Source: Xanthomonas sp. AM6 (lineage in GTDB: Bacteria; Pseudomonadota; Gammaproteobacteria; Xanthomonadales; Xanthomonadaceae). From it: a stretch of DNA of 64,000 nucleotides. The position numbers were made by a program, and so were the translations under genes. Below, piece by piece: positions 1 to 64,000 of the stretch. The DNA is taken from NCBI RefSeq assembly GCF_025665335.1, contig NZ_CP106869.1, forward strand, positions 1,762,501 through 1,826,500. The letters are read 5' to 3'. The notes under the pieces were generated by a model. That model was not told the DNA's origin. It saw only the letters and a list, made by a program, of their open reading frames with translations, and ran no database searches. Within the stretch, counting starts at the first letter, position 1. Every line of letters starts with the position of its first letter.

Positions 1-174
1 TTCAATCGCCAGCACATCGACCATCATCATTGCCCGGATTGCGGCATCGCCCCGTTCAGCGAGGGCACCCACCCGAAGACCGGCGAGGCGACGGTCGCGG
101 TCAACGTGCGCTGCCTGCCGCAGCTGGACCTGGCGGCGCTGCAGGTGCACACCGTGGACGGGGCGAGCCTGTGA
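1..174 (+). CDS. GFA-family protein, C-terminal end (partial)
   Basis: The reading frame is open from the first base and ends at a TGA at 172-174, so only the last 57 residues are visible. They contain CPDCG followed by a short Phe/Ser/Gly segment, the second zinc-binding Cys-x-x-Cys of the GFA (glutathione-dependent formaldehyde-activating enzyme, CENP-V fold) family, and a tail typical of that family (NVRCL). GFA proteins are small zinc proteins of mostly unknown substrate. The stop overlaps the GTG start of the next gene by 4 bp, so the two are probably co-transcribed. The N-terminal half lies outside the window. Confidence 0.75.
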   Translation, partial: FNRQHIDHHHCPDCGIAPFSEGTHPKTGEATVAVNVRCLPQLDLAALQVHTVDGASL

Positions 175-977
175 GGGCGCTGCCATCGCATTGGAGCGTG
201 CCGCTGCTGTTGGCGCTGGCGGTCGCAGGCTGTTCCAAACACGACAGCGCCGCCGATGCCGGCGGCGCGAGCCTGGCCGAAGCGCCGGCGGCGGCGCCGA
301 CCGCCGACGGCCGTGCGGCGATGCTGGCCTACGAGCACGAGGTGAGCGTGCAACTGCCAGCGGCGCAGATCGAGGCGCGGCTCAAGCAGGCCCAGGACAG
401 CTGCCTGAGCGGGCGCTTCGGCGCCTGCAACGTGCTGTCGGTGGAGCAGCGCGGCGGCGAGCACCCGCAGGCCGCGCTGAGCGTGCGCATCGTGCCGGCG
501 GGCGTGGAGCCGCTGATCGCGCAGGCCGGCAACGGCGGCGAGATCGGCAGCCGCAGCACCCGCGCCGAGGACCTGGCGCAGGCGGTGCAGGACAACGCCG
601 CGCTGCAGCAGCGGTTGCAGGCCGAGCAGCGCCGCCTGCAGGAGTTCCAGCAGCGGCGCGACCTCAGCGTGGCCGACATGATCAGCCTGTCGGAGAAGAT
701 GGCCCAACTCGACACGCAACTGCTCGCGGCCAGCCAGGACGCGGCGCAGCATCGCCGGCGCATCGAGACGCAGCGGCTGACCTTGCAGTTCGCCACGCCC
801 GACGGCGAGCGCGGCCGCAGCGAGATCGGCGAGGCGTTCGCCGACACGGGCGCGATCTTCGCGTCCGCGACCGCCTGGGCGATCCGTGCGGTCGCGGCGT
901 TGACGCCGTTCCTGCTGCTGGGCGCGGTGCTGTGGTGGCTGGTCGCCTGGCTGCGCCGGCGCCGCAGGCGCGCCTGA
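171..977 (+). CDS. DUF4349-type lipoprotein
   Basis: The GTG start overlaps the upstream stop (GTGA) and puts a lipoprotein signal peptide at the N-terminus: a hydrophobic stretch ending in LAVAGC, Cys about residue 20. A low-complexity Ala/Gly linker follows, then a domain with an even-spaced coiled-coil-like Gln/Glu/Arg-rich segment (about residues 140-210), then a C-terminal transmembrane helix near residues 240-262 and an Arg-rich tail. This order (lipobox, coiled coil, C-terminal TM plus basic tail) is that of DUF4349 proteins, whose function is unknown. It would be anchored at both ends to the inner membrane. A longer in-frame ORF begins upstream at position 30 but overlaps the GFA gene and lacks a signal peptide, so I chose 171. 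Confidence 0.7.
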   Translation: MRALPSHWSVPLLLALAVAGCSKHDSAADAGGASLAEAPAAAPTADGRAAMLAYEHEVSVQLPAAQIEARLKQAQDSCLSGRFGACNVLSVEQRGGEHPQAALSVRIVPAGVEPLIAQAGNGGEIGSRSTRAEDLAQAVQDNAALQQRLQAEQRRLQEFQQRRDLSVADMISLSEKMAQLDTQLLAASQDAAQHRRRIETQRLTLQFATPDGERGRSEIGEAFADTGAIFASATAWAIRAVAALTPFLLLGAVLWWLVAWLRRRRRRA

Positions 978-989
978 GCGGCGCCCGGT

Positions 990-1055
990 GTAGGAGCGAC
1001 TTCAGTCGCGACGGGCTCTACCGGTAGAGCCCGTCGCGGCTGAAGCCGCTCCTAC
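990..1055. repeat. REP element, inverted pair
   Basis: Two head-to-head copies of a roughly 23-bp unit (GTAGGAGCGACTTCAGTCGC, and its better-conserved complement with GGCTTCAGCC) form a long stem-loop directly after the DUF4349 gene. The same unit pair recurs at 3339-3442, 41311-41443 and 62286-62354. Each unit is itself an imperfect hairpin (GCGGCTTCAGCCGC). It lies between convergent genes, where it could act as a transcription-ending or RNA-stabilising hairpin. Confidence 0.85.
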
Positions 1056-1082
1056 AGTCTTAAATAGCCGGGAGAAAAGGCC

Positions 1083-1376
1083 TCAGCCTTCGTCCTGCTC
1101 GAACTCCACGATCACTTCCAGGTCGAAGGCCAAGGCCTCCACCGCTTCGCGCACCTTTTGCGCGGTGGCCAGATTGCCGGCCTCGATCTCGACTTCGTGG
1201 GTGCCAGGCCCCTGGTCGTCGGGCAGCCCGGCGGAGCTGGAATCGTCGTCGTCCATATGGCTCATCAGGTCGTCGATCTCCTCGACGTGCTCGATGCCTT
1301 CCAGGCTGCCGAGCAGGTTGATGATGGCGCGGGCGTCGTCTTCGCTGCCGGTGATGCGGATACGGAGCTGGGGCAT
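1083..1376 (-). CDS. Conserved hypothetical protein, 97 aa
   Basis: This is a small acidic protein (97 aa, no signal peptide, no Cys). It starts MPQLRIRITGSEDDARAI, contains a central Asp-rich stretch (HMDDDDSSS) and ends with an acidic tail. Two short beta/alpha-like segments flank the acidic linker, suggesting a small ferredoxin-like or ACT-like fold, but I recognise no family. The start at 1376 has a purine-rich AGAAAGG upstream. It follows the DUF2867 gene on the same strand with a 45-bp gap, so the two may be co-transcribed. Confidence 0.65.
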   Translation of the reverse strand: MPQLRIRITGSEDDARAIINLLGSLEGIEHVEEIDDLMSHMDDDDSSSAGLPDDQGPGTHEVEIEAGNLATAQKVREAVEALAFDLEVIVEFEQDEG

Positions 1377-1421
1377 GGGCCTTTCTCTGGAGGGGGGAAG
1401 GCAAGGCTAGGCAGGCGGCGG

Positions 1422-2879
1422 CTAAGGCGAAGTGATGACGGCGTGGCGCGGGTGCGGCGCCGCGGCATCCTGCGCGGCCTCGTCCAACACCGGCGCCAGC
1501 AATGCCGTGGCCGCCGCGCGCAGCATCGCCGGGGCGATGTAGTGGCGGTGGCCGCGCGCGATCAGCGCCATGTACAGGCGGCCGAACCAGTTGCGGCAGG
1601 CCACGCGCGTGTCCAGGCTCAGTTCCACGCTGCCGTCCTCGGCCACCTCCACGCCCACGCAACTGCGGAACGCCAGATGCCGGTCGTCGGCGCCGAGCAG
1701 CACCTGCGCGCGCCGGCCGTGCGCGGCGTGCGCGTGTCCCAGCACCGGGAAGCGGCCGGCGAACAGGCGCTCGCGCTGCGGCGACAGCAGCGAGGACACC
1801 GGGCAGCCCAGCGGCGAGGTGCGCAAGCGCAGCGGCGCGACCAGCGCGTTGCGGATCCGCATCAGCCAGGTCACCCCGAGCGGCGGGCGCTGCATGAAGC
1901 CGTCCAGCAACGCCACCAGCAGCGCGTGCGCGCCGCGCTGGCGCAGCTGGTGCGCCTGCAGTCGCAGGCGCACGCTGTCCTGGTGATCGTGCGCGGGCAG
2001 TTCGCGCCACAGCAGCGAGCCGGGCACCGGCTGCGGCAGCGAGCGCACCGGCGCCAGCCGCGGCGCCAGCGCGACGAAGCCGGGCGGGTGCCGCCACCTG
2101 CCCAGCGCCTGGCGCAAGCGCCCGCTGCGCGCGCGCAGGTCCGCGCACCAGGCCAGCCGCCGGCTGCCGGGCGAGGCGGACAGCGACAGGCGCACGGTCG
2201 GCACCTGCAGCGCCTGCGCCTGCGGCGAGGCCAGCAGCGCGGTCACCGCGTCCGGCAGCAGTTCGGTCAGCGTGGCGATGCCGGCGTCGCCGGCCAGCAC
2301 CTGCGCGCGCACCTCGGCGCTCAGGTCGCCGCCGGCCTCGTCGCTGTGGCAGGACAGCGCGAAGAACGCCGGATGCGCCGCATTCGCGCGCAACGGCGCG
2401 AACTGGTGCCAGGTGCCGCCGCCGAAGCGCACGGTGAACAGGCAGTCGGCCGGCAGCTCGACGTGGCGCAGCGCGGCCAGGAAATGCTGCGGGTCCTGCT
2501 CGATCTGTTCCATCGACGCGGTGCAGAAGCGCAAGCGCGCGCCGCCGCTGCCGGTGATCGCGGTGAACATGCGGTGCCCGGCGTGGCGGTGGAAGGGATG
2601 CCCGTTCGCGCCGACCGCGAAGGAGAACAGCGCGGTGCGCTCGCCGTTGCCGAAATCGGTGCCGGCCAGCCGTGCCGACGGCTCGTCCAGCGCGTCGTGG
2701 AAGTTCGGGTGCGCGCGCTGGCGCACGCAGGCCTGGGCGATCAGCGGATCGCCGGCGCCGGCGCCGAGCTGCGCGATCAGCGTCACTTCCACCGGCAGGC
2801 CGCCGCTGTACGAGGCCAGGCGCACGGAGGGAAAGCCGGCCTGGGCGGCGGCGGTTTCGCGGAGCGGGGCACTGGACAT
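1422..2879 (-). CDS. Cupin-like / DUF2867 domain protein
   Basis: The protein has 485 aa in two parts. Residues about 1-190 contain a His-rich cupin-like segment (GHPFHRHAGHRMF, GTWHQFAPL). Residues about 315-470 match the DUF2867 pattern: a Trp/Leu-Met-Arg-Ile-Arg-Asn entry, a GADDRHLAFR motif, VACRNWFGRLYMALIARGHRH and an aliphatic C-terminal helix. DUF2867 is often found fused to SDR proteins; a cupin-like partner is less usual. The catalytic activity is unknown. It lies 32 bp downstream of the ArsR-type regulator on the same strand, so the pair is probably one autoregulated operon. Confidence 0.7.
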   Translation of the reverse strand: MSSAPLRETAAAQAGFPSVRLASYSGGLPVEVTLIAQLGAGAGDPLIAQACVRQRAHPNFHDALDEPSARLAGTDFGNGERTALFSFAVGANGHPFHRHAGHRMFTAITGSGGARLRFCTASMEQIEQDPQHFLAALRHVELPADCLFTVRFGGGTWHQFAPLRANAAHPAFFALSCHSDEAGGDLSAEVRAQVLAGDAGIATLTELLPDAVTALLASPQAQALQVPTVRLSLSASPGSRRLAWCADLRARSGRLRQALGRWRHPPGFVALAPRLAPVRSLPQPVPGSLLWRELPAHDHQDSVRLRLQAHQLRQRGAHALLVALLDGFMQRPPLGVTWLMRIRNALVAPLRLRTSPLGCPVSSLLSPQRERLFAGRFPVLGHAHAAHGRRAQVLLGADDRHLAFRSCVGVEVAEDGSVELSLDTRVACRNWFGRLYMALIARGHRHYIAPAMLRAAATALLAPVLDEAAQDAAAPHPRHAVITSP

Positions 2880-2911
2880 CGGCGGGTTCCTTTGGCCGTG
2901 GCGGGACGGGA

Positions 2912-3226
2912 TCAGGCGTTCTTCTTCGCCAGCTTGCGCGCCTCGCGCTTGAGCGGGCCGGCGGTGGGGCAGACCTCGAAGGCGAAGCCGCTGAGCGTGT
3001 TGACCAGGTTGTCGGGAGTCAGCCGGTAGACCACGAACTGGCCGCGGCGCTCGCTCGACACCAGGCCGGCGGCTTCCAGTACCGACAGGTGCCGCGAGAT
3101 CGCCGGCGCGCTCATCGCGAAGCGCTGCCCGATCTGCCCGGCGGTGAGCTCCTGCGCCGACAGGTAGGCGAGGATCTCGCGGCGCGGGCGCGAGGCGAGG
3201 GCTTCGAAGACGCGGTCGATGGACAT
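2912..3226 (-). CDS. ArsR/SmtB-type winged-helix regulator
   Basis: The 104-aa protein is a bare winged helix: FEALASRPRREILAYLS, AGQIGQRFAMSAPAISRHLSVLEAAGLVSSERRGQFVVYRL. This is the pattern of the SdpR-like, non-metal ArsR subfamily, and the alpha-5 Cys metal motif is absent. It probably represses its own operon with the DUF2867 gene. The ATG at 3226 has no clear Shine-Dalgarno sequence but lies 8 bp after a TTATCT -10-like box, so the message may be leaderless. The AT-rich palindrome upstream is the likely operator. Confidence 0.85.
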   Translation of the reverse strand: MSIDRVFEALASRPRREILAYLSAQELTAGQIGQRFAMSAPAISRHLSVLEAAGLVSSERRGQFVVYRLTPDNLVNTLSGFAFEVCPTAGPLKREARKLAKKNA

Positions 3227-3234
3227 CAGGGGTT

Positions 3235-3258
3235 AGATAATTAACGAATTAGCTAATT
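3235..3258 (-). promoter_or_regulatory. AT-rich promoter/operator of the ArsR gene
   Basis: This is an AT-rich island in otherwise GC-rich DNA, with a perfect 12-bp palindrome AATTAGCTAATT (3247-3258) next to a TTATCT hexamer (3240-3235 on the minus strand) placed 8 bp from the ArsR ATG. A palindrome overlapping the promoter spacer is the usual place for an ArsR-family operator. The assignment is by position and symmetry only. Confidence 0.55.
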
Positions 3259-3338
3259 AATGACGCGTTGCTGGGCGCGTGTCAAGTGCCGAGCCGCCGC
3301 GGTCCCGATCCGGGCAATGGCGTTCGGGCAACGCTCTT

Positions 3339-3442
3339 GCAAGAGCGGCTTCAGCCGCGACAGACACGCTCCGTAGAGCGACGGACACGTAAAGCGGGAG
3401 GCGCCATCCGTAGGACCTGTCGCGGCTGAAGCCGCTCCTGCA
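3339..3442. repeat. REP element, inverted pair with spacer
   Basis: Two opposed REP units lie at 3339-3361 (AGAGCGGCTTCAGCCGCGAC) and 3419-3442 (GTCGCGGCTGAAGCCGCTCC), separated by about 57 bp that contain degenerate copies of the same bases (CCGTAGAGCGAC, CCGTAGGACC). The element lies upstream of both the ArsR gene and the LysR gene end, outside coding sequence. Confidence 0.8.
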
Positions 3443-3530
3443 AAAGCGCGCGGCCAGACGGGGAAAACCAGTTCGCCGTTGGCGGCAGCCCCAGCGGTTC
3501 CGCCAAAAGCGCGTGGCCAGGCGGAAAAAA

Positions 3531-4472
3531 CTAGCGCGCCCTCGGCGGCAGCCCCAGCAATTCCGCCGGCAGCGCCGGCATCGGCGTGCGTTCGTCCAGC
3601 GCTTCGCGCTTGAGCCAGTCGATGAACTGGCTGGCCGCCGGGCTGGGCAGGCGGTGGCCGGGATGCACGATGTAGTAGGAATAGCGCGCCTTCAACGCCG
3701 GGCCGGGCAGGCGCACCAGTTCGTAGCGCTGCAGGTAGGGCTGGGCGATGTGCTTGCGCGCCAGCACCGCGCCGACGCCGTACACCGCCGCGCGCATCGC
3801 GTCGGTGCTGTCGTTGAAGGTGTGCATCGGCGGCAGCGCCACGCCGCGCACCGCGGCGGCGCGGAACCAGTCGCGCCAGCCCTGCGGCGACATGTCGCTG
3901 AGCAGCGGCAACTGCGCGATCTGCTCGGGGTGGCGCAACGTGGCCAATTGCGGCAGCGCCGGCGAGGCCACCGGGAACAGTTCGTCGTCCATCAGGTGGT
4001 GCGAGGTCAGCCCCGGCCACGCGCCCTGGCCGTAGCGGATGCCCAGCTCCGGGCCGCCGTCCTCGAAGCGCGAGAACGCCGCGTCGGTCTGGATGTCCAG
4101 GCGCACGTGCGGATGCGCCTGGCAGAAGCGCGGCAGCCGCGGCAGCAGCCAGCAATAGGACAGCGAGCGCAGCGTGGTGATGCGCAGCGGCGCGGTATCG
4201 GCCTGCGGATGCAGGTTGCCGGCCACCGCGGCGATGTCGGCCAGGGCCGCGCTGGCCGCGTCGGCCAGTTGCCGGCCCTCGGCGGTGAGCTTGACCCCGC
4301 GCGCATGGCGCTGGAACAGCGTTGCGCCGAGCAGCGCCTCCAGCTTGCGCACGTGGTGGCTGACCGCGCTGGCGGTCAGGTGCAGCTCCTCCGCGGCATG
4401 GGCGAAGTTCTGGTGGCGCGCCGCGGCGGCGAACACGCCGAGCGCGGGCAGCAGGGCAGGGCGCAGTTGCAT
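3531..4472 (-). CDS. LysR-family regulator, GcvA-like
   Basis: The 313-aa product has an N-terminal winged helix (LGVFAAAARHQNFAHAAEELHLTASAVSHHVRKLEALLGATLFQ, split here by description) and a periplasmic-binding-protein-like effector domain. The HTASAVSHHVRKLE pattern and the RLPRFCQAHPHVRLDIQT segment resemble the GcvA/AmpR branch of LysR proteins. The longer frame to 4667 lacks family sequence, and the ATG at 4472 starts just before the HTH, so it is preferred. It is divergent from the EamA transporter gene (225 bp between starts), a plausible regulatory target. Confidence 0.85.
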   Translation of the reverse strand: MQLRPALLPALGVFAAAARHQNFAHAAEELHLTASAVSHHVRKLEALLGATLFQRHARGVKLTAEGRQLADAASAALADIAAVAGNLHPQADTAPLRITTLRSLSYCWLLPRLPRFCQAHPHVRLDIQTDAAFSRFEDGGPELGIRYGQGAWPGLTSHHLMDDELFPVASPALPQLATLRHPEQIAQLPLLSDMSPQGWRDWFRAAAVRGVALPPMHTFNDSTDAMRAAVYGVGAVLARKHIAQPYLQRYELVRLPGPALKARYSYYIVHPGHRLPSPAASQFIDWLKREALDERTPMPALPAELLGLPPRAR

Positions 4473-4696
4473 GGGCAGACACGCGGCAGATTTGTGGCTC
4501 GCGACGATATCACGCGCTTGTGGGCGTTGCGGCGGCGCGCGATCCTGGCAGCCATGCGCAGGATGCGGGGCCGACATGGCCCACGCAGGCGCGGCCCCCG
4601 GCGCTCCGCCGCCCGCTTGTTGCCTGGCGGCACCAGGGCGGCGAGACGGCGGCACGATCGATGGCACGCGACAGACCCAACCCAGGAGACAGCACG

Positions 4697-5605
4697 GTGA
4701 ATGCAGCCAATCCCGCGTCCGGCGATCCTGCCGACGGCCATCCGGTGGCGGCGGTGCGCGACTGGCGCACGCCGCTGGAACTGCTGTTCCTGGGCATCGT
4801 CTGGGGCTGCTCGTTCCTGTTCATGCGCGTGGCGGCGCCGCAGTTCGGCGCCTATGCGCTGGTGGAGCTGCGCCTGGCGCTGGGCGCGACGGTACTGCTG
4901 CCGTTCCTGTGGATGGCGCGCGCGCGCTTCCCGCTGCGGCGCTGGCCGACGCTGGCGGCGATCGGGCTGCTCAACTCGGCGCTGCCGTTCCTGCTGTTCG
5001 CCTGGGGCGCGCAGCACGCGCCGGCCGCGATCGGCGCGATCTGCAATGCGATGACCGTGCTGTTCACCGCGCTGATCGCGTTCCTGTTCTTCGGCGAGAA
5101 GATCGGCGCGCGCCGCGCCGTGGCCTTGCTGATCGGCTTCGTCGGCATCGTGGTGCTGGCCACCGGCAAGTCGGCCGGGCTGAGCGTGGGGCCGGCCGCG
5201 TTCGCCGGCGCCACCGCCTCGCTGCTGTACGGCATCGGCTACAGCCTGGTGAAGCGCTACATGAGCGACCTGCCGCCGGCGGCGGCCGCCGCTTCCACCC
5301 TGGGCTGCAGCGCGCTGCTGCTGGCGCCGCTGGCGTGGACGCATTGGCCGGCCGCGCCGGTGCCGGCGGCCGCCTGGGCCTGCGCCGGCGCGCTGGGCGT
5401 GCTCTGCACCGGCCTGGCGTTCCTGATGTACTACCGGCTGATCCAGCGCATCGGCCCGGCGCGCGCCTCGACGGTGACCTACCTGGTGCCGGTGTTCGGC
5501 GCGCTGCTGTCCTGGGCGATCCTGGGCGAGCCGCTGACCTGGAGCATGCTGCTGGCCGGCGCGCTGATCCTGGGCAGCGTCGCCTTCAGCCAGCGCGCGC
5601 GCTAG
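4697..5605 (+). CDS. EamA/DMT-family transporter
   Basis: About ten hydrophobic helices lie in two five-helix EamA repeats (about residues 25-155 and 165-300). Signature segments are FLGIVWGCSFLFMRV near the start, ICNAMTVLFTALIAFLFFGEK closing repeat one, and ASTVTYLVPVFGALLSWAILGE closing repeat two. EamA proteins export small metabolites such as amino acids; the substrate here is unknown. I chose the GTG at 4697 because AGGAGA lies 7 bp before it; the frame extends upstream to 4520 without family similarity. The divergent LysR gene may control it. Confidence 0.85.
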   Translation: MNAANPASGDPADGHPVAAVRDWRTPLELLFLGIVWGCSFLFMRVAAPQFGAYALVELRLALGATVLLPFLWMARARFPLRRWPTLAAIGLLNSALPFLLFAWGAQHAPAAIGAICNAMTVLFTALIAFLFFGEKIGARRAVALLIGFVGIVVLATGKSAGLSVGPAAFAGATASLLYGIGYSLVKRYMSDLPPAAAAASTLGCSALLLAPLAWTHWPAAPVPAAAWACAGALGVLCTGLAFLMYYRLIQRIGPARASTVTYLVPVFGALLSWAILGEPLTWSMLLAGALILGSVAFSQRAR

Positions 5606-5745
5606 GGCGTCGCCGATTCCGTCGGCGGCCAGGTTCATGCCACACGGCTCTTGCGGGCGCGGATGGCAGGCAAGAACGGGCGGACGGATACTTTCCTGAC
5701 CTGGGCACGCCCGGGAACCGACGACACGCGCCGAAGGACATGCCG

Positions 5746-6258
5746 ATGACCGCTTCCCTGCTCGCATCGCAGTTCGCCTACAAGGCCTGGGCCAACGCCG
5801 AGCTGCTGCAGGCGCTGGCGCAGATCGATGCGGCCGCGTTTCCGGCGCAGCGCCAGCGCGCCATCCGGCTGTTGAACCACACCTATGTGGTGGACCGGAT
5901 CTTCGCCGCGCACCTGGACGGCGCCACGCATGCGTTCGCCGCCAGCAACACGCCGCACACGCCGGAGCTGGACGCGTTGCACGCGGCCATCGCCGACTCC
6001 GACCGCTGGTATGCCGGCTACGTCGCCGGGCTCGCTGCGCACGCGCTGCAACAGCCGCTCGCGTTCCGCTTCACCGACGGCGACGCCGGCACCATGACCC
6101 GCGAGGAAATGCTGTTCCATGTGCTCGCGCACGGCGCCTACCACCGCGGCAACATCGCCATGCTGCTGGGCGACTGCGGGGTGGAGCAGCCGCGCGAACT
6201 GTTCACCCGCTTCCTGCACGCGCGCGAACCCGGGCGCCGCGGCGCGGCGCCCGCCTGA
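5746..6258 (+). CDS. DinB-family protein
   Basis: The 170-aa product is a DinB four-helix bundle. The first helix has FAYKAWANAELLQAL, His 45 lies in LLNHTYVVDRIF, and the C-terminal helix has FHVLAHGAYHRGNIAMLL. These give the three-histidine metal site of the DinB/YfiT superfamily. Members include metal-dependent thiol-S-transferases and hydrolases; the substrate is unknown. Two in-frame ATGs exist (5740 and 5746). AAGGA at 5734-5738 is properly spaced only for 5746. The long open frame upstream from 4174 is accidental. Confidence 0.85.
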   Translation: MTASLLASQFAYKAWANAELLQALAQIDAAAFPAQRQRAIRLLNHTYVVDRIFAAHLDGATHAFAASNTPHTPELDALHAAIADSDRWYAGYVAGLAAHALQQPLAFRFTDGDAGTMTREEMLFHVLAHGAYHRGNIAMLLGDCGVEQPRELFTRFLHAREPGRRGAAPA

Positions 6259-6304
6259 GCGCCGGTGCGCGCCGCGTACGCGCCGGCTGGCGCGCGCCGG
6301 CCGG

Positions 6305-7219
6305 CTACTGCGGCGGCGTGCGCACCGGCAGCGGCACGTTGCACAGGTCGATGTGCCCGGCCGGGCGCTTGTAGAAATCGTCCCGGCGGTTGCGCCGCGC
6401 TTCGGCTACGTCGCGGAAGGTCTGGGTGTCGGTGCGCAGCAGTTGCAGCGGGGTGCGTTCGGCCGCGGGCACGTCGCTGGCGAGCGTGATCGCGCGGATC
6501 GGGGTGCGCTGTGCGGGCTTGGCGTAGAAGCCCATCGGGTCCGGCCCGCGCGGGATCACGCTGAGCAGTTCCATGCCCTTGACCACGCGCCCGACCACGG
6601 TGATGTTGCGGTCCAGCTGCCGCGGCGATTGCCCGGTGACCACGTACAGTTCGGCGCCGATGCTGCTGTCCTCGTCGTTGTTGCGGCCGGCGCCGAGGGT
6701 GCCATAGCAGTGCGCCAGCCATGCCGTGCCGTCCTTGGGATCGCGCGCGGCCGGGAAGCCGTCGACGAAACCGACCTGCGGCGCCCAGCCGTCGCTGTCC
6801 GGAAGCGCCTGGAACGCCAGGCCCTTGGCCGGGCGCTGGAATTCGGCGGGCAGGTGCCGCTTGGCCGAGCCCAGCGCTTTGGCCTTGCCCGGCTCCTCGC
6901 CGTCGGGATCGCCGAACTGCACCACGAAGTTGTCCTGCGAGCGGTAGATGCTCAGGCCGTCCCAGAAGTGCTCGTGGGCCAGGGTGCGGATGTTGCCGAC
7001 ATGCTCCGGCGCGAACGCCGGCGCCAGCTCGATGACCACGCGGCCGCCGTCCAGGTCCAGGTACAGCGTGTTGGCCGGGTCCAGCGTGCGCCAGTCGCCG
7101 GGCTTGGACGCATCCAGGATCTGCTGCGGGCTGCGATACGGCGCGGCAGGCGCGGCCGCCAGCGCGGCGGTGGCGGACGACAGCAACGCGAGGGCGAGCA
7201 GGGCGGGGCGCAAGGGCAT
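6305..7219 (-). CDS. Cyclophilin-type peptidyl-prolyl isomerase, secreted
   Basis: The 304-aa protein has a signal peptide ([15 protein letters not shown], cleavage about residue 22) and a cyclophilin domain from about residue 50 to 235. The domain carries [56 protein letters not shown] and a late [14 protein letters not shown]. It should act as a periplasmic proline isomerase. The C-terminal 60 residues ([22 protein letters not shown]) extend beyond the catalytic core and probably form a helix. The domain is interrupted by insertions compared with the compact PpiA type, as in the larger cyclophilins of Xanthomonadaceae. Confidence 0.85.
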
Positions 7220-7414
7220 GGCGGCAGCCTGGAGGACGGTAGCCGATTCTTACCCAGGCACCGGCAACTGCCAATGGCGGCGCCGGCCTGACCGGTTCGC
7301 GCGGCGGAGACGGCGGCAAGGCAAGTCCGCCATCGCCCGTCGCAGCGGCCGCCAGAGGCGAGGAGTGCACGACGCGCCGCATGACTACTGGCACATTCGC
7401 TATACCCAACTCAA

Positions 7415-7439
7415 CACTAGTATGCATTCCAACCTAGTG
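7415..7439 (+). promoter_or_regulatory. Inverted repeat upstream of padR
   Basis: CACTAG (7415-7420) and CTAGTG (7434-7439) are exact inverse complements with a 13-bp spacer, ending 9 bp before the PadR ATG. A TATACC-like hexamer lies just upstream. PadR proteins bind inverted repeats overlapping their own promoters, so this is a reasonable autoregulatory operator. It is inferred from symmetry and position. Confidence 0.5.
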
Positions 7440-7448
7440 GGAGGCGTC

Positions 7449-7814
7449 ATGGTCGAGCCGGATGCGCAGCTGAGGAAGTTCCAGAAGGAGCTGAGCGCCG
7501 GCACCGTGTCGCTTGCGCTGCTGGCGGTGCTGGCCGAGGCGGACGAGCCGATGTATGGCTACCTGATCGCCAAGCGCCTGGAGAAAGTGGGCGAAGGCGT
7601 GCTCAGCGGCAAGCAGAGCGCGCTGTATCCGGTGCTGCGCAACCTGGAAGGGGCCGGGTTGCTGCTCAGCCACGTCGAGCCGTCGATGGCCGGGCCGCCG
7701 CGGCGCTACTACCGCATTACCGAGCAGGGGCGCGAGGCGCTGCAGCAATGGGCTGCCGCGTGGCGCGCCACCCGCGATTCCGTCGATTCCGTGCTGGAGG
7801 GGGTTTCAGAATGA
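7449..7814 (+). CDS. PadR-family transcriptional regulator
   Basis: The 121-aa protein has the PadR winged helix: [61 protein letters not shown], with a C-terminal dimerisation helix ([16 protein letters not shown]). ATG 7449 has GGGAGG 4 bp upstream; an in-frame ATG at 7422 would lie inside the presumed operator. Its stop overlaps the start of the following membrane gene by 4 bp (ATGA), so the two are translationally coupled. PadR regulators commonly control an adjacent membrane protein or transporter. Confidence 0.9.
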
Positions 7815-8731
7815 ACATCGAACACGTTGCGGTGCGGCCGTTGCCGACCACCATTCCCGAATACCTGGCCCAGCTGCGCGCGGCCCTGGCCGGCGCCGAT
7901 CCGGCGATGATCCAGGACGCGCTCTACGATGCGGAGGAATACCTGCGTTCGGAACTGGCCGAGCAGGCCGGCAAGAGCGAGGCCGAGATCATCGCCGGGG
8001 TGGCCGGCAGCTACGGCGCCCCGGAAGAGGTGGCCGAGATCTACCGCGAAACCGAGGTGACGGTGAGCCGCGCGCTGAAGCCGCCGGCGCCGCCCAAGCG
8101 CAAGTCGCTGCTCGGCCGCTTCTTCGGCGTGGCCGCCGATCCGCGCGCCTACGGCGCGTTGTTCTACATGCTGCTGTCGCTGGTCACCGGCATCTTCTAC
8201 TTCACCTGGGTGGTCACCGGCGCCAGCACTTCGCTGGGCCTGCTGATCCTGATCGTCGGCGTGCCGCTGCTGGTGCTGTTCTTCGGCTCGGTGCGGGTGC
8301 TGTCGCTGGTCGAAGGGCGCATGGTCGAGGTATTGCTCGGCGAGCGCATGCCGCGGCGCCCGCTGTACAGCGAGCGCGAGCAGCCATGGCTGCGGCGCAT
8401 CGGGCAGATGTTCACCGACGCGCGCACCTGGACCACGATGCTGTACTTCCTGCTGATGCTGCCGCTGGGGATCCTCTACTTCAGCGTGTTCATCACCCTG
8501 CTGAGCACGTCGCTGGCGTTCGTGGCCGCGCCGCTGGCGCTGCTGTTCCCGAACGATTTCTACATGGCCTTCGGCGACGGGAACATGGCCCAGGACGCGC
8601 CGTGGCTGCTGTTGCTGTGGAGCGTGCTGGGCGTCGTGATGCTGTTCGGCACGCTGCACCTGGCGCGCGCGCTCGGCAAGCTGCACGGCCTGCTGGCCAA
8701 GCAACTGCTGGTGCACAGTTCGGCGCAGTGA
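7811..8731 (+). CDS. PadR-associated sensor-domain membrane protein
   Basis: The 306-aa protein starts with a soluble DUF1700-like helical domain (about residues 10-75: [29 protein letters not shown] and [18 protein letters not shown]). This is followed by about five to six transmembrane helices grouped as two pairs plus a last helix (about 118-165, 220-260, 285-305). This is the arrangement of the PadR-linked putative sensor family. It probably detects an envelope signal or acts as the PadR-controlled output; no enzymatic residues are apparent. The start is fixed by the ATGA overlap with padR. Confidence 0.75.
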
Positions 8732-8899
8732 TCGACCTCGCGCCGCCGGATGCAGAAGAAGGCGGGGCTGTGCCGACCGGCGAAGCGTTTCGGGACTGAA
8801 AGCTGCTCCACGAGAGCGCGCCCGCGACATCCGCGCGGCGGATGCGCAAGTCTCATTCGACGAGGGGCGAGTGCGCGCGGTCTCGCAGATTCCCTGGCC

Positions 8900-8925
8900 G
8901 CCGGCAGCTGCTCGCAGCTGCCGGC
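8900..8925 (-). terminator. Strong GC-rich hairpin after phaZ
   Basis: A perfect 12-bp inverted repeat (GCCGGCAGCTGC, 2-nt loop, then its complement) lies 8 bp past the phaZ stop on the minus strand. It lacks a U-tract, so it is either a Rho-independent terminator of the L-shaped kind or a 3'-end stabiliser. Confidence 0.45.
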
Positions 8926-8932
8926 GCCGCGC

Positions 8933-10243
8933 TCAGCCGGCCTTGCGGCTGCCGCGGCGCTTGAGCGGGGTGACGTTGCCGCGCGGCGCCTGCGCGGCGG
9001 CGGACGCGTTGGCGGCGATGAAGGCCCGCACCTGCGGATAGACGATGTCGCGCCAGCGGCGGCCGCTGAAGATGCCGTAGTGGCCGGCGCCTTCCACTTC
9101 CAGGTGCTGGCGGCGCTGCGCGGCGATGCCGGTGCACAGGTCGTGCGCGGCGGCGGTCTGGCCCAGGCCGGAGATGTCGTCCAGTTCGCCTTCGATGCTC
9201 AGCAGCGCGGTGTCGCGGATCGCCGCCGGGTCGACGCGTTCGCCGCCGATCACCCATTCCCCGCGCGGCAGCAGGAATTCCTGGAACACCACCCGGATCG
9301 TGTCCAGGTAGTAGCGCGCCGGCATGTCCAGCACCGCGTTGTATTCGTCGTAGAAGCGGCGGTGCGCCTCGGCGTCCTGCAGGTCGCCCTTGACCAGGTT
9401 GGCGTAGAAATCCCAATGCGACATGAAGTGCCGGCTGGGGTTCATCGCCAGGAACCCGGTGTGCTGCAGGAAGCCCGGATACACCGCGCGGCCGTGGCCG
9501 GGGTAGGCCTGCGGCACGGTGTGGATGACGTTGTGCTCGAACCACGACAGCGGGTTGCGCGTGGCCAGGTTGTTGACCTGGGTCGGGCTGCGGCGCGCGT
9601 CGATCGGCCCGCCCATCATCACCAGCGAGCGCGGCGTGGCTTCGCCGCGGCCGGCCATCAGCGACACCGCGGCCAGCACCGGCACGGTCGGCTGGCACAC
9701 GCTGATCACGTGCAGCTTGTCGGCGCCGATGTGGCGGATGAAGTCCTGCACGTAGTTGACGTAGTCGTCCAGGCCGAAGTCGCCTTCGCTCTGCGGCACC
9801 ATGCGCGCGTCGATCCAGTCGGTGACGTAGACCTTGTGGTCGCGCAGCAGGGTGCGCACGGTATCGCGCAGCAGCGTGGCGTGGTGGCCGGACAGCGGCG
9901 CCACCACCAGTACGGCCGGTTGCTGCTTGAGCCCGGCCACGACCTTGGCGTCGTCGCTGAAGCGCTTGAAGCGCAGCAGGCGGCAGAACGGCTTGCGCAA
10001 CACTTCCTGCTCGACGATCGGCAGCGGGTGGCCGTCGACCTCGACGTGGTCCAGCGCCCAGGCCGGCTTCTCGTAGTCCTTGCCGAGCCGGTGCAGCAGC
10101 TCGTTGCTGGCGGCCAGGCGCTCGGCGCCCGGCAGCGTGGCCCACAGGCTGTTGGCGTCGGAGAAGATCTTGGCGTTGGCCGCGGCCTGGTGGACCCAGG
10201 GGGCGAGCAGGTTGCGGGTCAGTTCGTGCCACTGGTAGAGCAT
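8933..10243 (-). CDS. phaZ: Intracellular polyhydroxyalkanoate depolymerase
   Basis: The 436-aa product matches intracellular PHB depolymerases of the PhaZ (phaZa) type, which hydrolyse amorphous PHB granules to hydroxybutyrate. Typical segments are MLYQWHEL at the start, LVVAPLSGHHATLLRDTVRTLL, VYVTDWIDARMVP, YVQDFIRHIG and the Cys lipase-box-like SVCQP (nucleophile Cys). Also present are MMGGPIDARRSPT and a C-terminal VEGAGHYGIFSGRRWRD carrying the catalytic His. The short basic C-terminal tail (PLKRRGSRKAG) may aid granule or nucleic-acid binding. No phaC or phaR is adjacent in this window. Confidence 0.85.
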   Translation of the reverse strand: MLYQWHELTRNLLAPWVHQAAANAKIFSDANSLWATLPGAERLAASNELLHRLGKDYEKPAWALDHVEVDGHPLPIVEQEVLRKPFCRLLRFKRFSDDAKVVAGLKQQPAVLVVAPLSGHHATLLRDTVRTLLRDHKVYVTDWIDARMVPQSEGDFGLDDYVNYVQDFIRHIGADKLHVISVCQPTVPVLAAVSLMAGRGEATPRSLVMMGGPIDARRSPTQVNNLATRNPLSWFEHNVIHTVPQAYPGHGRAVYPGFLQHTGFLAMNPSRHFMSHWDFYANLVKGDLQDAEAHRRFYDEYNAVLDMPARYYLDTIRVVFQEFLLPRGEWVIGGERVDPAAIRDTALLSIEGELDDISGLGQTAAAHDLCTGIAAQRRQHLEVEGAGHYGIFSGRRWRDIVYPQVRAFIAANASAAAQAPRGNVTPLKRRGSRKAG

Positions 10244-10306
10244 GCCGGTGTTTCCATCCTGAGCGTATGCTGCCGTGCAGCATAGCCTATCGCGGCTGGT
10301 TGCACC

Positions 10307-10912
10307 TTAATGGGGCACCAGACCAATCGTTTCCAGCGCCGCCGCATCCCCCGCCAGCGCTGGCGACAGCCAGCAATGACTGCCGACCGGGCGCAGCCCC
10401 AGCGCACCAAACTGGCGCCGGTACCAGCGTGCCGGACGCGCCTGGAACCCGGCGTGGTCGCCGTCGAAGTCGTCCTCGCTGGCGAAGGTCTCCAGGAACG
10501 CGACCCCGCCGCACAGCTCGGCCAGGCCGGGCAGGCCCTGGCGCAACTCGCGGCTGGGCACGTAGTGCAGCACGTCCGAGCAGACCAGCAGGTCCACCGG
10601 CGCGCACGGCCGCAGCCAGGCGAAATCGCCGAACCGCGCCGGCCGCAGGTTGCGCTGGCGGCCGTAGCGCGCCACCGCGTACTCGCTGCTGTCGAAGCCC
10701 AGGTAGCGCAGTTTCGGCCGCAGCTTCAGCAGCGGCGCGCGCCAGGCGCCTTCGCCGCAGCCGATGTCGAGCACGCTGCGGACCGGCCGTTCCAGGTAGT
10801 ACTCGGCCTGGGCGACGGCGAGCGCGACCTTGCGCGCCAGCCGCGCGGCGTCGCCGATGCCGCCGCGGCGGTACCAGCGCTGGAAATAGTCGGCGTCGTA
10901 CTGTTTGTCCAT
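10307..10912 (-). CDS. Class I SAM-dependent methyltransferase
   Basis: The 201-aa protein has SAM-binding motif I VLDIGCGEGAW (about residue 46), an acidic motif II near YLGFDSSEYAV, and a post-motif segment DLLVCSDVLHYV. The fold is a small Rossmann methyltransferase without a specific substrate domain. The start at 10912 gives MDKQYDADYFQRWYRR, a normal family N-terminus; the frame extends upstream through the divergent hemJ-like gene and is discarded. Its end lies 63 bp before phaZ on the same strand, so co-transcription is possible. The methyl acceptor is unknown. Confidence 0.8.
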   Translation of the reverse strand: MDKQYDADYFQRWYRRGGIGDAARLARKVALAVAQAEYYLERPVRSVLDIGCGEGAWRAPLLKLRPKLRYLGFDSSEYAVARYGRQRNLRPARFGDFAWLRPCAPVDLLVCSDVLHYVPSRELRQGLPGLAELCGGVAFLETFASEDDFDGDHAGFQARPARWYRRQFGALGLRPVGSHCWLSPALAGDAAALETIGLVPH

Positions 10913-10993
10913 GCGGGCGGCTGGTCCGTGCGGGGGCGGGGCGAATCGGCGAAAATGGCGTGACATCCTACGCCAGCGACCCGGAGCCAGCGC

Positions 10994-11449
10994 ATGCAAC
11001 TCTATCTGTGGATCAAGTCCCTGCACCTGTTGTTCGTGGTCGCATGGATGGCGGCGGTGTTCTACCTGCCGCGGATCCTGGTCAACATTGCCGAGAGCGC
11101 GGGGCAGCCGGACGTGCAGGCGCGGCTGGTGCTGATGGGACAGCGCCTGTACCGCTTCGGCCACATGATGTTCGGCCTGGCGCTGCTGCTGGGGCTGACG
11201 CTGTGGCTGGGCTACAAGGTGCTGCCCGACTTCCCGACCATGGTCGCGCCCGGCCACAGCGGCTGGCTGCACGCCAAGCTGGGGCTGGTGGGGTTGCTGC
11301 TGGTCTATTTCGTGTTCACCGGGCGCTGGCTCAAGGGCGTGGCACAGGCGCGCCCGCTGCCGTCCTCGCGCACGCTGCGCCTGTTCAACGAAATGCCGGT
11401 GCTGGCGCTGCTGGTGGTGATCTGGCTGGTGTTGGCGAAGCCGTTCTGA
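10994..11449 (+). CDS. hemJ: CopD/HemJ-family membrane protein
   Basis: The 151-aa protein has four or five transmembrane helices. The family signature is IKSLHLLFVVAWMAAVFYLPRILVNIAE at the start (contiguous in the protein), with the conserved His of helix 1. Later come RLYRFGHMMFGLALLLG with a His in helix 2, and NEMPVLALLVVIWLVLAKPF at the C-terminus. HemJ catalyses oxidation of protoporphyrinogen IX to protoporphyrin IX in bacteria that lack HemG and HemY; related CopD proteins are not enzymes. The length and N-terminal signature favour HemJ, but the assignment would need confirmation that other protoporphyrinogen oxidases are absent. Confidence 0.75.
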   Translation: MQLYLWIKSLHLLFVVAWMAAVFYLPRILVNIAESAGQPDVQARLVLMGQRLYRFGHMMFGLALLLGLTLWLGYKVLPDFPTMVAPGHSGWLHAKLGLVGLLLVYFVFTGRWLKGVAQARPLPSSRTLRLFNEMPVLALLVVIWLVLAKPF

Positions 11450-11452
11450 GCC

Positions 11453-11525
11453 GGGATCGGGGATTCGAGATTCGGGATTGGCGGATGCCCTGGCCCGGGA
11501 CATCCAATCCCTAATCCCTAATCCC
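11453..11525. repeat. GGGATTC-heptad inverted repeat
   Basis: Tandem GGGATTC/GGGATTG heptads (11453-11480) face inverted heptads (CCAATCCCTAATCCCTAATC, 11504-11525), giving a long imperfect stem between the convergent ends of hemJ and accA. The same repeat type occurs at 18066-18162, 19308-19411, 29300-29445 and, in one orientation, at 44735-44786 and 52403-52438. Confidence 0.8.
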
Positions 11526-11534
11526 GCGAAGCGG

Positions 11535-12494
11535 CTACGCCGCTTCGTACGCCCCATAGCCGCGCAGGCGCTCGTAGCGCTTCTGCAGCAGTTGCGCGAT
11601 CGGCAGTTTTTCCAGGGCGTCCAGTTCGTTGAGCAGGACCGCCTTCAGGCGCCTGGCCATCTGCGTGGGGTTGCGGTGCGCGCCGCCGATCGGCTCGCGC
11701 ACCACCTTGTCGACCAGGCCCAGCGCGGACAGGCGCTTGGCGGTCAGGCCGAGCTGCTCGGCGGCGTCTTTGGCCTTGGCCGCGTCCTTCCACAGGATCG
11801 AGGCGCAGCCTTCCGGCGAGATCACCGAATAGGTGCCGTATTCCAGCATCAATGTGCGGTCGCCGACGCCGATCGCCAGCGCGCCGCCGGAGCCGCCTTC
11901 GCCGATCACGGTGCAGATCACCGGCACCTTCAGCTCGGCCATCTCCAGCAGGTTGCGCGCGATTGCCTCGCTCTGGCCGCGCTCTTCGGCGCCGATGCCG
12001 GGGTAGGCGCCGGGGGTGTCGATGAAGGTCAGCAGCGGCAGCTTGAAGCGCTCGGCCAGCTTCATCAGCCGCAGCGCCTTGCGGTAGCCCTCCGGGCGCG
12101 GCATGCCGAAGTTGCGCGCGACCTTGGTCTTGGTGTCGCGGCCCTTCTGGTGGCCGATGATGACCACCGGGCGCCCGTCGATGCGGCCCAGGCCGCCGAC
12201 GATGGCCTTGTCGTCGGCGAACGCGCGGTCGCCGGCCAGCTCCTGGAACTCGTCGCAGAACACGTTGATGTAGTCCAGCGTGTACGGCCGCTGCGGATGC
12301 CGCGCCAGCTGCGAGATCTGCCACGACGACAGGTCGCGGAAGATCTGCGCGGTGCGCACCCGCAGCTTGTCCTGCAGCGCCCGCACCTCGGTGTCGACGT
12401 TGACCGCCGGGCCGGTGCTGGCATTGCGCAGTTCCTGGATCTTGGCTTCCAGATCGGCGATGGGTTGCTCGAAGTCGAGGTAGTTCGGATTCAT
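11535..12494 (-). CDS. accA: Acetyl-CoA carboxylase carboxyltransferase subunit alpha
   Basis: The 319-aa product (E. coli AccA 319 aa) is full length. It starts [19 protein letters not shown] and carries [45 protein letters not shown] and the oxyanion-forming [16 protein letters not shown]. With AccD it transfers the carboxyl group from carboxybiotin-BCCP to acetyl-CoA, the first step of fatty-acid synthesis. It lies downstream of dnaE and the broken lipoprotein gene on the same strand, as in E. coli dnaE-accA. Confidence 0.97.
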
Positions 12495-12601
12495 TGGAAA
12501 CCGTCGTGAACTAAAGCGGCAAGTGTAGCCGAACGGCTGCGGCCGACCCGTACGGGGCCGTGCGGTCGCCGTGGCGCGGGAAAGAGCGGTGGAGCCGGCA
12601 A

Positions 12602-13498
12602 TCAGTGGCGCGGATCGGCGGCCGCGGCCGGCGCGGCGGCGACCAGCGCCGGGCTGCCGAAGGCCTGGCCGAGCTGCAGCACGAAGTCGTTGCGCGCCTG
12701 GTTCGCCTCGGGGCCGAGATCCGCGCCGAGCGTGGCGGTGGCCGCGGTGAATTGCATCATGGCCTGGAAGTAGTCCTTCTGCAGCTGGCGCTGCTGCGCC
12801 GGATCGGACGTGCGCAGGTAGCGCGCGTGGAGCTGGCGCAGCGGCGCCGCGTGCGCCTCGAACGCCGGCGCCAGCGGCGGCAGCGCCGCTGGCGCGGGGT
12901 CCAGCGTCCGCCGCGGCGCGCGCCAGTCCGGCGCGCGCTGCTGCGCGAAGTAGCCCGGCTGGCCGCTGCCGGCTTCGTAGTAGGCGATGAACTCGGCGGC
13001 GCCGAACAGCTTGGACTTGATGTTGCCGCCGCGGTCGGCGACGTAGGCCACGGTGCGCTCGGGAAACGGTTCGCGCAGCCCGTAGTCCCACTGCTTGCCG
13101 ATGAACAGCGCATGCCGCGCCTCGAACGGGCCGCGGACGGTCACCCCCTGCAGGGTCAGCGTGTCCTGCACCGTGCCGAAGTTCTTCAGCTTGGAGGCGT
13201 CGGTGACGTAGATCTACCGGCCGATCACGTAGTCGGACAGGGTCGGGTTGATCAGCCCGCCGTTGCCGCCGGCGTAGACGATGAAGGGCACCTCGCCCAG
13301 CGCGTCGGTGCGCAGCCGGTGCGCGCCGGGCGCCAGTTCGAGCGTGGTCGAACTGTCCGCGGCCACGTCGTAGGCCTGGTCGTCGACGACGATGCGCAGC
13401 GGCGCCGCGGTCGGGTTGTCGACCACGAAGCGCTGCGCCGCTTCGCCGCAGCCGCCGAGCAGCGCGGCGCATGCCAACAGGATCAGGAAACGGGTCAT
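12602..13498 (-). pseudogene. Lipoprotein gene interrupted by an amber codon
   Basis: One continuous minus-strand frame from ATG 13498 to the stop at 12602 encodes a lipoprotein of about 298 residues (signal peptide with LLGGC lipobox). It is interrupted by TAG at 13214-13216. Before the stop the protein ends LSDYVIGR; directly after it the frame continues [19 protein letters not shown] and on to the natural end without any shift. A single CAG-to-TAG change would explain it. The C-terminal half has [12 protein letters not shown] and a helical tail. Family unknown; I see no catalytic motif. Suppression or internal restart at 13171 are possible but untested. Confidence 0.8.
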
Positions 13499-13557
13499 GG
13501 CGAGTGCTCGCTTGCAGGAAGGAGGGCGGCGCCGCGCGGGCAGCGCCCGGCGCAGGC

Positions 13558-16500
13558 TCAGGTCGCCCACGGCGGGTTGTACTTGACCTTCACCGCGCGC
13601 ACGCCCGGATCGGCGCGCAGGGTGTCCAGCAGCTGCGGGTCCACGCGCACCGAATGGCTGCCGTTGAGGTCGAGCATGCCGGCCACGCTGCCTTGCTCCG
13701 CGGCCAGCAGCAGGTCCAGGCGCAGCGGCGTCTTGCCGGGGCGGTGGCGCGCCAGCAGCGCGTCGATGCGCGGCCAGGTGCTGCGTTGGCGCAGGTCCAG
13801 GCGCAGCGACAGGCGCTGCGCGTGGTGGGTGCAGATCTGTTCGTAGTCCCAGCACTGGCGGATGCGCATGGCATAGCCGCCATTGAATTCGTCCTCGCGC
13901 ACGCCGCCCTTGACGATCAGGATGCGGTCGCGGGTCAGCAGGTGGCCGAACTCGGCGATGGCGTCGGTGAACGCGCTGCACTCGATCCGGCCGCGGCCGT
14001 CTTCCAGTTGCACGAACACCTGGCTGTCGCCCTTGCGGCGCACGCCGACCACCTGGCCGGCGAGGATCGCGCTGGTTTCCGGGCGCCAGGCGCGTTTCTC
14101 GCCGTCGCCGCCGCCGCGCCCGCCGCCGGATGGCGCGCAGATCTTCTCCAGCGCGCTCAGGTCGCAGCCGACCAGCTCGCGCACTTCCTCGCGGTACGGA
14201 TCGAACGGGTGGCCGCTGAGGTAGAAGCCCAGCGTCTCGCGTTCGCCGGTCAGCAGCTGGCCCAGCGGCCATTCCTTGCTTTCCGGCAGCTCCAGGCGCA
14301 GCGCCGGGGCGCTGGTATCGGCGCCGCCGAACAGCGAGTTCTGCCCGGAGGCGCGTTCGCGCGCCATCTGCTCGGTGGCCTTCATCACTTCCGGCAGCTG
14401 CAGCATCAGCGTGGCGCGGTTGCTGCCCAGCCCGTCCATCGCGCCGGCGTTGATCAGCGCTTCCAGGGTGCGCTTGTTGAGCTTGGCCGATTCCACGCGC
14501 GTGCAGAAATCCAGCAGCGAGGCGTACTCGCCGCCGCGCTCGCGCTCGGCCACGATCGCCTCGCAGGCGCCGCGGCCCACGCCCTTGATCGCGCCCAGCC
14601 CGTACTGGATGGTGTCCGGGGTGGCCGCGGCGAACATGTACGCCGAGGCGTTGATCCGCGGCGGCAGCACGGTCAGGCCGAGGTTGCGCACCTCGTCGAG
14701 GAAGCCCACCACCTTGTCGGTGTTGTCCATGTCCGAGGACAGCGTCGCGGCCATGAACTCGGCCGGGTAGTGCCGCTTCAGCCACGCGGTCTGGTAGCTG
14801 ACCAGCGCGTAGGCGGCGGCGTGCGACTTGTTGAAGCCGTAGCCGGCGAACTTCTCCATCAGGTCGAAGATTTCGTCGGCCTTGGCCTGGCCGACGCCGC
14901 CCTTGGCCGCGCCCTCGCGGAAGATCTCGCGGTGCTTGGCCATTTCCGCCGGCACCTTCTTGCCCATCGCGCGGCGCAGCAGGTCCGCGCCGCCCAGCGA
15001 GTAGGCGCCGACGATCTGCGCCATCTGCATCACCTGCTCTTGGTACACCATGATGCCGTAGGTGTCCTTCAGGATCGCTTCGGTACGCGGATCGGGGTAG
15101 ATGATCTCCTGCTGGCCGTGCTTGCGCGCGTTGAAGTCGGGGATCAGGTCCATCGGGCCGGGGCGGTACAGCGACACCAGCGCGATCAGGTCCTCGAAGC
15201 GGTCGGGCTTGGCGTCCTTCAGCAGCCGGCGCATGCCCGAGGATTCGAACTGGAACACCGCGCCGGTGTTGCCCGAGGCGAACACGCCCTTGTAGGTGGG
15301 CGCGTCGTCGAGCGGGATCGCGGTGATGTCCACCGGCGGGATGCCGGCGCGCGCATGCCGCGCGTTGATCGCCTTCACCGCCCAGTCGATGATGGTCAGC
15401 GTGCGCAGGCCGAGGAAGTCGAACTTGACCAGGCCGACCTGCTCGACGTCGTCCTTGTCGAACTGGGTGACCGGGTTCTTGCCCAGGTTGTCGACGTCGT
15501 GTTCGGCGAACAGCGGGCAGAAATCGGACAGCGGCGTCGGCGCGATCACCACGCCGCCGGCGTGCTTGCCGGCGTTGCGGGTCAGGTCCTCCAGCTGCCG
15601 CGCCAGGTCGATCAGGTCGCGGACGTCGTCCTCGCTCTGGTAGCGCTGGATCAGCTCCGGCGAGGCCATCTCGCTGTCCTTGCCTTCGCCCATCGCATCC
15701 TTCAGGGTGATGCCGAGGATGTTGGGGATCAGCTTGGCCACGCCGTCGACCAGGCCGTACGGGAAGCCGAGCACGCGGCCGCAGTCGCGCACCACCGCCT
15801 TGGCCGCCATGGTGCCGTAGGTGATGATCTGGCTGACCCGGTCGCGCCCGTACTTGCGCGCCACGTAGTCGATCACCTCGTCGCGGCGGTCCATGCAGAA
15901 GTCGATGTCGAAGTCGGGCATCGACACGCGTTCGGGGTTGAGGAAGCGCTCGAACAGCAGGTTGTACGGCAGCGGGTCCAGGTCGGTGATCTGCAGCGCC
16001 CAGGCCACCAGCGAGCCGGCGCCGGAGCCGCGGCCCGGGCCGATCGGGATGCCCTGGTTCTTGCCCCACTGGATGAAGTCGGCCACGATCAGGAAGTAGC
16101 CGGGGAAGCCCATCTTGATGATGGTGTCCAGCTCGAACTCGAGCCGGTCCACGTAGTCCTGGCGGGTCTTGCCCGGCGCCAGCGGGTTCTTCTCCAGGCG
16201 CGCGGCCAGGCCGTCGCGCGACTGGCTGCGGATCCAGCTGTCCAGCGTCTCGTTGTCGGGCACCGGGTAGGCGGGCAGGAAGTAGGTGCCCAGCTGCATC
16301 TCGATGTTGCAGCGCTGCGCCAGCGCCAGCGTGTTGTCGATCGCGTCGGGAATGTCGGCGAACAGCGCGGCCATTTCCTCCGACGACTTCAGGTACTGTT
16401 GGTCGCTGTACTCGCGCGGGCGCTTGGGATCGTCGAGCACGCGGCCGGAGGAGATGCACACCCGCGCCTCGTGCGCGGCGAAGTCGCTGGCGTACAGGAA

Positions 16501-17145
16501 GCGCACGTCGTTGCTGGCCACCACCGGCAGCCCGCGCATGCCGGCCGCGTGCAGCGCGAACTGGTTGAACGCCTCCTCGCCGTCGCGGCCGGTGCGGGTC
16601 AGTTCCAGGTGCAGGCCGTCGCCGAAGATGCGCTGCCAGTCGGCCAGCTGCTGCTCGGCCAGGTCGTGGCGGCCTTCGGCGGACAGGCGTCCGGCCAGGC
16701 TGTCGCGCCCGGCCAGCGCGAACAGGTTGTCGCTGCCGCCCTGCAGCCATTCCGGGCGGATCGCCACGCCGCCTTCGTTGCGGTGGCCCTCCAGCCAGGC
16801 GCGGGTCAGCAGCCGCGACAGGCTCAGGTAGCCGTCGCGGTTGCGGCACAGCACGGTGAGCCGCCACGGCGCCTGCGCGCCGTCGCTGATCAGCAGGTCG
16901 GCGCCGGCGATCGGCTTGATGCCCACGCCTTCGGCGGCCTTGTAGAACTTGACCAGCGCGAACAGGTTGTTCAGGTCGGTGACCGCGAGCGCGGGCAGCT
17001 CCAGCTCGACCGCGCGGCTGAGCAGGTTGGCCTGCTTGGCTTTCTTGGGGTCGGCCTGATCCGGTTTCTCGGGCACGCGGATGGTGGAATCCGCCAGCGA
17101 GAATTCGGTGTGGACGTGCAGATGGGCGAAGCGGGAAGTGGACAT
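13558..17145 (-). CDS. dnaE: DNA polymerase III subunit alpha
   Basis: The 1195-aa replicative polymerase (E. coli 1160 aa) starts with the PHP domain ([15 protein letters not shown]) and contains the palm catalytic motif [19 protein letters not shown]. The third carboxylate lies near [14 protein letters not shown], followed by the beta-binding/tandem HhH region ([15 protein letters not shown]) and a C-terminal OB-fold ([21 protein letters not shown]) with tau-binding tail. A Gly/Arg-rich insertion ([14 protein letters not shown], about residue 1010) precedes the OB domain. It is the main chromosomal replicase and is intact. Confidence 0.97.
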
Positions 17146-17391
17146 GCGGAACCAGGACGATGCCCGGTCAGGTTAGCCGCGGGGGGCGGGGCGAACAAGG
17201 CTTGACAGGACGATGGCCGGCAGCGGGCGCGCTGCCGCCGACGGGCGGGCGCCTCGTTCAGCTGCGGAGGCGGCGCGGTGCGCCAATGGGGGTGTCCCGG
17301 TACTGCAGGAGCCGCCAGCGGCCTGCCGCCCGTCGCGCCCGGGCATCCGGCAGGCCGATGCCGATGCGCCGCCTGCCGCGCCCGCGACGCC
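17146..17391. other. Intergenic region between dnaE and rnhB, nothing found
   Basis: This 246-bp gap holds no convincing ORF, repeat or terminator. It presumably carries the dnaE promoter; I see no strong -35/-10 pair. Confidence 0.5.
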
Positions 17392-18114
17392 TCAGGCCGG
17401 TTCGATGCTCAGCGGCGCGCGATCGGCCGGTTCCAGCAGGTCCGCCTCCTCGTCGCAGGGCACGTCCCAGGCGCTGGAGGCCACGTCCAGGCCCAGCGCG
17501 CGGCGCACCGGCGCGAAGCTGCGCCGGTGCTGCGGGCACGGGCCGTGGGCCTGCAGCGCCGCCAGATGGGCCGGCGTGCTGTAGCCCTTGTGCAGGTCGA
17601 AGCGGTACTGCGGGTGCTGCTCGTGCAGCTGCCGCATCAGGCGGTCGCGGGTGACCTTGGCCACGATCGACGCGGCCATGATCGCGCGGTCGCGCGCGTC
17701 GCCGCCGATCAGCGCTTCGGCCGCGCACGGCAGGCCCTTGGGGATGCGGTTGCCGTCGATGCGCGCGAACTGGGCGACGTGGGCCACGCCCTCGACCGCG
17801 CGGCGCATGCCGAGCATGGTCGCCTGGTAGATGTTGATGCGGTCGATCTCGTCGTTGTCGATCAGCACCACCGACCACGCCAGCGCGCGCTCGACGATGC
17901 GCGCGTACAGCTGTTCGCGGCGCTCGGCGTTGAGCTGCTTGGAGTCGTTCAGGCCGTTGATGCGCGGCCGCGATGGATCGAACACCACCGCCGCCACCGC
18001 CACCGGCCCGGCCAGCGGGCCACGCCCGGCTTCGTCGACGCCGGCGTAGAGCAGGGATTGGTGCGTGGGGATTGGGGATTGGAACAGCAGGCCGGAGCCG
18101 TCGGAGTGCTTCAT
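17392..18114 (-). CDS. rnhB: Ribonuclease HII
   Basis: RNase HII removes RNA primers and misincorporated ribonucleotides. The core has [14 protein letters not shown] with the catalytic Asp-Glu pair, [17 protein letters not shown] and [21 protein letters not shown] with the third and fourth acidic residues, then [16 protein letters not shown]. The 240-aa product has an unusual N-terminal lead of about 22 residues before the conserved [10 protein letters not shown]; part of it ([10 protein letters not shown]) is translated GGGATTG-heptad repeat. The ATG overlaps the lpxB stop (ATGA), so the start is supported by coupling; a shorter start is not available. Confidence 0.95.
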
Positions 18115-18162
18115 GGCGCCGCCCTCGCATCCCGAATCCCGGCTTCCGAATCCCGGCTCCCG
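18066..18162. repeat. GGGATTG-heptad inverted repeat inside rnhB and lpxB ends
   Basis: One arm (GGGGATTGGGGATTGG, 18066-18083) lies in the first codons of rnhB. The opposed arm (CATCCCGAATCCCGGC then TTCCGAATCCCGGC, 18128-18162) lies in the last codons of lpxB. The pair brackets the lpxB/rnhB ATGA junction and is translated on both sides. Confidence 0.8.
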
Positions 18163-19418
18163 AGCACCTCCAGCACCGCATCGGCCGCGCGCGCCGAGGC
18201 GTCCTGGCGCAGCAGCCGGTGCAGGCGCTGGTATTCGGGCTGCAGCGCGGCCACCGCCTGCGGGTCGCGCAGCCAGTGCAGCAGCGCGGCGGCGAGTGCG
18301 TCAGGGGTGCAGGCGTCCTGCATCAGCTCAGGCGCCAGGTCGCGGCCGGCGAGGATGTTGGGCAGCGCGTAGCGGTCCACCTTCAGCAAACCCAGCGCCT
18401 TGACCAGGCGGTAGGTCAGCGGCGCGACCTTGTAGCCGACCACCATCGGCCGCTTCACCAGCATGGTCTCCAGCGTCGCGGTGCCGGAGGCCAGCAGCAC
18501 CACGTCGGCAGCGAGCAGGGCGATGCGCGCCTGGCCGTCGAGCAGGTGCGAATACACCACGGGCAGTGCCGAGCGCGACAGCTGTTCGGCGAGCAGGGCC
18601 TTGCACGCGGGATTGGCGGCCGGCACCACCACGTGCGCGCCCGGGACCTGCTGCAGCACCTGCCAGGCGGCGGCGAAGAAGGTGTCGCCGAGCCGGCCGA
18701 TCTCGCCCAGGCGGCTGCCCGGCAACACCGCCAGCACGGTCGCCGCGGCCGGCAGGCCGAGTTCGGCGCGCGCGGCGTCGCGGTCGCCGTGCAGCGCGAT
18801 CGCGTCGGCCATCGGGTGGCCGACGAAGCGCGCATCCACGCCGTGCCTGGCGTAGATCGGCGGCTCCATCGGGAACAGGCACAGCACCCGGTCGGCGCTG
18901 GCGCCGATCTTGGCCGCGCGCTTCTCGCGCCAGGCCCATACCGACGGGCTGACGTAGTGCACGGTGCGGATGCCGCGCTGCTTGAGCCAGCGCTCCACGC
19001 CGAGGTTGAAGTCGGGCGCGTCGATGCCGACGAACACGTCCGGGCGCCAGTCCAGCAGGCGCTGGCGCAGCGCGCGGCGCAGCTTCAGCAGCCGCGGCAG
19101 GTGCCGCAGCACCTCCATCAGGCCCATCACCGCCAGCTCGCTGGCATCGAACCAGGTCTGGCACCCGGCGCCGCGCATCGCATCGCCGCCGATGCCGGCG
19201 AACTCCGCCTGCGGATGGCGCGCACGCAGCGCCTCGATCAACCCGGCGCCAAGCTGGTCGCCGGAGGCTTCGCCGGCGACCAGGGCGATGCGCAGCTTCG
19301 CTGCGCCGGGATTGGGGAGTGGGGATTGGGGAGTGGTCGAGGCAGGAGCGGGGGCGTCGGCGTCCATGGTGCCGCCGTTGCCAATCCCCACTCCCGACTC
19401 CCGAATCCCGGCATTCAT
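18111..19418 (-). CDS. lpxB: Lipid-A-disaccharide synthase
   Basis: LpxB joins UDP-2,3-diacylglucosamine to lipid X, forming the beta-1,6 disaccharide of lipid A. GT-B motifs present are [93 protein letters not shown] and [10 protein letters not shown]. The product is 435 aa against 382 in E. coli. The extra residues are an N-terminal lead of about 40 ([15 protein letters not shown]...) and a C-terminal tail ([17 protein letters not shown]), both derived from translated heptad repeats. The start is set by its 4-bp overlap with lpxA; a start at the later Met (DADAPAP) is possible. Confidence 0.95.
19308..19411. repeat. GGGATTG-heptad inverted repeat inside lpxB 5' end
   Basis: Heptads at 19308-19336 (GGGATTGGGGAGTGGGGATT) face inverted heptads at 19380-19411 (CAATCCCCACTCCCGACTCC), a potential stem of over 25 bp inside the first 40 codons of lpxB, immediately after the lpxA stop. 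It would lie in the translation-initiation region of lpxB. Confidence 0.8.
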
Positions 19419-20206
19419 CGCAACAACGGCCGCTCGCTGGCTTCGATGAATTCCAGCATCGCGCGCACGTCCTCGCTGGTTTCGGCCAGCACCGCCAGTT
19501 GCTGCTTGGCCTCGGCCAGCGGCAGGCCGGCCACGTACAGCGCGCGGTAGGCGCGCTTGATCGCGGCCAGGCGCTCGGGATCGAAGCCGCGGCGCTTGAG
19601 GCCTTCGCTGTTGATGCCGCGCGGGCGTCCCAGCGAATTGCCGCCGACCATCGTGAAGGGCGGCACGTCGCCGTTGATCAGCGCGCCCATGCCGAGGAAG
19701 GCGTGATCGCCGATGCGGCAGAACTGGTGCGCGCCGGCGAAGCCGCTGATGATCACGTGGTCGCCGACTTCCACATGCCCGGCCAGGGTGGTGTTGTTGG
19801 AGAACACGCAGTGGTTGCCGACCACGCAGTCGTGGGCGACGTGGGTGTAGGCCAGGAACCAGTTGTCGCTGCCGACGCGGGTGATGCCGCCGCCGTTGCC
19901 GGTGCCGCGGCTGACGGTGACGAACTCGCGGATCACGTTGCGGTCGCCGACCACCAGTTCGGTGCGCTCGCCGGCGAACTTCTTGTCCTGCGGGTCGCCG
20001 CCGAGCGCGACGTGGCCGACCAGGTGGTTGTCGCGGCCGATCCGGGTCGGGCCGACGATGCTGCAATGCGGGCCGATCACGCTGCCCGTGCCGATCTCGA
20101 CCTCGGCGCCGATCAGGGTGAAGGCGCCGACGCGCACGTCCGCGGCCAGCGTCGCCGACGGGTCGATCACCGCGCTGGGATGGATGAGGGGGGCGTTGTC
20201 GCTCAT
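19415..20206 (-). CDS. lpxA: UDP-N-acetylglucosamine O-acyltransferase
   Basis: LpxA is the first enzyme of lipid A synthesis and transfers a 3-hydroxyacyl chain from ACP to UDP-GlcNAc. The 263-aa length equals the family norm. Hexapeptide repeats run from [20 protein letters not shown] through [18 protein letters not shown]. The catalytic His is in ...[15 protein letters not shown], and the C-terminal helical domain has [23 protein letters not shown]. It lies between fabZ (19-bp gap) and lpxB (4-bp overlap) in the usual Raetz-pathway operon. Confidence 0.97.
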
Positions 20207-20225
20207 TGCAGGTCTCCTGCCCGGA

Positions 20226-20681
20226 TCATTCGCGGGTGCCGGCGCACAGCACCTCGGCGCAGGCGACGACCTTGCCGTCCACCTTGGCTTCGCCGTAGTA
20301 CACGGCCATGTTGCGGATCACGCGCCTGATTTCCACGTGCAGCTCCAGCACGTCGCCGGGCACCACCTGGCTGCTGAAGCGCGCCTTGTCGACCTTGACC
20401 ATGTAGAACAGCTTGGACTGCGCGTCGCGGCCCAGCGCCAGCTGGGTCAGCACGCCGCCGGCCTGCGCCAGCGCCTCGATGATCAGCACGCCGGGCATGA
20501 TCGGCTGGCCCGGGAAGTGGCCCTGGAAGAACGGCTCGTTGATGCTGACGTTCTTGTGCGCGACGATCTTCCTGTTCTCGAAGTCCAGGGAAACCACCTT
20601 GTCCACCAGCAGGAACGGATAGCGGTGCGGGATCAGGGCCTGGATCTGGTTGATGTCCGGCAGGGTCTGGTCGTGGCTCAT
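20226..20681 (-). CDS. fabZ: 3-hydroxyacyl-ACP dehydratase FabZ
   Basis: The 151-aa hotdog-fold enzyme dehydrates 3-hydroxyacyl-ACP during fatty-acid elongation and so competes with LpxA and LpxD for hydroxyacyl-ACP. Motifs are [17 protein letters not shown], the catalytic His in [26 protein letters not shown] with its Glu, and [19 protein letters not shown] 20681 overlaps the lpxD stop (ATGA). An upstream extension to 20759 lies inside lpxD and lacks family sequence. Confidence 0.97.
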
Positions 20682-21700
20682 TGCTTCTCCTTGCTTACAG
20701 ACAGGATGCGACGGGCCAGGGCATCGAGCTGCTTGAAGCGCGCGGCGTTCTTGCGCCACGTGCGGTTGTCGGTCAACGGGGTGCCGGACGAATATTCGCC
20801 CGGCTCATGGATGGAGTTGCGTACCACCGACTTGCCGGTGATCACCACCTTGTCGCAGATTTCCAGGTGGCCGACCACGCCGACCGCGCCGCCGAGCATG
20901 CAGTAGCGGCCGATCTTGGCGCTGCCGGCGATGCCGGTGCAGCCGGCGATCGCGCTGTGCGCGCCGATGTGCACGTTGTGCGCGACCTGCACCAGGTTGT
21001 CCAGGCGCACGTCTTCCTCGAGCGTGGTGTCCTCCAGCGCGCCGCGGTCGACGCAGGCGTTGGCGCCGATCTCGCAATCGTCGCCGATCACCACGCCGCC
21101 GAGCTGCGGCACCTTGATCCAGTGGCCGGCGTCCATCGCCAGGCCGAAGCCGTCGGCGCCGAGCACCGCGCCCGGGTGGATGTGCACGCGCCGTCCCAGG
21201 CGCACGCGGGTGACCAGGGTGACGCGGGCGATCAGCTCGCAGCCGTCGCCGACCTGGCAATCGTCGCCGATCACGCAGCCCGGGCCGATCACGCAGCCCT
21301 CGCCGATCACGCTGCGCGCGCCGATGCTGACGAAGGCGCCGATGTGCGCGGTCGGCGCGACCTGCGCGCTTGGGTCGATGCTGGCGCTGGCATGGATGCC
21401 GGGCGGACGCGTCGGCGCCACGTCGAACAGCGCGGCGATCTTGGCGAAGGCGACGTAGGGATCGCGCGCGATTAGCGCGGTGCCGGGCGCCGCTTCGGCA
21501 TCGTCGGCGCGCAGCACCACCACCGCGGCGGCGCTGTCGGCCAACTGCGCGCGGTAGCGCGGATTGGCCAGGAAACTGAGCTGGCCGGGGCCGGCATGCG
21601 CCAGCGTGGCGACGCCATGCACGGCAACGCCACCGTCGCCATGCACCTGCAGGCCGAAGCGCTCGGCGATCTCGTGTGCGGTATGGGTAGGAATATTCAC
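20678..21700 (-). CDS. lpxD: UDP-3-O-(3-hydroxymyristoyl)glucosamine N-acyltransferase
   Basis: LpxD adds the second hydroxyacyl chain in lipid A synthesis. The 340-aa protein has the N-terminal uridine-binding domain ([29 protein letters not shown]), a left-handed beta-helix, and the catalytic His in LDNLVQVAHNVHIGAHSAIAG. A C-terminal helix follows. The length matches E. coli (341 aa). It starts the lpxD-fabZ-lpxA-lpxB-rnhB run, all joined by short overlaps; bamA lies upstream, across a structured 365-bp gap. Confidence 0.97.
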   Translation of the reverse strand: MNIPTHTAHEIAERFGLQVHGDGGVAVHGVATLAHAGPGQLSFLANPRYRAQLADSAAAVVVLRADDAEAAPGTALIARDPYVAFAKIAALFDVAPTRPPGIHASASIDPSAQVAPTAHIGAFVSIGARSVIGEGCVIGPGCVIGDDCQVGDGCELIARVTLVTRVRLGRRVHIHPGAVLGADGFGLAMDAGHWIKVPQLGGVVIGDDCEIGANACVDRGALEDTTLEEDVRLDNLVQVAHNVHIGAHSAIAGCTGIAGSAKIGRYCMLGGAVGVVGHLEICDKVVITGKSVVRNSIHEPGEYSSGTPLTDNRTWRKNAARFKQLDALARRILSVSKEKQ

Positions 21701-22065
21701 GTAGGGATTCTACCGCGTGCCATCGGCCGGGTCATGCCGCGCCCGTGCGGCAGGTCGCGTGGGCAAGGGGGCCAATGCGGGCGGCCGCCATGGCGGCGAT
21801 CAGCCAACCCGAGAAAAGCCTGTTTCGGCAGGTCGCAATCAATCGGCGGGAGAAACGTCCACGCATCGATCGGCCGCGACCAGCCAACTGGAGCAAAGCC
21901 GACAGGCGCGGGGATTTGGAAAGAAGGCCGGGCCCGCGATTCGCACCGCGAATCGTGGAGCGTCAGCGCGGAACGCGATGACGCGCTCCAAGCCCCGGGG
22001 CCATGCTCCCGCACAGCGGGAACATGGGGCCGCCAGGGCATAGCCCTGGCGGCGCGTGGCAGCTC
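21701..22065 (-). other. Structured bamA-lpxD intergenic region
   Basis: This 365-bp region has no believable ORF, although many gammaproteobacteria carry skp (ompH) here. It holds strong hairpins: CCGCCAGGGC/GCCCTGGCGG with a 3-nt loop (22030-22052), an imperfect stem around 22000-22030 built on CCATG/CATGG and CCGC/GCGG, and CGATTCGC/GCGAATCG with a 3-nt loop (21937-21955). The first is just past bamA and may serve as terminator or 3' stabiliser; no U-tract follows. A promoter for lpxD is not obvious. Confidence 0.55.
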
Positions 22066-24432
22066 TTAGAACTGCCCGCCGAAGGTGAACTGCAGGCGCT
22101 CGATCTCGTCGTTGTCTTCCTTCTTCAACGGGAACGCATAGCTGATCGAGATCGGGCCGACCGGCGCCCGCCACAGCAGCGCCACGCCGGTGGAGGCGCG
22201 CAGTTCGTTGGTCTTGTAGTTGTCCACGCCGTTGAACACGTTGCCGACGTCGACGAACGCGGAGACGCGCGCCGACGGGCTGTCGAACAGCTTGGGGAAG
22301 TACAGTTCCGCCGAGCCGACGGTCTTGAACGAACCGCCCAGCGGCTGCCCGCGGCTGTACGAGGCGGTGGCTTCCGAACGCGGGCCGAGGGTGTTGTCCT
22401 CGAAGCCGCGCACCGAGTTGGTGCCGCCGGCGTAGAAGTTCTCGTAGAACGGCAGGCCCGAGGCGGTAACCGTGCGGGTGGTGCCGTCGGCATTGGTGAT
22501 GGTGCGCGAGACGTCGCTGCCGTAGCTGTCGCCGTAGCCGAACTCGGCGCGGGTGTTGAGCACGATCGACGGGATGATCGGCCAGTACTTGGAGATCTGG
22601 TAGTTCAGCTTCCAGTACTCGACGGTGGAGCCGGGCAGGGTGGCTTCCAGGCCGACGCGCTGGTACATGCCGCGGGTCGGCATGAAGTAGTCGTTGCGGG
22701 TGTCGCGCGCCCAGCCCAGTTCGCTGCGCCAGGCATGGAAGGTGCGCTGCCCCATCGCGTCGATGTAGTCGATGATCGCGCGCGGCGTGTAGCTGGGGTA
22801 GGTGGTGATCTGGTTGCTGTCGATGCCGAACATCAGCGAGACGGTGTCGTTCTCGGTGATCGGCACGCCGAAGATTATCTGCGCTGCGCCGTTCTTGCTG
22901 TTGTACTGGGCGGTGCCGAAGTCGGAGTAGTCCAACTTGCGGTAGGAGATGTTGTAGCCCAGCGACACGCCGTCGTCGGTGAAGAACGGATTGGTGTAGG
23001 AGAACGCGTAGCGCTCCTGGTAGCTGCTGCGCGAGGCGTCCACCGAGACGCGGTTGCCGCCGCCGAGGAAGTTGTTCTGCGACAACTGGATCGAGGTGGT
23101 CACGCCGTAGGTCTGCGAATAGCCCAGGCCGAAGGTGAAGCTGCCGGAGGTGGTTTCCTTGACGCTGTAGACCACGTCGACCTTGTCGTTGCTGCCCGGC
23201 ACCGGCGGCGTTTCCACGTCCACCGACTCGAAGTAGCCCAGCCGCTGCAGGCGGATCTTGGAGCGGTCGATCGCCGCCTGCGAGTACCAGCTGTTCTCGA
23301 ACTGGCGCATCTCGCGGCGCAGCACTTCGTCGGAGGTGCGGGTGTTGCCCTTGAACACGATGCGGCGCACCGCCACGCGCGGGCCCGGCACCACCTGCAG
23401 GTTGATCGCGACGGTGCGCTTCTCGCGGTCGGTGGTGGGGATCGGGTTGACCTTGGCGAAGGCGTAGCCGATGTTGCTGAGGGTGTTGGTGATCGCGTCG
23501 GAGCTGAATTCCAGCAGCGCGCGCGAGAAGGTGTCGCCCGGCTTGGGAATCACCAGCTTCTCGACCTCTTCCTGCGGCAGCACGGTGTCGCCGGTGACCT
23601 TGATGTCGGAGATCTTGTACTGCTCGCCTTCGGTGATGCCGGCGGTCAGGTACATGTTGCGCTTGTCCGGGCTGATCGACACCTGGGTGGAATCGACGCT
23701 GAAATCGACGTAGCCGCGGTCCAGGTACCAGGAGTTGAGCTTCTCCAGGTCGCCGGACAGCTTTTCCTTGGAATACTGGTCGTCGCGGCGGTACCACGAC
23801 AGCCAGTTGTGCTCGCGCGACTCCCAGCTCTCCAGGATGTCCTCGGTGGCGAACTTCTCGGTGCCGACGATGTTGACGTGCTGGATCTTGGCGGCCTTGC
23901 CTTCCTTGATCGCGATCGCCACGTCGACCCGGTTGCGGTCCAGCGGGCTCACCGTCGGGGTGATCTCGACGTTGTACTTGCCGCGATTGTTGTACTGGCG
24001 GGTCAGCTCCTGGGTCACCCGGTCCAGGCTCAGCCGGTCGAAGGTGCCGCCCTCGGTCAGGCCGATGTCCGACAGGCCCTTGAGCAGCTCTTCGCTCTTG
24101 ATGTCCTTGTTGCCGGTGACGGTCAGCTTGTTGATCGCCGGGCGTTCCTTGACCGTGACCACCAGAATGTTGCCCTGGCGGTCGACCTGCACGTCCTCGA
24201 AGAACCCGGTGCGGTACAGCGCGCGGATCGCCTCGCCGACCTTGGCGTCGTCGACCGTGTCGCCGCGTTCCACCGGCAAGTAGGTGAACACGGTACCGGA
24301 GGAGATGCGTTGCAGCCCGTCGACGCGGATGTCGCTGGCGGTGAAGGGCTCCGTCGCCTGGGCCAGGGCCGGCAGGCTGAGGCTGGCGGCGAGGGCGAGG
24401 GCTAGCAGGCGGCGAGAGGGAAATCGCGTCAT
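22066..24432 (-). CDS. bamA: Outer membrane protein assembly factor BamA
   Basis: BamA is the essential insertase of the BAM complex. The 788-aa product has a signal peptide (RRLLALALAASLSLPALAQA), five POTRA domains starting at FTASDIRVDGLQRISSGTVF, and a 16-strand beta-barrel ending in the terminal aromatic QFTFGGQF. Barrel features include the VRGFEDNTLGPR loop, the conserved VRGF motif of Omp85. The frame opens upstream to 24522, but the signal peptide fixes ATG 24432. It is directly downstream of rseP, as is usual. Confidence 0.96.
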   Translation of the reverse strand: MTRFPSRRLLALALAASLSLPALAQATEPFTASDIRVDGLQRISSGTVFTYLPVERGDTVDDAKVGEAIRALYRTGFFEDVQVDRQGNILVVTVKERPAINKLTVTGNKDIKSEELLKGLSDIGLTEGGTFDRLSLDRVTQELTRQYNNRGKYNVEITPTVSPLDRNRVDVAIAIKEGKAAKIQHVNIVGTEKFATEDILESWESREHNWLSWYRRDDQYSKEKLSGDLEKLNSWYLDRGYVDFSVDSTQVSISPDKRNMYLTAGITEGEQYKISDIKVTGDTVLPQEEVEKLVIPKPGDTFSRALLEFSSDAITNTLSNIGYAFAKVNPIPTTDREKRTVAINLQVVPGPRVAVRRIVFKGNTRTSDEVLRREMRQFENSWYSQAAIDRSKIRLQRLGYFESVDVETPPVPGSNDKVDVVYSVKETTSGSFTFGLGYSQTYGVTTSIQLSQNNFLGGGNRVSVDASRSSYQERYAFSYTNPFFTDDGVSLGYNISYRKLDYSDFGTAQYNSKNGAAQIIFGVPITENDTVSLMFGIDSNQITTYPSYTPRAIIDYIDAMGQRTFHAWRSELGWARDTRNDYFMPTRGMYQRVGLEATLPGSTVEYWKLNYQISKYWPIIPSIVLNTRAEFGYGDSYGSDVSRTITNADGTTRTVTASGLPFYENFYAGGTNSVRGFEDNTLGPRSEATASYSRGQPLGGSFKTVGSAELYFPKLFDSPSARVSAFVDVGNVFNGVDNYKTNELRASTGVALLWRAPVGPISISYAFPLKKEDNDEIERLQFTFGGQF

Positions 24433-24518
24433 GTCACGTCCGGTAGAGGTCGATATCGTTGTTGCATGGGCGCCGGCGCAAGACGACGACAGCGTGGTCG
24501 GGTGGAGCAGCGGCGGGT

Positions 24519-25883
24519 TCATCGCAGGACCTGGCCGAAGATGTCGTTGTAGAACGCCAACCCCATCAGCCCGGCCAGCAGCGTCAAACCGACGAACTGC
24601 CCCGCCGCCATGGCACGCTCGCTCAGCGGGCTGCCCTTGACCAACTCGATAAGGTAATACAGCAAGTGCCCGCCGTCCAAGATCGGAATCGGCAGCAGGT
24701 TCATGATCGCCAGGCTCAGCGACAGCAGCGCCAGGAAATACAGGAACCAGTCCGGGCCCTGCTTGGCCGACACGTTGGCGACCTTGGCGATGGTGATCGG
24801 CCCGGACACGTTCTTGAGCGAGGCCTGGCCGGTCAGCATGCGCTGGATGATGCCCAGCGTATCGCCGGCCAGCTTGCCGGTCTCGCGGAACGCGGCCGGG
24901 ATCGCCGCCAGCGGGCCGTACTGCAGCTTGGCGTCGAACGCCGGCGCCGGACGGTCCTGCTGGCCAACCTTCACGCCCAGCGACAGGCCTTTCAGCTGCG
25001 GGTTCTTGCTGGGGGTGAGGCGCACGTCCAGCGCCAGCCGCTCGCCGTTGCGCTCGACCTCGACCAGGCCGCTGCCGCCGTTCCTGGCCAGGGCCTGGAC
25101 CTGCGGCGCGACCTGGTCGGCGCTGACGATCGAGGCGCCGTCCACCGCCAGGATGCGGTCGCCGGGGCGCAGCACGCCGTCGGCCGCCGAGCCCGGGGTC
25201 ACCTCGGCGACGAGCGCCGGCTGCAGAGTGAATTGCCAGGCCAGGCCGGCCAGGCGCGGCACCTGCTGCTCGTCGAAGCCGGCGGGCAGCTGCGACAGGC
25301 GCAGGGTATGCACGCGGCTGGCGCCGTCACGGGTGTCCTCGGTCTGGATGCGCACGTCGGCGCGGTCCATCGCCGCCACGGTCAGCTGCATGCTGGCATC
25401 GCTCCAGCTGCTGACCGCACGCGTGCCGATGCGCACGATGCGCTCGCCCGGCTGCAGCCCGGCCTGCAGCGCCAGGCCCTCGGCGCGGCCGACCACCGCC
25501 GCGTAGTCCTGCTTGCCGATCACGAACATCGCCCACAGCAGCGCCACGCACAGCACCAGGTTGGCGATCGGGCCGGCGGCGACGATGGCGATGCGCTGCC
25601 ACACGCTCTTGTTGTTGAAGGCCTGGGCGCGTTCGGCCGGGGCCACTTCGCCCTCGCGCTCGTCGAGCATCTTCACGTAGCCGCCCAGCGGGATCGCGGC
25701 GATCGCGAACTCGGTGCCGTGGCGGTCGTAGCGCGACCACAGCGGCTTGCCGAAGCCGACCGAGAAGCGCAGCACCTTGACCCCGCAGCGGCGGGCGACC
25801 CAGAAATGGCCGAATTCGTGGAAGGTCACCAGTACGCCCAGGCTGACCAGCATCCACCAGACGGACCCGATGAAGTCACCCAT
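24519..25883 (-). CDS. rseP: RIP metalloprotease RseP
   Basis: RseP is the inner-membrane site-2 protease that cleaves RseA to release sigma-E. The zinc motif HEFGH is at residues 22-26, exactly as in E. coli. The MRE-loop region has GGYVKML, two PDZ-like domains occupy about residues 115-310 (for example LQPGERIVRIGTRAVSSW, VLRPGDRILAVDGASIV), and the second active-site motif is LLPIPILDGGHL. Length is 454 aa. It lies between dxr and bamA in the envelope-biogenesis block. Confidence 0.96.
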   Translation of the reverse strand: MGDFIGSVWWMLVSLGVLVTFHEFGHFWVARRCGVKVLRFSVGFGKPLWSRYDRHGTEFAIAAIPLGGYVKMLDEREGEVAPAERAQAFNNKSVWQRIAIVAAGPIANLVLCVALLWAMFVIGKQDYAAVVGRAEGLALQAGLQPGERIVRIGTRAVSSWSDASMQLTVAAMDRADVRIQTEDTRDGASRVHTLRLSQLPAGFDEQQVPRLAGLAWQFTLQPALVAEVTPGSAADGVLRPGDRILAVDGASIVSADQVAPQVQALARNGGSGLVEVERNGERLALDVRLTPSKNPQLKGLSLGVKVGQQDRPAPAFDAKLQYGPLAAIPAAFRETGKLAGDTLGIIQRMLTGQASLKNVSGPITIAKVANVSAKQGPDWFLYFLALLSLSLAIMNLLPIPILDGGHLLYYLIELVKGSPLSERAMAAGQFVGLTLLAGLMGLAFYNDIFGQVLR

Positions 25884-25909
25884 GCGCGTGGCTCATAGGG
25901 GCGTGCGTG

Positions 25910-27097
25910 TCAGACATGGGCAGGCTGGCGGGCAATGGCGAGTTCGGTGATCTTGCGCGATTGCGCGTCCGCCGCCAGCAGCGCGTCCAGGGAGTCGGCC
26001 GCGCCCGCGGGCAGCACGGTCAGGGCGTTCTCGACCAGCGCAGGAATCGATAGGAAACCGATACGGCCCTGAAGAAAGGCTGAAACGGCCACTTCGTTGG
26101 CCGCGTTCAGGATCGCCGGGGCGCTGCCGCCGGCCTGCATCGCGCGCCAGGCCAGGCCCAGGCACGGGAACGCCTCCAGGTCCGCCGGCTCGAACTCCAG
26201 GCGGCCGTGGGCCAGCAGGTCCAGCCCGGCGACCCCGGACTCGATCCGCTGCGGCCAGCCCAGGCCCACCGCCAGGGTGGTGCGCATGTCCGGCAAACCC
26301 ATCTGCGCCAAGGTGGAACCGTCGATGAACTCCACCAGCGAGTGCACCAGGCTCTGCGGGTGCACCAGCACCTCGATGCGCGACGGCGGCAGCGCGAACA
26401 GGTGGTGCGCCTCGATCACTTCCAGGCCCTTGTTCATCAGCGTGGCCGAGTCGACCGAGATCTTCGGGCCCATCGACCACTTCGGGTGCGCCACCGCCTG
26501 CGCCGGGGTCACCGCCTGCAGGCGCGTGCGGTCCCAGCCGCGGAACGGGCCGCCGGAGGCGGTCAGCAGCACCCGCCGCACCTCGGCACCGGCCTGGCGC
26601 GAGCGCAGGCACTGGAAGATCGCGCTGTGCTCGCTGTCGATCGGGATGATCTCGGCGCCGGCCGCGGCCGCCGCCGCGGTGACCAGCTCGCCGGCCAGCA
26701 CCAGCGATTCCTTGTTGGCCAGCAGCAGGCGCTTGCCGGCGCGGGCCGCGGCCAGGGTCGAGCCCAGGCCGGCGGCGCCGACGATCGCGGCGACCACGCT
26801 GTCGCAGGCGTCGCTGGCCACCAGCTGCTCCAGCGCGGCGGGGCCGGCATGGGCTTCGGTGCGCAGCCCGGCATCGCGCAGGCCGTCGCGCAGCGCCGCG
26901 TACAGGGCCGGGTCGGCGATCACCGCGTGCGCGGGCCGGTGCGCGGCGCACAGCGCCAGCAGGCCGGCGACGTTGCCGCCGGCGGCCAGCACGCTGGCGC
27001 GCAGCCGCTGCGGATGGCGCGCGATCACGTCCAGCGCGGAGGCGCCGATCGAGCCGGTGGCGCCGAGCACGGCGATGGAGCGGACGGCGTCGGCCAT
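25910..27097 (-). CDS. dxr: 1-deoxy-D-xylulose-5-phosphate reductoisomerase
   Basis: Dxr catalyses the first committed step of the MEP isoprenoid pathway. The 395-aa protein has the NADPH motif [29 protein letters not shown], the metal/substrate site [24 protein letters not shown], and [20 protein letters not shown]. All catalytic residues look intact. ATG 27097 lies 2 bp after the cdsA stop. The frame extends upstream through cdsA without family similarity and is not used. Confidence 0.97.
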
Positions 27098-27099
27098 GT

Positions 27100-27924
27100 T
27101 CAGAATCCGAAGATTTCCTTGCCCAGCGCGAAGATCGGCAGCGCCGCCAGCACGCCGTCGACCCGGTCCAGCACGCCGCCGTGGCCGGGAATCACGTTGC
27201 CCGAGTCCTTGGCGCCGACGTGGCGCTTGAGCAGGCTCTCGAACAGGTCGCCGACCACCGAGGCCAGCACGCTGACCGCGGCCACGATCAGCAGGCCGGG
27301 CAACTGCGGCACGGTGACCCCGGCCAGCCAGCCGAAGCCGGCGGCGCAGGCCAGCCCGGCCAGCAGCCCGCCGATCAGGCCCTCGACGGTCTTGTTGGGG
27401 CTGATCCGCGGCGCCAGCTTGTGCTTGCCGAACTGGCGCCCGGCGAAATAGGCGCCGGAATCGGCGGCCCACACGGTGACCAGCGCGGTCAGCAGCCAGC
27501 GGTGCCCGTTCGGCTCGCTGGCGTGGATCAGGCCCAGCGCCGACCAGGCCGGAACGATCGCCAGGGTGCCGGCGGCGAGCTTGAACACCCGCGCATAGGT
27601 GGCGTGGTCGGAGCCGAACTGGAAGAAGCGCAGCCACAGCAGCGCCACGCACCACCAGCCCACGCCGACCAGGGTGGTCAGCTGGAACAGCACCAGCGAG
27701 CCGGCCGAGGCCCACACCAGCAGCACCATCAGCAGCAGGTTCAGCACCAGCAGGATGGTGCGCGGCAGGGTGTCGTCGACCTCGGCCAGCTTCAGCCACT
27801 CCCATAGGCCGACCAGGAAGATCAGCGCGGCCAGCGCCGCCAGCCACTGGGTCGGCAGCAGCAGGATGGCGCAAATGGCCAGCGGGGCCATGATCAGCGC
27901 GGCGATGACGCGGGTACGGGTCAT
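27100..27924 (-). CDS. cdsA: Phosphatidate cytidylyltransferase
   Basis: CdsA makes CDP-diacylglycerol from phosphatidate and CTP. The 274-aa integral membrane protein has about seven to eight helices. The C-terminal family signature is complete ([20 protein letters not shown] then GVLDRVDG), with the metal-binding Asp residues. Start ATG 27924 overlaps the uppS stop by 4 bp. Confidence 0.96.
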
Positions 27925-28679
27925 GCGGATGTGGTCTCCGTCGCCGTGGCGACTTGCGCGCTGGTCAGGCCGAAACGCCGCTCGCGGCTGGCGTAGTCGT
28001 CCAGGGCTTGTTGCAGCACCTCGGCGCCGAACTCGGGCCACAGGGTCTCGGTGAACCAGAGTTCGGTGTAGGCCAGCTGCCACAGCAGGAAATTGCTGAT
28101 GCGCACGTCGCCGCCGGTACGGATGAACAGGTCCGGCGGCGGCAGGTCGGCCAGCGCCATGTGCGCCGACAGCAGGGCCTCGTCGATCTGTTCGGGGCGC
28201 AGGCGCCCGGCCGCGACTTCCTCGGCCAGCGCGCGCGCGGCCTGGGCGATGTCCTGGCGGCCGCCGTAGCTGGCCGCGATCGACAGGTGCAGGGCCTGGT
28301 TGTCGCGGGTGCGGGCCTCGGCCTGGGCCATGCGCTCGCGCAGCGACGGGGCGAAGCGCGAGCGGTCGCCGATGAAGCGCACGCGCACGCCGCGCCGCTG
28401 CAGTTCCTCGACCTCGCGGTCCAGCGCGTGCAGGAACAGCTTCATCAGCGCGTCCACTTCCTCCTGCGGGCGGCCCCAGTTCTCGCTGGAGAACGCGAAC
28501 AGGGTCAGCGCGGGGATGCCGCGTTCCAGGCAGAAGTCGATGGTGCGGTTGACCGCGCGCGCGCCGGCGCGATGGCCGATCACGCGCGGCCGGCGGCGGC
28601 GCTGCGCCCAGCGGCCGTTGCCATCCATGATGATGGCGATGTGGCGGGGCAGGGACATGGAAGAGGGGTCCGAAGGCAT
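27921..28679 (-). CDS. uppS: Undecaprenyl diphosphate synthase
   Basis: This Z-type prenyltransferase makes the C55 carrier lipid for peptidoglycan and O-antigen. Key motifs are [15 protein letters not shown] with the catalytic Asp, [32 protein letters not shown] and [20 protein letters not shown] with LWPEF after it. Length is 252 aa (E. coli 253). Two starts are possible (28679 or the Met at 28658); neither has a good ribosome-binding site, and I kept the longer one. Confidence 0.95.
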
Positions 28680-28697
28680 GGCCGAAAAGGCGCAGGC

Positions 28698-29255
28698 TCA
28701 GACCGCCATCAGTTCCTGTTCCTTGCCCTTGACCACGTCGTCGACGTCCTTGATCGCCTTGTCGGTCAGCTTCTGGATGTCGTCCTCGGCGGCGCGCGCC
28801 TCGTCCTCGGTGACCTTCTTGTCCTTCAGCAGATCCTTGATCTGCTGGTTGGCGTCGCGGCGGATGTTGCGGATCGCGACCTTGCTGTCCTCGCCCTCGC
28901 TGTGCACGACCTTGGACAGCTCGCGGCGGCGCTCCTCGGTCAGCGCGGGCAGGTTGAGGCGGATCGTGGTGCCGGCGGTGTTCGGGGTCAGGCCCAGGTC
29001 CGAGGCCAGGATCGCCTTCTCCACCGCGCTGACCATCTGCTTTTCCCACGGGCTGATGGTCAGCGAGCGGGCATCGGCCACGGCGACGCTGGCGACCTGG
29101 CTCAGCGGCATTTCCGACCCGTAGTAGTTGACCTTCAGGTGCTCGACCAGGGCGGTCGAGGCGCGGCCGGTACGCACCTTGATGAGCGTATGGCGCAGCG
29201 CATCGATGCTCTTGGCCATGCGGGTCTGTGCGTCTTGCTTGATTTCGTTGAGCAT
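28698..29255 (-). CDS. frr: Ribosome recycling factor
   Basis: Frr splits post-termination ribosomes with EF-G. The 185-aa length is exactly the family norm. Typical segments are MLNEIKQDAQTRMAKSIDAL, KVRTGRASTALVEHLKVNYYG, the conserved SPWEK motif, and NLPALTEERRRELSKVV and IRRDANQQIKDL. It lies downstream of pyrH, the standard pyrH-frr order, with an inserted heptad-repeat hairpin in the 194-bp gap. Confidence 0.97.
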   Translation of the reverse strand: MLNEIKQDAQTRMAKSIDALRHTLIKVRTGRASTALVEHLKVNYYGSEMPLSQVASVAVADARSLTISPWEKQMVSAVEKAILASDLGLTPNTAGTTIRLNLPALTEERRRELSKVVHSEGEDSKVAIRNIRRDANQQIKDLLKDKKVTEDEARAAEDDIQKLTDKAIKDVDDVVKGKEQELMAV

Positions 29256-29299
29256 CGCCGGTGTCCGTGCTGAATCTGAATCGGACGATTATAGCCTGC

Positions 29300-29445
29300 C
29301 GGGAATGGGGAATCGGGAATGGGGAATGGCAAAGGCAGATCCCGGCACGATTGACTGAACGACGCGCCGCGGGGAAGTAGCCTCGCGGCAATGTTGCAGC
29401 GCGCAACGCTCTTGCGATTCCCCAATCCCGAATCCCGATTCCCGG
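29300..29445. repeat. GGGAATC-heptad inverted repeat between pyrH and frr
   Basis: Heptads GGGAATGGGGAATCGGGAAT (29301-29329) face inverted heptads GATTCCCCAATCCCGAATCC (29416-29445). The right arm ends 4 bp before the pyrH stop codon. The loop is about 85 bp. It lies wholly between the two genes. Confidence 0.8.
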
Positions 29446-29449
29446 CTCT

Positions 29450-30172
29450 TCAGCTGCGCCCCTTGACCAAGGTCCCGATCTCCGCCCCGTGCAGGATCTT
29501 CAGCAGTTCGCCCGGCTGGCCCATGTTGAAGATGCGCAGCGGCAGGTCGCTGTCGCGGGCCAGCGCGAACGCAGCGGTGTCCATCACTTCCAGGTTGCGG
29601 GCGATCACTTCGTCGTAGGTCAGGCTGTCGAAGCGCACCGCGTCGGCGTGCTTCTTCGGGTCCTTGTCGTACACGCCGTCGACCTTGGTCGCTTTCAACA
29701 GCAGGTCGGCGCCGATCTCGATCGCGCGCAGCGCCGCGCCGGAGTCGGTGGTGAAGAACGGGTTGCCGGTACCGGCGGCGAAGATCGCGATGCGGCCCTT
29801 CTCCAGGTGGCGGATCGCGCGGCGGCGGATGAAGTCCTCGCACACGTCGTTGATCTTGATCGCGCTCATCACCCGCACCTTGGCGCCGAGCTTCTCCAGC
29901 GCGTCCTGCATCGCCAGCGCGTTGATGACCGTGGCCAGCATGCCCATGTGGTCGCCGGTGACCCGGTCCATGCCGCCGGCGGCCAGGCCGGCGCCGCGGA
30001 AGATGTTGCCGCCGCCGATCACCAGCGCCACTTCCGCGCCGGCCTGCTGCGCCTCGATCACTTCATGGGCGAGGCGGTTGATGACCTTGGGGTCGATGCC
30101 GTAGTCCCCGTCCCCCATCAGCGCTTCGCCGGAAAGTTTCAACAGGATGCGGCGATAGGCGAGCTGGGACAT
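29450..30172 (-). CDS. pyrH: Uridylate kinase
   Basis: PyrH phosphorylates UMP to UDP. The 240-aa product (E. coli 241) has the N-terminal lysine motif [47 protein letters not shown], and [19 protein letters not shown] with [18 protein letters not shown] 30172 has an AGGT ribosome-binding site 4 bp upstream; the frame extends far upstream but without family sequence. Confidence 0.97.
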
Positions 30173-30249
30173 GGTGACCTCGTTGGGGGGACGGGCAAAC
30201 CATGTGATTCTAGCCGAAGCGGCGCGCGGAATCTGCCGCGGGCCGCGGC

Positions 30250-31755
30250 TCAGGCCAGGGTGTCGCGGAACGAGCGCGCGGTGACGCGGTTGCGGCCGCC
30301 GTGCTTGGAGCTGTACAGCATGTCGTCGGCGGCCTGCAGCAGTTCCTGCGCGGTGCTGAAGCGCTCGCGCCCGCCCTGGGTGGCGATGCCGGCGGAGAAG
30401 CTGATGTGCAGCGGCCCGCCCTTCACCTCGGCCATCGGCCGCTGCACGATGTCGGTGAGGATGCGCCGGATCACGTTCAGCGCGGCTTCCTCGCTGGTGT
30501 TGGGCAGCAGCACCAGGAATTCCTCGCCGCCGAAGCGGGCCACGGTGTCGCTGCTGCGCAACAGCGGCTGCAGGGCCTGCGCGAACGCGCGCAGCACCTG
30601 GTCGCCGATCAGGTGGCCGTGGGCGTCGTTGATCTTCTTGAAGTCGTCCAGGTCGATGAAGGCGACCGACAGCGGCCAGTCGTGGCGCGTGGCCAGGTCG
30701 AACTGCTGGGCGAGCAGCACCTCCAGCTGGTGCCGGTTGTAGACCCCGGTCAGCGCGTCGCGGCTGGCCTGCTCGGCCAGGCGCCGCGCCCGGTGTTCCG
30801 ATTCGTCGGCCTGGTGCCGCGCCTGGGTGGCTTCCTGGATCTCGCGCAGGTTGCGCAGCACCATCAGTTCGCGGGCATGGCTGATGATCGCGTCGATCCG
30901 CTCCGGCTGGGCGATGCGCACATCGAAGATCGGGCCGATTTCCGGCAGCGCCGCGGCCACGCCGGCGATCACCTCGTCGAAGCGGCGGCTGTCCAGCTGC
31001 AGGTCGCGGTAGGCGCGCGCCATCGCCAGGTCGCGCGCGGCGTCGGGGTCGGCGGCCAGCCAGATGTCGGCGATGCTGGCCGACAGCAGCACGCAGCGGC
31101 CGAAGGTGTCCGTCGCCGGCTCGGCGCCGGCGCTGCGGCCGATGCTGCGCTGCAGGTAGTCGGGCAGTTTCCACTTGCGCGCCAGCCAGGCGCCGACCTC
31201 GGCGTGGTCGCAGCCCAGCCGTTCGCGCTCCAGCGCGGCCAGGGCCTCGCCGGCGCTGTCGCCGGCCTCGCGCAGCAGCGGCGCGTACTCGCCGTGGCAC
31301 ACGTGCAGCAGCGCCAGCGCGCCCATGTCCTGCAGCAGCCCGGCCAGCATCAGTTCCTCGTGCTTGCGCAGGCCCATGGCCTGGCCGAGCATGCGGCTGG
31401 CCAGCGCCGACAGCACGCTGCGCCGCCAGATCCGTTCCTGCAGGTCGCTGGAGGCGGTGCCGTCGCGCAGGCTCTGCACCATCGAAAAGCCCAGCGCCAG
31501 GCTCAGCGCGGCATTGAGCCCGAGCATGGTCAGCGCCTGGCCGAGGTTGTCGATGCGGCGCCGGCTGGCGTACAGCGGCGAGTTGGCGATGCGCAGCATG
31601 CGCGCGCTCAGCGCCATGTCCATCGCGATGGTGTCGGCGGTGGTGGCGAGATCGACGTCCGGATCCTGGGCCAGGTCGATGATGCGCAGCGCAATCCCGG
31701 GCGGCGAGGGCAGGTTGCGGGAGTGAGCCAGGATGGCTTCGAGTTCAGGGCGCAT
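30250..31755 (-). CDS. HDOD-GGDEF diguanylate cyclase
   Basis: The 501-aa protein has an N-terminal HDOD domain (about residues 1-215: [42 protein letters not shown]) and a C-terminal GGDEF domain (about residues 325-495). The latter has [20 protein letters not shown] and the intact active site [13 protein letters not shown]. An RSSD allosteric I-site lies five residues before GGEEF. It should make cyclic di-GMP with product inhibition. HDOD domains are non-hydrolytic signalling modules in many Xanthomonas and related proteins. The gene is inserted between tsf and pyrH. ATG 31755 is preferred to a TTG 30 bp upstream. Confidence 0.9.
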
Positions 31756-31818
31756 GCGGTTCCGCGTGAAGTGTGATCGGGGCAACGATATGTCCCCCCC
31801 GCGCAGCGTACCACCGGC

Positions 31819-31851
31819 AAAAAAAAAGCCGCGACAATGCGCGGCTTTTTT
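31819..31851 (-). terminator. Bidirectional intrinsic terminator after tsf
   Basis: GCCGCG (31828-31833), a 6-nt loop and CGCGGC (31840-31845) are flanked by nine A's on one side and six T's on the other, so the hairpin can terminate in both directions. It lies 19 bp past the tsf stop and separates rpsB-tsf from the HDOD-GGDEF gene. Confidence 0.9.
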
Positions 31852-31869
31852 GTCCCCGGGACGGCGGAC

Positions 31870-32748
31870 TCAGGCCAGGCCGGCCTGCTTCATCACTTCG
31901 GCGGCGTAGTCTTCCACCACCTTCTCGATGCCTTCGCCCACGGCCAGGCGCTGGAAACCGACCACGTCGGCGCCGGCGGCCTTGACCGCCTGCTCCACGC
32001 TCTGGTCGGTGTTCAGCACGTAGGGCTGGCCGTACAGGGTGACTTCGTTGACGATCTTGGCGATCTTGCCGCTGATGATCTTCTCCAGGATGTCGGCCGG
32101 CTTGGCCTTGTCCTTTTCCGACATCTTGGCCAGCTCGATCTCCTTTTCCTTGGCCACGAACTCGGCCGGGACGTCGGACGCCTTCACGTGCGGCGGGTTC
32201 ATCGCCGCGATGTGCATGGCGATGCCGCGGGCCAGCTCGATGTCGCCGCCCTTGACCTCGACCAGCACGCCGATGCGGCCGCCGTGCACGTAGGCGGCGA
32301 CGTTGTTGGCGCTGTCGATGCGCACCAGGCGGCGCACCTGCACGTTCTCGCCGACCTTGGCGATGACCGCGGCGCGGGCTTCCTCGACGGTCTCGCCGCT
32401 GGGCAGCTTGGCGCTCTTCAGCGCCTCGGCGTCGGCGGCGTCGGAGTTCAGCGCGGCCTGGACCACGGCTTCGGTGAAGGCCAGGAAGTTGTTGTCCTTG
32501 GCGACGAAGTCGGTCTCGGAGTTGATCTCCACCAGCACGGCCTTGCCGCCGTCCTGGGCCATGGCGATGCGGCCTTCGGCGGCGACTCGGTCGGCCTTCT
32601 TGTCGGCCTTGGCCAGGCCCGACTTGCGCAGCCACTCGGCGGCGTTGTCGATATGGCCGGCGTTCTCGGTGAGCGCCTTCTTGCATTCCATCATGCCGGC
32701 GCCGGTGCGCTCGCGCAGTTCCTTGACCAGGGAAGCAGTGATTTCCAC
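31870..32748 (-). CDS. tsf: Elongation factor Ts
   Basis: EF-Ts is the nucleotide-exchange factor for EF-Tu. The 292-aa protein has the N-terminal UBA-like module ([22 protein letters not shown]), then [29 protein letters not shown] (split in the family as two signatures) and [23 protein letters not shown]. It follows rpsB with a 147-bp structured gap, the usual rpsB-tsf operon. Confidence 0.97.
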
Positions 32749-32830
32749 GGGGTGACCTCACAAAAGGTGGGAAAGGGCCGGCTTGCGGCCGGCCGGGAAT
32801 TCGGGGAGCGGGCGCTTGCGGCGCCCGCGA

Positions 32831-32883
32831 ACCCGGGCGCGCAGCGCGCGCCGGGTGGCGACTGCGCATGTTCGCGCAGTCGC
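32831..32883 (-). promoter_or_regulatory. rpsB-tsf intercistronic hairpins
   Basis: Two strong stems lie 13-65 bp past the rpsB stop: GCGACTGCGC/GCGCAGTCGC with a 6-nt loop (32858-32883), then a stem built on CCCGG/CCGGG with GCGCGC arms (32831-32856). Neither has a U-tract. They are likely partial attenuation or processing hairpins lowering tsf transcript level, by analogy with the E. coli rpsB-tsf spacer. Confidence 0.5.
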
Positions 32884-32895
32884 ATGGCGCGCCGG

Positions 32896-33696
32896 TTACT
32901 CGGCGGCGGGGGCGGCTTCTTCGGCCTTCTTGCCGTTCTTGCGCGGGCCGCGGCCCTTGTCGTCGCCGGCGTCGCCGCCGAACTCTTCCTCGCGCACGCT
33001 GGCGGCGTTCGGCGCGGCGGCCTTGCCTTCCAGCACGGCGTCGGCGGCGGCGCGCGCGTACAGCTGCACGGCACGGATGGCGTCGTCGTTGCCCGGGATG
33101 GCGTAGTCCACCAGTTCCGGGTTGTAGTTGGTGTCGACCACCGCGATCACCGGGATGCCGAGCTTCTTGGCTTCCTTGATGGCGATGTCTTCATGGCCGA
33201 TGTCGATGACGAACAGCGCGTCCGGCAGGCGGTTCATTTCCTTGATGCCGCCCAGCGAGGCCAGCAGCTTTTCGCGCTCGCGGCGCAGGGTCAGCACTTC
33301 GTGCTTGACCAGCTTGTCGAAGGTGCCGTCGGTTTCGGCCGCTTCCAGCTCCTTCAGACGCGCCACCGACTGCTTGACGGTGCGGAAGTTGGTCAGCGTG
33401 CCGCCCAGCCAGCGCTGGGTCATGAACGGCTGGCCGCAACGCTCGGCCTCTTCCTTCACCGAGTCGCGGGCGCTGCGCTTGGTGCCCAGGAACAGGATGG
33501 TGCCGCGCTTCTGCGCGACGCTGGAGATGAAGTTCATCGCGTCGTTGAACAGCGGAACCGTCTTCTCGAGGTTGATGATGTGGATCTTGCCGCGCGCGCC
33601 GAAGATGTACGGCGCCATCTTGGGGTTCCAGTAGCGGGTCTGGTGGCCGAAGTGGACGCCGGCTTCCAGCATCTGACGCATGGTGACCTGGGGCAT
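32896..33696 (-). CDS. rpsB: 30S ribosomal protein S2
   Basis: The 266-aa product matches S2: [75 protein letters not shown], and [19 protein letters not shown] with PVIAVVDTN. The C-terminus has a charged Lys/Glu-rich tail ([17 protein letters not shown]) longer than in E. coli (241 aa). It is divergent from map and preceded by a long leader. Confidence 0.97.
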
Positions 33697-33928
33697 TGCA
33701 GTGACTCCTGAGGGGGAACCGGCCGTGCGCGGGCGATTGGAGGTGAGTCCGCGCATGGACATGCAGGCCCTGGCGGGCTTGCACGACGATTCCGGGGTTG
33801 GGCCTCCCTGCGGCCTTACGTGACCGAACTCCTCGCGGAGCACCCCGGCACGGGCGATGGCAGCAGGTGTGAATTCGCCGGTGCGTCCGGCGTGGACGGT
33901 CCGCCGGCCCGGGCGGGCGCAACGAAGC
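33697..33928 (-). promoter_or_regulatory. Long rpsB leader, possible S2 autoregulatory element
   Basis: About 230 nt separate the predicted rpsB start of transcription from its ATG, far more than needed for a ribosome-binding site. The leader contains small stems such as GCCC/GGGC and GTCC/GGAC near 33750-33790. S2 represses rpsB-tsf through the rpsB leader in E. coli and other gammaproteobacteria, so a similar element is plausible. I cannot match the known motif by eye. Confidence 0.4.
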
Positions 33929-33934
33929 AGCGGA

Positions 33935-33963
33935 ACTATAGCCGGCCGCGGCCGCCGGCGCAA
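33935..33963 (-). promoter_or_regulatory. Sigma-70-type promoter of rpsB-tsf
   Basis: On the minus strand TTGCGC (33963-33958), a 17-bp spacer and TATAGT (33940-33935) form a good sigma-70 promoter in GC-rich surroundings. Transcription would start near 33928 toward rpsB. Confidence 0.65.
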
Positions 33964-34088
33964 ATGCGCCCGGGTGTGGGCGGCCGGGGCGATGCCGACC
34001 CGGCGCCGGTCGGGGCGTCCGGCGCCGATGGGCCGGTGGCCGGGGCCGTCGCCCGGCGGCAAAAACGGCCCCACGCCGCATCGGCGCG

Positions 34089-34116
34089 TTCAGGAAAGCC
34101 GCGGATGAGCGATAAT
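34089..34116 (+). promoter_or_regulatory. Candidate leaderless promoter of map
   Basis: GATAAT (34111-34116) lies 7 bp before the ATG at 34124, the distance from a -10 box to the first transcribed base. A weak TTCAGG lies 16 bp upstream. If used, the map message starts at its ATG, which would exclude the alternative start at 34115 that overlaps the box. Confidence 0.4.
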
Positions 34117-34123
34117 GGCGGGC

Positions 34124-34900
34124 ATGACCGTCAATCTGAAAACCCCCCAGGACATCGAGAAGATGCGCATCGCCGGCCGCCTGGCCGCCGAGGTGCTCGA
34201 CATGATCGGGCCGCACGTGAAGCCCGGCGTGACCACCGCCGAGCTGGACCGGCTGTGCCACGACCACATCGTCAACGTGCAGCAGGTGGTGCCGGCCAAC
34301 GTCGGCTACCGCGGCTACCCGAAGACGGTGTGCAGCTCGGTCAACAACGTGATCTGCCACGGCATCCCCAGCGACAGCAAGGTGCTCAAGGACGGCGACA
34401 TCGTCAACATCGACGTCACCGTGATCAAGGACGGCTGGCATGGCGACACCAGCCGCATGTACTACGTCGGCACCCCGTCGGTGATGGCGCGGCGCCTGGT
34501 CGAGGCGACCTACGAGGCGATGTGGCGCGGCATCCGCGCGGTGCGGCCGGGCGCCACCCTCGGCGACGTCGGCCATGCGATCCAGCAGTACGCCGAGGGC
34601 GAGCGCTTCAGCGTGGTGCGCGAGTACTGCGGCCACGGCATCGGCAAGGTCTACCACGACGAGCCGCAGGTGCTGCACTACGGCCGTCCCGGCGAAGGCC
34701 TGGTGCTCAAGCCGGGCATGACCTTCACCATCGAGCCGATGATCAACGAAGGCTCGCGCTTCACCCGCGTGCTGCCCGACGGCTGGACCGTGGTGACCAA
34801 GGACCGCAAGCTGTCGGCGCAGTGGGAGCACATGATCGCGGTCACCGAGGACGGCGTGGACGTGCTGACCCTGTCGCCCGGCGGCCTCGGCGAACCGTGA
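34124..34900 (+). CDS. map: Methionine aminopeptidase, type I
   Basis: MAP removes the initiator Met from new proteins. The 258-aa product has the metal ligands in [25 protein letters not shown] (two Asp), [20 protein letters not shown] (His) and [10 protein letters not shown] and [24 protein letters not shown] (two Glu). The substrate His is in [10 protein letters not shown]. Type Ia length is normal. An alternative ATG at 34115 adds three residues. Its stop overlaps the glnD start (GTGA). Confidence 0.96.
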
Positions 34901-37541
34901 GCCTGCTGCCGGCCGGGACCGATGCCGGCATGCCCGATGCGGCCGCCGACGATGCGGACTGGGCCGCGGCGGCCCGGCAGCTGCTGGCCCAGGCCGATGC
35001 GCGGCTGAACAAGCGCTTCGACCAGGGCGACGACATCGACCGCCTGCTGGCGCTGCGCGCGCGCGCGCTGGACCAGTTGATCCGGCACGCCTGGAGTCGC
35101 TGCCTGCCGCGCGACGCCGGGCTGGCGCTGTACGCGGTCGGCGGCTACGGCCGCGGCGAACTGTTCCCGCGTTCAGACATCGACCTGCTGATCCTCGGCG
35201 AGGCCGACCGCCAGCGCGACCACGAACAGGGGTTGGCGCGGCTGTTCGCGCTGCTCTGGCACGCCGGCGTGCCGGTCAGCCACGCGGTGCGCTCGGCCGC
35301 GGAATGCACCGCCGCCTGCGCCGACCAGACCGTGCTGACCGCGCTGATCGAGGCGCGCCCGCTGCTGGCCGACGCCGCCGCCCGCGCCGCGCTGGCCGCG
35401 GCGATCGCGCCGCAGCAGGTGTGGCCGCCGCGCGCGTTCTTCCTGGCCAAGCGCGAGGAACTGCAGACCCGCCACCAGCGCTTCGGCGACACCGCCGACA
35501 ACCTGGAACCGGACATCAAGGACGGCCCGGGCGGGCTGCGCGACCTGCATACGCTGGGCTGGATGGCGCTGCGCGCGTTCGGCGTGCGCGACCTGGAGGC
35601 GCTGATCGGGCTCGGCCACGTCGGCGGCGACGAGGCCGCGGCGCTGCGCCGCGAGCGCCGCGAACTGGCGCGGCTGCGCTACGGGCTGCACCTGGTCGCC
35701 AACCGCCCGGAGGAGCGCCTGCGCTTCGACTACCAGAAGACCCTGGCGCAGCGGCTGGGCTTCTCCGACGACGCCGAGAGCCTGGGCGTGGAGAAGATGA
35801 TGCAGCGCTTCTACCGCAGCGCGGCGATCGTGCGCCGGCTCAGCGACCGGCTGCTGCAGCGCTTCGAGGAGCAGTTCGACGGCGAGGCGCAGCCGCAGCC
35901 GCTGGGCGGCGGCTTCTCGCTGCGCCGCGGCTACCTGGCCGCCGACGCCGACGCCGCGGCCTGGCCGCAGGACGACCCGGTGCAGGTGTTCGCGCTGTTC
36001 GCGACCTGGGCCGCGCACGGCGAGGTGCGCGGGCTGCATTCGCTGACCGCGCGCGCGCTGGCCGAGGCATTGCCGCGGCTGCCCGCCTATGCCGATGCCG
36101 GCGCGCTGGCGCGCGAGCGCTTCCTGGGCCTGCTGCGCGGCCCGCGCGCGGTGCAGACGCTGACCCGGATGGCGCGGCTGGGCGTGCTCGGGCAATGGAT
36201 CCCGGCGTTCGCGCAGGTCTCCGGGCGCATGCAGTTCGACCTGTTCCACGTGTACACGGTGGACCAGCACACGCTGATGGTGCTGAAGAACATCGCCGTG
36301 TTCGCCAGCGCCCGCGCCGACGACCGCTTCTCGATCGCGCACGAGGTGTGGCCGCGGCTGCGCAAGCCGGAACTGCTGCTGCTGGCCGGGCTGTTCCACG
36401 ACATCGCCAAGGGCCGCGGCGGCGACCATTCCGAACTCGGCGCGGTCGACGCGCGCGCGTTCTGCGCCGGCCACGGGCTCAGCGCGGCCGATACCGAGCT
36501 GGTCGCGTGGCTGGTCGAGCAGCACCTGCGGATGTCGGTGACCGCGCAGAAGCAGGACATCTCCGACCCGGACGTGATCCACCGCTTCGCCACCCTGGTC
36601 GGCGACCGCGAGCGCCTGGACTACCTGTACCTGCTGACTTGCGCCGACATCGCCGGCACCAGTCCCAAGCTGTGGAACGCGTGGAAGGACCGGTTGCTGG
36701 CCGACCTGTACTTCGCCGCGCGGCGCGCGCTGCGCGAGGGCCTGGAGCATCCGCTGCCGGTCGCCGAGCGGGTGCAGGAGGCGCGCGAGGCCACGCGCGC
36801 GCTGATGCACATCCAGGGCCACGACGACGCCGTTATCGACCGCCAGTTCGCCGGCATGCCGGACGAGAGCTTCCTGCGCTTCCGCCCCGAACAGCTGGCC
36901 TGGCAGGCCAGTTCGCTGATGGAAGTGGAACTGGGCGGCACCCTGGTCAAGGTGCGCCCGGTCACGCCCGACGACGACGCGCTGGAAGTGTTCGTGTACT
37001 CGCCCGACCGCGACGGCCTGTTCGCCGCGATCGTGATGACCCTGGACCGGCGCGGCTACGGCATCCACCGCGCGCGCGTGCTCGACGCGCCGCACCAGGC
37101 GATCTTCGATACCTTCGAGGTGATGCCGGCCGACGCCTTCGCCAGCGGCGACCCCGCGCAGCTGGAAGCCGCGCTGCGCGAGGCGCTGGCCGGCGACCTG
37201 ACCCGGCTGCGCCCGGCGCGGCGGGTGGTGCCGCGGCAGCTGCGGCACTTCCGCTTCGCGCCGCGCATCGAATTCCGCGAGAGCGTGGACGGCCGCCGCA
37301 CCCGCCTGAGCCTGGTCGCGCCGGACCGCCCCGGGCTGCTGTCGAACGTGGCGCAGGTGCTGCGCCGCCAGCAGCTGCGCGTGCACGACGCGCGCATCGC
37401 CACCTTCGGCGAGCGCGCCGAGGACCTGTTCCAGATCACCGACGAGCACAACCAGCCGTTGCCCGAATCCTCCCGCCAGGCGCTGCATGCCGCATTGCAG
37501 GCCTGCCTGGACCCCGATACCCCGCCCGGAGAATCCCGCTG

Positions 37542-37542
<1 letters not shown>
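34897..37542 (+). CDS. glnD: Bifunctional PII uridylyltransferase/uridylyl-removing enzyme
   Basis: GlnD senses glutamine and adds or removes UMP on PII proteins. The 881-residue product (E. coli 890) has the nucleotidyltransferase motif [19 protein letters not shown], the GlnD linker ([13 protein letters not shown]), an HD domain with [22 protein letters not shown], and two C-terminal ACT domains ([20 protein letters not shown] and [20 protein letters not shown]). The GTG start overlaps the map stop; an in-frame ATG at 34930 is an alternative. The stop overlaps the dapD ATG by one base. Confidence 0.96.
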
Positions 37543-38570
<1,028 letters not shown>

Positions 38571-38809
38571 GGCCGGCAGGGCCGCTGCGCTGCCGAACGC
38601 GCGGTGGCCCGCATGGACGAACGATCGCGATGCCTGCGCATCGCGCAGCGCCCGCGTGGCGGGTGCGCCTGGTCCGTCACGGTTGCGCAAGCGCCCGTAC
38701 ATCGGCGGCCGGATAAGCTCCGGCGAGGTGTCGCGGCGGCGTCGCGGACCGGCCGGTTGTGCCGGGGATGCGCCGCACCCGCGCTGTTCGGCCCCGACAG
38801 GAGAACCGT

Positions 38810-39586
38810 ATGCGAATGACGATGTGTTGCTGGTGGCTGGCGCCTGTGCTCGCGCTGTCCGGATGCGGCGCCGCGCCCGATCGGCAGGCGTCCTCCACCG
38901 CCGGGCGCGGCGTGGCGCCGCCTGCAACCGCGCCTGCGCCTGCGGCGACCGGCGAGACGGCCGCCGCGCCTTCGACGCCGGTTGCCGGGATGGCGGCGGA
39001 CACGCCGCCGGCCGCGCCACTGTCCTGCGCCGCCGACCTCGGCGCCGCCGCCGCTGCCAAGCGGGTGGAGACCTGTGTGCAGGTGTCGCCGGCGACGCAT
39101 CCGCCATGCAACGCGGCCAACAGCTGCGCCCAGATCGAGGACGAGATCGCGCGCAGTTGCGCGCTGTTCGACGGCGAGGGCGCGCCGATGGCGGGCTGCG
39201 GGCCGGCGCCCAAGAGTCCCGAGGCCGCCGCCGCCGTGGTGCAGCGCTACTACTCGGCGATCAACGCGCGCGACTACGACGTGGCATGGCGCCAGTGGGG
39301 CGAGGACGGACGCCCCGGCCAGACCCTGGCGGCGTTCGCGGCCGGCTTCGCGCGCACCCGCTCGACCAGGGTGACGATCGGCACGCTCGGGCCGGGCGAT
39401 GCCGGCGCGGGGTCGCTCTACCAGCCGGTGCCGGTGACCGTGGAGGCGACGCTGGACGACGGTACGCGGCAGCGGTTCCAGGGCACCTACACCCTGCGCC
39501 GCGTCAACGGTGTGGACGGCGCTTCGGCCGAACAGTTGCGCTGGCATATCGGATCGGCCCAGCTCAAGGAAGTGCCGGCGGATTGA
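38810..39586 (+). CDS. Hypothetical lipoprotein
   Basis: The 258-aa protein has a lipoprotein signal (MRMTMCCWWLAPVLALSGC, Cys 19), a long Ala/Pro/Thr-rich linker, a Cys-rich central part (Cys pairs around CAADLG, ETCVQV, PPCNAANSCAQI, SCALF, GCGP) and a C-terminal NTF2/DUF4440-like domain (AVVQRYYSAINARDYDVAWRQWGEDG ... TLRRVNGV). ACAGGAGA precedes ATG 38810 by 5 bp. Function unknown; it is likely an outer-membrane or periplasmic-face protein. It is followed by a 309-bp gap. Confidence 0.65.
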   Translation: MRMTMCCWWLAPVLALSGCGAAPDRQASSTAGRGVAPPATAPAPAATGETAAAPSTPVAGMAADTPPAAPLSCAADLGAAAAAKRVETCVQVSPATHPPCNAANSCAQIEDEIARSCALFDGEGAPMAGCGPAPKSPEAAAAVVQRYYSAINARDYDVAWRQWGEDGRPGQTLAAFAAGFARTRSTRVTIGTLGPGDAGAGSLYQPVPVTVEATLDDGTRQRFQGTYTLRRVNGVDGASAEQLRWHIGSAQLKEVPAD

Positions 39587-39895
39587 TGCCGGCGGCGCCG
39601 TCGCCATGCGCCGCGGTGCGTCGGCCTTCGTGCAGGTGCCGTCGGCCACGCGTCGTATTCGCCGCTTCGGCGCGCCTGCACGATGAAGCCTGGGGCCTGC
39701 TGCGAAGCCTGGGGCCTGCTGCGGCGTCGCCCCGCGCGAACCGCTGCGCGGTTTGGTCGACGGGGTCGAATGCCCCATCGCATGCGCTTTGGGCTGCGTG
39801 ACGCCCGTCTGCATGAGCACCGCGCCGGCGCGGCGGCCTGCATCGGGGGCCAAACCGTCCTACACTCGAACCACGACTTCAGCTCGAGGTGTCCC
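39587..39895. other. Intergenic region with a 19-bp tandem duplication
   Basis: No ORF in this 309-bp region looks real. At 39686-39723 the 19-bp unit GAAGCCTGGGGCCTGCTGC occurs twice in direct tandem. The rest looks unstructured; a promoter for the GH43 gene is expected here but not evident. Confidence 0.6.
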
Positions 39896-40882
39896 ATGCG
39901 ATGTGGCATGACGGCGGCAGGCGTGGCGTTGATGTCGGCGATGACGCTGGCGGCCGCGGCCACGTCGGTCGTGCGCGCCGGCAACCCGGTGTTTCCCGGC
40001 TGGTACGCGGATCCGGAAGCGGTGGTGTTCGACAAGACCTATTGGATCTACCCGACCACCTCGCGGCCCTACGCACAGCAGACCGGCTTCGATGCCTTCT
40101 CCTCGCCGGACCTGGTGCACTGGACCCGGCATGCCGACGTGCTGTCGCTGCCGTCCATCGCCTGGGCCAGGCAGGCGCTGTGGGCGCCGGCGGTGGTGCG
40201 CAAGGGCGACAAGTACTACTTCTTCTTCTCGGCCAACGACATCCAGAGCGACGCCGAGATCGGCGGGATCGGCGTGGCGGTGGCCGGCAGGCCGCAGGGG
40301 CCTTACCGCGACCTGCTGGGCAAGCCGCTGATCGGCAAGTTCCACAATGGCGCGCAGCCGATCGACCAGTTCGTGTTCGAAGACGACGACGGCAGCTGGT
40401 ACATGATCTACGGCGGGTGGAAGCACGCCAACATCGTCAGGCTGAAGGACGACTTCACCGGCGTGGAGCCGATGGCCGACGGCACCGTGTTCAAGGAGAT
40501 CACCCCGGCCCCGGAGTACGTGGAGGGCTCTCTGATGTTCAAGCGCGATGGCCGCTACTACTACATGTGGTCCGAGGGCGGCTGGGGCGGGCCGGACTAC
40601 TCGGTCGCCTATGCGATCGCCGACGCGCCGACCGGGCCGTTCAAGCGCATCGGCAAGGTGCTGCAGCAGGATCCGGCGATCGCCACCGGCGCCGGCCACC
40701 ATTCGGTGATCCGCGCGCCCGACGACGACAGCTGGTACATCGTCTACCATCGTCGCCCGCTGGGCGAGACGGACCGCAACCACCGGGTGACGTCGATCGA
40801 CCGGCTGTACTTCGACGCGCAGGGCCATATCCTGCCGGTGAAGATCACCCATGAAGGCGTGCAGGCGCATCCGCTGCGCTGA
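39896..40882 (+). CDS. Glycoside hydrolase family 43 protein, secreted
   Basis: The 328-aa protein has a signal peptide (about residues 1-27) and a five-bladed beta-propeller of the GH43 type. The catalytic base is in GNPVFPGWYADPEAVVFDKTYWIY, the pKa-setting Asp in QPIDQFVFEDDDGSWYMIYGG, and the acid Glu in PAPEYVEGSLMFKRDGRYYYMWS. The HHSVIRAPDDDSWYIVYHRR block contains the metal-site His. GH43 enzymes are arabinofuranosidases, xylosidases or arabinanases, acting on plant cell-wall side chains; the exact substrate cannot be told here. ATG 39896 has GAGGT 5 bp upstream. Confidence 0.85.
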   Translation: MRCGMTAAGVALMSAMTLAAAATSVVRAGNPVFPGWYADPEAVVFDKTYWIYPTTSRPYAQQTGFDAFSSPDLVHWTRHADVLSLPSIAWARQALWAPAVVRKGDKYYFFFSANDIQSDAEIGGIGVAVAGRPQGPYRDLLGKPLIGKFHNGAQPIDQFVFEDDDGSWYMIYGGWKHANIVRLKDDFTGVEPMADGTVFKEITPAPEYVEGSLMFKRDGRYYYMWSEGGWGGPDYSVAYAIADAPTGPFKRIGKVLQQDPAIATGAGHHSVIRAPDDDSWYIVYHRRPLGETDRNHRVTSIDRLYFDAQGHILPVKITHEGVQAHPLR

Positions 40883-40924
40883 CCGCCGGCGCCGCGCCGC
40901 GCGCGGCCTACCCTGGAAACGCAT

Positions 40925-41284
40925 ATGAGCACCACGCTGTACGGACTGAAGAACTGCGACACCTGCAAGAAGGCGACCAAGTGGCTGGACCGTTTCGGCG
41001 TGGCCTACACGTTCGTCGACTACCGCGAGCACAAGCCCAGCCCCGAGACCCTGGTCGAGTGGGCCGACAAGGCCGGCGGCTTCGATGCGCTGGTCAACAA
41101 GTCCTCGACCACCTGGCGGCAACTGCCGGACAACAAGAAGACGCCGGGATCGCAGGCCGAATGGAAGCTGCTGCTGCGCGAGTACCCGCAGCTGATCCGG
41201 CGCCCGGTGGTGGTCGGCGACGACGGCACGCTGAGCCAGGGATTCTCGGACAACGGCTTCAAGCAACGCTTCGGCGTGGCGTGA
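40925..41284 (+). CDS. yffB: ArsC/Spx-family reductase YffB
   Basis: The 119-aa protein has the thioredoxin-fold ArsC-like motif LKNCDTCKKATKWLDRFGV (Cys-x-x-Cys) and the later KQLRRPVVVGD-like region LIRRPVVVGDDGTLSQGF. YffB is a glutathione-dependent thiol reductase-like protein of uncertain substrate and is typically found just before dapE, as here. A REP pair separates it from dapE. Confidence 0.85.
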   Translation: MSTTLYGLKNCDTCKKATKWLDRFGVAYTFVDYREHKPSPETLVEWADKAGGFDALVNKSSTTWRQLPDNKKTPGSQAEWKLLLREYPQLIRRPVVVGDDGTLSQGFSDNGFKQRFGVA

Positions 41285-41310
41285 ACCGATGGCGCCGCTC
41301 TTGGCTCCCT

Positions 41311-41443
41311 GCAGGAGCGGCTTCAGCCGCGACCGCAGCGCCTGAATTCCTCGAAAGACGGGCCACGCGGTTGCCGGCCAGCACGGCGCACCGGACTTGC
41401 GCGGCACCACCAGACCTTGTCGCGGCTGAAGCCGCTCCTACAG
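41311..41443. repeat. REP element, inverted pair
   Basis: The unit GCAGGAGCGGCTTCAGCCGC at 41311-41333 faces GTCGCGGCTGAAGCCGCTCC at 41419-41443, with about 85 bp of unrelated sequence between. It fills the yffB-dapE gap and ends 13 bp before the dapE ATG, so it could affect dapE expression from the upstream promoter. Confidence 0.85.
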
Positions 41444-41456
41444 TGGCCACAGACCC

Positions 41457-42584
41457 ATGTCCGACGTCGTTGACCTCACCTGCGCACTGATCGCCCGCCC
41501 GTCGCTGACCCCGGACGACGCCGGCTGCCAGGACCTGATCGCGCAGCGGCTGGCGCGTGCCGGCTTCGCCATCGAGCGGCTGCGCTTCGGCCAGGTCGAC
41601 AACCTGTGGGCCACGCACGGCAGCGGCGCGCCGGTGCTGGCGCTGCTCGGCCATACCGACGTGGTGCCGCCGGGGCCGCGCGAGGCCTGGAGCAGCGATC
41701 CGTTCGCGCCGCAGATCCGCGACGGCGTGCTGTACGGGCGCGGCGCGGCCGACATGAAGAGCGGGGTGGCCGCGTTCGTGGTCGCCGCCGAGCAGTTCGT
41801 CGCCGCGCACCCGGACCACCCCGGCACGCTGGCGCTGCTGCTGACCTCCGACGAGGAGGGCGACGCGCTGGACGGCGTGCGCAGGGTCGCCGAGACCTTC
41901 CGCGCGCGCGGCGAGCGCATCGACTGGTGCATCACCGGCGAGCCTTCCTCCAGCGAGCGGCTCGGCGACCTGCTGCGCGTCGGCCGCCGCGGCAGCCTGT
42001 CCGCCACGCTCGCGGTCAAGGGCGTGCAGGGCCACGTCGCCTATCCGCACAAGGCGCGCAATCCGATCCACCTGGCCGCGCCGGCGCTGGCCGAACTGGC
42101 CGCGCGGCAATGGGACGAGGGCTACGAGAGCTTCCCGCCGACCAGCCTGCAGATCTCCAACCTGCACGCCGGCACCGGCGCCAGCAACGTGATCCCCGGC
42201 GAGCTGCAGGCGGCCTTCAACCTGCGCTACAACCCGCACTGGGACGCACCGCGGCTGGAGGCGGAGATCGCCGCGCTGCTCGACCGCCACGGCCTGGACT
42301 ACACGCTGCGCTGGCACCGCAGCGGCGAGCCGTTCTACACCCCGGAAGGGCGCCTGCGCAGCGTCGCGCGCGAGGTGCTGGGCGCGTTCGCCGGCGCGCC
42401 GCCGGAAGAGAGCACCGGCGGCGGCACGTCCGATGCGCGCTTCATCGCGCCGCTGGGCGCGCAGTGCATCGAGGTCGGCCCGGTCAACGCCAGCATCCAC
42501 CAGGTGGACGAGCACGTGCGCGTCGCCGACCTGGAGGCGCTGCCGGCGCTGTACCTGCGCCTGGTCGAACGGTTGCTGGCGTAA
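41457..42584 (+). CDS. dapE: Succinyl-diaminopimelate desuccinylase
   Basis: DapE removes succinate from N-succinyl-diaminopimelate, giving LL-DAP. The 375-aa product (E. coli 375) has the M20 metallopeptidase signatures [14 protein letters not shown] (His and Asp metal ligands), [30 protein letters not shown] with the bridging Glu, and [14 protein letters not shown]. The dimerisation domain starts near [27 protein letters not shown], and the late [24 protein letters not shown] completes the site. It works in the same pathway as dapD, 3 kb upstream. Confidence 0.97.
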
Positions 42585-42587
42585 CAG

Positions 42588-42616
42588 TTGCGCCCGCCGG
42601 CCGGGCGGGTTACGTT
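42588..42616 (+). promoter_or_regulatory. Candidate promoter of the asnB leader
   Basis: TTGCGC (42588-42593), a 17-bp spacer and TACGTT (42611-42616) resemble a sigma-70 promoter and start immediately after the dapE stop. The -10 box ends 6 bp before the ATG of the leader peptide, so transcription would start at or next to that ATG (leaderless). The same TTGCGC -35 with a 17-bp spacer is seen at rpsB. Confidence 0.45.
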
Positions 42617-42622
42617 CGCCGC

Positions 42623-42718
42623 ATGACCTCGTCCTCCGCCCTCCGCCCGATCCACGCCAACGGCCGCAATCATGCGCTGGCGAATAATCGTGCGCGGCCG
42701 ATGCGGGTCTGCGACTAG
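42623..42718 (+). CDS. Asparagine-containing leader peptide (31 aa) of the asnB attenuator
   Basis: ATG 42623 opens a 31-codon frame ending at TAG 42716-42718. Its middle reads HANGRNHALANN, with Asn codons at 42659 (AAC), 42668 (AAT) and the tandem 42683 and 42686 (AAT AAT). Four Asn in 31, three of them with the AT-rich AAT codon that neighbouring genes avoid, is far above chance. There is no Shine-Dalgarno sequence, but a -10-like box 6 bp upstream would give a leaderless message. Its position before asnB, with the RNA pairings listed under the attenuator, marks it as a control peptide, not a functional protein. Confidence 0.6.
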   Translation: MTSSSALRPIHANGRNHALANNRARPMRVCD

Positions 42719-42782
42719 GCGCTACCGGAAACACCACGCCCAGCCACCAGAAAACCCGCATCGGCCGATGCGGGTTTTTTTA
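42661..42782 (+). promoter_or_regulatory. Transcription attenuator of asnB (1:2, 2:3, 3:4 pairings)
   Basis: Four segments are visible. Segment 1 (42661-42667, CGGCCGC) pairs with the 5' part of segment 2 (42694-42700, GCGGCCG). Segment 2 (42695-42708, CGGCCGATGCGGGT) is a perfect 14-bp complement of segment 3 (42754-42767, ACCCGCATCGGCCG). Segment 3 also pairs with segment 4 (42765-42778, CCGATGCGGGTTTT) to form an intrinsic terminator with seven U's (42775-42781). A ribosome halted at the Asn codons near 42668 would mask segment 1 and free segment 2 for the 2:3 antiterminator; one reaching the stop at 42716 would cover segment 2 and allow termination. This is the classical attenuator logic. 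Confidence 0.7.
42751..42781 (+). terminator. Intrinsic terminator 92 bp before asnB
   Basis: This is a perfect palindrome of two 14-nt arms (AAAACCCGCATCGG and its complement) directly followed by a T-run ending at 42781. It is one of the strongest terminators in the window and lies after dapE but before asnB, so asnB transcription from upstream requires read-through. Confidence 0.9.
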
Positions 42783-42872
42783 TGCCTGCGCGTGGATGGA
42801 TGAATCCACAGGAGCCCGCCTTCCATGGCGGACGACTCAACTACAACCAACCCCCACGACCAGGAGCTTTTC

Positions 42873-44567
42873 ATGTGTTCGATCTTCGGCATCTTCGGCC
42901 TGCAACCGGGCGACGACCTGCAGGCGCTGCGCCGGCAGTCGCTGGACTGCTCGCAGCGGCAGCGCCACCGCGGCCCGGACTGGAGCGGCGTGTATGCCGA
43001 CGACGGCGCGATCCTGGTGCATGAGCGCCTGGCCATCGTCGATCCGGCCGGCGGCTCGCAACCGTTGCTGTCCGAAGACGGCCAGCTGGCGCTGGCGGTC
43101 AACGGCGAGATCTACAACCACCGCGAACTGAAGAAGCAGCTGGCCCAGCCCTACGCCTTCCAGACCGGCTCGGACTGCGAGGTGATCAACGCGCTGTACC
43201 GCGAGGAGCAACCGGCCGCGCTGCTCAACCGGCTCAACGGCATCTTCGCCTTCGCGCTGTGGGACAAGGCCGCCGGGCGCGCGCTGATCGCGCGCGATCC
43301 GATGGGGGTGTGCCCGCTGTACTGGGGCCACGACCAGCAGGGTCGGCTGCGCGTGGCCTCGGAGATGAAGTCGCTGGCCGACAGCTGCGCCGACGTGGCC
43401 CAGTTCCCGCCCGGCCACTACTACGACAGCGCCAGCGGCGAGCTGGTGCGGTACTACCGCAAGCCCTGGCGCGACTACGACGCGGTGCAGGGCGTGGAGG
43501 TGAGCAAGCAGGAGCTGCGCGAGGCCTTCGAGCGCGCGGTGCACCGCCAGCTGATGACCGACGTGCCGTACGGCGTGCTGCTGTCCGGTGGGCTGGATTC
43601 GTCGCTGGTCGCGGCGGTGGCGGCGCGCTTCGCGCGCAAGCGCATCGAGGACAACGACGAGGCCGAGGCCTGGTGGCCGCGCCTGCACTCGTTCGCGATC
43701 GGCCTGAAGGGCTCGCCGGACCTGGCCGCCGCGGCGATCGCCGCCGAGTCGCTGGGCACCGTGCACCACGGCTTCGAGTACACCTTCGAGGAAGGCCTGG
43801 ATGCGCTGCCGGAAGTGATCCGGCACATCGAGACCTACGACGTGACCACCATCCGCGCATCCACGCCGATGTTCCTGCTGGCGCGGCGGATCAAGGCGAT
43901 GGGGGTGAAGATGGTGCTGTCGGGCGAGGGCAGCGACGAGATCTTCGGCGGCTACCTGTACTTCCACAAGGCGCCGAACGCGCGCGAGTTCCACGAGGAG
44001 CTGATCCGCAAGCTCGACGCGCTGTACAACTACGACTGCCTGCGCGCCAACAAGTCGATGATGGCCTGGGGCGTGGAGCCGCGCGTGCCGTTCCTGGACG
44101 TGGAATTCCTGGACGTGGCGATGCGCATGGACGCGCAGCACAAGATGATCGACAGGACCAGCGACGGTGCGGTGCGCATGGAGAAAGGCGTGCTGCGCGC
44201 GGCGTTCGAGGGCTATCTGCCCGAGTCGATCCTGTGGCGGCAGAAGGAGCAGTTCAGCGACGGCGTCGGCTACGGCTGGATCGACGGACTGAAGGCGCAT
44301 GCCGAGGCCCAGGTCAGCGACCGCGAACTGGCCGCGGCCGACAAGCGCTTCCCGGTCAACCCGCCGCAGACCAAGGAAGGCTACTACTACCGCACGCTGT
44401 TCGAGCGCACGTTCCCCACCCCGGCGGCGGCCGAGACCGTGCCCGGCGGCAAGTCGATCGCCTGTTCCTCGCCGGCGGCGATCGCCTGGGACGCGAGCTT
44501 CGCGACGATGGCCGATCCGTCCGGGCGCGCGGTGGCCGGCGTGCACGCGCAGGCCTTGGCCTCGTGA
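42873..44567 (+). CDS. asnB: Asparagine synthetase B (glutamine-hydrolysing)
   Basis: AsnB makes Asn from Asp, ATP and glutamine. The 564-aa product (E. coli AsnB 554) starts MCSIFGIFGL with the nucleophilic Cys right after Met. It has RQRHRGPDWSGVY, LAVNGEIYNHRELKK, GSDCEVINALY, the synthetase PPi-loop GVLLSGGLDSSLVAAVAA and VLSGEGSDEIFGGYLYFHKAPN. The C-terminal part LRANKSMMAWGVEPRVPFLD follows the E. coli-type AsnB. CAGGAG lies 5 bp before ATG 42873. Upstream, a leader peptide with Asn codons and a terminator suggest attenuation by charged tRNA-Asn. Confidence 0.97.
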   Translation: MCSIFGIFGLQPGDDLQALRRQSLDCSQRQRHRGPDWSGVYADDGAILVHERLAIVDPAGGSQPLLSEDGQLALAVNGEIYNHRELKKQLAQPYAFQTGSDCEVINALYREEQPAALLNRLNGIFAFALWDKAAGRALIARDPMGVCPLYWGHDQQGRLRVASEMKSLADSCADVAQFPPGHYYDSASGELVRYYRKPWRDYDAVQGVEVSKQELREAFERAVHRQLMTDVPYGVLLSGGLDSSLVAAVAARFARKRIEDNDEAEAWWPRLHSFAIGLKGSPDLAAAAIAAESLGTVHHGFEYTFEEGLDALPEVIRHIETYDVTTIRASTPMFLLARRIKAMGVKMVLSGEGSDEIFGGYLYFHKAPNAREFHEELIRKLDALYNYDCLRANKSMMAWGVEPRVPFLDVEFLDVAMRMDAQHKMIDRTSDGAVRMEKGVLRAAFEGYLPESILWRQKEQFSDGVGYGWIDGLKAHAEAQVSDRELAAADKRFPVNPPQTKEGYYYRTLFERTFPTPAAAETVPGGKSIACSSPAAIAWDASFATMADPSGRAVAGVHAQALAS

Positions 44568-44680
44568 ACTGAGAGCGGCGATGGCGGGGGCCGCGCGCGC
44601 CGGAGCCTGGGCGGCGGCGGCCGGCGGAGTCGCTGCATGGGGCACCTGCGCAGCCGCGCCGCAACGATGCGATGTGGTGG

Positions 44681-44722
44681 GGCGGCGGACCGCCGCTTCG
44701 CCTCGCTGCCGCCGGCTTTTTT
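44681..44722 (+). terminator. Possible terminator after asnB
   Basis: GGCGGC (44681-44686) can pair with GCCGCC (44708-44713), with a second stem GCGGCG/CGCCGC inside, followed at 44717-44722 by six T's. The long loop makes this uncertain. It lies about 115 bp past asnB. Confidence 0.35.
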
Positions 44723-44734
44723 GTGGTGCGCTTT

Positions 44735-44786
44735 TCGAGTCCCGAGTCCCGAGTTCTGGCTTTAACGAGTCCCGAGCCCGAGTCCG
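44735..44786. repeat. CGAGTCC-heptad direct repeats
   Basis: Five near-copies of CGAGTCC or CCCGAGT occur in one orientation, a variant of the GGGAATC heptads, just before the diguanylate cyclase stop codon. No opposing arm is present. Confidence 0.65.
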
Positions 44787-44793
44787 CGGACGC

Positions 44794-45888
44794 TCAGGCG
44801 ATGGCGGCCGCGTCGCCGCTGCCGCCGAGATGGATGCGTCCCTTGCCTTCGCGCTTGGCCGTGTACAGCGCCTGGTCGGCGCGCTTGAGCAGGTCCGTCA
44901 CGTCGCCGCCGGCGCCCAGCCGCGCGGCGCCGGCGCTGAACGCGAATTCCACGCCTTCCACGCGCAGGCTGCGGACCCGGTCCAGCAGCCGTTGCAGCAG
45001 CGCGTGGACCTGCGCATCGCCCATGTTCTCGAACAGCACGCCGAATTCCTCGCCGCCGAGCCGGCCGATCTTGCAGCGCGCGCCCAGCCCGGCCAGTTCG
45101 GCGGCCAGCGCCAGCAGCACCGCATCGCCGACGTTGTGGCCATGGGTGTCGTTGACCTGCTTGAAGTCGTCGATGTCCAGCATCGCGAAATGCAGCGTGC
45201 CGTGCCCGCGCGCCGTCGCCGCCCGCAACTGGGTCATCAGCGCGCGCCGGTTGGCGATGCCGGTCAGCGCATCGGTCTCGGCCAGGCGCCGGTAGTCTTC
45301 CTTCAGTGCATAGGCGGTGCGCATGGCGCCGACGAACATGCGGTTGAGCGCGACACCGAGCAGCGCGACCACGGTCAACAGGATCGCCAGCAGCGGAAGA
45401 TCGCCGGCCCCCGGCACCAGCCATGGCTGTCCGCCGAACATGATCGCCCAGGTGCAGGCCATGGCCAGCAGGTAGTCGCGCGAGAGCGAGAACAGCAGGC
45501 TGACGCCCAGGCAGATGGTGATCGCCACCGGCAGCACCCAGAACAGCCCGTTTTCGCCCATGGCGTGGAGTTCCACCCGGAACGCGGTGGTCAGCGCGAT
45601 CACGAACAGGAAGCCGCTCTGCCGCCATTGCCAGAACCGCTTGGCCAGGCTCATGTTCGCCGAGGTGATGAGCAGCGCGACGAACACCAGCGCATAGCGG
45701 GCGTCGAGCGGATGTTGCAAATGCGGGTTGCACAGCACCGAGGCCGGCCACGCCACCAGGGTCAGCGCCTGGATGGCCATGATGGAACTGCCGAGCATGC
45801 GCCGGATGTGGTTCTGGTACGTCTCGTCGCCGTGGGCGCCTGCCGCGGCGTGGTCGTGGTCTGCAGGGGACAGGCCATCTGGCTGCAT
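44794..45888 (-). CDS. Membrane diguanylate cyclase
   Basis: The 364-aa protein has an N-terminal six-helix membrane region (about residues 30-190, starting SIMAIQALTLVAWPASVL) and a C-terminal GGDEF domain (about residues 200-350). The domain has DALTGIANRRALMTQL, MLDIDDFKQVNDTHGHNVGDAVL, IGRLGGEEFGVLFENM and RADQALYTAKREGKGR. The GGEEF active site is intact. An RxxD I-site is not seen five residues before it, so product inhibition may be absent. No EAL domain. It may sense a membrane signal; the ligand is unknown. Confidence 0.9.
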   Translation of the reverse strand: MQPDGLSPADHDHAAAGAHGDETYQNHIRRMLGSSIMAIQALTLVAWPASVLCNPHLQHPLDARYALVFVALLITSANMSLAKRFWQWRQSGFLFVIALTTAFRVELHAMGENGLFWVLPVAITICLGVSLLFSLSRDYLLAMACTWAIMFGGQPWLVPGAGDLPLLAILLTVVALLGVALNRMFVGAMRTAYALKEDYRRLAETDALTGIANRRALMTQLRAATARGHGTLHFAMLDIDDFKQVNDTHGHNVGDAVLLALAAELAGLGARCKIGRLGGEEFGVLFENMGDAQVHALLQRLLDRVRSLRVEGVEFAFSAGAARLGAGGDVTDLLKRADQALYTAKREGKGRIHLGGSGDAAAIA

Positions 45889-46047
45889 GCGTGATGCCTC
45901 GATTGCCCTGGATCGCGGGCCGACTATCGGCGTGGCCCGGCGCTGCAGGCGCGCCGCCGCGCGCGCCGCGCCGGCGGCCTGACGCCGGGCAGCCGCAGCG
46001 GAGCGTGCATCGTCGCGCCCGTGGCGGCCATCGCGTTGCGCCGCGCC

Positions 46048-47088
46048 TTACTCAAAGCGCATGCAGCGCCCGTAGCGCTCGGGCTGGATGTCCACGCCGG
46101 AGGCGTCGGCCTGGTTGTTCTTGCGCCACAGGTTCTGGCGGAAGTCCGGGCCGCTGCAGTTGGCGGCGCGGTCCACGCCGATCGTGTAGGTGTAGGGATT
46201 GTCCTTGAAGGTGTTGTTCTCGAAGGTGTTGTCCTGGCTCATGCTGTTGTCCCAGCACAGGATCTCCGGGGTGCGCTGGCGGATCGAGCAGGCCAGGTAG
46301 ATGCCGGCGCCCTTGTTGCCGGTGAACTGGTTGCCGGCGAACAGGTTGCGCCGCGCGTCGGCCAGGTACACGCCCTGGCTGCCGTTGCGCTCCAGGCGGT
46401 TGTTGCGGATCTCGCTGTCTTCCAGATGCTCGGTGGTGATGCCGGCGGCGACGTTGTCGTGGATGTAGTTGTCGACCAGCCTGACCTTGGCGGTGCGGTT
46501 GAACGAGACCCCGTCCCAGATCGCGCCGGACACGTCGTTGCGCTCGATCAGCAGGTCGCGGCTGTCGTACTCGCTGAGCAGGCAGGCGCTGCGGCACTTG
46601 CTCACGCGCAGCCCGGACAGGCGGATGTTCTGGCCGGCGCGCACCACCACCAGGCTGTTGCTCAGGTAGGGGCGCTCGGGCATGAACTCCTTCTCGGCGC
46701 TGCCGCCGACGATCTGCAACTGCTCGACGACGACGTCGCGGATCGGCCGCTGCGGGCGCTCGTTCTGGTAATCGCCGAGCACGATGACCGGCTGCTGCAC
46801 GCCGTCCTGCATGCGCAGCACCGTGGCATCGCCCTGGCCGCGCAGGCGCAGGCCGTCGCGCTGGATCGACAGCAACTTGGTCACGTGGAAGTCGCCGGCG
46901 GTCAGGCACACGGTGGCCGGCTTGCCGTCGTTGGGCACGCGGTCGACCGCGGCCTGCAGGTCGTCGCCCGGTTCGGCGCGCACGCTGCAGTCGGTGGCGG
47001 CGGGCGCAGGCGCGGCCGCCGTGGCGCAGCCGCTCGACAGGCAGGTGGCGAGCGGCAACAGCAGGGCGAGCAGGGGACGAAGAGTCAT
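46048..47088 (-). CDS. Right-handed beta-helix lipoprotein
   Basis: The 346-aa protein has a lipoprotein signal (LPLATCLSSGC, Cys 21) and a parallel beta-helix of PbH1-like repeats: LLIERNDVSGAIWDGVSFNR, VRLVDNYIHDNVAAGITTEH, IRNNRLERNGSQGVYLADAR, LFAGNQFTGNKGAGIYLA. These are typical of polysaccharide lyases, but no lyase active-site cluster is obvious, and the C-terminal Cys pairs (CSIRQ, CWDNS, ANCSG, GRCMRFE) suggest disulphides. It may be a surface carbohydrate-binding or -modifying protein. It lies 111 bp downstream of the acylase gene. Confidence 0.75.
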   Translation of the reverse strand: MTLRPLLALLLPLATCLSSGCATAAAPAPAATDCSVRAEPGDDLQAAVDRVPNDGKPATVCLTAGDFHVTKLLSIQRDGLRLRGQGDATVLRMQDGVQQPVIVLGDYQNERPQRPIRDVVVEQLQIVGGSAEKEFMPERPYLSNSLVVVRAGQNIRLSGLRVSKCRSACLLSEYDSRDLLIERNDVSGAIWDGVSFNRTAKVRLVDNYIHDNVAAGITTEHLEDSEIRNNRLERNGSQGVYLADARRNLFAGNQFTGNKGAGIYLACSIRQRTPEILCWDNSMSQDNTFENNTFKDNPYTYTIGVDRAANCSGPDFRQNLWRKNNQADASGVDIQPERYGRCMRFE

Positions 47089-47199
47089 CGGGTTACGGGC
47101 TCCGCTTGGGGGGAGGAGGAGACGGGCGTTTCGCTTGCGGGCGCCGCGCGGCGCCCGGGCAGGCCATGCGACGCGGTACGCGGGTGGCGCCGCAATCGT

Positions 47200-49578
47200 T
47201 CATTGTCGCGCAGGGGGTCGTAATGTCAGCGTGTAGCGCGCCGGACCGGGCAGGAACGGCGTCGCCCGGCCCTGCACCCAGGCCTCGTGGCCGGCGCCCC
47301 AGAACGGCGACAGCGGATGCTCGCTCTGGCCGCCGGGCATGTGCGCGATGCCGTCGGCCTCGTGGCCCGGCGCCACCACCATGCGCTCGGAGGCGCCGAA
47401 GTCCGGACGCTGCACCCGCGGCATGTCGTTGTCGCCGGCCAGCGGCTCGGCCGGCATGCACAGCCAGTGCTTCAGCAATCCAGGCAGCGAGCGCGCCAGC
47501 GGATGGCACACCGCGGCGGTGTTCTCCTCTCCCCAGTGGCGCTGTGCCAGCGGCGCGTCCTGCCCGGGCTGGTCGCGGACCTCGGCCGCGGCGTCTTCCA
47601 GCAACGCCTGCCAGCTGGCGTAGCGGCGCGGCAGCAGGTGCGGCGGTTGCTGCTGCAGCAGCGGCCAGGCCACCGCTTCCAACTGCGGCAGCGGCGGCAT
47701 CGCGTAGTCGGCGCCCAGTTCGGCGCGGGCCGGGGCGGCCAGGCCGTCGCGGATCCGGGTCAGCAACGCCAGGCGCCAGGCGCGCACCAGCCGGTAGCTC
47801 ACCGAATCGGTGCTGGCGCGGCCCTCCCAGTGCTTGCTGGCCTGCGCCAGCGCGTGCAATGCGGGCGTGGCGCCGCCGCCGTCGCGTTGCTGCAGCAGCG
47901 CCCACCAGCGTTGCAGCAGCAGCGCGCGGTCGTCGAGCTGGATCGCCAGCAACTGGCGTTCGTCCAGCTGCGGATGCAGCCGCAGGTCGTCGCGGATCTG
48001 CCGCGCGCGCGCGCCCAGCGCATAGCCGCCATCGCCGAGCAGCGCCAGTTCCTCGCCGCCGACCACGCGTGCGTTGGCGGTCCACAGCTGTCCGTCGGCA
48101 GGGTCGATCCGCTGCGGCGAATGTCCGGTGGAGAGCGGCCAGGGCGCGCAGCGCTGCGCCGCCGGCACGCGCGCGCTGACGTCGTGGACCAGCGCATCGC
48201 TGGCGCAGCCCGAGCCGCGCAACGGCAGCGCGCCGAGCACGCGCCAGCCGATATGCCCGGCGCTGTCGGCCAGCACCATGTTCTGCGCCGGGGTGGCGAT
48301 GTGCTGGGCGCTGGCAAAGGCGCCGGCCAGGGAATCGGCGCGGGCCAGGTCGGCCAGGCCCAGGTTCAGTGCGCCGTGCAATTGCGCCACCCAGCGTTGC
48401 GCCAGCGCGGTGCCGTCAGGCTCGTGCTGCAGGATCGGGCCGTAGACGGTGTCTTCCACGTCCAGCGCGACGTCGGCGCCGCCGGCCACCTTGATCCGTT
48501 CGCGGTGGCGGACGACCGCGGTGCAGCCGGGCTGCGGCGTGGCCGTGCACGGCGTCAGGCGGTACCAGTCGCTGGTGTCGATGTAGCTGTTGGTGAAGCC
48601 CCAGGCGACGTGGCCGTTGCTGCCGACGATCACCGCCGGCAGGCCCGGCAGCGAGAACCCGCTGACGTCCACGCGCCCGCCCGGCGCCTGCGCATCGGCG
48701 TAGCGCAGCCGCACCCGGAACCAGATGCTGGGCGCGCCCAGTTGCAGGTGCATGTCGTTGGCGACGATGGCGCGGCCGTCGGCGCTGCGGCTGCCGGCGA
48801 TGGCCCAGTTGTTGCTGCCGGGCGCGGCGTGGTCGGCGGTGCCGCCGTCGGCGGCGGCGCCGGGCAGGGTGCGCAGGTCGACCTGGCTGGCGTCGGGCAG
48901 CGCGGCGTCGCCGCGGGCCGGGGCGTCCAGGGCCGCGTCCCAGCTGCTGCCGTCGTGGCGCAGCAGCGCGAACAGCGGCGCCGGCAGGTGCTGCTGCAGC
49001 CGGTACAGCGACAGTTCGCGGTCGCCCTGGCGGCCCTGCAGGTCGAAATACATCGCATCGCCGGCCAGCACCGAATCCACCGGCTGCCAGTCGCGCGGGG
49101 CCTGGAACAGCAGCAGGTACGGCCACGGCCGCACCCGCAGCGCGTGCAGGCCGCGATTGACCCCGGCGCTGTAGGCCTGCAAGGCCGCGGCATGGCTGCC
49201 GCCGAAGCTGGCGAGTTGTGTGCCGGCGCGCGTGCGCAGGCGCTGCAGGCGGCGCTGCTTGTCCACCCCGAGCGCGGCGCGGCCGACCAGGTCGGACAGT
49301 TCGCCTGCGGCCGCGCGGCGCATCAGGTCCATCTGGAAATAGCGTTCCTGCGCATGCACGTAGCCGAGCGCACGCATCGCATCGGCCTCGTTGCCGGCGT
49401 CGATGGTGACCACGCCCAGGGCGTCACGCTGGATCGTCACTGGCGCCGCCAACCCGTCCAGATCGGCCTGGCCGTCGAGCCTGGCCAGGCTGCCGCGCAA
49501 CAGCAGCCACACCAGCAGCGCCAGGCCCAGCGCCAGCACCGCCAGCCACAACATCCCTTGTTTCCACCTGCTCCGCAT
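47200..49578 (-). CDS. Penicillin acylase family hydrolase
   Basis: The 792-aa protein has an N-terminal signal anchor (LAVLALGLALLVWLLL), an alpha-chain region (DALGVVTIDAGNEADAMRALGYVHAQERYF) and the beta-chain beginning at Ser 255 in PGSNNWAIAGSRSADGRAIV. This Ser is the N-terminal nucleophile exposed by self-cleavage in the Ntn-hydrolase superfamily. The oxyanion-region Asn follows (NDMHLQLGAPSIWFRVRL), and GHVAWGFTNSYIDTSDWY completes the motif. Members hydrolyse beta-lactam side chains or N-acyl homoserine lactones; the substrate here cannot be inferred. Confidence 0.9.
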   Translation of the reverse strand: MRSRWKQGMLWLAVLALGLALLVWLLLRGSLARLDGQADLDGLAAPVTIQRDALGVVTIDAGNEADAMRALGYVHAQERYFQMDLMRRAAAGELSDLVGRAALGVDKQRRLQRLRTRAGTQLASFGGSHAAALQAYSAGVNRGLHALRVRPWPYLLLFQAPRDWQPVDSVLAGDAMYFDLQGRQGDRELSLYRLQQHLPAPLFALLRHDGSSWDAALDAPARGDAALPDASQVDLRTLPGAAADGGTADHAAPGSNNWAIAGSRSADGRAIVANDMHLQLGAPSIWFRVRLRYADAQAPGGRVDVSGFSLPGLPAVIVGSNGHVAWGFTNSYIDTSDWYRLTPCTATPQPGCTAVVRHRERIKVAGGADVALDVEDTVYGPILQHEPDGTALAQRWVAQLHGALNLGLADLARADSLAGAFASAQHIATPAQNMVLADSAGHIGWRVLGALPLRGSGCASDALVHDVSARVPAAQRCAPWPLSTGHSPQRIDPADGQLWTANARVVGGEELALLGDGGYALGARARQIRDDLRLHPQLDERQLLAIQLDDRALLLQRWWALLQQRDGGGATPALHALAQASKHWEGRASTDSVSYRLVRAWRLALLTRIRDGLAAPARAELGADYAMPPLPQLEAVAWPLLQQQPPHLLPRRYASWQALLEDAAAEVRDQPGQDAPLAQRHWGEENTAAVCHPLARSLPGLLKHWLCMPAEPLAGDNDMPRVQRPDFGASERMVVAPGHEADGIAHMPGGQSEHPLSPFWGAGHEAWVQGRATPFLPGPARYTLTLRPPARQ

Positions 49579-49810
49579 CCACGCATCTCCGCCGGGCGAT
49601 TGCGGATTCTAGACGCGACTGCATGTCGTTCCCGTGCCACGCGGCCGCGCGTTGGGCCTGGGTCAGTTTCATTGCGCGGGCGCGTGCCAGCGGCCGCCGT
49701 TGCGCTGCGCGCGCGCAGCGCCTGGAACCGGGATGCTAATGATTCCGATTGGAACGTCGCGCGCGCGGCTCGGGCACTATGGCGGCCTTAGCTGCCACGG
49801 AGCCTGCCCC

Positions 49811-50302
49811 ATGAAGGGACATCCTGAAGTTGTGCAATGCCTCAAGGACCTGCTGCGCGGCGAACTCGCCGCACGCGACCAGTATTTCATCCACTCGCGA
49901 CGCTACGAGGACCAGGGCCTGCAGGCGCTGTACGAACGCATCAACCACGAGATGGAAGAAGAGACCGAGCATGCCGACGCGCTGCTGCGGCGCATCCTGT
50001 TCCTGGAAGGCGACCCGGACATGCGTCCGCACGCCTTCGAGCCCGGGCGCACGGTCGAAGAGATGCTGCAGAAGGACCTGAAGGTCGAATACGAAGTGCG
50101 CGCGAATTTGGCCGCGGGCATGAAGCTGTGCGAGCAGCACGGCGACTACGTCAGCCGCGACGTGCTGCTGGCCCAGCTCAGGGACACCGAGGAAGACCAC
50201 GCCTGGTGGCTGGAACAGCAGCTGGGCCTGATCAAGCGGCTGGGCATGGCGCTGTACCAGACCTCGAAGATCGGCGGCGGGGTTCCCGGCCAGGACGCCT
50301 GA
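49811..50302 (+). CDS. bfr: Bacterioferritin lacking the haem-ligand Met
   Basis: The 163-aa ferritin-like protein stores iron in a 24-mer. The ferroxidase ligands align with E. coli Bfr: Glu18 ([10 protein letters not shown]), Glu51 and His54 ([10 protein letters not shown]), a Glu near 95 (KVEYE), and Glu127 and His130 ([11 protein letters not shown]). Position 52, where haem-binding Bfr has Met, is Thr, so haem probably does not bind. The start at 49811 follows a GCCACGGAGCC stretch. No associated ferredoxin (bfd) gene is in the window. An AT-richer stretch at 49734-49752 (GCTAATGATTCCGATTG) vaguely resembles a Fur box. Confidence 0.85.
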
Positions 50303-50721
50303 GCCGACCCGCTCCGGCCTGCTGCAGGAGGAGGGTGCGCATGGCGCCAGCCAGCGTGGCGTGTCGCGACCTCAACCGGTTGCCAGCGGTGCCCGCCTGG
50401 AACACGCCATGCCGTTGCGATCGGCGGACCCGCGCGGCGTGCGCATAGGGATGTGTCCGGTCGCGGTAGCGCAGGCGCTGGCCGGGGCGTCGCCGGGCAA
50501 ACAAGGACGAACGACGCGGCAGGCCGTCCATGCCGGCGGCACCATCCGGTCGGTCCATGGCGATGCGGCAATGTGCCCTGTTTGGCCGTATCGCCGGCAG
50601 GCCCGCATCGTGCATCGCCTGCGCAGATCCGGTTCGAAACCCGCGATTGCTGGACGGAGCGCGGCCCGCCGCGCCAGCGAAAAGCGTGTCCTTCTGCCGT
50701 TCGCTCCTCGTGTTGTGGGGA
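50303..50721. other. Intergenic region between bfr and LysR gene, nothing found
   Basis: A 419-bp region with short overlapping ORFs in several frames but no family signature, ribosome-binding site or clear terminator. It separates two convergently transcribed genes. Confidence 0.5.
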
Positions 50722-51630
50722 CTACCCCGCACCCAGGCGCTGGAACTGGCGTTCGATCTCCTCGGTCAGCCACCGGGCCGCTGGCCCCGGCGGGTTGACC
50801 GCGCTGCGGATCACATAGATCGGATACGGTCCCTGGTCGAACGCCGGAAACCGAAGCCGCACCAAGCGGCCATTGGCCAGGTCCTCGCGGACCAGCGATT
50901 CGGGCAGCCCGCCCCAGCCCAGCGCGCTGCGGATGAACAGCAGCTTGGTCGCGTTGTCGCTCACGCGCCAGGTCTTGAGCGAGAACACGTTGAAGTCCCG
51001 CCCCTTGGTCAGCCCCGAAGCGTCATAGACGACGATCTGCGTGTCGTCCCGCACGTCCGCCGGCTGCAGCTCGCGGCCCAGCCGGCCCAGCGGATGGCCC
51101 GGCGCAGCGACAGGCACCGTCATCGCCCAGCCGATGCGCTCGGTCACGACCGCGCCGCCCGGGTTGTTCATCGCGCCTCCGAAGCCGACGACGGCCTTGC
51201 CGGCAAGGACGGCTTCCATCACGGTGCCGAGCGTGCCGACCGTGACGTTCAAGGACACCGTTGGATACCGCTGGCGAAACGCGCGCAGCACCTCGACCAC
51301 GATGTCCGAGGGCATCGCGTTGCTGATGGCCACGCCCAGTTGGCCTTCCAGTCCGTCGTCGAGCGCGTTCAGGCGCGAACGCAGCAGGTCCAGGTCGCCC
51401 ATCAGCCTGCGTGCGTCCTCCAGGACCGAGCGCCCGGCCTCGGTGAGTTGCGGACGCTTGGTGCCCGAGCGTTGGAACAGCGCCAGACCGAGCTGGGCTT
51501 CCAGGTTCGCCACCGTGTAGCTGACGACCGACTGGGTGCGGTGGAGCGCTCGGGAGGCGGCCGAAAACCCGCCGTACTCCACCACCGCGACGAACACTTC
51601 CAATTGGTCGAAGGTGGGACGAGGTTTCAA
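50722..51630 (-). CDS. LysR-family regulator
   Basis: The 302-aa protein has the N-terminal HTH FVAVVEYGGFSAASRALHRTQSVVSYTVANLEAQLGLALFQR (split here) and an effector domain with LGVAISNAMPSDIVVEVLRAFRQRYP. The first codon must be TTG at 51630 because the HTH begins at once and the nearby ATG (51637) is out of frame. GGAT lies 7 bp upstream. It is divergent from a DoxX gene (248 bp between), its likely target. Confidence 0.85.
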   Translation of the reverse strand: MKPRPTFDQLEVFVAVVEYGGFSAASRALHRTQSVVSYTVANLEAQLGLALFQRSGTKRPQLTEAGRSVLEDARRLMGDLDLLRSRLNALDDGLEGQLGVAISNAMPSDIVVEVLRAFRQRYPTVSLNVTVGTLGTVMEAVLAGKAVVGFGGAMNNPGGAVVTERIGWAMTVPVAAPGHPLGRLGRELQPADVRDDTQIVVYDASGLTKGRDFNVFSLKTWRVSDNATKLLFIRSALGWGGLPESLVREDLANGRLVRLRFPAFDQGPYPIYVIRSAVNPPGPAARWLTEEIERQFQRLGAG

Positions 51631-51647
51631 GGTTCATCCAAAAACCA

Positions 51648-51671
51648 GATAAGTTGGATCGAGATTTTATC
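51648..51671. promoter_or_regulatory. LysR-type operator candidate
   Basis: GATAA (51648-51652) and TTATC (51667-51671) are inverted repeats with a 14-bp spacer, in an AT-richer part of the divergent spacer, next to a TTATCT -10-like hexamer for the LysR gene on the minus strand. LysR proteins bind such interrupted palindromes (T-N11-A type) near their own promoter. Assignment is by position. Confidence 0.4.
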
Positions 51672-51878
51672 CGTTTACGCGATGGGTTGCCGCGCCTACA
51701 GTGGGGCCGTTGCCTTCTTCCGCGCTTTGGAAAGCGCCATGGCCACCTGCGCTCGGTGCCCGATGCGCGTCGAGGGCGTCGGCCGCAGAGCGGGCGGCGC
51801 TGCGCCGGTGCTGGCCGCCGCCTGGGCGCAATCGCGCATCGCGCGGCGTATCCCCATCTCGATCGACTGGAGTTCTCC

Positions 51879-52319
51879 ATGCAAACCTGCGTCGCGTCCC
51901 ACCCTCCCGCGGGCAAGGCCTTGCGCATCGGCCTCTGGGCCGTGCAGGCACTGATGTCCGTGGCGTTCGTGCTTTTCGGCTTGCAGAAACTGTTCACCGC
52001 TCCCGAGGCCCTGGCCGCGATGTGGCACACCCCATGGCCGGTCGAGTATCCATGGTTGCTGCGCGCGACCGGCGTCATCGACGCGATCGGCGGCCTTGGC
52101 CTCCTCTTGCCCGCGCTGACGCGGATCCGGCCCGGCCTGAGCGTTGCGGCGGCGCTGGGTTGCGTGCTGCTGCAACTGGCCGCCATTGCCTTCCACGTGA
52201 TGCGCGGAGAGTTCGCGGCCTTGCCCTTGAACGCCGTCCTGCTGGCGCTGGTGGGCTTCATCCTGTGGGGACGCCGGCGGGCGCCCATCGCACCGCGCGC
52301 GCCGCGGCCCCTCGCCTGA
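51879..52319 (+). CDS. DoxX-family membrane protein
   Basis: The 146-aa protein has four transmembrane helices: the first with LWAVQALMSVAFVLFGLQKLFTAPEAL, then VIDAIGGLGLLLPALTRI, LGCVLLQLAAIAFHVMRGEF and a last LNAVLLALVGFILW. These are typical of the DoxX/DoxD-like family, often small redox-linked or membrane-oxidoreductase-associated proteins. ATG 51879 has GGAG 6 bp upstream. The divergent LysR gene and operator suggest regulation. Confidence 0.75.
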   Translation: MQTCVASHPPAGKALRIGLWAVQALMSVAFVLFGLQKLFTAPEALAAMWHTPWPVEYPWLLRATGVIDAIGGLGLLLPALTRIRPGLSVAAALGCVLLQLAAIAFHVMRGEFAALPLNAVLLALVGFILWGRRRAPIAPRAPRPLA

Positions 52320-52350
52320 CACCGCTGCGCGAAGGCCGACCACAGCAGAG

Positions 52351-52379
52351 AAAATCGGCCCTTTCGGGCCGATTTTTTT
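52351..52379. terminator. Bidirectional intrinsic terminator
   Basis: AAAATCGGCCC (52351-52361) and GGGCCGATTTT (52366-52376) form an 11-bp stem with a 4-nt loop (TTTC) and a T-run to 52379. A's on the other strand make it work toward both convergent genes, doxX and parC. Confidence 0.9.
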
Positions 52380-52402
52380 ATCCTGCTACGTCAGGCGCGT
52401 TT

Positions 52403-52438
52403 TCGAATCTCAACCCCCAACTCCCAAATCCCGGCCCC
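52403..52438. repeat. Degenerate AATCCC heptads
   Basis: CAACCCCCAACTCCCAAATC and flanks are degenerate copies of the GGGATTG heptad on the complementary strand, ending 2 bp before the parC stop. No inverted partner is seen. Confidence 0.5.
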
Positions 52439-52439
52439 T

Positions 52440-54683
52440 TCACTCCACCGCCAGGCCGTCCACCTTCTGCCAGCCGCGCGGCAGCAGCCCGCCGCGGCTG
52501 GCGCGCGCACCCAGGTAGGTATCCAGGTCCTTGAACGACAGCGACATGGTGCGCTGGCCGCTCTTGACCAGCAGCGTGTTGCCCGGCGCGACCGCGGCGA
52601 TCGCCACCACCCGCTCGGTGCCGAGCTTGGCCTTGGGGATGTCGATGATCTTGTTGCCCTTGCCCTTGTCCAGCTCGGGCAGGTCGGCGACCGGGAACGC
52701 CAGCAGGTGGCCGGCGCTGGTCACCGCGACGATGCGGTCGGTGCCCGGATTGCCCACCGACGCCGGCGGCAGCACCTTGGCGTTGGGGGTCAGGTTGAGC
52801 ATCGCCTTGCCGGCCTTGTTGCGGCTGGTCAGGTTCTCGAAGCAGGTGACGAAGCCGTAGCCATGCGAGGACGCCAGCACCAGGCGGGCGTCGTTCTCGC
52901 CGCTGGCGATGGCCTGGAACGAGGCGCCGGAGGCCGGGGAGAAACGCCCGGTCAGCGGTTCGCCGTTGCCGCGCGCCGAGGGCAGGGTGTGCGCCAGCGT
53001 CGAATAGGCGCGGCCTTCCGAGTCCAGGAACGCCACCTGCTGGGTGCTGCGCCCGCGCACCGCGGCCAGCAGGCCGTCGCCGTCGCGGTAGGACAGGCCG
53101 GCCGGGTCCACGTCGTGGCCCTTGGCCGCGCGGATCCAGCCCTTCTCCGACATCACGATGGTCATCGGCTCGCTCGGCACCAGCTCGGTCTCGTCGATCG
53201 CCTGCGCCGCGCCGCGCTGCACCAGCGGCGAGCGCCGCGCATCGCCGAACTTCTTGGCGTCGGCGACCAGTTCGTCCTTGATCAGCTTCTTCAGCTTGGT
53301 CTTGCTGGCCAGCACCGCCTGCAGCTGCGCTTGCTCCTTGGCCAGCGCGTCCTGCTCGCCGCGGATCTTCATTTCCTCCAGCCGCGCCAGCTGGCGCAGG
53401 CGGGTTTCCAGGATGTAGTCGGCCTGTTCCTCGCTGAGCTTGAAGCGCGCGATCAGCGCCGGCTTGGGCTCGTCCTCGCTGCGGATGATGCGGATCACTT
53501 CGTCCAGGTTGAGGAACGCGACCAGCAGGCCTTCCAACAGGTGCAGGCGCCGCTCGACCCTCTCCAGGCGGTGGTTGAGCCGGCGCACCACGGTGTCGCT
53601 GCGGAAGCGCAGCCACTCTTCCAGCAGGGTCTTGAGGTTCTTGACCTGCGGGCGGCCGTCCAGGCCGATCACGTTGAGGTTGACCCGGTAGCTGCGCTCC
53701 AGGTCGGTGGTGGCGAACAGGTGGCCCATCAGCTGCTCGGCGTCGACCCGGTTGGAGCGCGGCACCAGCACCACCCGCACCGGGTTGGCGTGGTCGGACT
53801 CGTCGCGGATGTCCTCCAGCCACGGCAGCTTCTTGGCGCGCATCTGCTGCGCGATCTGCTCGATCACCTTCGACGGCGACACTTGGTAGGGCAGCGCGGT
53901 GACCACGATGTTGGCGTGTTCCTTCAGGAACGTGGCGCGCGCGCGCACGCTGCCGTGGCCGGTCTCGTAGATCGCGCGCAGGTCGGCGGCCGGGGTGATG
54001 ATCTCGGCGGTGGTCGGGTAGTCCGGGCCGCGCACGTGCTCGCACAGGTCGGCGACGCTGGCGTCGGGGTCGTCGAGCAGGCGGATCAGCGCGCTGACGA
54101 TCTCGTTGAGGTTGTGCGGCGGCACGTCGGTGGCCATGCCCACGGCGATGCCGGTGGTGCCGTTGAGCAGCAGGTGCGGCAGCCGCGCCGGCATCCAGGT
54201 CGGCTCGTCCAGGGTGCCGTCGAAGTTCGGCGACCAGTCCACCGTGCCCTGGCCGAGTTCGCCCAGCAGCACCTCGGCGATCGGGGTCAGCTTGGATTCG
54301 GTGTAGCGCATCGCCGCGAACGACTTCGGGTCGTCGGTGGAGCCGAAGTTGCCCTGGCCCTCGATCAGCGGATAGCGGTAGGAGAACGGCTGCGCCATCA
54401 GCACCAGCGCCTCGTAGCAGGCGCTGTCGCCATGCGGGTGGTATTTGCCGATGACGTCGCCCACGGTGCGCGCGGACTTCTTCGGCTTGGCCGCCGCGTT
54501 CAGGCCCAGCTCGCTCATCGCGTAGATGATGCGCCGCTGCACCGGTTTCAGGCCGTCGCCCAGGAACGGCAGGGCGCGGTCCAGCACCACGTACATGGAA
54601 TAGTCGAGGTAGGCGCGTTCGGCGTATTCGCGCAGCGGCAGCTGTTCGAAACCGTGGAAGGCGGGGCGGGCGAGATCGGTCAT
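52440..54683 (-). CDS. parC: DNA topoisomerase IV subunit A
   Basis: ParC, with ParE, decatenates daughter chromosomes. The 747-aa product (E. coli 752) has the conserved start [26 protein letters not shown], the [26 protein letters not shown] with wild-type Ser87 and Glu91, and the catalytic Tyr127 (FAAMRYTES). The C-terminal beta-pinwheel domain follows (for example [29 protein letters not shown]). No fluoroquinolone-resistance substitution is apparent. Confidence 0.97.
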
Positions 54684-54740
54684 GCGCAGGGAATACCTAT
54701 AGGGGAACGCGGCGGCGGGCGCCGCAGGTCAGCCGGTCGA

Positions 54741-55634
54741 TTATCCGGATGCGGCCGGCGATGCCAAGCCGCGCGTGGTCCCGGCGCGGCCGGCGTGGGC
54801 CAGGTAGCGTGCCGGAGGATGGCCGAAATGGCCGCGGAACGCGGTGACGAAGGCGCTGGAGCTGCTGTAGCCGAGCCGGTGCGCGACGTCGGCGACGCTG
54901 GCGCCGTCGGTCAGCTGCCGCAGCGCCTCGGCCAGACGCGCCTGCTGCCGCCAGCCGGCGAAGCCCAGCCCGGTCTCGTTGCGGAAGTGCCGGCTCAGGC
55001 TGCGCGGCGACAGCCCGGCCCAATGCGCCCATTGCGCCAGCGAGCGGCCGTCGGCGGGCGTGGCCAGCAATTGCGCGGCGATGCGCAGCAGGCGCCGGTC
55101 GCTGGGCATCGGCAGGTGCAGGCGTTCGATCGGCGCCTGGCGCAATTCGTCCAGCAGCACCGCGCAGATCCGTTGCTGCTCCGCGTCCAGGGCCTCCGGA
55201 ACGCCCCAGGCGGCCACCCGCAGCAGCAGTTCGCGCAGCAGGCCGTTGAGGCCGATCACGCAGGGGCGGTCGGGCAGCGCGGCGCAGGCCGCCGGCGCGA
55301 CCAGCAGCACGTAGCCGCGCAGCGGCCCGGCGATCTGTACGGTATGCATCGCCTGCGGCGGCATCCAGCCGGCGCAGCCCGGCGGCAGCGACCACTGGCC
55401 GTGCTCGGTGCGGGTGTTCAGCAGGCCTTCGTCCACGCAGATCACCTGGCCGCGGACGTGCCGGTGCCAGTCCACCGCGTGCTCCAGCGCGAGCGGTTTG
55501 TGCGCCAGGAACGCCAGCAGGGGTGGGCCGTCGGCCTGCTCAAGGTAGTCCTTCACCCGCGAATCGACGCGATACGGCGACGTGTGGCCGGGTGCGGAAG
55601 GGTGCGAGGCGGTTGGCGCGATTTCGATATTCAT
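54741..55634 (-). CDS. AraC-family regulator
   Basis: The 297-aa protein has an N-terminal cupin-like sensor (AFLAHKPLALEHAVDWHRHVRGQVICVDEG then WSLPPGCAGWMPP) and two C-terminal HTH motifs (SLAQWAHWAGLSPRSLSRHF; ASVADVAHRLGYSSSSAFVTAFRGHFGHPPARY). ATG 55634 is preferred: the longer frame has no family sequence, and a TACAAT box (55647-55642) lies 7 bp upstream on the minus strand. It is divergent from the emrRCAB-like operon and may take part in its control. Confidence 0.85.
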   Translation of the reverse strand: MNIEIAPTASHPSAPGHTSPYRVDSRVKDYLEQADGPPLLAFLAHKPLALEHAVDWHRHVRGQVICVDEGLLNTRTEHGQWSLPPGCAGWMPPQAMHTVQIAGPLRGYVLLVAPAACAALPDRPCVIGLNGLLRELLLRVAAWGVPEALDAEQQRICAVLLDELRQAPIERLHLPMPSDRRLLRIAAQLLATPADGRSLAQWAHWAGLSPRSLSRHFRNETGLGFAGWRQQARLAEALRQLTDGASVADVAHRLGYSSSSAFVTAFRGHFGHPPARYLAHAGRAGTTRGLASPAASG

Positions 55635-55738
55635 TGTCTCGATTGTAATACTGCGCCACACCAGAGCACGGCTAGAGTGGGCGCTCGCCGGCGTTGCGTT
55701 GCTGCAACGCAGCATTTGGTTGTGGACGCGATATTTCC

Positions 55739-55766
55739 TTGACATATATTTCCAAATGAAAATAAT
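55739..55766 (+). promoter_or_regulatory. Promoter/operator region of emrRCAB
   Basis: TTGACA (55739-55744), a 16-bp spacer and AATAAT (55761-55766) form a strong sigma-70 promoter. The -10 box lies 8 bp before the marR ATG, implying a short or absent 5' leader. TATTT (55747-55751) and AAATA (55760-55764) are an inverted repeat inside the spacer, a plausible MarR operator. About 50 bp upstream TGCGTTG/CAACGCA (55694-55710) is a second inverted repeat. The AraC gene's -10-like TACAAT (55642-55647, minus strand) completes the divergent region. Confidence 0.65.
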
Positions 55767-55774
55767 TAGCGCCC

Positions 55775-56224
55775 ATGAACTGCGCTCCCTCCCTTCCCGG
55801 TCCGCCTTCGTTCGGCCTGCTGCTGCGGCAGGTGCGCGACGGCCTGATGCGGCGCCTGGATGAGTCCATGGCCGAGCTCGAACTCGGCCTGGGCTTCAGC
55901 CACTACCTCGGCATGAAGGCGCTGGCCTACATGGCGCCGTGCACCGCCAACGAACTGGCACAGGCCATCGACCAGAACCCCAGCGCGGTCACCCGCCTGC
56001 TGGACAAGCTGCAGGACCTGGGCTGGGTGCGCCGCGAGGCGCATGCGCAGGACCGCCGCGCGCTGCAGATCGTGCTGACCGACGACGGCCGCGCGCTGTG
56101 GGAACAGCTCAAGCGGCGCGGCGACGAGACCATCGCCAGCGCGCTGCGCGACCTCTCCGCCGACGAGCGCGAGCAGCTGACTTCGTTGTTGATCCGCGTC
56201 CGCGATTCCCTCAATTCGCCATGA
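55775..56224 (+). CDS. emrR: MarR-family repressor, EmrR-like
   Basis: The 149-aa product is a MarR winged helix: FSHYLGMKALAYMAPCTANELAQAIDQNPSAVTRLLDKLQDLGWV and RREAHAQDRRALQIVLTDDG. The wing Asp-x-Arg motif (QDRRA) is intact. It heads an operon with an outer-membrane protein, a membrane fusion protein and an MFS transporter, the emrRCAB order described in Stenotrophomonas maltophilia, where EmrR represses efflux of hydrophobic compounds. No Shine-Dalgarno sequence is apparent. Its stop overlaps the next start. Confidence 0.9.
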   Translation: MNCAPSLPGPPSFGLLLRQVRDGLMRRLDESMAELELGLGFSHYLGMKALAYMAPCTANELAQAIDQNPSAVTRLLDKLQDLGWVRREAHAQDRRALQIVLTDDGRALWEQLKRRGDETIASALRDLSADEREQLTSLLIRVRDSLNSP

Positions 56225-57717
56225 ACCCGCTTATGAACCTCTCCGCATCGTCCCATCGCCTGCGCCCGTTCGCGGCCGCGGCACTCACCCTGGCGCTGGC
56301 CGCCTGCGCCAGCAGCCGCGGCCTGGAGCCGCAGGGCCGCAGGCTCGATGCCGACCAGCAACTGCAGGCCGGCAAGACCCTGGCCGGCGACCGGCTGGCG
56401 CCGGCCGCCTGGCCGCGGCAGGATTGGTGGAAGGCGCTGGGCGACCCGCAGCTGGACGCGCTGATCGCCGAAGCGCTGCAGGGCACGCCGAGCCTGGAAG
56501 CGGCCGACGCGCGCCTGCGCCTGGCGCAGGCCCAGGCCGGCGCGGCCAACGCCGACCGCGGCGCCGCGCTGTCGCTGTCGGCCGGCTATACCGGCCTGCA
56601 GCTGCCGAAGGGACTGGCCGGCGACGAGATCGGCGGCAAGTACATCCACAACGAGCAGGCGCTGCTCAATTTCAGCTACGGCTTCGACCTGTGGGGCGGC
56701 AAGCGCGCGGCCTGGGAAGCGGCGGTGGACCAGGCGCATGCGGCGCAAGTCGATGCCCAGGCCGCGCGCCTGGACCTGTCGGCGGGCGTGGCCCGCGCCT
56801 ATGCGCAGCTCGGCTACGCCTGGCGCCTGTACGACCTGGCCGGTGAAGAGCTGGCGCGCTCGGACAACAGCCTGAAGCTGGTGCGGCAGCGCGTTGCCGC
56901 GGGCATCGACAGCAACCTGCAGCTGCGCCAGGCCGAGGCGCGGGTGCCGGCGGCGCGCCAGCAGCAACAGGCCGCGCAGCAGCAGATCGACGAGGCGCGC
57001 ACCGCGCTGGCGGCGCTGCTCGGGCGCGGCCCGGATCGCGGCCTGCAGATCGAGCGGCCGCGGCCGCTGGACCCGGTGGCGGTGCAGCTGCCGTCGGTGC
57101 TGCCCAGCGACCTGCTCGGGCGCCGCCCGGACGTGGTCGCCGCGCGCTGGCGCGTGGAAGCCTCCTCGCAGAGCATCGGCGCGGCCAAGGCGCAGTTCTA
57201 TCCCAGCATCGACCTCACCGTGCTCGGCGGCGTCGCCGCGACCGATCCCGGCGACCTGTTCAAGAGCGATTCGGTGCTCGGCTACCTCGCCCCCGGCGTG
57301 AGCCTGCCGCTGTTCGACAGCGGCCGCCTGCGCAGCCAGCTGGCCGAGCGCGACGCGCAGTACGACCTGGCCGTGGCCAACTACAACCAGGCGCTGGTGG
57401 CGGCGCTGCGCGAGGTGGCCGACCAGGTCAGCGCGGCGCGTTCGCTGGCGCAGCAGGCGCAGCAGCAGGCGCAGGCGGTGGACACCGCGCAGGCCGCCTT
57501 CGACCTGGCGCAGCAGCGCTACCGCGCCGGCATCGGCAACTACCTGGACGTGCTCAGCGTGCAGCAGCAGCTGCTCGAAGCGCAGCAGCGGCTGGCCTCG
57601 CTGCAGTCCAACCAGATCCTGGTGTCGGTGCGCCTGAATCAGGCGCTGGGCGGCGGCTACGAAGCCACCTCCGCGGCCGACGCGCCGTCGACCTCTTCCG
57701 CATCCACGCATTCCTGA
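56221..57717 (+). CDS. emrC: NodT/TolC-type outer-membrane efflux lipoprotein, EmrC-like
   Basis: The 498-aa protein has a lipoprotein signal (TLALAACASS, Cys about 25), two TolC-like repeats with long coiled coils (for example WEAAVDQAHAAQVDAQAARL, AALLGRGPDRGLQIERPRPL), and the outer-membrane factor PSVLPSDLLGRRPDVVAARW motif. AAAKAQFYPSIDLT and a Gln/Ala-rich C-terminal coil follow. It would form the outer-membrane channel of the tripartite pump. Its ATG overlaps the marR stop (ATGA). Confidence 0.9.
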   Translation: MNPLMNLSASSHRLRPFAAAALTLALAACASSRGLEPQGRRLDADQQLQAGKTLAGDRLAPAAWPRQDWWKALGDPQLDALIAEALQGTPSLEAADARLRLAQAQAGAANADRGAALSLSAGYTGLQLPKGLAGDEIGGKYIHNEQALLNFSYGFDLWGGKRAAWEAAVDQAHAAQVDAQAARLDLSAGVARAYAQLGYAWRLYDLAGEELARSDNSLKLVRQRVAAGIDSNLQLRQAEARVPAARQQQQAAQQQIDEARTALAALLGRGPDRGLQIERPRPLDPVAVQLPSVLPSDLLGRRPDVVAARWRVEASSQSIGAAKAQFYPSIDLTVLGGVAATDPGDLFKSDSVLGYLAPGVSLPLFDSGRLRSQLAERDAQYDLAVANYNQALVAALREVADQVSAARSLAQQAQQQAQAVDTAQAAFDLAQQRYRAGIGNYLDVLSVQQQLLEAQQRLASLQSNQILVSVRLNQALGGGYEATSAADAPSTSSASTHS

Positions 57718-57727
57718 GACCGCCGCA

Positions 57728-58909
57728 ATGAATCAGACAACGACCCCCGATTCCTCCGCTCCCGCCCCCAGCCGGCGCGGCAAGCTGCTGCGCGGCCTGG
57801 CCGTGGTGGTGGTGCTGGTGCTGATCGCGCTGGCGATCTGGTACTTCGTCTCCGGCCGCTGGCACGAGGACACCGACGACGCCTACGTGCAGGGCAACCT
57901 GGTGCAGATCACCCCGATGGTCGCCGGCACCGTGGTCAGCATCGGCGCCGACGACGGCATGCGCGTGGAGCGTGGCCAGCTGCTGGTCAAGCTCGATCCG
58001 GCCGACACCCAGGTCGCGCTGCAGCAGGCCGAAGCCAACCTGGCGCGCACCGTGCGCCAGGTGCGCGGCCTGTTCCGCAGCGTGGAAGGCGCGCAGGCCG
58101 AACTGTCGGCGCAGCAGGTGACCCTGCAGCGCGCCCGCGCCGACGTCGCCCGCCGCAGCAGCCTGGTCGCCACCGGCGCGATCTCCGCCGAGGAACTGGC
58201 GCATGCGCGCGACCAGCTGGCCGCGGCCGAGGCCGCGGTCAGCGGATCGCGCGAGACGGTGGAGCGCAACCGCGCGCTGATCGACGACAACGGCGTGGCC
58301 CGCCAGCCCGACGTGCAGGCCGCCGCCGCGCAGGTGCGCCAGGCGTTCCTCAACAACGCCCGCAGCGCGATCGTCGCGCCGGTCTCCGGCTACGTCGCGC
58401 GGCGCTCGGTGCAGGTCGGCCAGCGCGTGCAGCCCGGCACCGCGCTGATGGCGGTGGTGCCGCTGGAACAGGTGTGGGTGGAAGCCAACTTCAAGGAAAC
58501 CCAGCTCAAGCACATGCGCCTGGGCCAGCCGGTGGAACTGGAGTCGGACCTGTACGGCGGCAAGGTCCGCTACCAGGGCACGGTGCAGAGCCTGGGCCTG
58601 GGCACCGGCAGCGCGTTCTCGCTGCTGCCGGCGCAGAACGCCAGCGGCAACTGGATCAAGATCGTGCAGCGCGTGCCGGTGCGCATCGCCATCGATCCCA
58701 AGCAGCTGGCGCAGAATCCGCTGCGCATCGGCCTGTCGATGAAGGTGGACGTGAACCTGCACCAGCAGGCCGGCGGCGTGCTGCCGGCCAAGTTCGCCAC
58801 CGGCACGCTGCTGGACACCGACGTCTACGCGCAGCAGCTGGGCCAGGCCGACGCGGCCATCGAACAGATCATCCACGCCAATCTGCCCGCCGCCGCCAAG
58901 GCGAACTGA
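57728..58909 (+). CDS. emrA: Membrane fusion protein, EmrA-like
   Basis: The 393-aa protein has one N-terminal transmembrane helix (GLAVVVVLVLIALAIWYFV), a DTDDAYVQGNLVQITPMVAGTV lipoyl-domain start, a coiled-coil hairpin about residues 95-205 (QQAEANLARTVRQVRGLF, AQLELRRA-like helices), and the beta-barrel APVSGYVARRSVQVGQRVQPG. This is the HlyD/EmrA type that links an MFS pump to an outer-membrane channel. It is 10 bp from emrC and 7 bp from emrB. Confidence 0.93.
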   Translation: MNQTTTPDSSAPAPSRRGKLLRGLAVVVVLVLIALAIWYFVSGRWHEDTDDAYVQGNLVQITPMVAGTVVSIGADDGMRVERGQLLVKLDPADTQVALQQAEANLARTVRQVRGLFRSVEGAQAELSAQQVTLQRARADVARRSSLVATGAISAEELAHARDQLAAAEAAVSGSRETVERNRALIDDNGVARQPDVQAAAAQVRQAFLNNARSAIVAPVSGYVARRSVQVGQRVQPGTALMAVVPLEQVWVEANFKETQLKHMRLGQPVELESDLYGGKVRYQGTVQSLGLGTGSAFSLLPAQNASGNWIKIVQRVPVRIAIDPKQLAQNPLRIGLSMKVDVNLHQQAGGVLPAKFATGTLLDTDVYAQQLGQADAAIEQIIHANLPAAAKAN

Positions 58910-58916
58910 GCCGGCC

Positions 58917-60494
58917 ATGTCCAACCAAGCAGCCACTCCTGCCGCGCCCGGGGCTCCGGGCGCACCGGCCGCCGCGTTCCGCCCGCCCAGCGTGGCGCTG
59001 TGCACGGTGGGCCTGGCGATGGCCTCGTTCATGCAGGTGCTCGACACCACCATCGCCAACGTCTCGCTGCCGACCATCGCCGGCAACCTCGGCGCCAGTT
59101 CGCAGCAGGCGACCTGGGTCATCACCTCGTTCGCGGTCAGCAACGCGATCGCCTTGCCGCTGACCGGCTTCCTGAGCCGGCGCTTCGGCGAGACCAAGCT
59201 GTTCGTGTGGGCCACGCTGTCCTTCACCATCGCCTCGCTGCTGTGCGGCCTGGCGCAGAGCATGGGCATGCTGGTGGTGTCGCGCGCGATCCAGGGCTTC
59301 GTGTGCGGGCCGATGTACCCGATCACGCAGAGCCTGCTGGTGTCGATCTACCCGCGCGAGAAACGCGGGCAGGCGCTGGCGCTGCTGGCGATGATCACCG
59401 TGGTCGCGCCGATCGCCGGGCCGATCCTGGGCGGCTGGATCACCGACAACTACAGCTGGGAATGGATCTTCCTGATCAACGTGCCGCTGGGCATCATCGC
59501 CGCGATCGTGGTCGGCTCGCAGCTGCGCGACCGCCCCGAGCCGACCGAGCGGCCGCGCATGGACTACGTGGGCCTGATCACCCTGGTCATCGGCGTGGGC
59601 TGCCTGCAGCTGGTGCTGGACCTGGGCAACGACGAGGACTGGTTCAGTTCGGACAAGATCGTCATCCTGGCCGCGATCGCGGCGGTGGCGCTGGCGGTGT
59701 TCCTGATCTGGGAACTGACCGACAAGGATCCGATCGTCAACCTGCGCCTGTTCCGCCACCGCAACTTCCGCGCCGGCACGCTGGCGCTGATCGTGGCCTA
59801 CGCGGCATTCTTCAGCGTGTCGCTGCTGATCCCGCAATGGCTGCAGCGCGACATGGGCTATACCGCGATCTGGGCTGGCCTGGCCACCGCGCCGATCGGC
59901 ATCCTGCCGGTGCTGATGACTCCGTTCGTCGGCAAGTACGCGCCGCGCTTCGACCTGCGCATGCTGGCCAGCATCGCCTTCATCTTCATGGCGGCGACGA
60001 GCTTCATGCGCTCGGACTTCAACCTGCAGGTCGACTTCGCCCACGTGGCCGGGGTGCAGCTGCTGATGGGCGTGGGCGTGGCGCTGTTCTTCATGCCGGT
60101 GCTGCAGATCCTGCTGTCGGACCTGGACGGGCGCGAGATCGCGGCCGGCTCCGGCCTGGCCACGTTCCTGCGCACGCTGGGCGGCAGCTTCGCCGCCTCG
60201 CTGACCACCTACCTGTGGGCCAAGCGTACGCAGCTGCACCACGCGCACCTCACCGAGCACATCTCCACCTACACGCCGGGGATGCAGGAACAGGTGCAGG
60301 CGATGGGGCAGGGCGACCTGCAGACCGGCGCGGCGTTCCTCAACAACACCATCAACCACCAGGCCTCGCAGATGGGCTTCAACGACATCTTCTACCTGCT
60401 GGGCTGGACCTTCCTGGCCATCATCTTCTTCCTGTGGCTGGCCAAGCCGCCGTTCGCGGGCGGCGGCGGTGCGGCCGCCGCGGGCGGCCACTGA
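58917..60494 (+). CDS. emrB: MFS transporter, DHA2 family, EmrB-like
   Basis: The 525-aa protein has 14 transmembrane helices. Motif A-like GFLSRRFGETKLF, the DHA2 motif C GPILGGWITDNYSWEWIFLINVPLG and LDTTIANVSLPTIAGNL with the proton-relay Asp are present. It is the inner-membrane pump of the tripartite efflux system and should export hydrophobic toxic compounds by proton antiport. The Ala/Gly-rich C-terminus (FAGGGGAAAAGGH) is short and uninformative. Confidence 0.94.
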   Translation: MSNQAATPAAPGAPGAPAAAFRPPSVALCTVGLAMASFMQVLDTTIANVSLPTIAGNLGASSQQATWVITSFAVSNAIALPLTGFLSRRFGETKLFVWATLSFTIASLLCGLAQSMGMLVVSRAIQGFVCGPMYPITQSLLVSIYPREKRGQALALLAMITVVAPIAGPILGGWITDNYSWEWIFLINVPLGIIAAIVVGSQLRDRPEPTERPRMDYVGLITLVIGVGCLQLVLDLGNDEDWFSSDKIVILAAIAAVALAVFLIWELTDKDPIVNLRLFRHRNFRAGTLALIVAYAAFFSVSLLIPQWLQRDMGYTAIWAGLATAPIGILPVLMTPFVGKYAPRFDLRMLASIAFIFMAATSFMRSDFNLQVDFAHVAGVQLLMGVGVALFFMPVLQILLSDLDGREIAAGSGLATFLRTLGGSFAASLTTYLWAKRTQLHHAHLTEHISTYTPGMQEQVQAMGQGDLQTGAAFLNNTINHQASQMGFNDIFYLLGWTFLAIIFFLWLAKPPFAGGGGAAAAGGH

Positions 60495-60512
60495 GCCCGG
60501 GATACCGGCAAC

Positions 60513-60543
60513 CACGAAACCCCGCCCGGTGCGGGGTTTCGTG
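60513..60543 (+). terminator. Hairpin terminator after emrB
   Basis: CACGAAACCCCGC and its complement GCGGGGTTTCGTG form a 13-bp stem with a 5-nt loop, 19 bp past the emrB stop. Only three T's occur, within the stem, so it is less typical but by position ends the emrRCAB operon. Confidence 0.65.
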
Positions 60544-60655
60544 CGTGCGGCGGTTGCGCGCGCGCCTGTGGCGCCGATGCCGATGCCCGCGCTTGCCGCC
60601 GTGGCGATCGGCGGACCAGAATGCTGCTCCCTTGCAAGCATCGGCAGGTTCGGAC

Positions 60656-62185
60656 ATGCAGCGTTTTCTGCGCGCCTGGTGGTCTCGGTCGGCGTCCTGG
60701 TTCCCGCGCCGCGCCGTACAGGGTGCGGCGCTGTCGCTGCTGTGCCTGTGCGCGTTCGGCATCGGCCGCGCGCACGCCGAACCGGTGGCGGCGACCACCC
60801 CGGCCGACCGCCTGCACGAGGCCTGGTGGGCGCAGCGCCACCAGCAGATGCTGGCGCAGGTGCGCGCGCAGCCGGATGCGCCGCTGCTGCTGATCGGCGA
60901 CTCGATCACCCACAACTACGACAAGGCCGACGCGCCGGACGAGGATTTCCAGCCGACCTGGCAGACCTTCTACGGCAGCCGCGGCGCGCTCAACCTGGGC
61001 TTCAGCGGCGATGCCACCGAGCATGTGCTGTGGCGGCTGCAGCACGGCGAAGTGGACGGGCTGCGGCCGAAGGTGGCGATGCTGCTGATCGGCACCAACA
61101 ACACCGGTCACGAAAACCAGAGCGCGGCAGACACCGTGCTCGGCATCGACGCGGTGGTGGCGACGCTGGAGCAGCGCCTGCCGCACGCGCGCATCCTGCT
61201 GCTCGGGCTGCTGCCCAGCGCGATCTCGGCGCAGAAGAGCGCGCGCGACGCCGAGGTCAACCGGGAACTGGCGGTGCGCTACGGCGACAATCCGCGCGTG
61301 ACCTATCTGGACATCGGCGCGATCTTCGAGAAGGACGGCGCGCTCGACCAGAACCTGTTCTACGACCCGCGGCTGCGCCCGGCCGGCCCCGCGCTGCATC
61401 CGGACACGCGCGGCCAGCGGCGCATGGCCGAGGCGATCGAGCCGACCCTGGCGCGGCTGCTCGGCGAGCCGCCGCGGGTGCCGCTGGCGGCGATGACCGA
61501 GGCCAACACCGCGCTGGTCCCGGTGCCGTGGCTGGAGCAGGATTCCTACGACTGGTACGCCCGCCACCATGCCGCGCTGGACGCGGCGCGCCGGTTGCAG
61601 CCGGAGGTGGTGATGATCGGCGACTCGATCACCCACTTCTGGGCCGGGCCGCCGCAGGCCACCCGGGTCAGCGGCGCGCAGGCCTGGCAGCGCACCTTCG
61701 GCGCGCGCAGGGTGCTGAACCTGGGCTTCGGCTGGGACCGCACCCAAAACGTGCTGTGGCGGCTGCGCCAGGGCGAACTGGACGGGCTGGCGCCGCGCTG
61801 GGTGGTGATCAACATCGGCACCAACAACCTCACCGGCACCGACAACGCCCGCGCCAGCACCCCGCAGGAAACCGCCGACGGCGTGGCCGCGGTGGTCGCC
61901 GACGTGCGGCAGCGGCTGCCGCGCAGCAAGATCGTGCTGATGGGCATCCTGCCGCGCGGCTTCGCCGCCGACGGACCGCGGCGCGCACCGATCGCGCAGA
62001 CCAACCGCCTGCTGGCCGCGCGCTTCGGCCACGACCCGGCGGTGCGCTGGCTGGACATCGGCGCGCGCTTCCTGCAGCCCGACGGCAGCCTGCCGCAGGC
62101 GCTGATGCCCGACAGCACCCATCCCAGCGAGGACGGCTACCGGATCTGGGGCGAGGCCTTGCGCGAGATCGGCGTGGGCGGTTGA
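60656..62185 (+). CDS. Tandem-domain SGNH/GDSL hydrolase, secreted
   Basis: The 509-aa protein has a signal peptide (RRAVQGAALSLLCLCAFGIGRAHA) and two homologous SGNH domains. Domain 1 (about residues 45-280): nucleophile Ser83 in LLLIGDSITHNYD, LNLGFSGDATEHVLWRL, LLIGTNNTGH, and His248 in GPALHPDTRG. Domain 2 (about 305-500): Ser324 in VMIGDSITHFW, LNLGFGWDRTQNVLWRL, INIGTNNLTG, and DSTH (Asp486, His489). Domain 1 has Pro where the triad Asp would be three residues before its His. SGNH enzymes hydrolyse esters such as acetyl groups on sugars or lipids. Start ATG 60656 precedes the signal peptide; the frame runs far upstream, antisense-like, through emrB. Confidence 0.85.
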   Translation: MQRFLRAWWSRSASWFPRRAVQGAALSLLCLCAFGIGRAHAEPVAATTPADRLHEAWWAQRHQQMLAQVRAQPDAPLLLIGDSITHNYDKADAPDEDFQPTWQTFYGSRGALNLGFSGDATEHVLWRLQHGEVDGLRPKVAMLLIGTNNTGHENQSAADTVLGIDAVVATLEQRLPHARILLLGLLPSAISAQKSARDAEVNRELAVRYGDNPRVTYLDIGAIFEKDGALDQNLFYDPRLRPAGPALHPDTRGQRRMAEAIEPTLARLLGEPPRVPLAAMTEANTALVPVPWLEQDSYDWYARHHAALDAARRLQPEVVMIGDSITHFWAGPPQATRVSGAQAWQRTFGARRVLNLGFGWDRTQNVLWRLRQGELDGLAPRWVVINIGTNNLTGTDNARASTPQETADGVAAVVADVRQRLPRSKIVLMGILPRGFAADGPRRAPIAQTNRLLAARFGHDPAVRWLDIGARFLQPDGSLPQALMPDSTHPSEDGYRIWGEALREIGVGG

Positions 62186-62285
62186 ACCCTTGCGGGGGAC
62201 GATGCTGGCCGGCAGGGCGGGTCTGGCCGCGCCGGTGCCGCCACGCTGGCCGGTCCCATCGATCGACGATGCCCAACCTGTCTTT

Positions 62286-62354
62286 GTAGGAGCGGCTTCA
62301 GCCGCGACAGGAGCGTTCCCGGACAGGATTGGTCGCGGCTGAAGCCGCTCCTAC
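62286..62354. repeat. REP element, inverted pair
   Basis: Two REP units, GTAGGAGCGGCTTCAGCCGC at 62286-62308 and its complement ending at 62354, with about 24 bp between. It lies between the convergent ends of the SGNH hydrolase gene and the XRE regulator gene. Confidence 0.85.
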
Positions 62355-62381
62355 AGGTGCCGCTCTGCCAGCGGGCGCGGC

Positions 62382-62729
62382 TCAGCCCTTGTCCGGCTTG
62401 AGCAGTTCCAGCACCGCTTCGCGGCGCCGCGCCGGCAGGTTGCGGTAGCGGGTCAGCAAGGCCTGCTCGTGCGCGTCGTGCGCCTGCAGCGCGTAGTCCG
62501 CGGGCAGGTCCTGCAGCCGCGCGCCCTGGCCCTGGCCGCAGATCAGCTCGTCCAGCGAACGCTTGAGCACGCCGCGCAGGTTCGGCAGCAGGCGGAAGCT
62601 CGGGGTCTCGCGATCGTTTTCCCAGGCCGACACCGACGACTTGGTCACGCCCAGCGCAAAGCCCAATTGTTCCTGGGTGAGCCCGGCGGCCTTCCTGGCT
62701 TCGCGCAAACGGTCGCCGAAGCTTTTCAT
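62382..62729 (-). CDS. XRE-family regulator
   Basis: The 115-aa protein has an HTH_3 DNA-binding domain (FGDRLREARKAAGLTQEQLGFALGVTKSSVSAWENDRETPSF, split in the family as helices 1-4) at the N-terminus. A short C-terminal tail (ALLTRYRNLPARRREAVLELL) of a kind also seen in phage-like or stress repressors follows. The start 62729 begins MKSFGDRL; the longer frame upstream lacks similarity. A palindrome TATGGA-GCA-TCCATA lies upstream. Targets unknown. Confidence 0.8.
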   Translation of the reverse strand: MKSFGDRLREARKAAGLTQEQLGFALGVTKSSVSAWENDRETPSFRLLPNLRGVLKRSLDELICGQGQGARLQDLPADYALQAHDAHEQALLTRYRNLPARRREAVLELLKPDKG

Positions 62730-62764
62730 CGCGGTGGGCCTTGCAGAGACGGGGCCTACCAAGA

Positions 62765-62779
62765 TATGGAGCATCCATA
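62765..62779. promoter_or_regulatory. Palindrome upstream of the XRE gene
   Basis: TATGGA, a 3-bp spacer GCA and TCCATA are a perfect inverted repeat, 36 bp before the XRE ATG, in an AT-richer region. It is the expected place for an XRE autoregulatory operator. Assignment by symmetry only. Confidence 0.4.
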
Positions 62780-63001
62780 ATCTTGTCGTACAGCCATGCT
62801 TGACTCTAGATGTTCGGAAAATCGATACTTTGGCGGTGCGGGCCGCGCCGACGCGTGAGGACCTGCACGCCGGACAAGGACGACCCAGGAGTGCGCAGTG
62901 CTTGGCCCATTTTCCATCGCCGTCGCGGGGCCGCAGCCGGGCGCCATGCGCTGGCGCCACGCCGCCCGCGCCGTCGCCAGCGGCCGTTGCGCGGATGCGG
63001 C

Positions 63002-63199
63002 ATGGCCACCTACGAAGTGAAGCTCAGGCGCACGGCGCAACTGGAGCCGACGCTGTCCGTACTGGTCCACGCCGCCAACGCCTACGTGGCCGCGCGCGCG
63101 GCCGAACGCCACAACCCGGGCTACCGGGCATACACGGTGGCGGTGTGGGTGGAAGGCGTGCGCGTGGACTTGGGCGCGTTCCGTCCGCCGCAGCGCTGA
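63002..63199 (+). CDS. Small hypothetical protein, 65 aa
   Basis: The 65-aa product is MATYEVKLRRTAQLEPTLSV followed by a helix and a beta-like ending with VWVEGVRVDLGAFRPPQR. It is Ala/Arg-rich, soluble and of unknown family. There is no good ribosome-binding site; the frame is open upstream to 62810. It could be a spurious ORF or a short conserved protein. Confidence 0.4.
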   Translation: MATYEVKLRRTAQLEPTLSVLVHAANAYVAARAAERHNPGYRAYTVAVWVEGVRVDLGAFRPPQR

Positions 63200-63378
63200 G
63201 CGCGCAGCGCATGCGCGAACACGCAGGGGCGCAGGGCGGCGCGGTGCGGTCGTCGCGCGGCGTGTTGCGGCGATCGGCTTGGGCAGCGGCGCGGGGTTGA
63301 ATCTGGCGGGCATTCGGTGGCCGCGGCGACCGCGGCTATGGTGGGCGGCTGGAATGGGACGGCCTGCGCTGCAGGCAA

Positions 63379-63407
63379 CAAAAAACCCGCCGAAGCGGGT
63401 TTTTCTT
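63379..63407 (-). terminator. Terminator of tRNA-Leu copy 1
   Basis: ACCCGC/GCGGGT with a CGAA loop, flanked by A's on the left (minus-strand U-tract) and T's on the right. It lies 21 bp past the 3' end of the tRNA on the minus strand and could act in both directions. Confidence 0.85.
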
Positions 63408-63427
63408 TACGACTCTTGCTGCATCGA

Positions 63428-63514
63428 TGGTGCCCAGGAGAGGACTCGAACCTCCACGAAGTTGCCCCCGCTAGCACCTGAAGCTAGTGCGTCTACCAAT
63501 TCCGCCACCTGGGC
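63428..63514 (-). tRNA. tRNA-Leu (anticodon CAG)
   Basis: The minus strand reads GCCCAGGTGGCGGAATTGGT at the 5' end, forms a 7-bp acceptor stem with CCTGGGC, and has an anticodon loop TTCAGGT between CTAGC and GCTAG, giving anticodon CAG. The long variable arm and the GTTCGAGTCC T-loop are typical of tRNA-Leu. CCA is encoded (63428-63430). Length is 87 nt. CUG is the dominant Leu codon in this GC-rich genome, in line with multiple copies. Confidence 0.95.
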
Positions 63515-63877
63515 GATGCAGGCGCGGAATTCTGCTGGCAGTGCGCAGCGCTGTCAAGCAAGTTCTTGCACGCGTGCGCGGCCGATGGGCGAGCGCTGGC
63601 GTTGACGAACTGCTCCTGTGGCAACCAAGGTGTGCATGGCGGAACGAGGGCGCGCGACGCGATTGCGATCGCGATCGCGGACATGAGGAACGCCGCTCGC
63701 CTCGTCGGGTGCCAAGCACCGACGCATCGACGACTTCGCGGGAACAGCTGTCGTTGTGGCAGGGACTTCGGTCCCGACGCGGCACTGCCGGCAGGTGCCG
63801 GGGCTGGCGTCCTCCCGCACCACGCCCAAAAGCAGGGCATGCAGGGGCGATGCGCGCCGCGACAGCGAACGCCAGGC
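63515..63877. other. Spacer between tRNA-Leu copies, no gene
   Basis: This 363-bp spacer has no convincing ORF. It holds GCGATCGC-type palindromes near 63660-63680 and one degenerate REP-like hairpin (GGGACTTCGGTCCC, about 63762-63775). It may carry the tRNA promoter for copy 1; none is evident. Confidence 0.5.
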
Positions 63878-63905
63878 AAAAAAAATCCCGCCGAAGCGGG
63901 TTTTT
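63878..63905 (-). terminator. Terminator of tRNA-Leu copy 2
   Basis: CCCGC/GCGGG with a CGAA loop, with eight A's before it and five T's after. It is nearly identical to the hairpin at 63379-63407 and lies 17 bp past the second tRNA on the minus strand. Confidence 0.85.
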
Positions 63906-63922
63906 CTTTACTGCTGTATCGA

Positions 63923-64000
63923 TGGTGCCCAGGAGAGGACTCGAACCTCCACGAAGTTGCCCCCGCTAGCACCTGAAGCTAGTGCGTCTACCAATTCCGC
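63923..64000 (-). tRNA. tRNA-Leu (anticodon CAG), second copy, cut by window end
   Basis: The visible 78 nt are identical to the corresponding part of the copy at 63428-63514, including CCA and anticodon. The last nine bases of the 5' acceptor end lie beyond the window. The downstream flanks and terminators of the two copies are also nearly the same, so the two arose by duplication of a unit including the 3' flank. Confidence 0.93.

Follow-up and report, generated by a model that had tools for sequence, protein, structure and literature searches.

Directly upstream of asnB in Xanthomonas sp. AM6 lies a short open reading frame (ORF) with Asn codons, followed by an intrinsic terminator, and this arrangement raises the question of whether asnB is controlled by the amino acid that its product makes. 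The initial annotation of the locus had proposed a trp-type attenuator that responds to Asn. We followed up this proposal in a 64,000-nucleotide stretch of DNA (G000:C1:1762501-1826500, hereafter the window), which lies within a genome of 4.9 Mb, and in the genomes of relatives. The promoter, the 31-codon ORF, its four Asn codons, the complementarities and the terminator were all found in the sequence where they had been placed, and the next gene is indeed an asparagine synthetase, with a score of 877.8 bits against NCBIfam NF006949 (cut-off 499, E 2.9e-264). The features of the locus are as follows.

Upstream neighbourhood of the leader: arsC-like gene (Pfam ArsC)
Ends at 42584, upstream of the leader: Peptidase_M20 gene (Pfam), which we, like the initial annotation, take to be dapE
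42588-42593 and 42611-42616, + strand: promoter read from the sequence, -35 TTGCGC and -10 TACGTT with a 17-nt spacer
42623, + strand: predicted transcription start, the A of the leader ATG, from the promoter spacing
42623-42718, + strand: leader peptide ORF, 31 codons with four Asn, stop codon TAG at 42716-42718, MTSSSALRPIHANGRNHALANNRARPMRVCD
42659-42661, + strand: Asn control codon 1, AAC
42668-42670, + strand: Asn control codon 2, AAT
42683-42688, + strand: Asn control codons 3 and 4, AAT AAT
42661-42667, + strand: segment 1, the exact reverse complement of 42694-42700 (7 bp)
42695-42708, + strand: segment 2, the 5' strand of the antiterminator, within the ORF (codons R-P-M-R and part of V)
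42754-42767, + strand: segment 3, the 3' strand of the antiterminator and also the terminator 5' arm with loop
About 42750-42781, + strand: intrinsic terminator (segments 3:4) with T run
42862-42866, + strand: Shine-Dalgarno sequence of asnB, AGGAG, read from the sequence
42873-44567, + strand: asnB, glutamine-hydrolysing asparagine synthase B (NCBIfam NF006949)
Downstream of asnB, opposite strand: GGDEF gene

When the 150 nt upstream of the window terminator were dinucleotide-shuffled 5000 times, an ORF with four Asn codons arose in 8 cases. Both strands of the window were also scanned for terminators, with six matches at four distinct places, of which only one, the asnB leader, has such an ORF upstream. 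A simple consensus scan of the window called no promoter and did not return the leader terminator; both promoter hexamers agree with the sigma-70 consensus at three of six positions each, which is below the requirement of that scan.

Taken together, these elements in all likelihood form a ribosome-mediated transcription attenuator of asnB alone, with charged tRNA-Asn as its signal, and the leader very probably acts as a switch that permits AsnB synthesis only when asparagine is scarce. In the proposed mechanism, transcription would begin at the A of the leader ATG or beside it, and a ribosome would load at the 5' end of the RNA and race RNA polymerase along the leader. When Asn-tRNA is plentiful, the ribosome would reach the stop codon at 42716 and cover segment 2, which would allow segment 3 to pair with segment 4 and end transcription at the T run near 42781. 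When Asn-tRNA is short, the ribosome would stall on one of the Asn codons and leave segment 2 free to pair with segment 3 (42695-42708 is the exact 14-nt reverse complement of 42754-42767) before segment 4 is made, so that the polymerase would continue into asnB. Of these steps, the position of the transcription start, the stalling of the ribosome and the response of read-through to asparagine are inferred.

Asn-rich leaders and terminators before asnB in relatives

To follow the leader through the order, we used a search with the AsnB of the window (E up to 1e-100), which gave a match in 306 of 397 genomes, and read the upstream regions of the best 150 of these 306 matches. A fixed rule asked for a terminator together with an ORF of 12-75 codons that ends between 80 nt before and 6 nt after the terminator start. 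By this rule, an Asn-rich ORF (3-10 Asn) and a terminator precede asnB in 148 of the best 150 genomes and in 36 of 36 genera. The leaders contain 6.6 Asn on average, and 135 of the 150 genomes have five or more, compared to a mean of 0.53 in shuffled controls (20 for each of the 148 genomes); the four Asn of the window leader are at the low end of the range. The two genomes that the rule missed have a leader by eye. In L190 it begins with GTG and the terminator fails the rule, and in L183 it lies farther out, with its ATG 542 nt before asnB. Thus, the conservation of Asn codons that the initial annotation had proposed as a check in relatives was borne out, and the pattern that it had named as speaking against an attenuator, a terminator that is kept while the ORF or its Asn codons are lost, occurred in none of the best 150 genomes.

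Named AsnB loci gave a similar picture. Among 45 such loci in or near the order, which are partly the same genomes as the 150, an ORF with at least three Asn codons is present in 42 and the full rule applies to 40. The genera with a leader include Xanthomonas, Stenotrophomonas, Pseudoxanthomonas, Luteimonas, Lysobacter, Thermomonas, Arenimonas, Rhodanobacter, Dyella, Frateuria and Fulvimonas. The reverse pattern, in which an Asn ORF has no terminator by the rule, occurs at two of the 45 loci, the Lysobacter MAGs L026 and L028, whose ORFs have 8-9 Asn codons. Three loci labelled Holophagales, Rhodococcus and Deltaproteobacteria (L015, L023 and L042) have neither the ORF nor the terminator; their AsnB proteins are 75-82% identical to that of the window, and they are perhaps mislabelled bins or transfers. 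At L183 and L184 (both of genus g15) and at L225 the distance from the terminator start to asnB is about 260-390 nt, more than in most genomes, and sequence seems to have been gained there between attenuator and gene.

The named loci also bear on a simpler account, in which the stem-loop is the terminator of the upstream dapE gene and the short ORF is noise. In the window dapE ends at 42584, and 25 of 30 close relatives also have it upstream, which would fit this account. However, dapE was found upstream, within the stretch examined, at only 8 of 42 named loci, and an Asn ORF is present at 31 of the 34 others, so a spacer between dapE and asnB, as named in the initial annotation, is not the general setting. 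Moreover, a conserved promoter lies between dapE and the stem-loop, and the frame and the Asn content of the ORF are under selection. We regard the dapE terminator account as vanishingly improbable.

Selection on the ORF is evident from its codons. In 147 leaders, AAT and AAC triplets are distributed over the three frames as 946:6:6, a count in which the choice of the ORF by its Asn content favours frame 0; the shuffled controls underwent a similar choice. From this bias we infer that the leader ORF is probably translated. An NN pair, which in the window is formed by control codons 3 and 4, precedes R.R in 69 leaders, and it is encoded by AATAAT in 45, AACAAT in 14, AATAAC in five and AACAAC in five of them. 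Since both Asn codons are used at the same conserved pair, it is the amino acid that is kept and not the nucleotide. AAT accounts for 467 of 981 Asn codons in 148 leaders, compared to 36 of 315 when the asnB genes at 30 loci are counted. Indel periodicity between related pairs is weak, with gaps of a multiple of three making up 213 of 472 in the ORFs versus 48 of 343 in the spacer. The leader peptide had no match among the NCBIfam models.

The composition of the peptide also speaks to the idea that attenuation senses a general slow-down of translation, or the supply of Arg or Ala, and not Asn. Leaders are rich in Ala and Arg, which together make up 33.8% of their residues, as this idea would have it. 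Relative to the expectation from shuffled bases, however, Ala is enriched only 1.8-fold and Arg 1.2-fold (Met, second to Asn, 2.3-fold) as against 9.6-fold for Asn, and the controlled gene makes Asn. Sensing of Arg, Ala or general slow-down is therefore extremely improbable, and we continue with Asn as the amino acid that is sensed.

Beyond the best 150, we read 29 of the remaining 156 AsnB genomes of the order and found a leader in four: G024, G014 and G002, which belong to a third family and have 5-6 Asn codons, and G110, with three. Among the 25 genomes in which asnB has no Asn leader, 18 are in families f4, f5, f7, f9 and f10, and the other seven belong to the two leader families and have a distant AsnB (62-67% identical). 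Those seven, L241, L242, L243, L245, L247, L250 and L251, suggest that asnB was replaced there together with its attenuator. At L256, no leader was found within 325 nt upstream. In total, an Asn leader is present in 154 of the 179 genomes of the order that were read, and, as the 25 others have a more distant AsnB, absence of the leader goes with divergence of the enzyme.

Outside the order, the same rule applied to 35 asnB loci among L044-L080 gave no Asn codon at 21, one or two at seven, three at four, four at three and five at none. The three loci with four are L066, L067 and L069, and only L069 looks like a leader by eye. This locus lies in a Rubrivirga MAG, from well beyond the order. About 45-175 nt ahead of its asnB, an ORF containing NLTNANRN precedes a strong terminator, and the locus is possibly an independent Asn attenuator.

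Pairing of the leader RNA

To model the stalled state, we placed a ribosome on the first Asn codon of the densest cluster and folded the remaining RNA. At least 6 bp then formed between the end of the ORF and the 5' arm or loop of the terminator in 143 of 148 genomes (in the other five there were fewer than six such pairs), and the strand on the ORF side spanned, at the median, positions 23 to 10 nt ahead of the ORF end. For the window, placing the ribosome at Asn codon 13, 16, 21 or 22 gave the antiterminator, and with a ribosome at the stop codon the remaining RNA gave the terminator fold, at -21.0 kcal/mol. The pairing of a leader with its own terminator was equalled or beaten by shuffled ORF ends in 5.4% of cases and by terminators swapped in from the other family in 16.6% of 4440 cases; the values were 27% for swaps from other genera and 41% for swaps from another genus of the same family. 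The longest perfect Watson-Crick run between the ORF and the 5' arm was tried as a measure and dropped, with swaps from other genera being as good or better in 46%; it is a poor measure because it leaves out loop pairs and G-U pairs, and folding, duplex energies and counts of pairs took its place.

Covariation was assessed in alignment A2, built from 39 leaders of the window's family. No genus contributed more than 2-3 of them, and stretches of more than 140 nt were excluded. The antiterminator has changes on both sides at 7 of 14 pairs, a number reached by 51 of 500 shuffles, and in 35 cells, reached by none of 500. Its cells are paired in 75.3% versus 22-42% when slid. The pair 38:93 is GC in 34 sequences and AU in five, and the pair 41:90 is UA in 17, CG in 15, UG in two and unpaired in five; most of the pairs on the loop side fail in 14 to 23 of the 39 sequences. 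For the terminator, changes on both sides occur at 5 of 9 pairs (reached by 10 of 500 shuffles) and in 51 cells (reached by none of 500), and 97.2% of cells are paired versus 26-46% when slid. The number of further pair types was not above that of the shuffles, 369 of 500 of which reached the count for the antiterminator and 500 of 500 that for the terminator. The clearest coupling is between a leader codon and the terminator arm. The arm sequence CCCGC occurs with the leader codon CGG (Arg) in 15 genomes and CCTGC with CAG (Gln) in six, with no exception among the 21, and L190 and L183, which are outside that count, fit the same pattern by eye. Together with the conservation described above, these compensatory changes, which the initial annotation had named as a check, support its interpretation of the leader as a trp-type Asn attenuator.

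The pause or protector stem that had been postulated between segments 1 and 2 stood up less well. The 7-bp stem is present in the window, where the fold with it is at -20.3 kcal/mol, but across 147 genomes shuffled upstream RNA was at least as strong in 40.5% of trials. Furthermore, the whole window leader folds into the antiterminator when no ribosome is present, a point against the proposed mechanism, which does not account for an off-state in the absence of translation; the off-state may depend on a translating ribosome that lies over segment 2, or the order of folding and other structures may matter. In a three-segment reading of the leader, with translation beginning at the very 5' nucleotide of the RNA, the race would need no conserved pause or protector hairpin.

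Start of the leader and metabolic setting

The upstream sequences point to such a start. In the window, the -10 hexamer ends 6 nt before the leader ATG at 42623. Across the set, the leader ATG is preceded by TTGC and a TAnnnT-like hexamer, mostly 17 or 18 nt apart, and CC directly before the ATG is common. The promoter score of 146 of 147 leaders is at or above the 99th percentile of 687 control ATGs from the same regions, a score that is partly circular, as the promoter rule was drawn from these same upstream sequences, and for which leaders could take the best of their in-frame ATGs. A strict promoter rule selected 108 of 147 leaders, in 26 of 36 genera, compared to 2 of the 687 controls, and in all 108 the hexamer ends 5-7 nt before the ATG, which with the usual promoter spacing would put the transcription start at the A of the leader ATG. 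A Shine-Dalgarno-like motif is found before 16 of 147 leaders (131 lack one) versus 136 of 150 asnB starts. The leader is thus probably leaderless, with a promoter 5-7 nt before its ATG and mostly no Shine-Dalgarno sequence.

Leaderless Cys-rich upstream ORFs in mycobacteria are reported to act on translation, and by analogy stalling in the Asn ORF could act on the translation of asnB or on the stability of its mRNA and not on transcription termination. Such an effect is very improbable here, as the terminator and its T run are conserved and covary and asnB has, in the 136 genomes mentioned, a Shine-Dalgarno-like motif of its own. We therefore retain transcription attenuation as the preferred reading.

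The genome of the window has a single AsnB at E up to 1e-100. Among the matches listed, from which the genome's own record and similar ones may be missing, the named AsnB proteins with the highest identities are from a Stenotrophomonas sp. (90% identical), Pseudoxanthomonas kalamensis (89%) and two Xanthomonas species (87%). A search of the genome found AsnRS and neither GatB nor AsnA. As AsnRS is present and GatB absent, tRNA-Asn should be charged with free asparagine, and this is a setting in which sensing the charging of tRNA-Asn ahead of asnB makes sense. Of 40 genomes of the order, some carrying the leader and some lacking it, all 40 have AsnRS and none has GatB; since the same combination also occurs in genomes that lack the leader, neither gene discriminates between the two groups. 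In the accessible part of a study of Xanthomonas citri in planta, asnB and the thr, his and ile/leu genes are described as lowered by DSF quorum sensing (PMC6337780), a pattern that is compatible with shared amino-acid control and is no test of it.

Relation to known attenuators and spread over the class

The leader shares several traits with attenuators of the trp/his/leu type: an ORF with codons for the regulatory amino acid, whose translation we consider probable, an intrinsic terminator before the gene, and an antiterminator that excludes the terminator and has its 5' strand where a ribosome finishing the ORF would cover it. As in the trp, his, leu, thr, ilv and phe attenuators, a short ORF is rich in codons for the product amino acid, the antiterminator overlaps the terminator, and a biosynthetic gene lies downstream. 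Unlike these, the amino acid is Asn, a single gene, asnB, is controlled, the leader is probably leaderless, and no 1:2 stem is conserved beyond chance. No Rfam leader family reached its gathering score in the window; Leu_leader (RF00512) scored 20.9 against a gathering score of 50 and Thr_leader (RF00506) 21.2 against 55. T-box leaders sense the charging of their cognate tRNA and control a terminator and need no translated ORF; they would resemble the Asn leader in the first two respects and differ from it in that the Asn leader would use a translated ORF. Rfam gave no T-box match to the window.

To our knowledge, older comparative surveys of proteobacterial attenuators cover his, thr, leu, ilv, trp and phe and not asn. 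Among the open-access papers listed, titles and the openings of abstracts revealed no Asn-codon leader and no asnB attenuator, a scope that takes in few of the subscription surveys. The word asparagine does not occur in the accessible part of PMC2965389, nor asparagine and asn in that of PMC1262725, nor asparagine, asn and asnB in that of PMC2659441. A start of the RNA at the ATG of the leader ORF is reported, in the accessible part of PMC7298713, for trpL of Sinorhizobium meliloti; the Asn leader, in which such a start is predicted, shares this trait and differs in that trpL responds to Trp and belongs to the Alphaproteobacteria. As far as we have seen, the mechanism is of a known kind, and both Asn as the amino acid and a probable leaderless start in Gammaproteobacteria are new.

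AsnB of the window kind (E up to 1e-120) was found in 6 of 370 genomes sampled over the class. A covariance model of the leader found one strong site in the window genome (E 7.3e-20; the next at 0.68) and, under stricter filters in 143 genomes of the class, only the window genome and one other of the same family. With so few matches to either AsnB or the leader, the attenuator looks like one old invention tied to one asnB lineage. We hold only tentatively, with slightly less than even confidence, the fuller proposal that a leaderless three-segment Asn attenuator with no need of a pause or protector hairpin became fixed in the ancestor shared by the Xanthomonas and Rhodanobacter families and is the first Asn-specific leader-peptide attenuator.

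If the attenuator functions as proposed, it would extend sensing through ribosomes stalled on a leader peptide to asparagine. The group concerned is large, with Xanthomonas, Stenotrophomonas, Lysobacter and Rhodanobacter among its members, and the leader would be a natural reporter of tRNA-Asn charging. It would also account for the control of asnB in bacteria whose tRNA-Asn is charged from free asparagine, with AsnRS and no GatB. The probable leaderless start would offer a clean gammaproteobacterial case for studying the timing of leaderless initiation relative to transcription.

Far downstream of this locus, the window also contains a tRNA-Leu (CAG) on the - strand at 63428-63514, called by ARAGORN, and Rfam marks a second tRNA at 63926-64000, which is cut by the window end.
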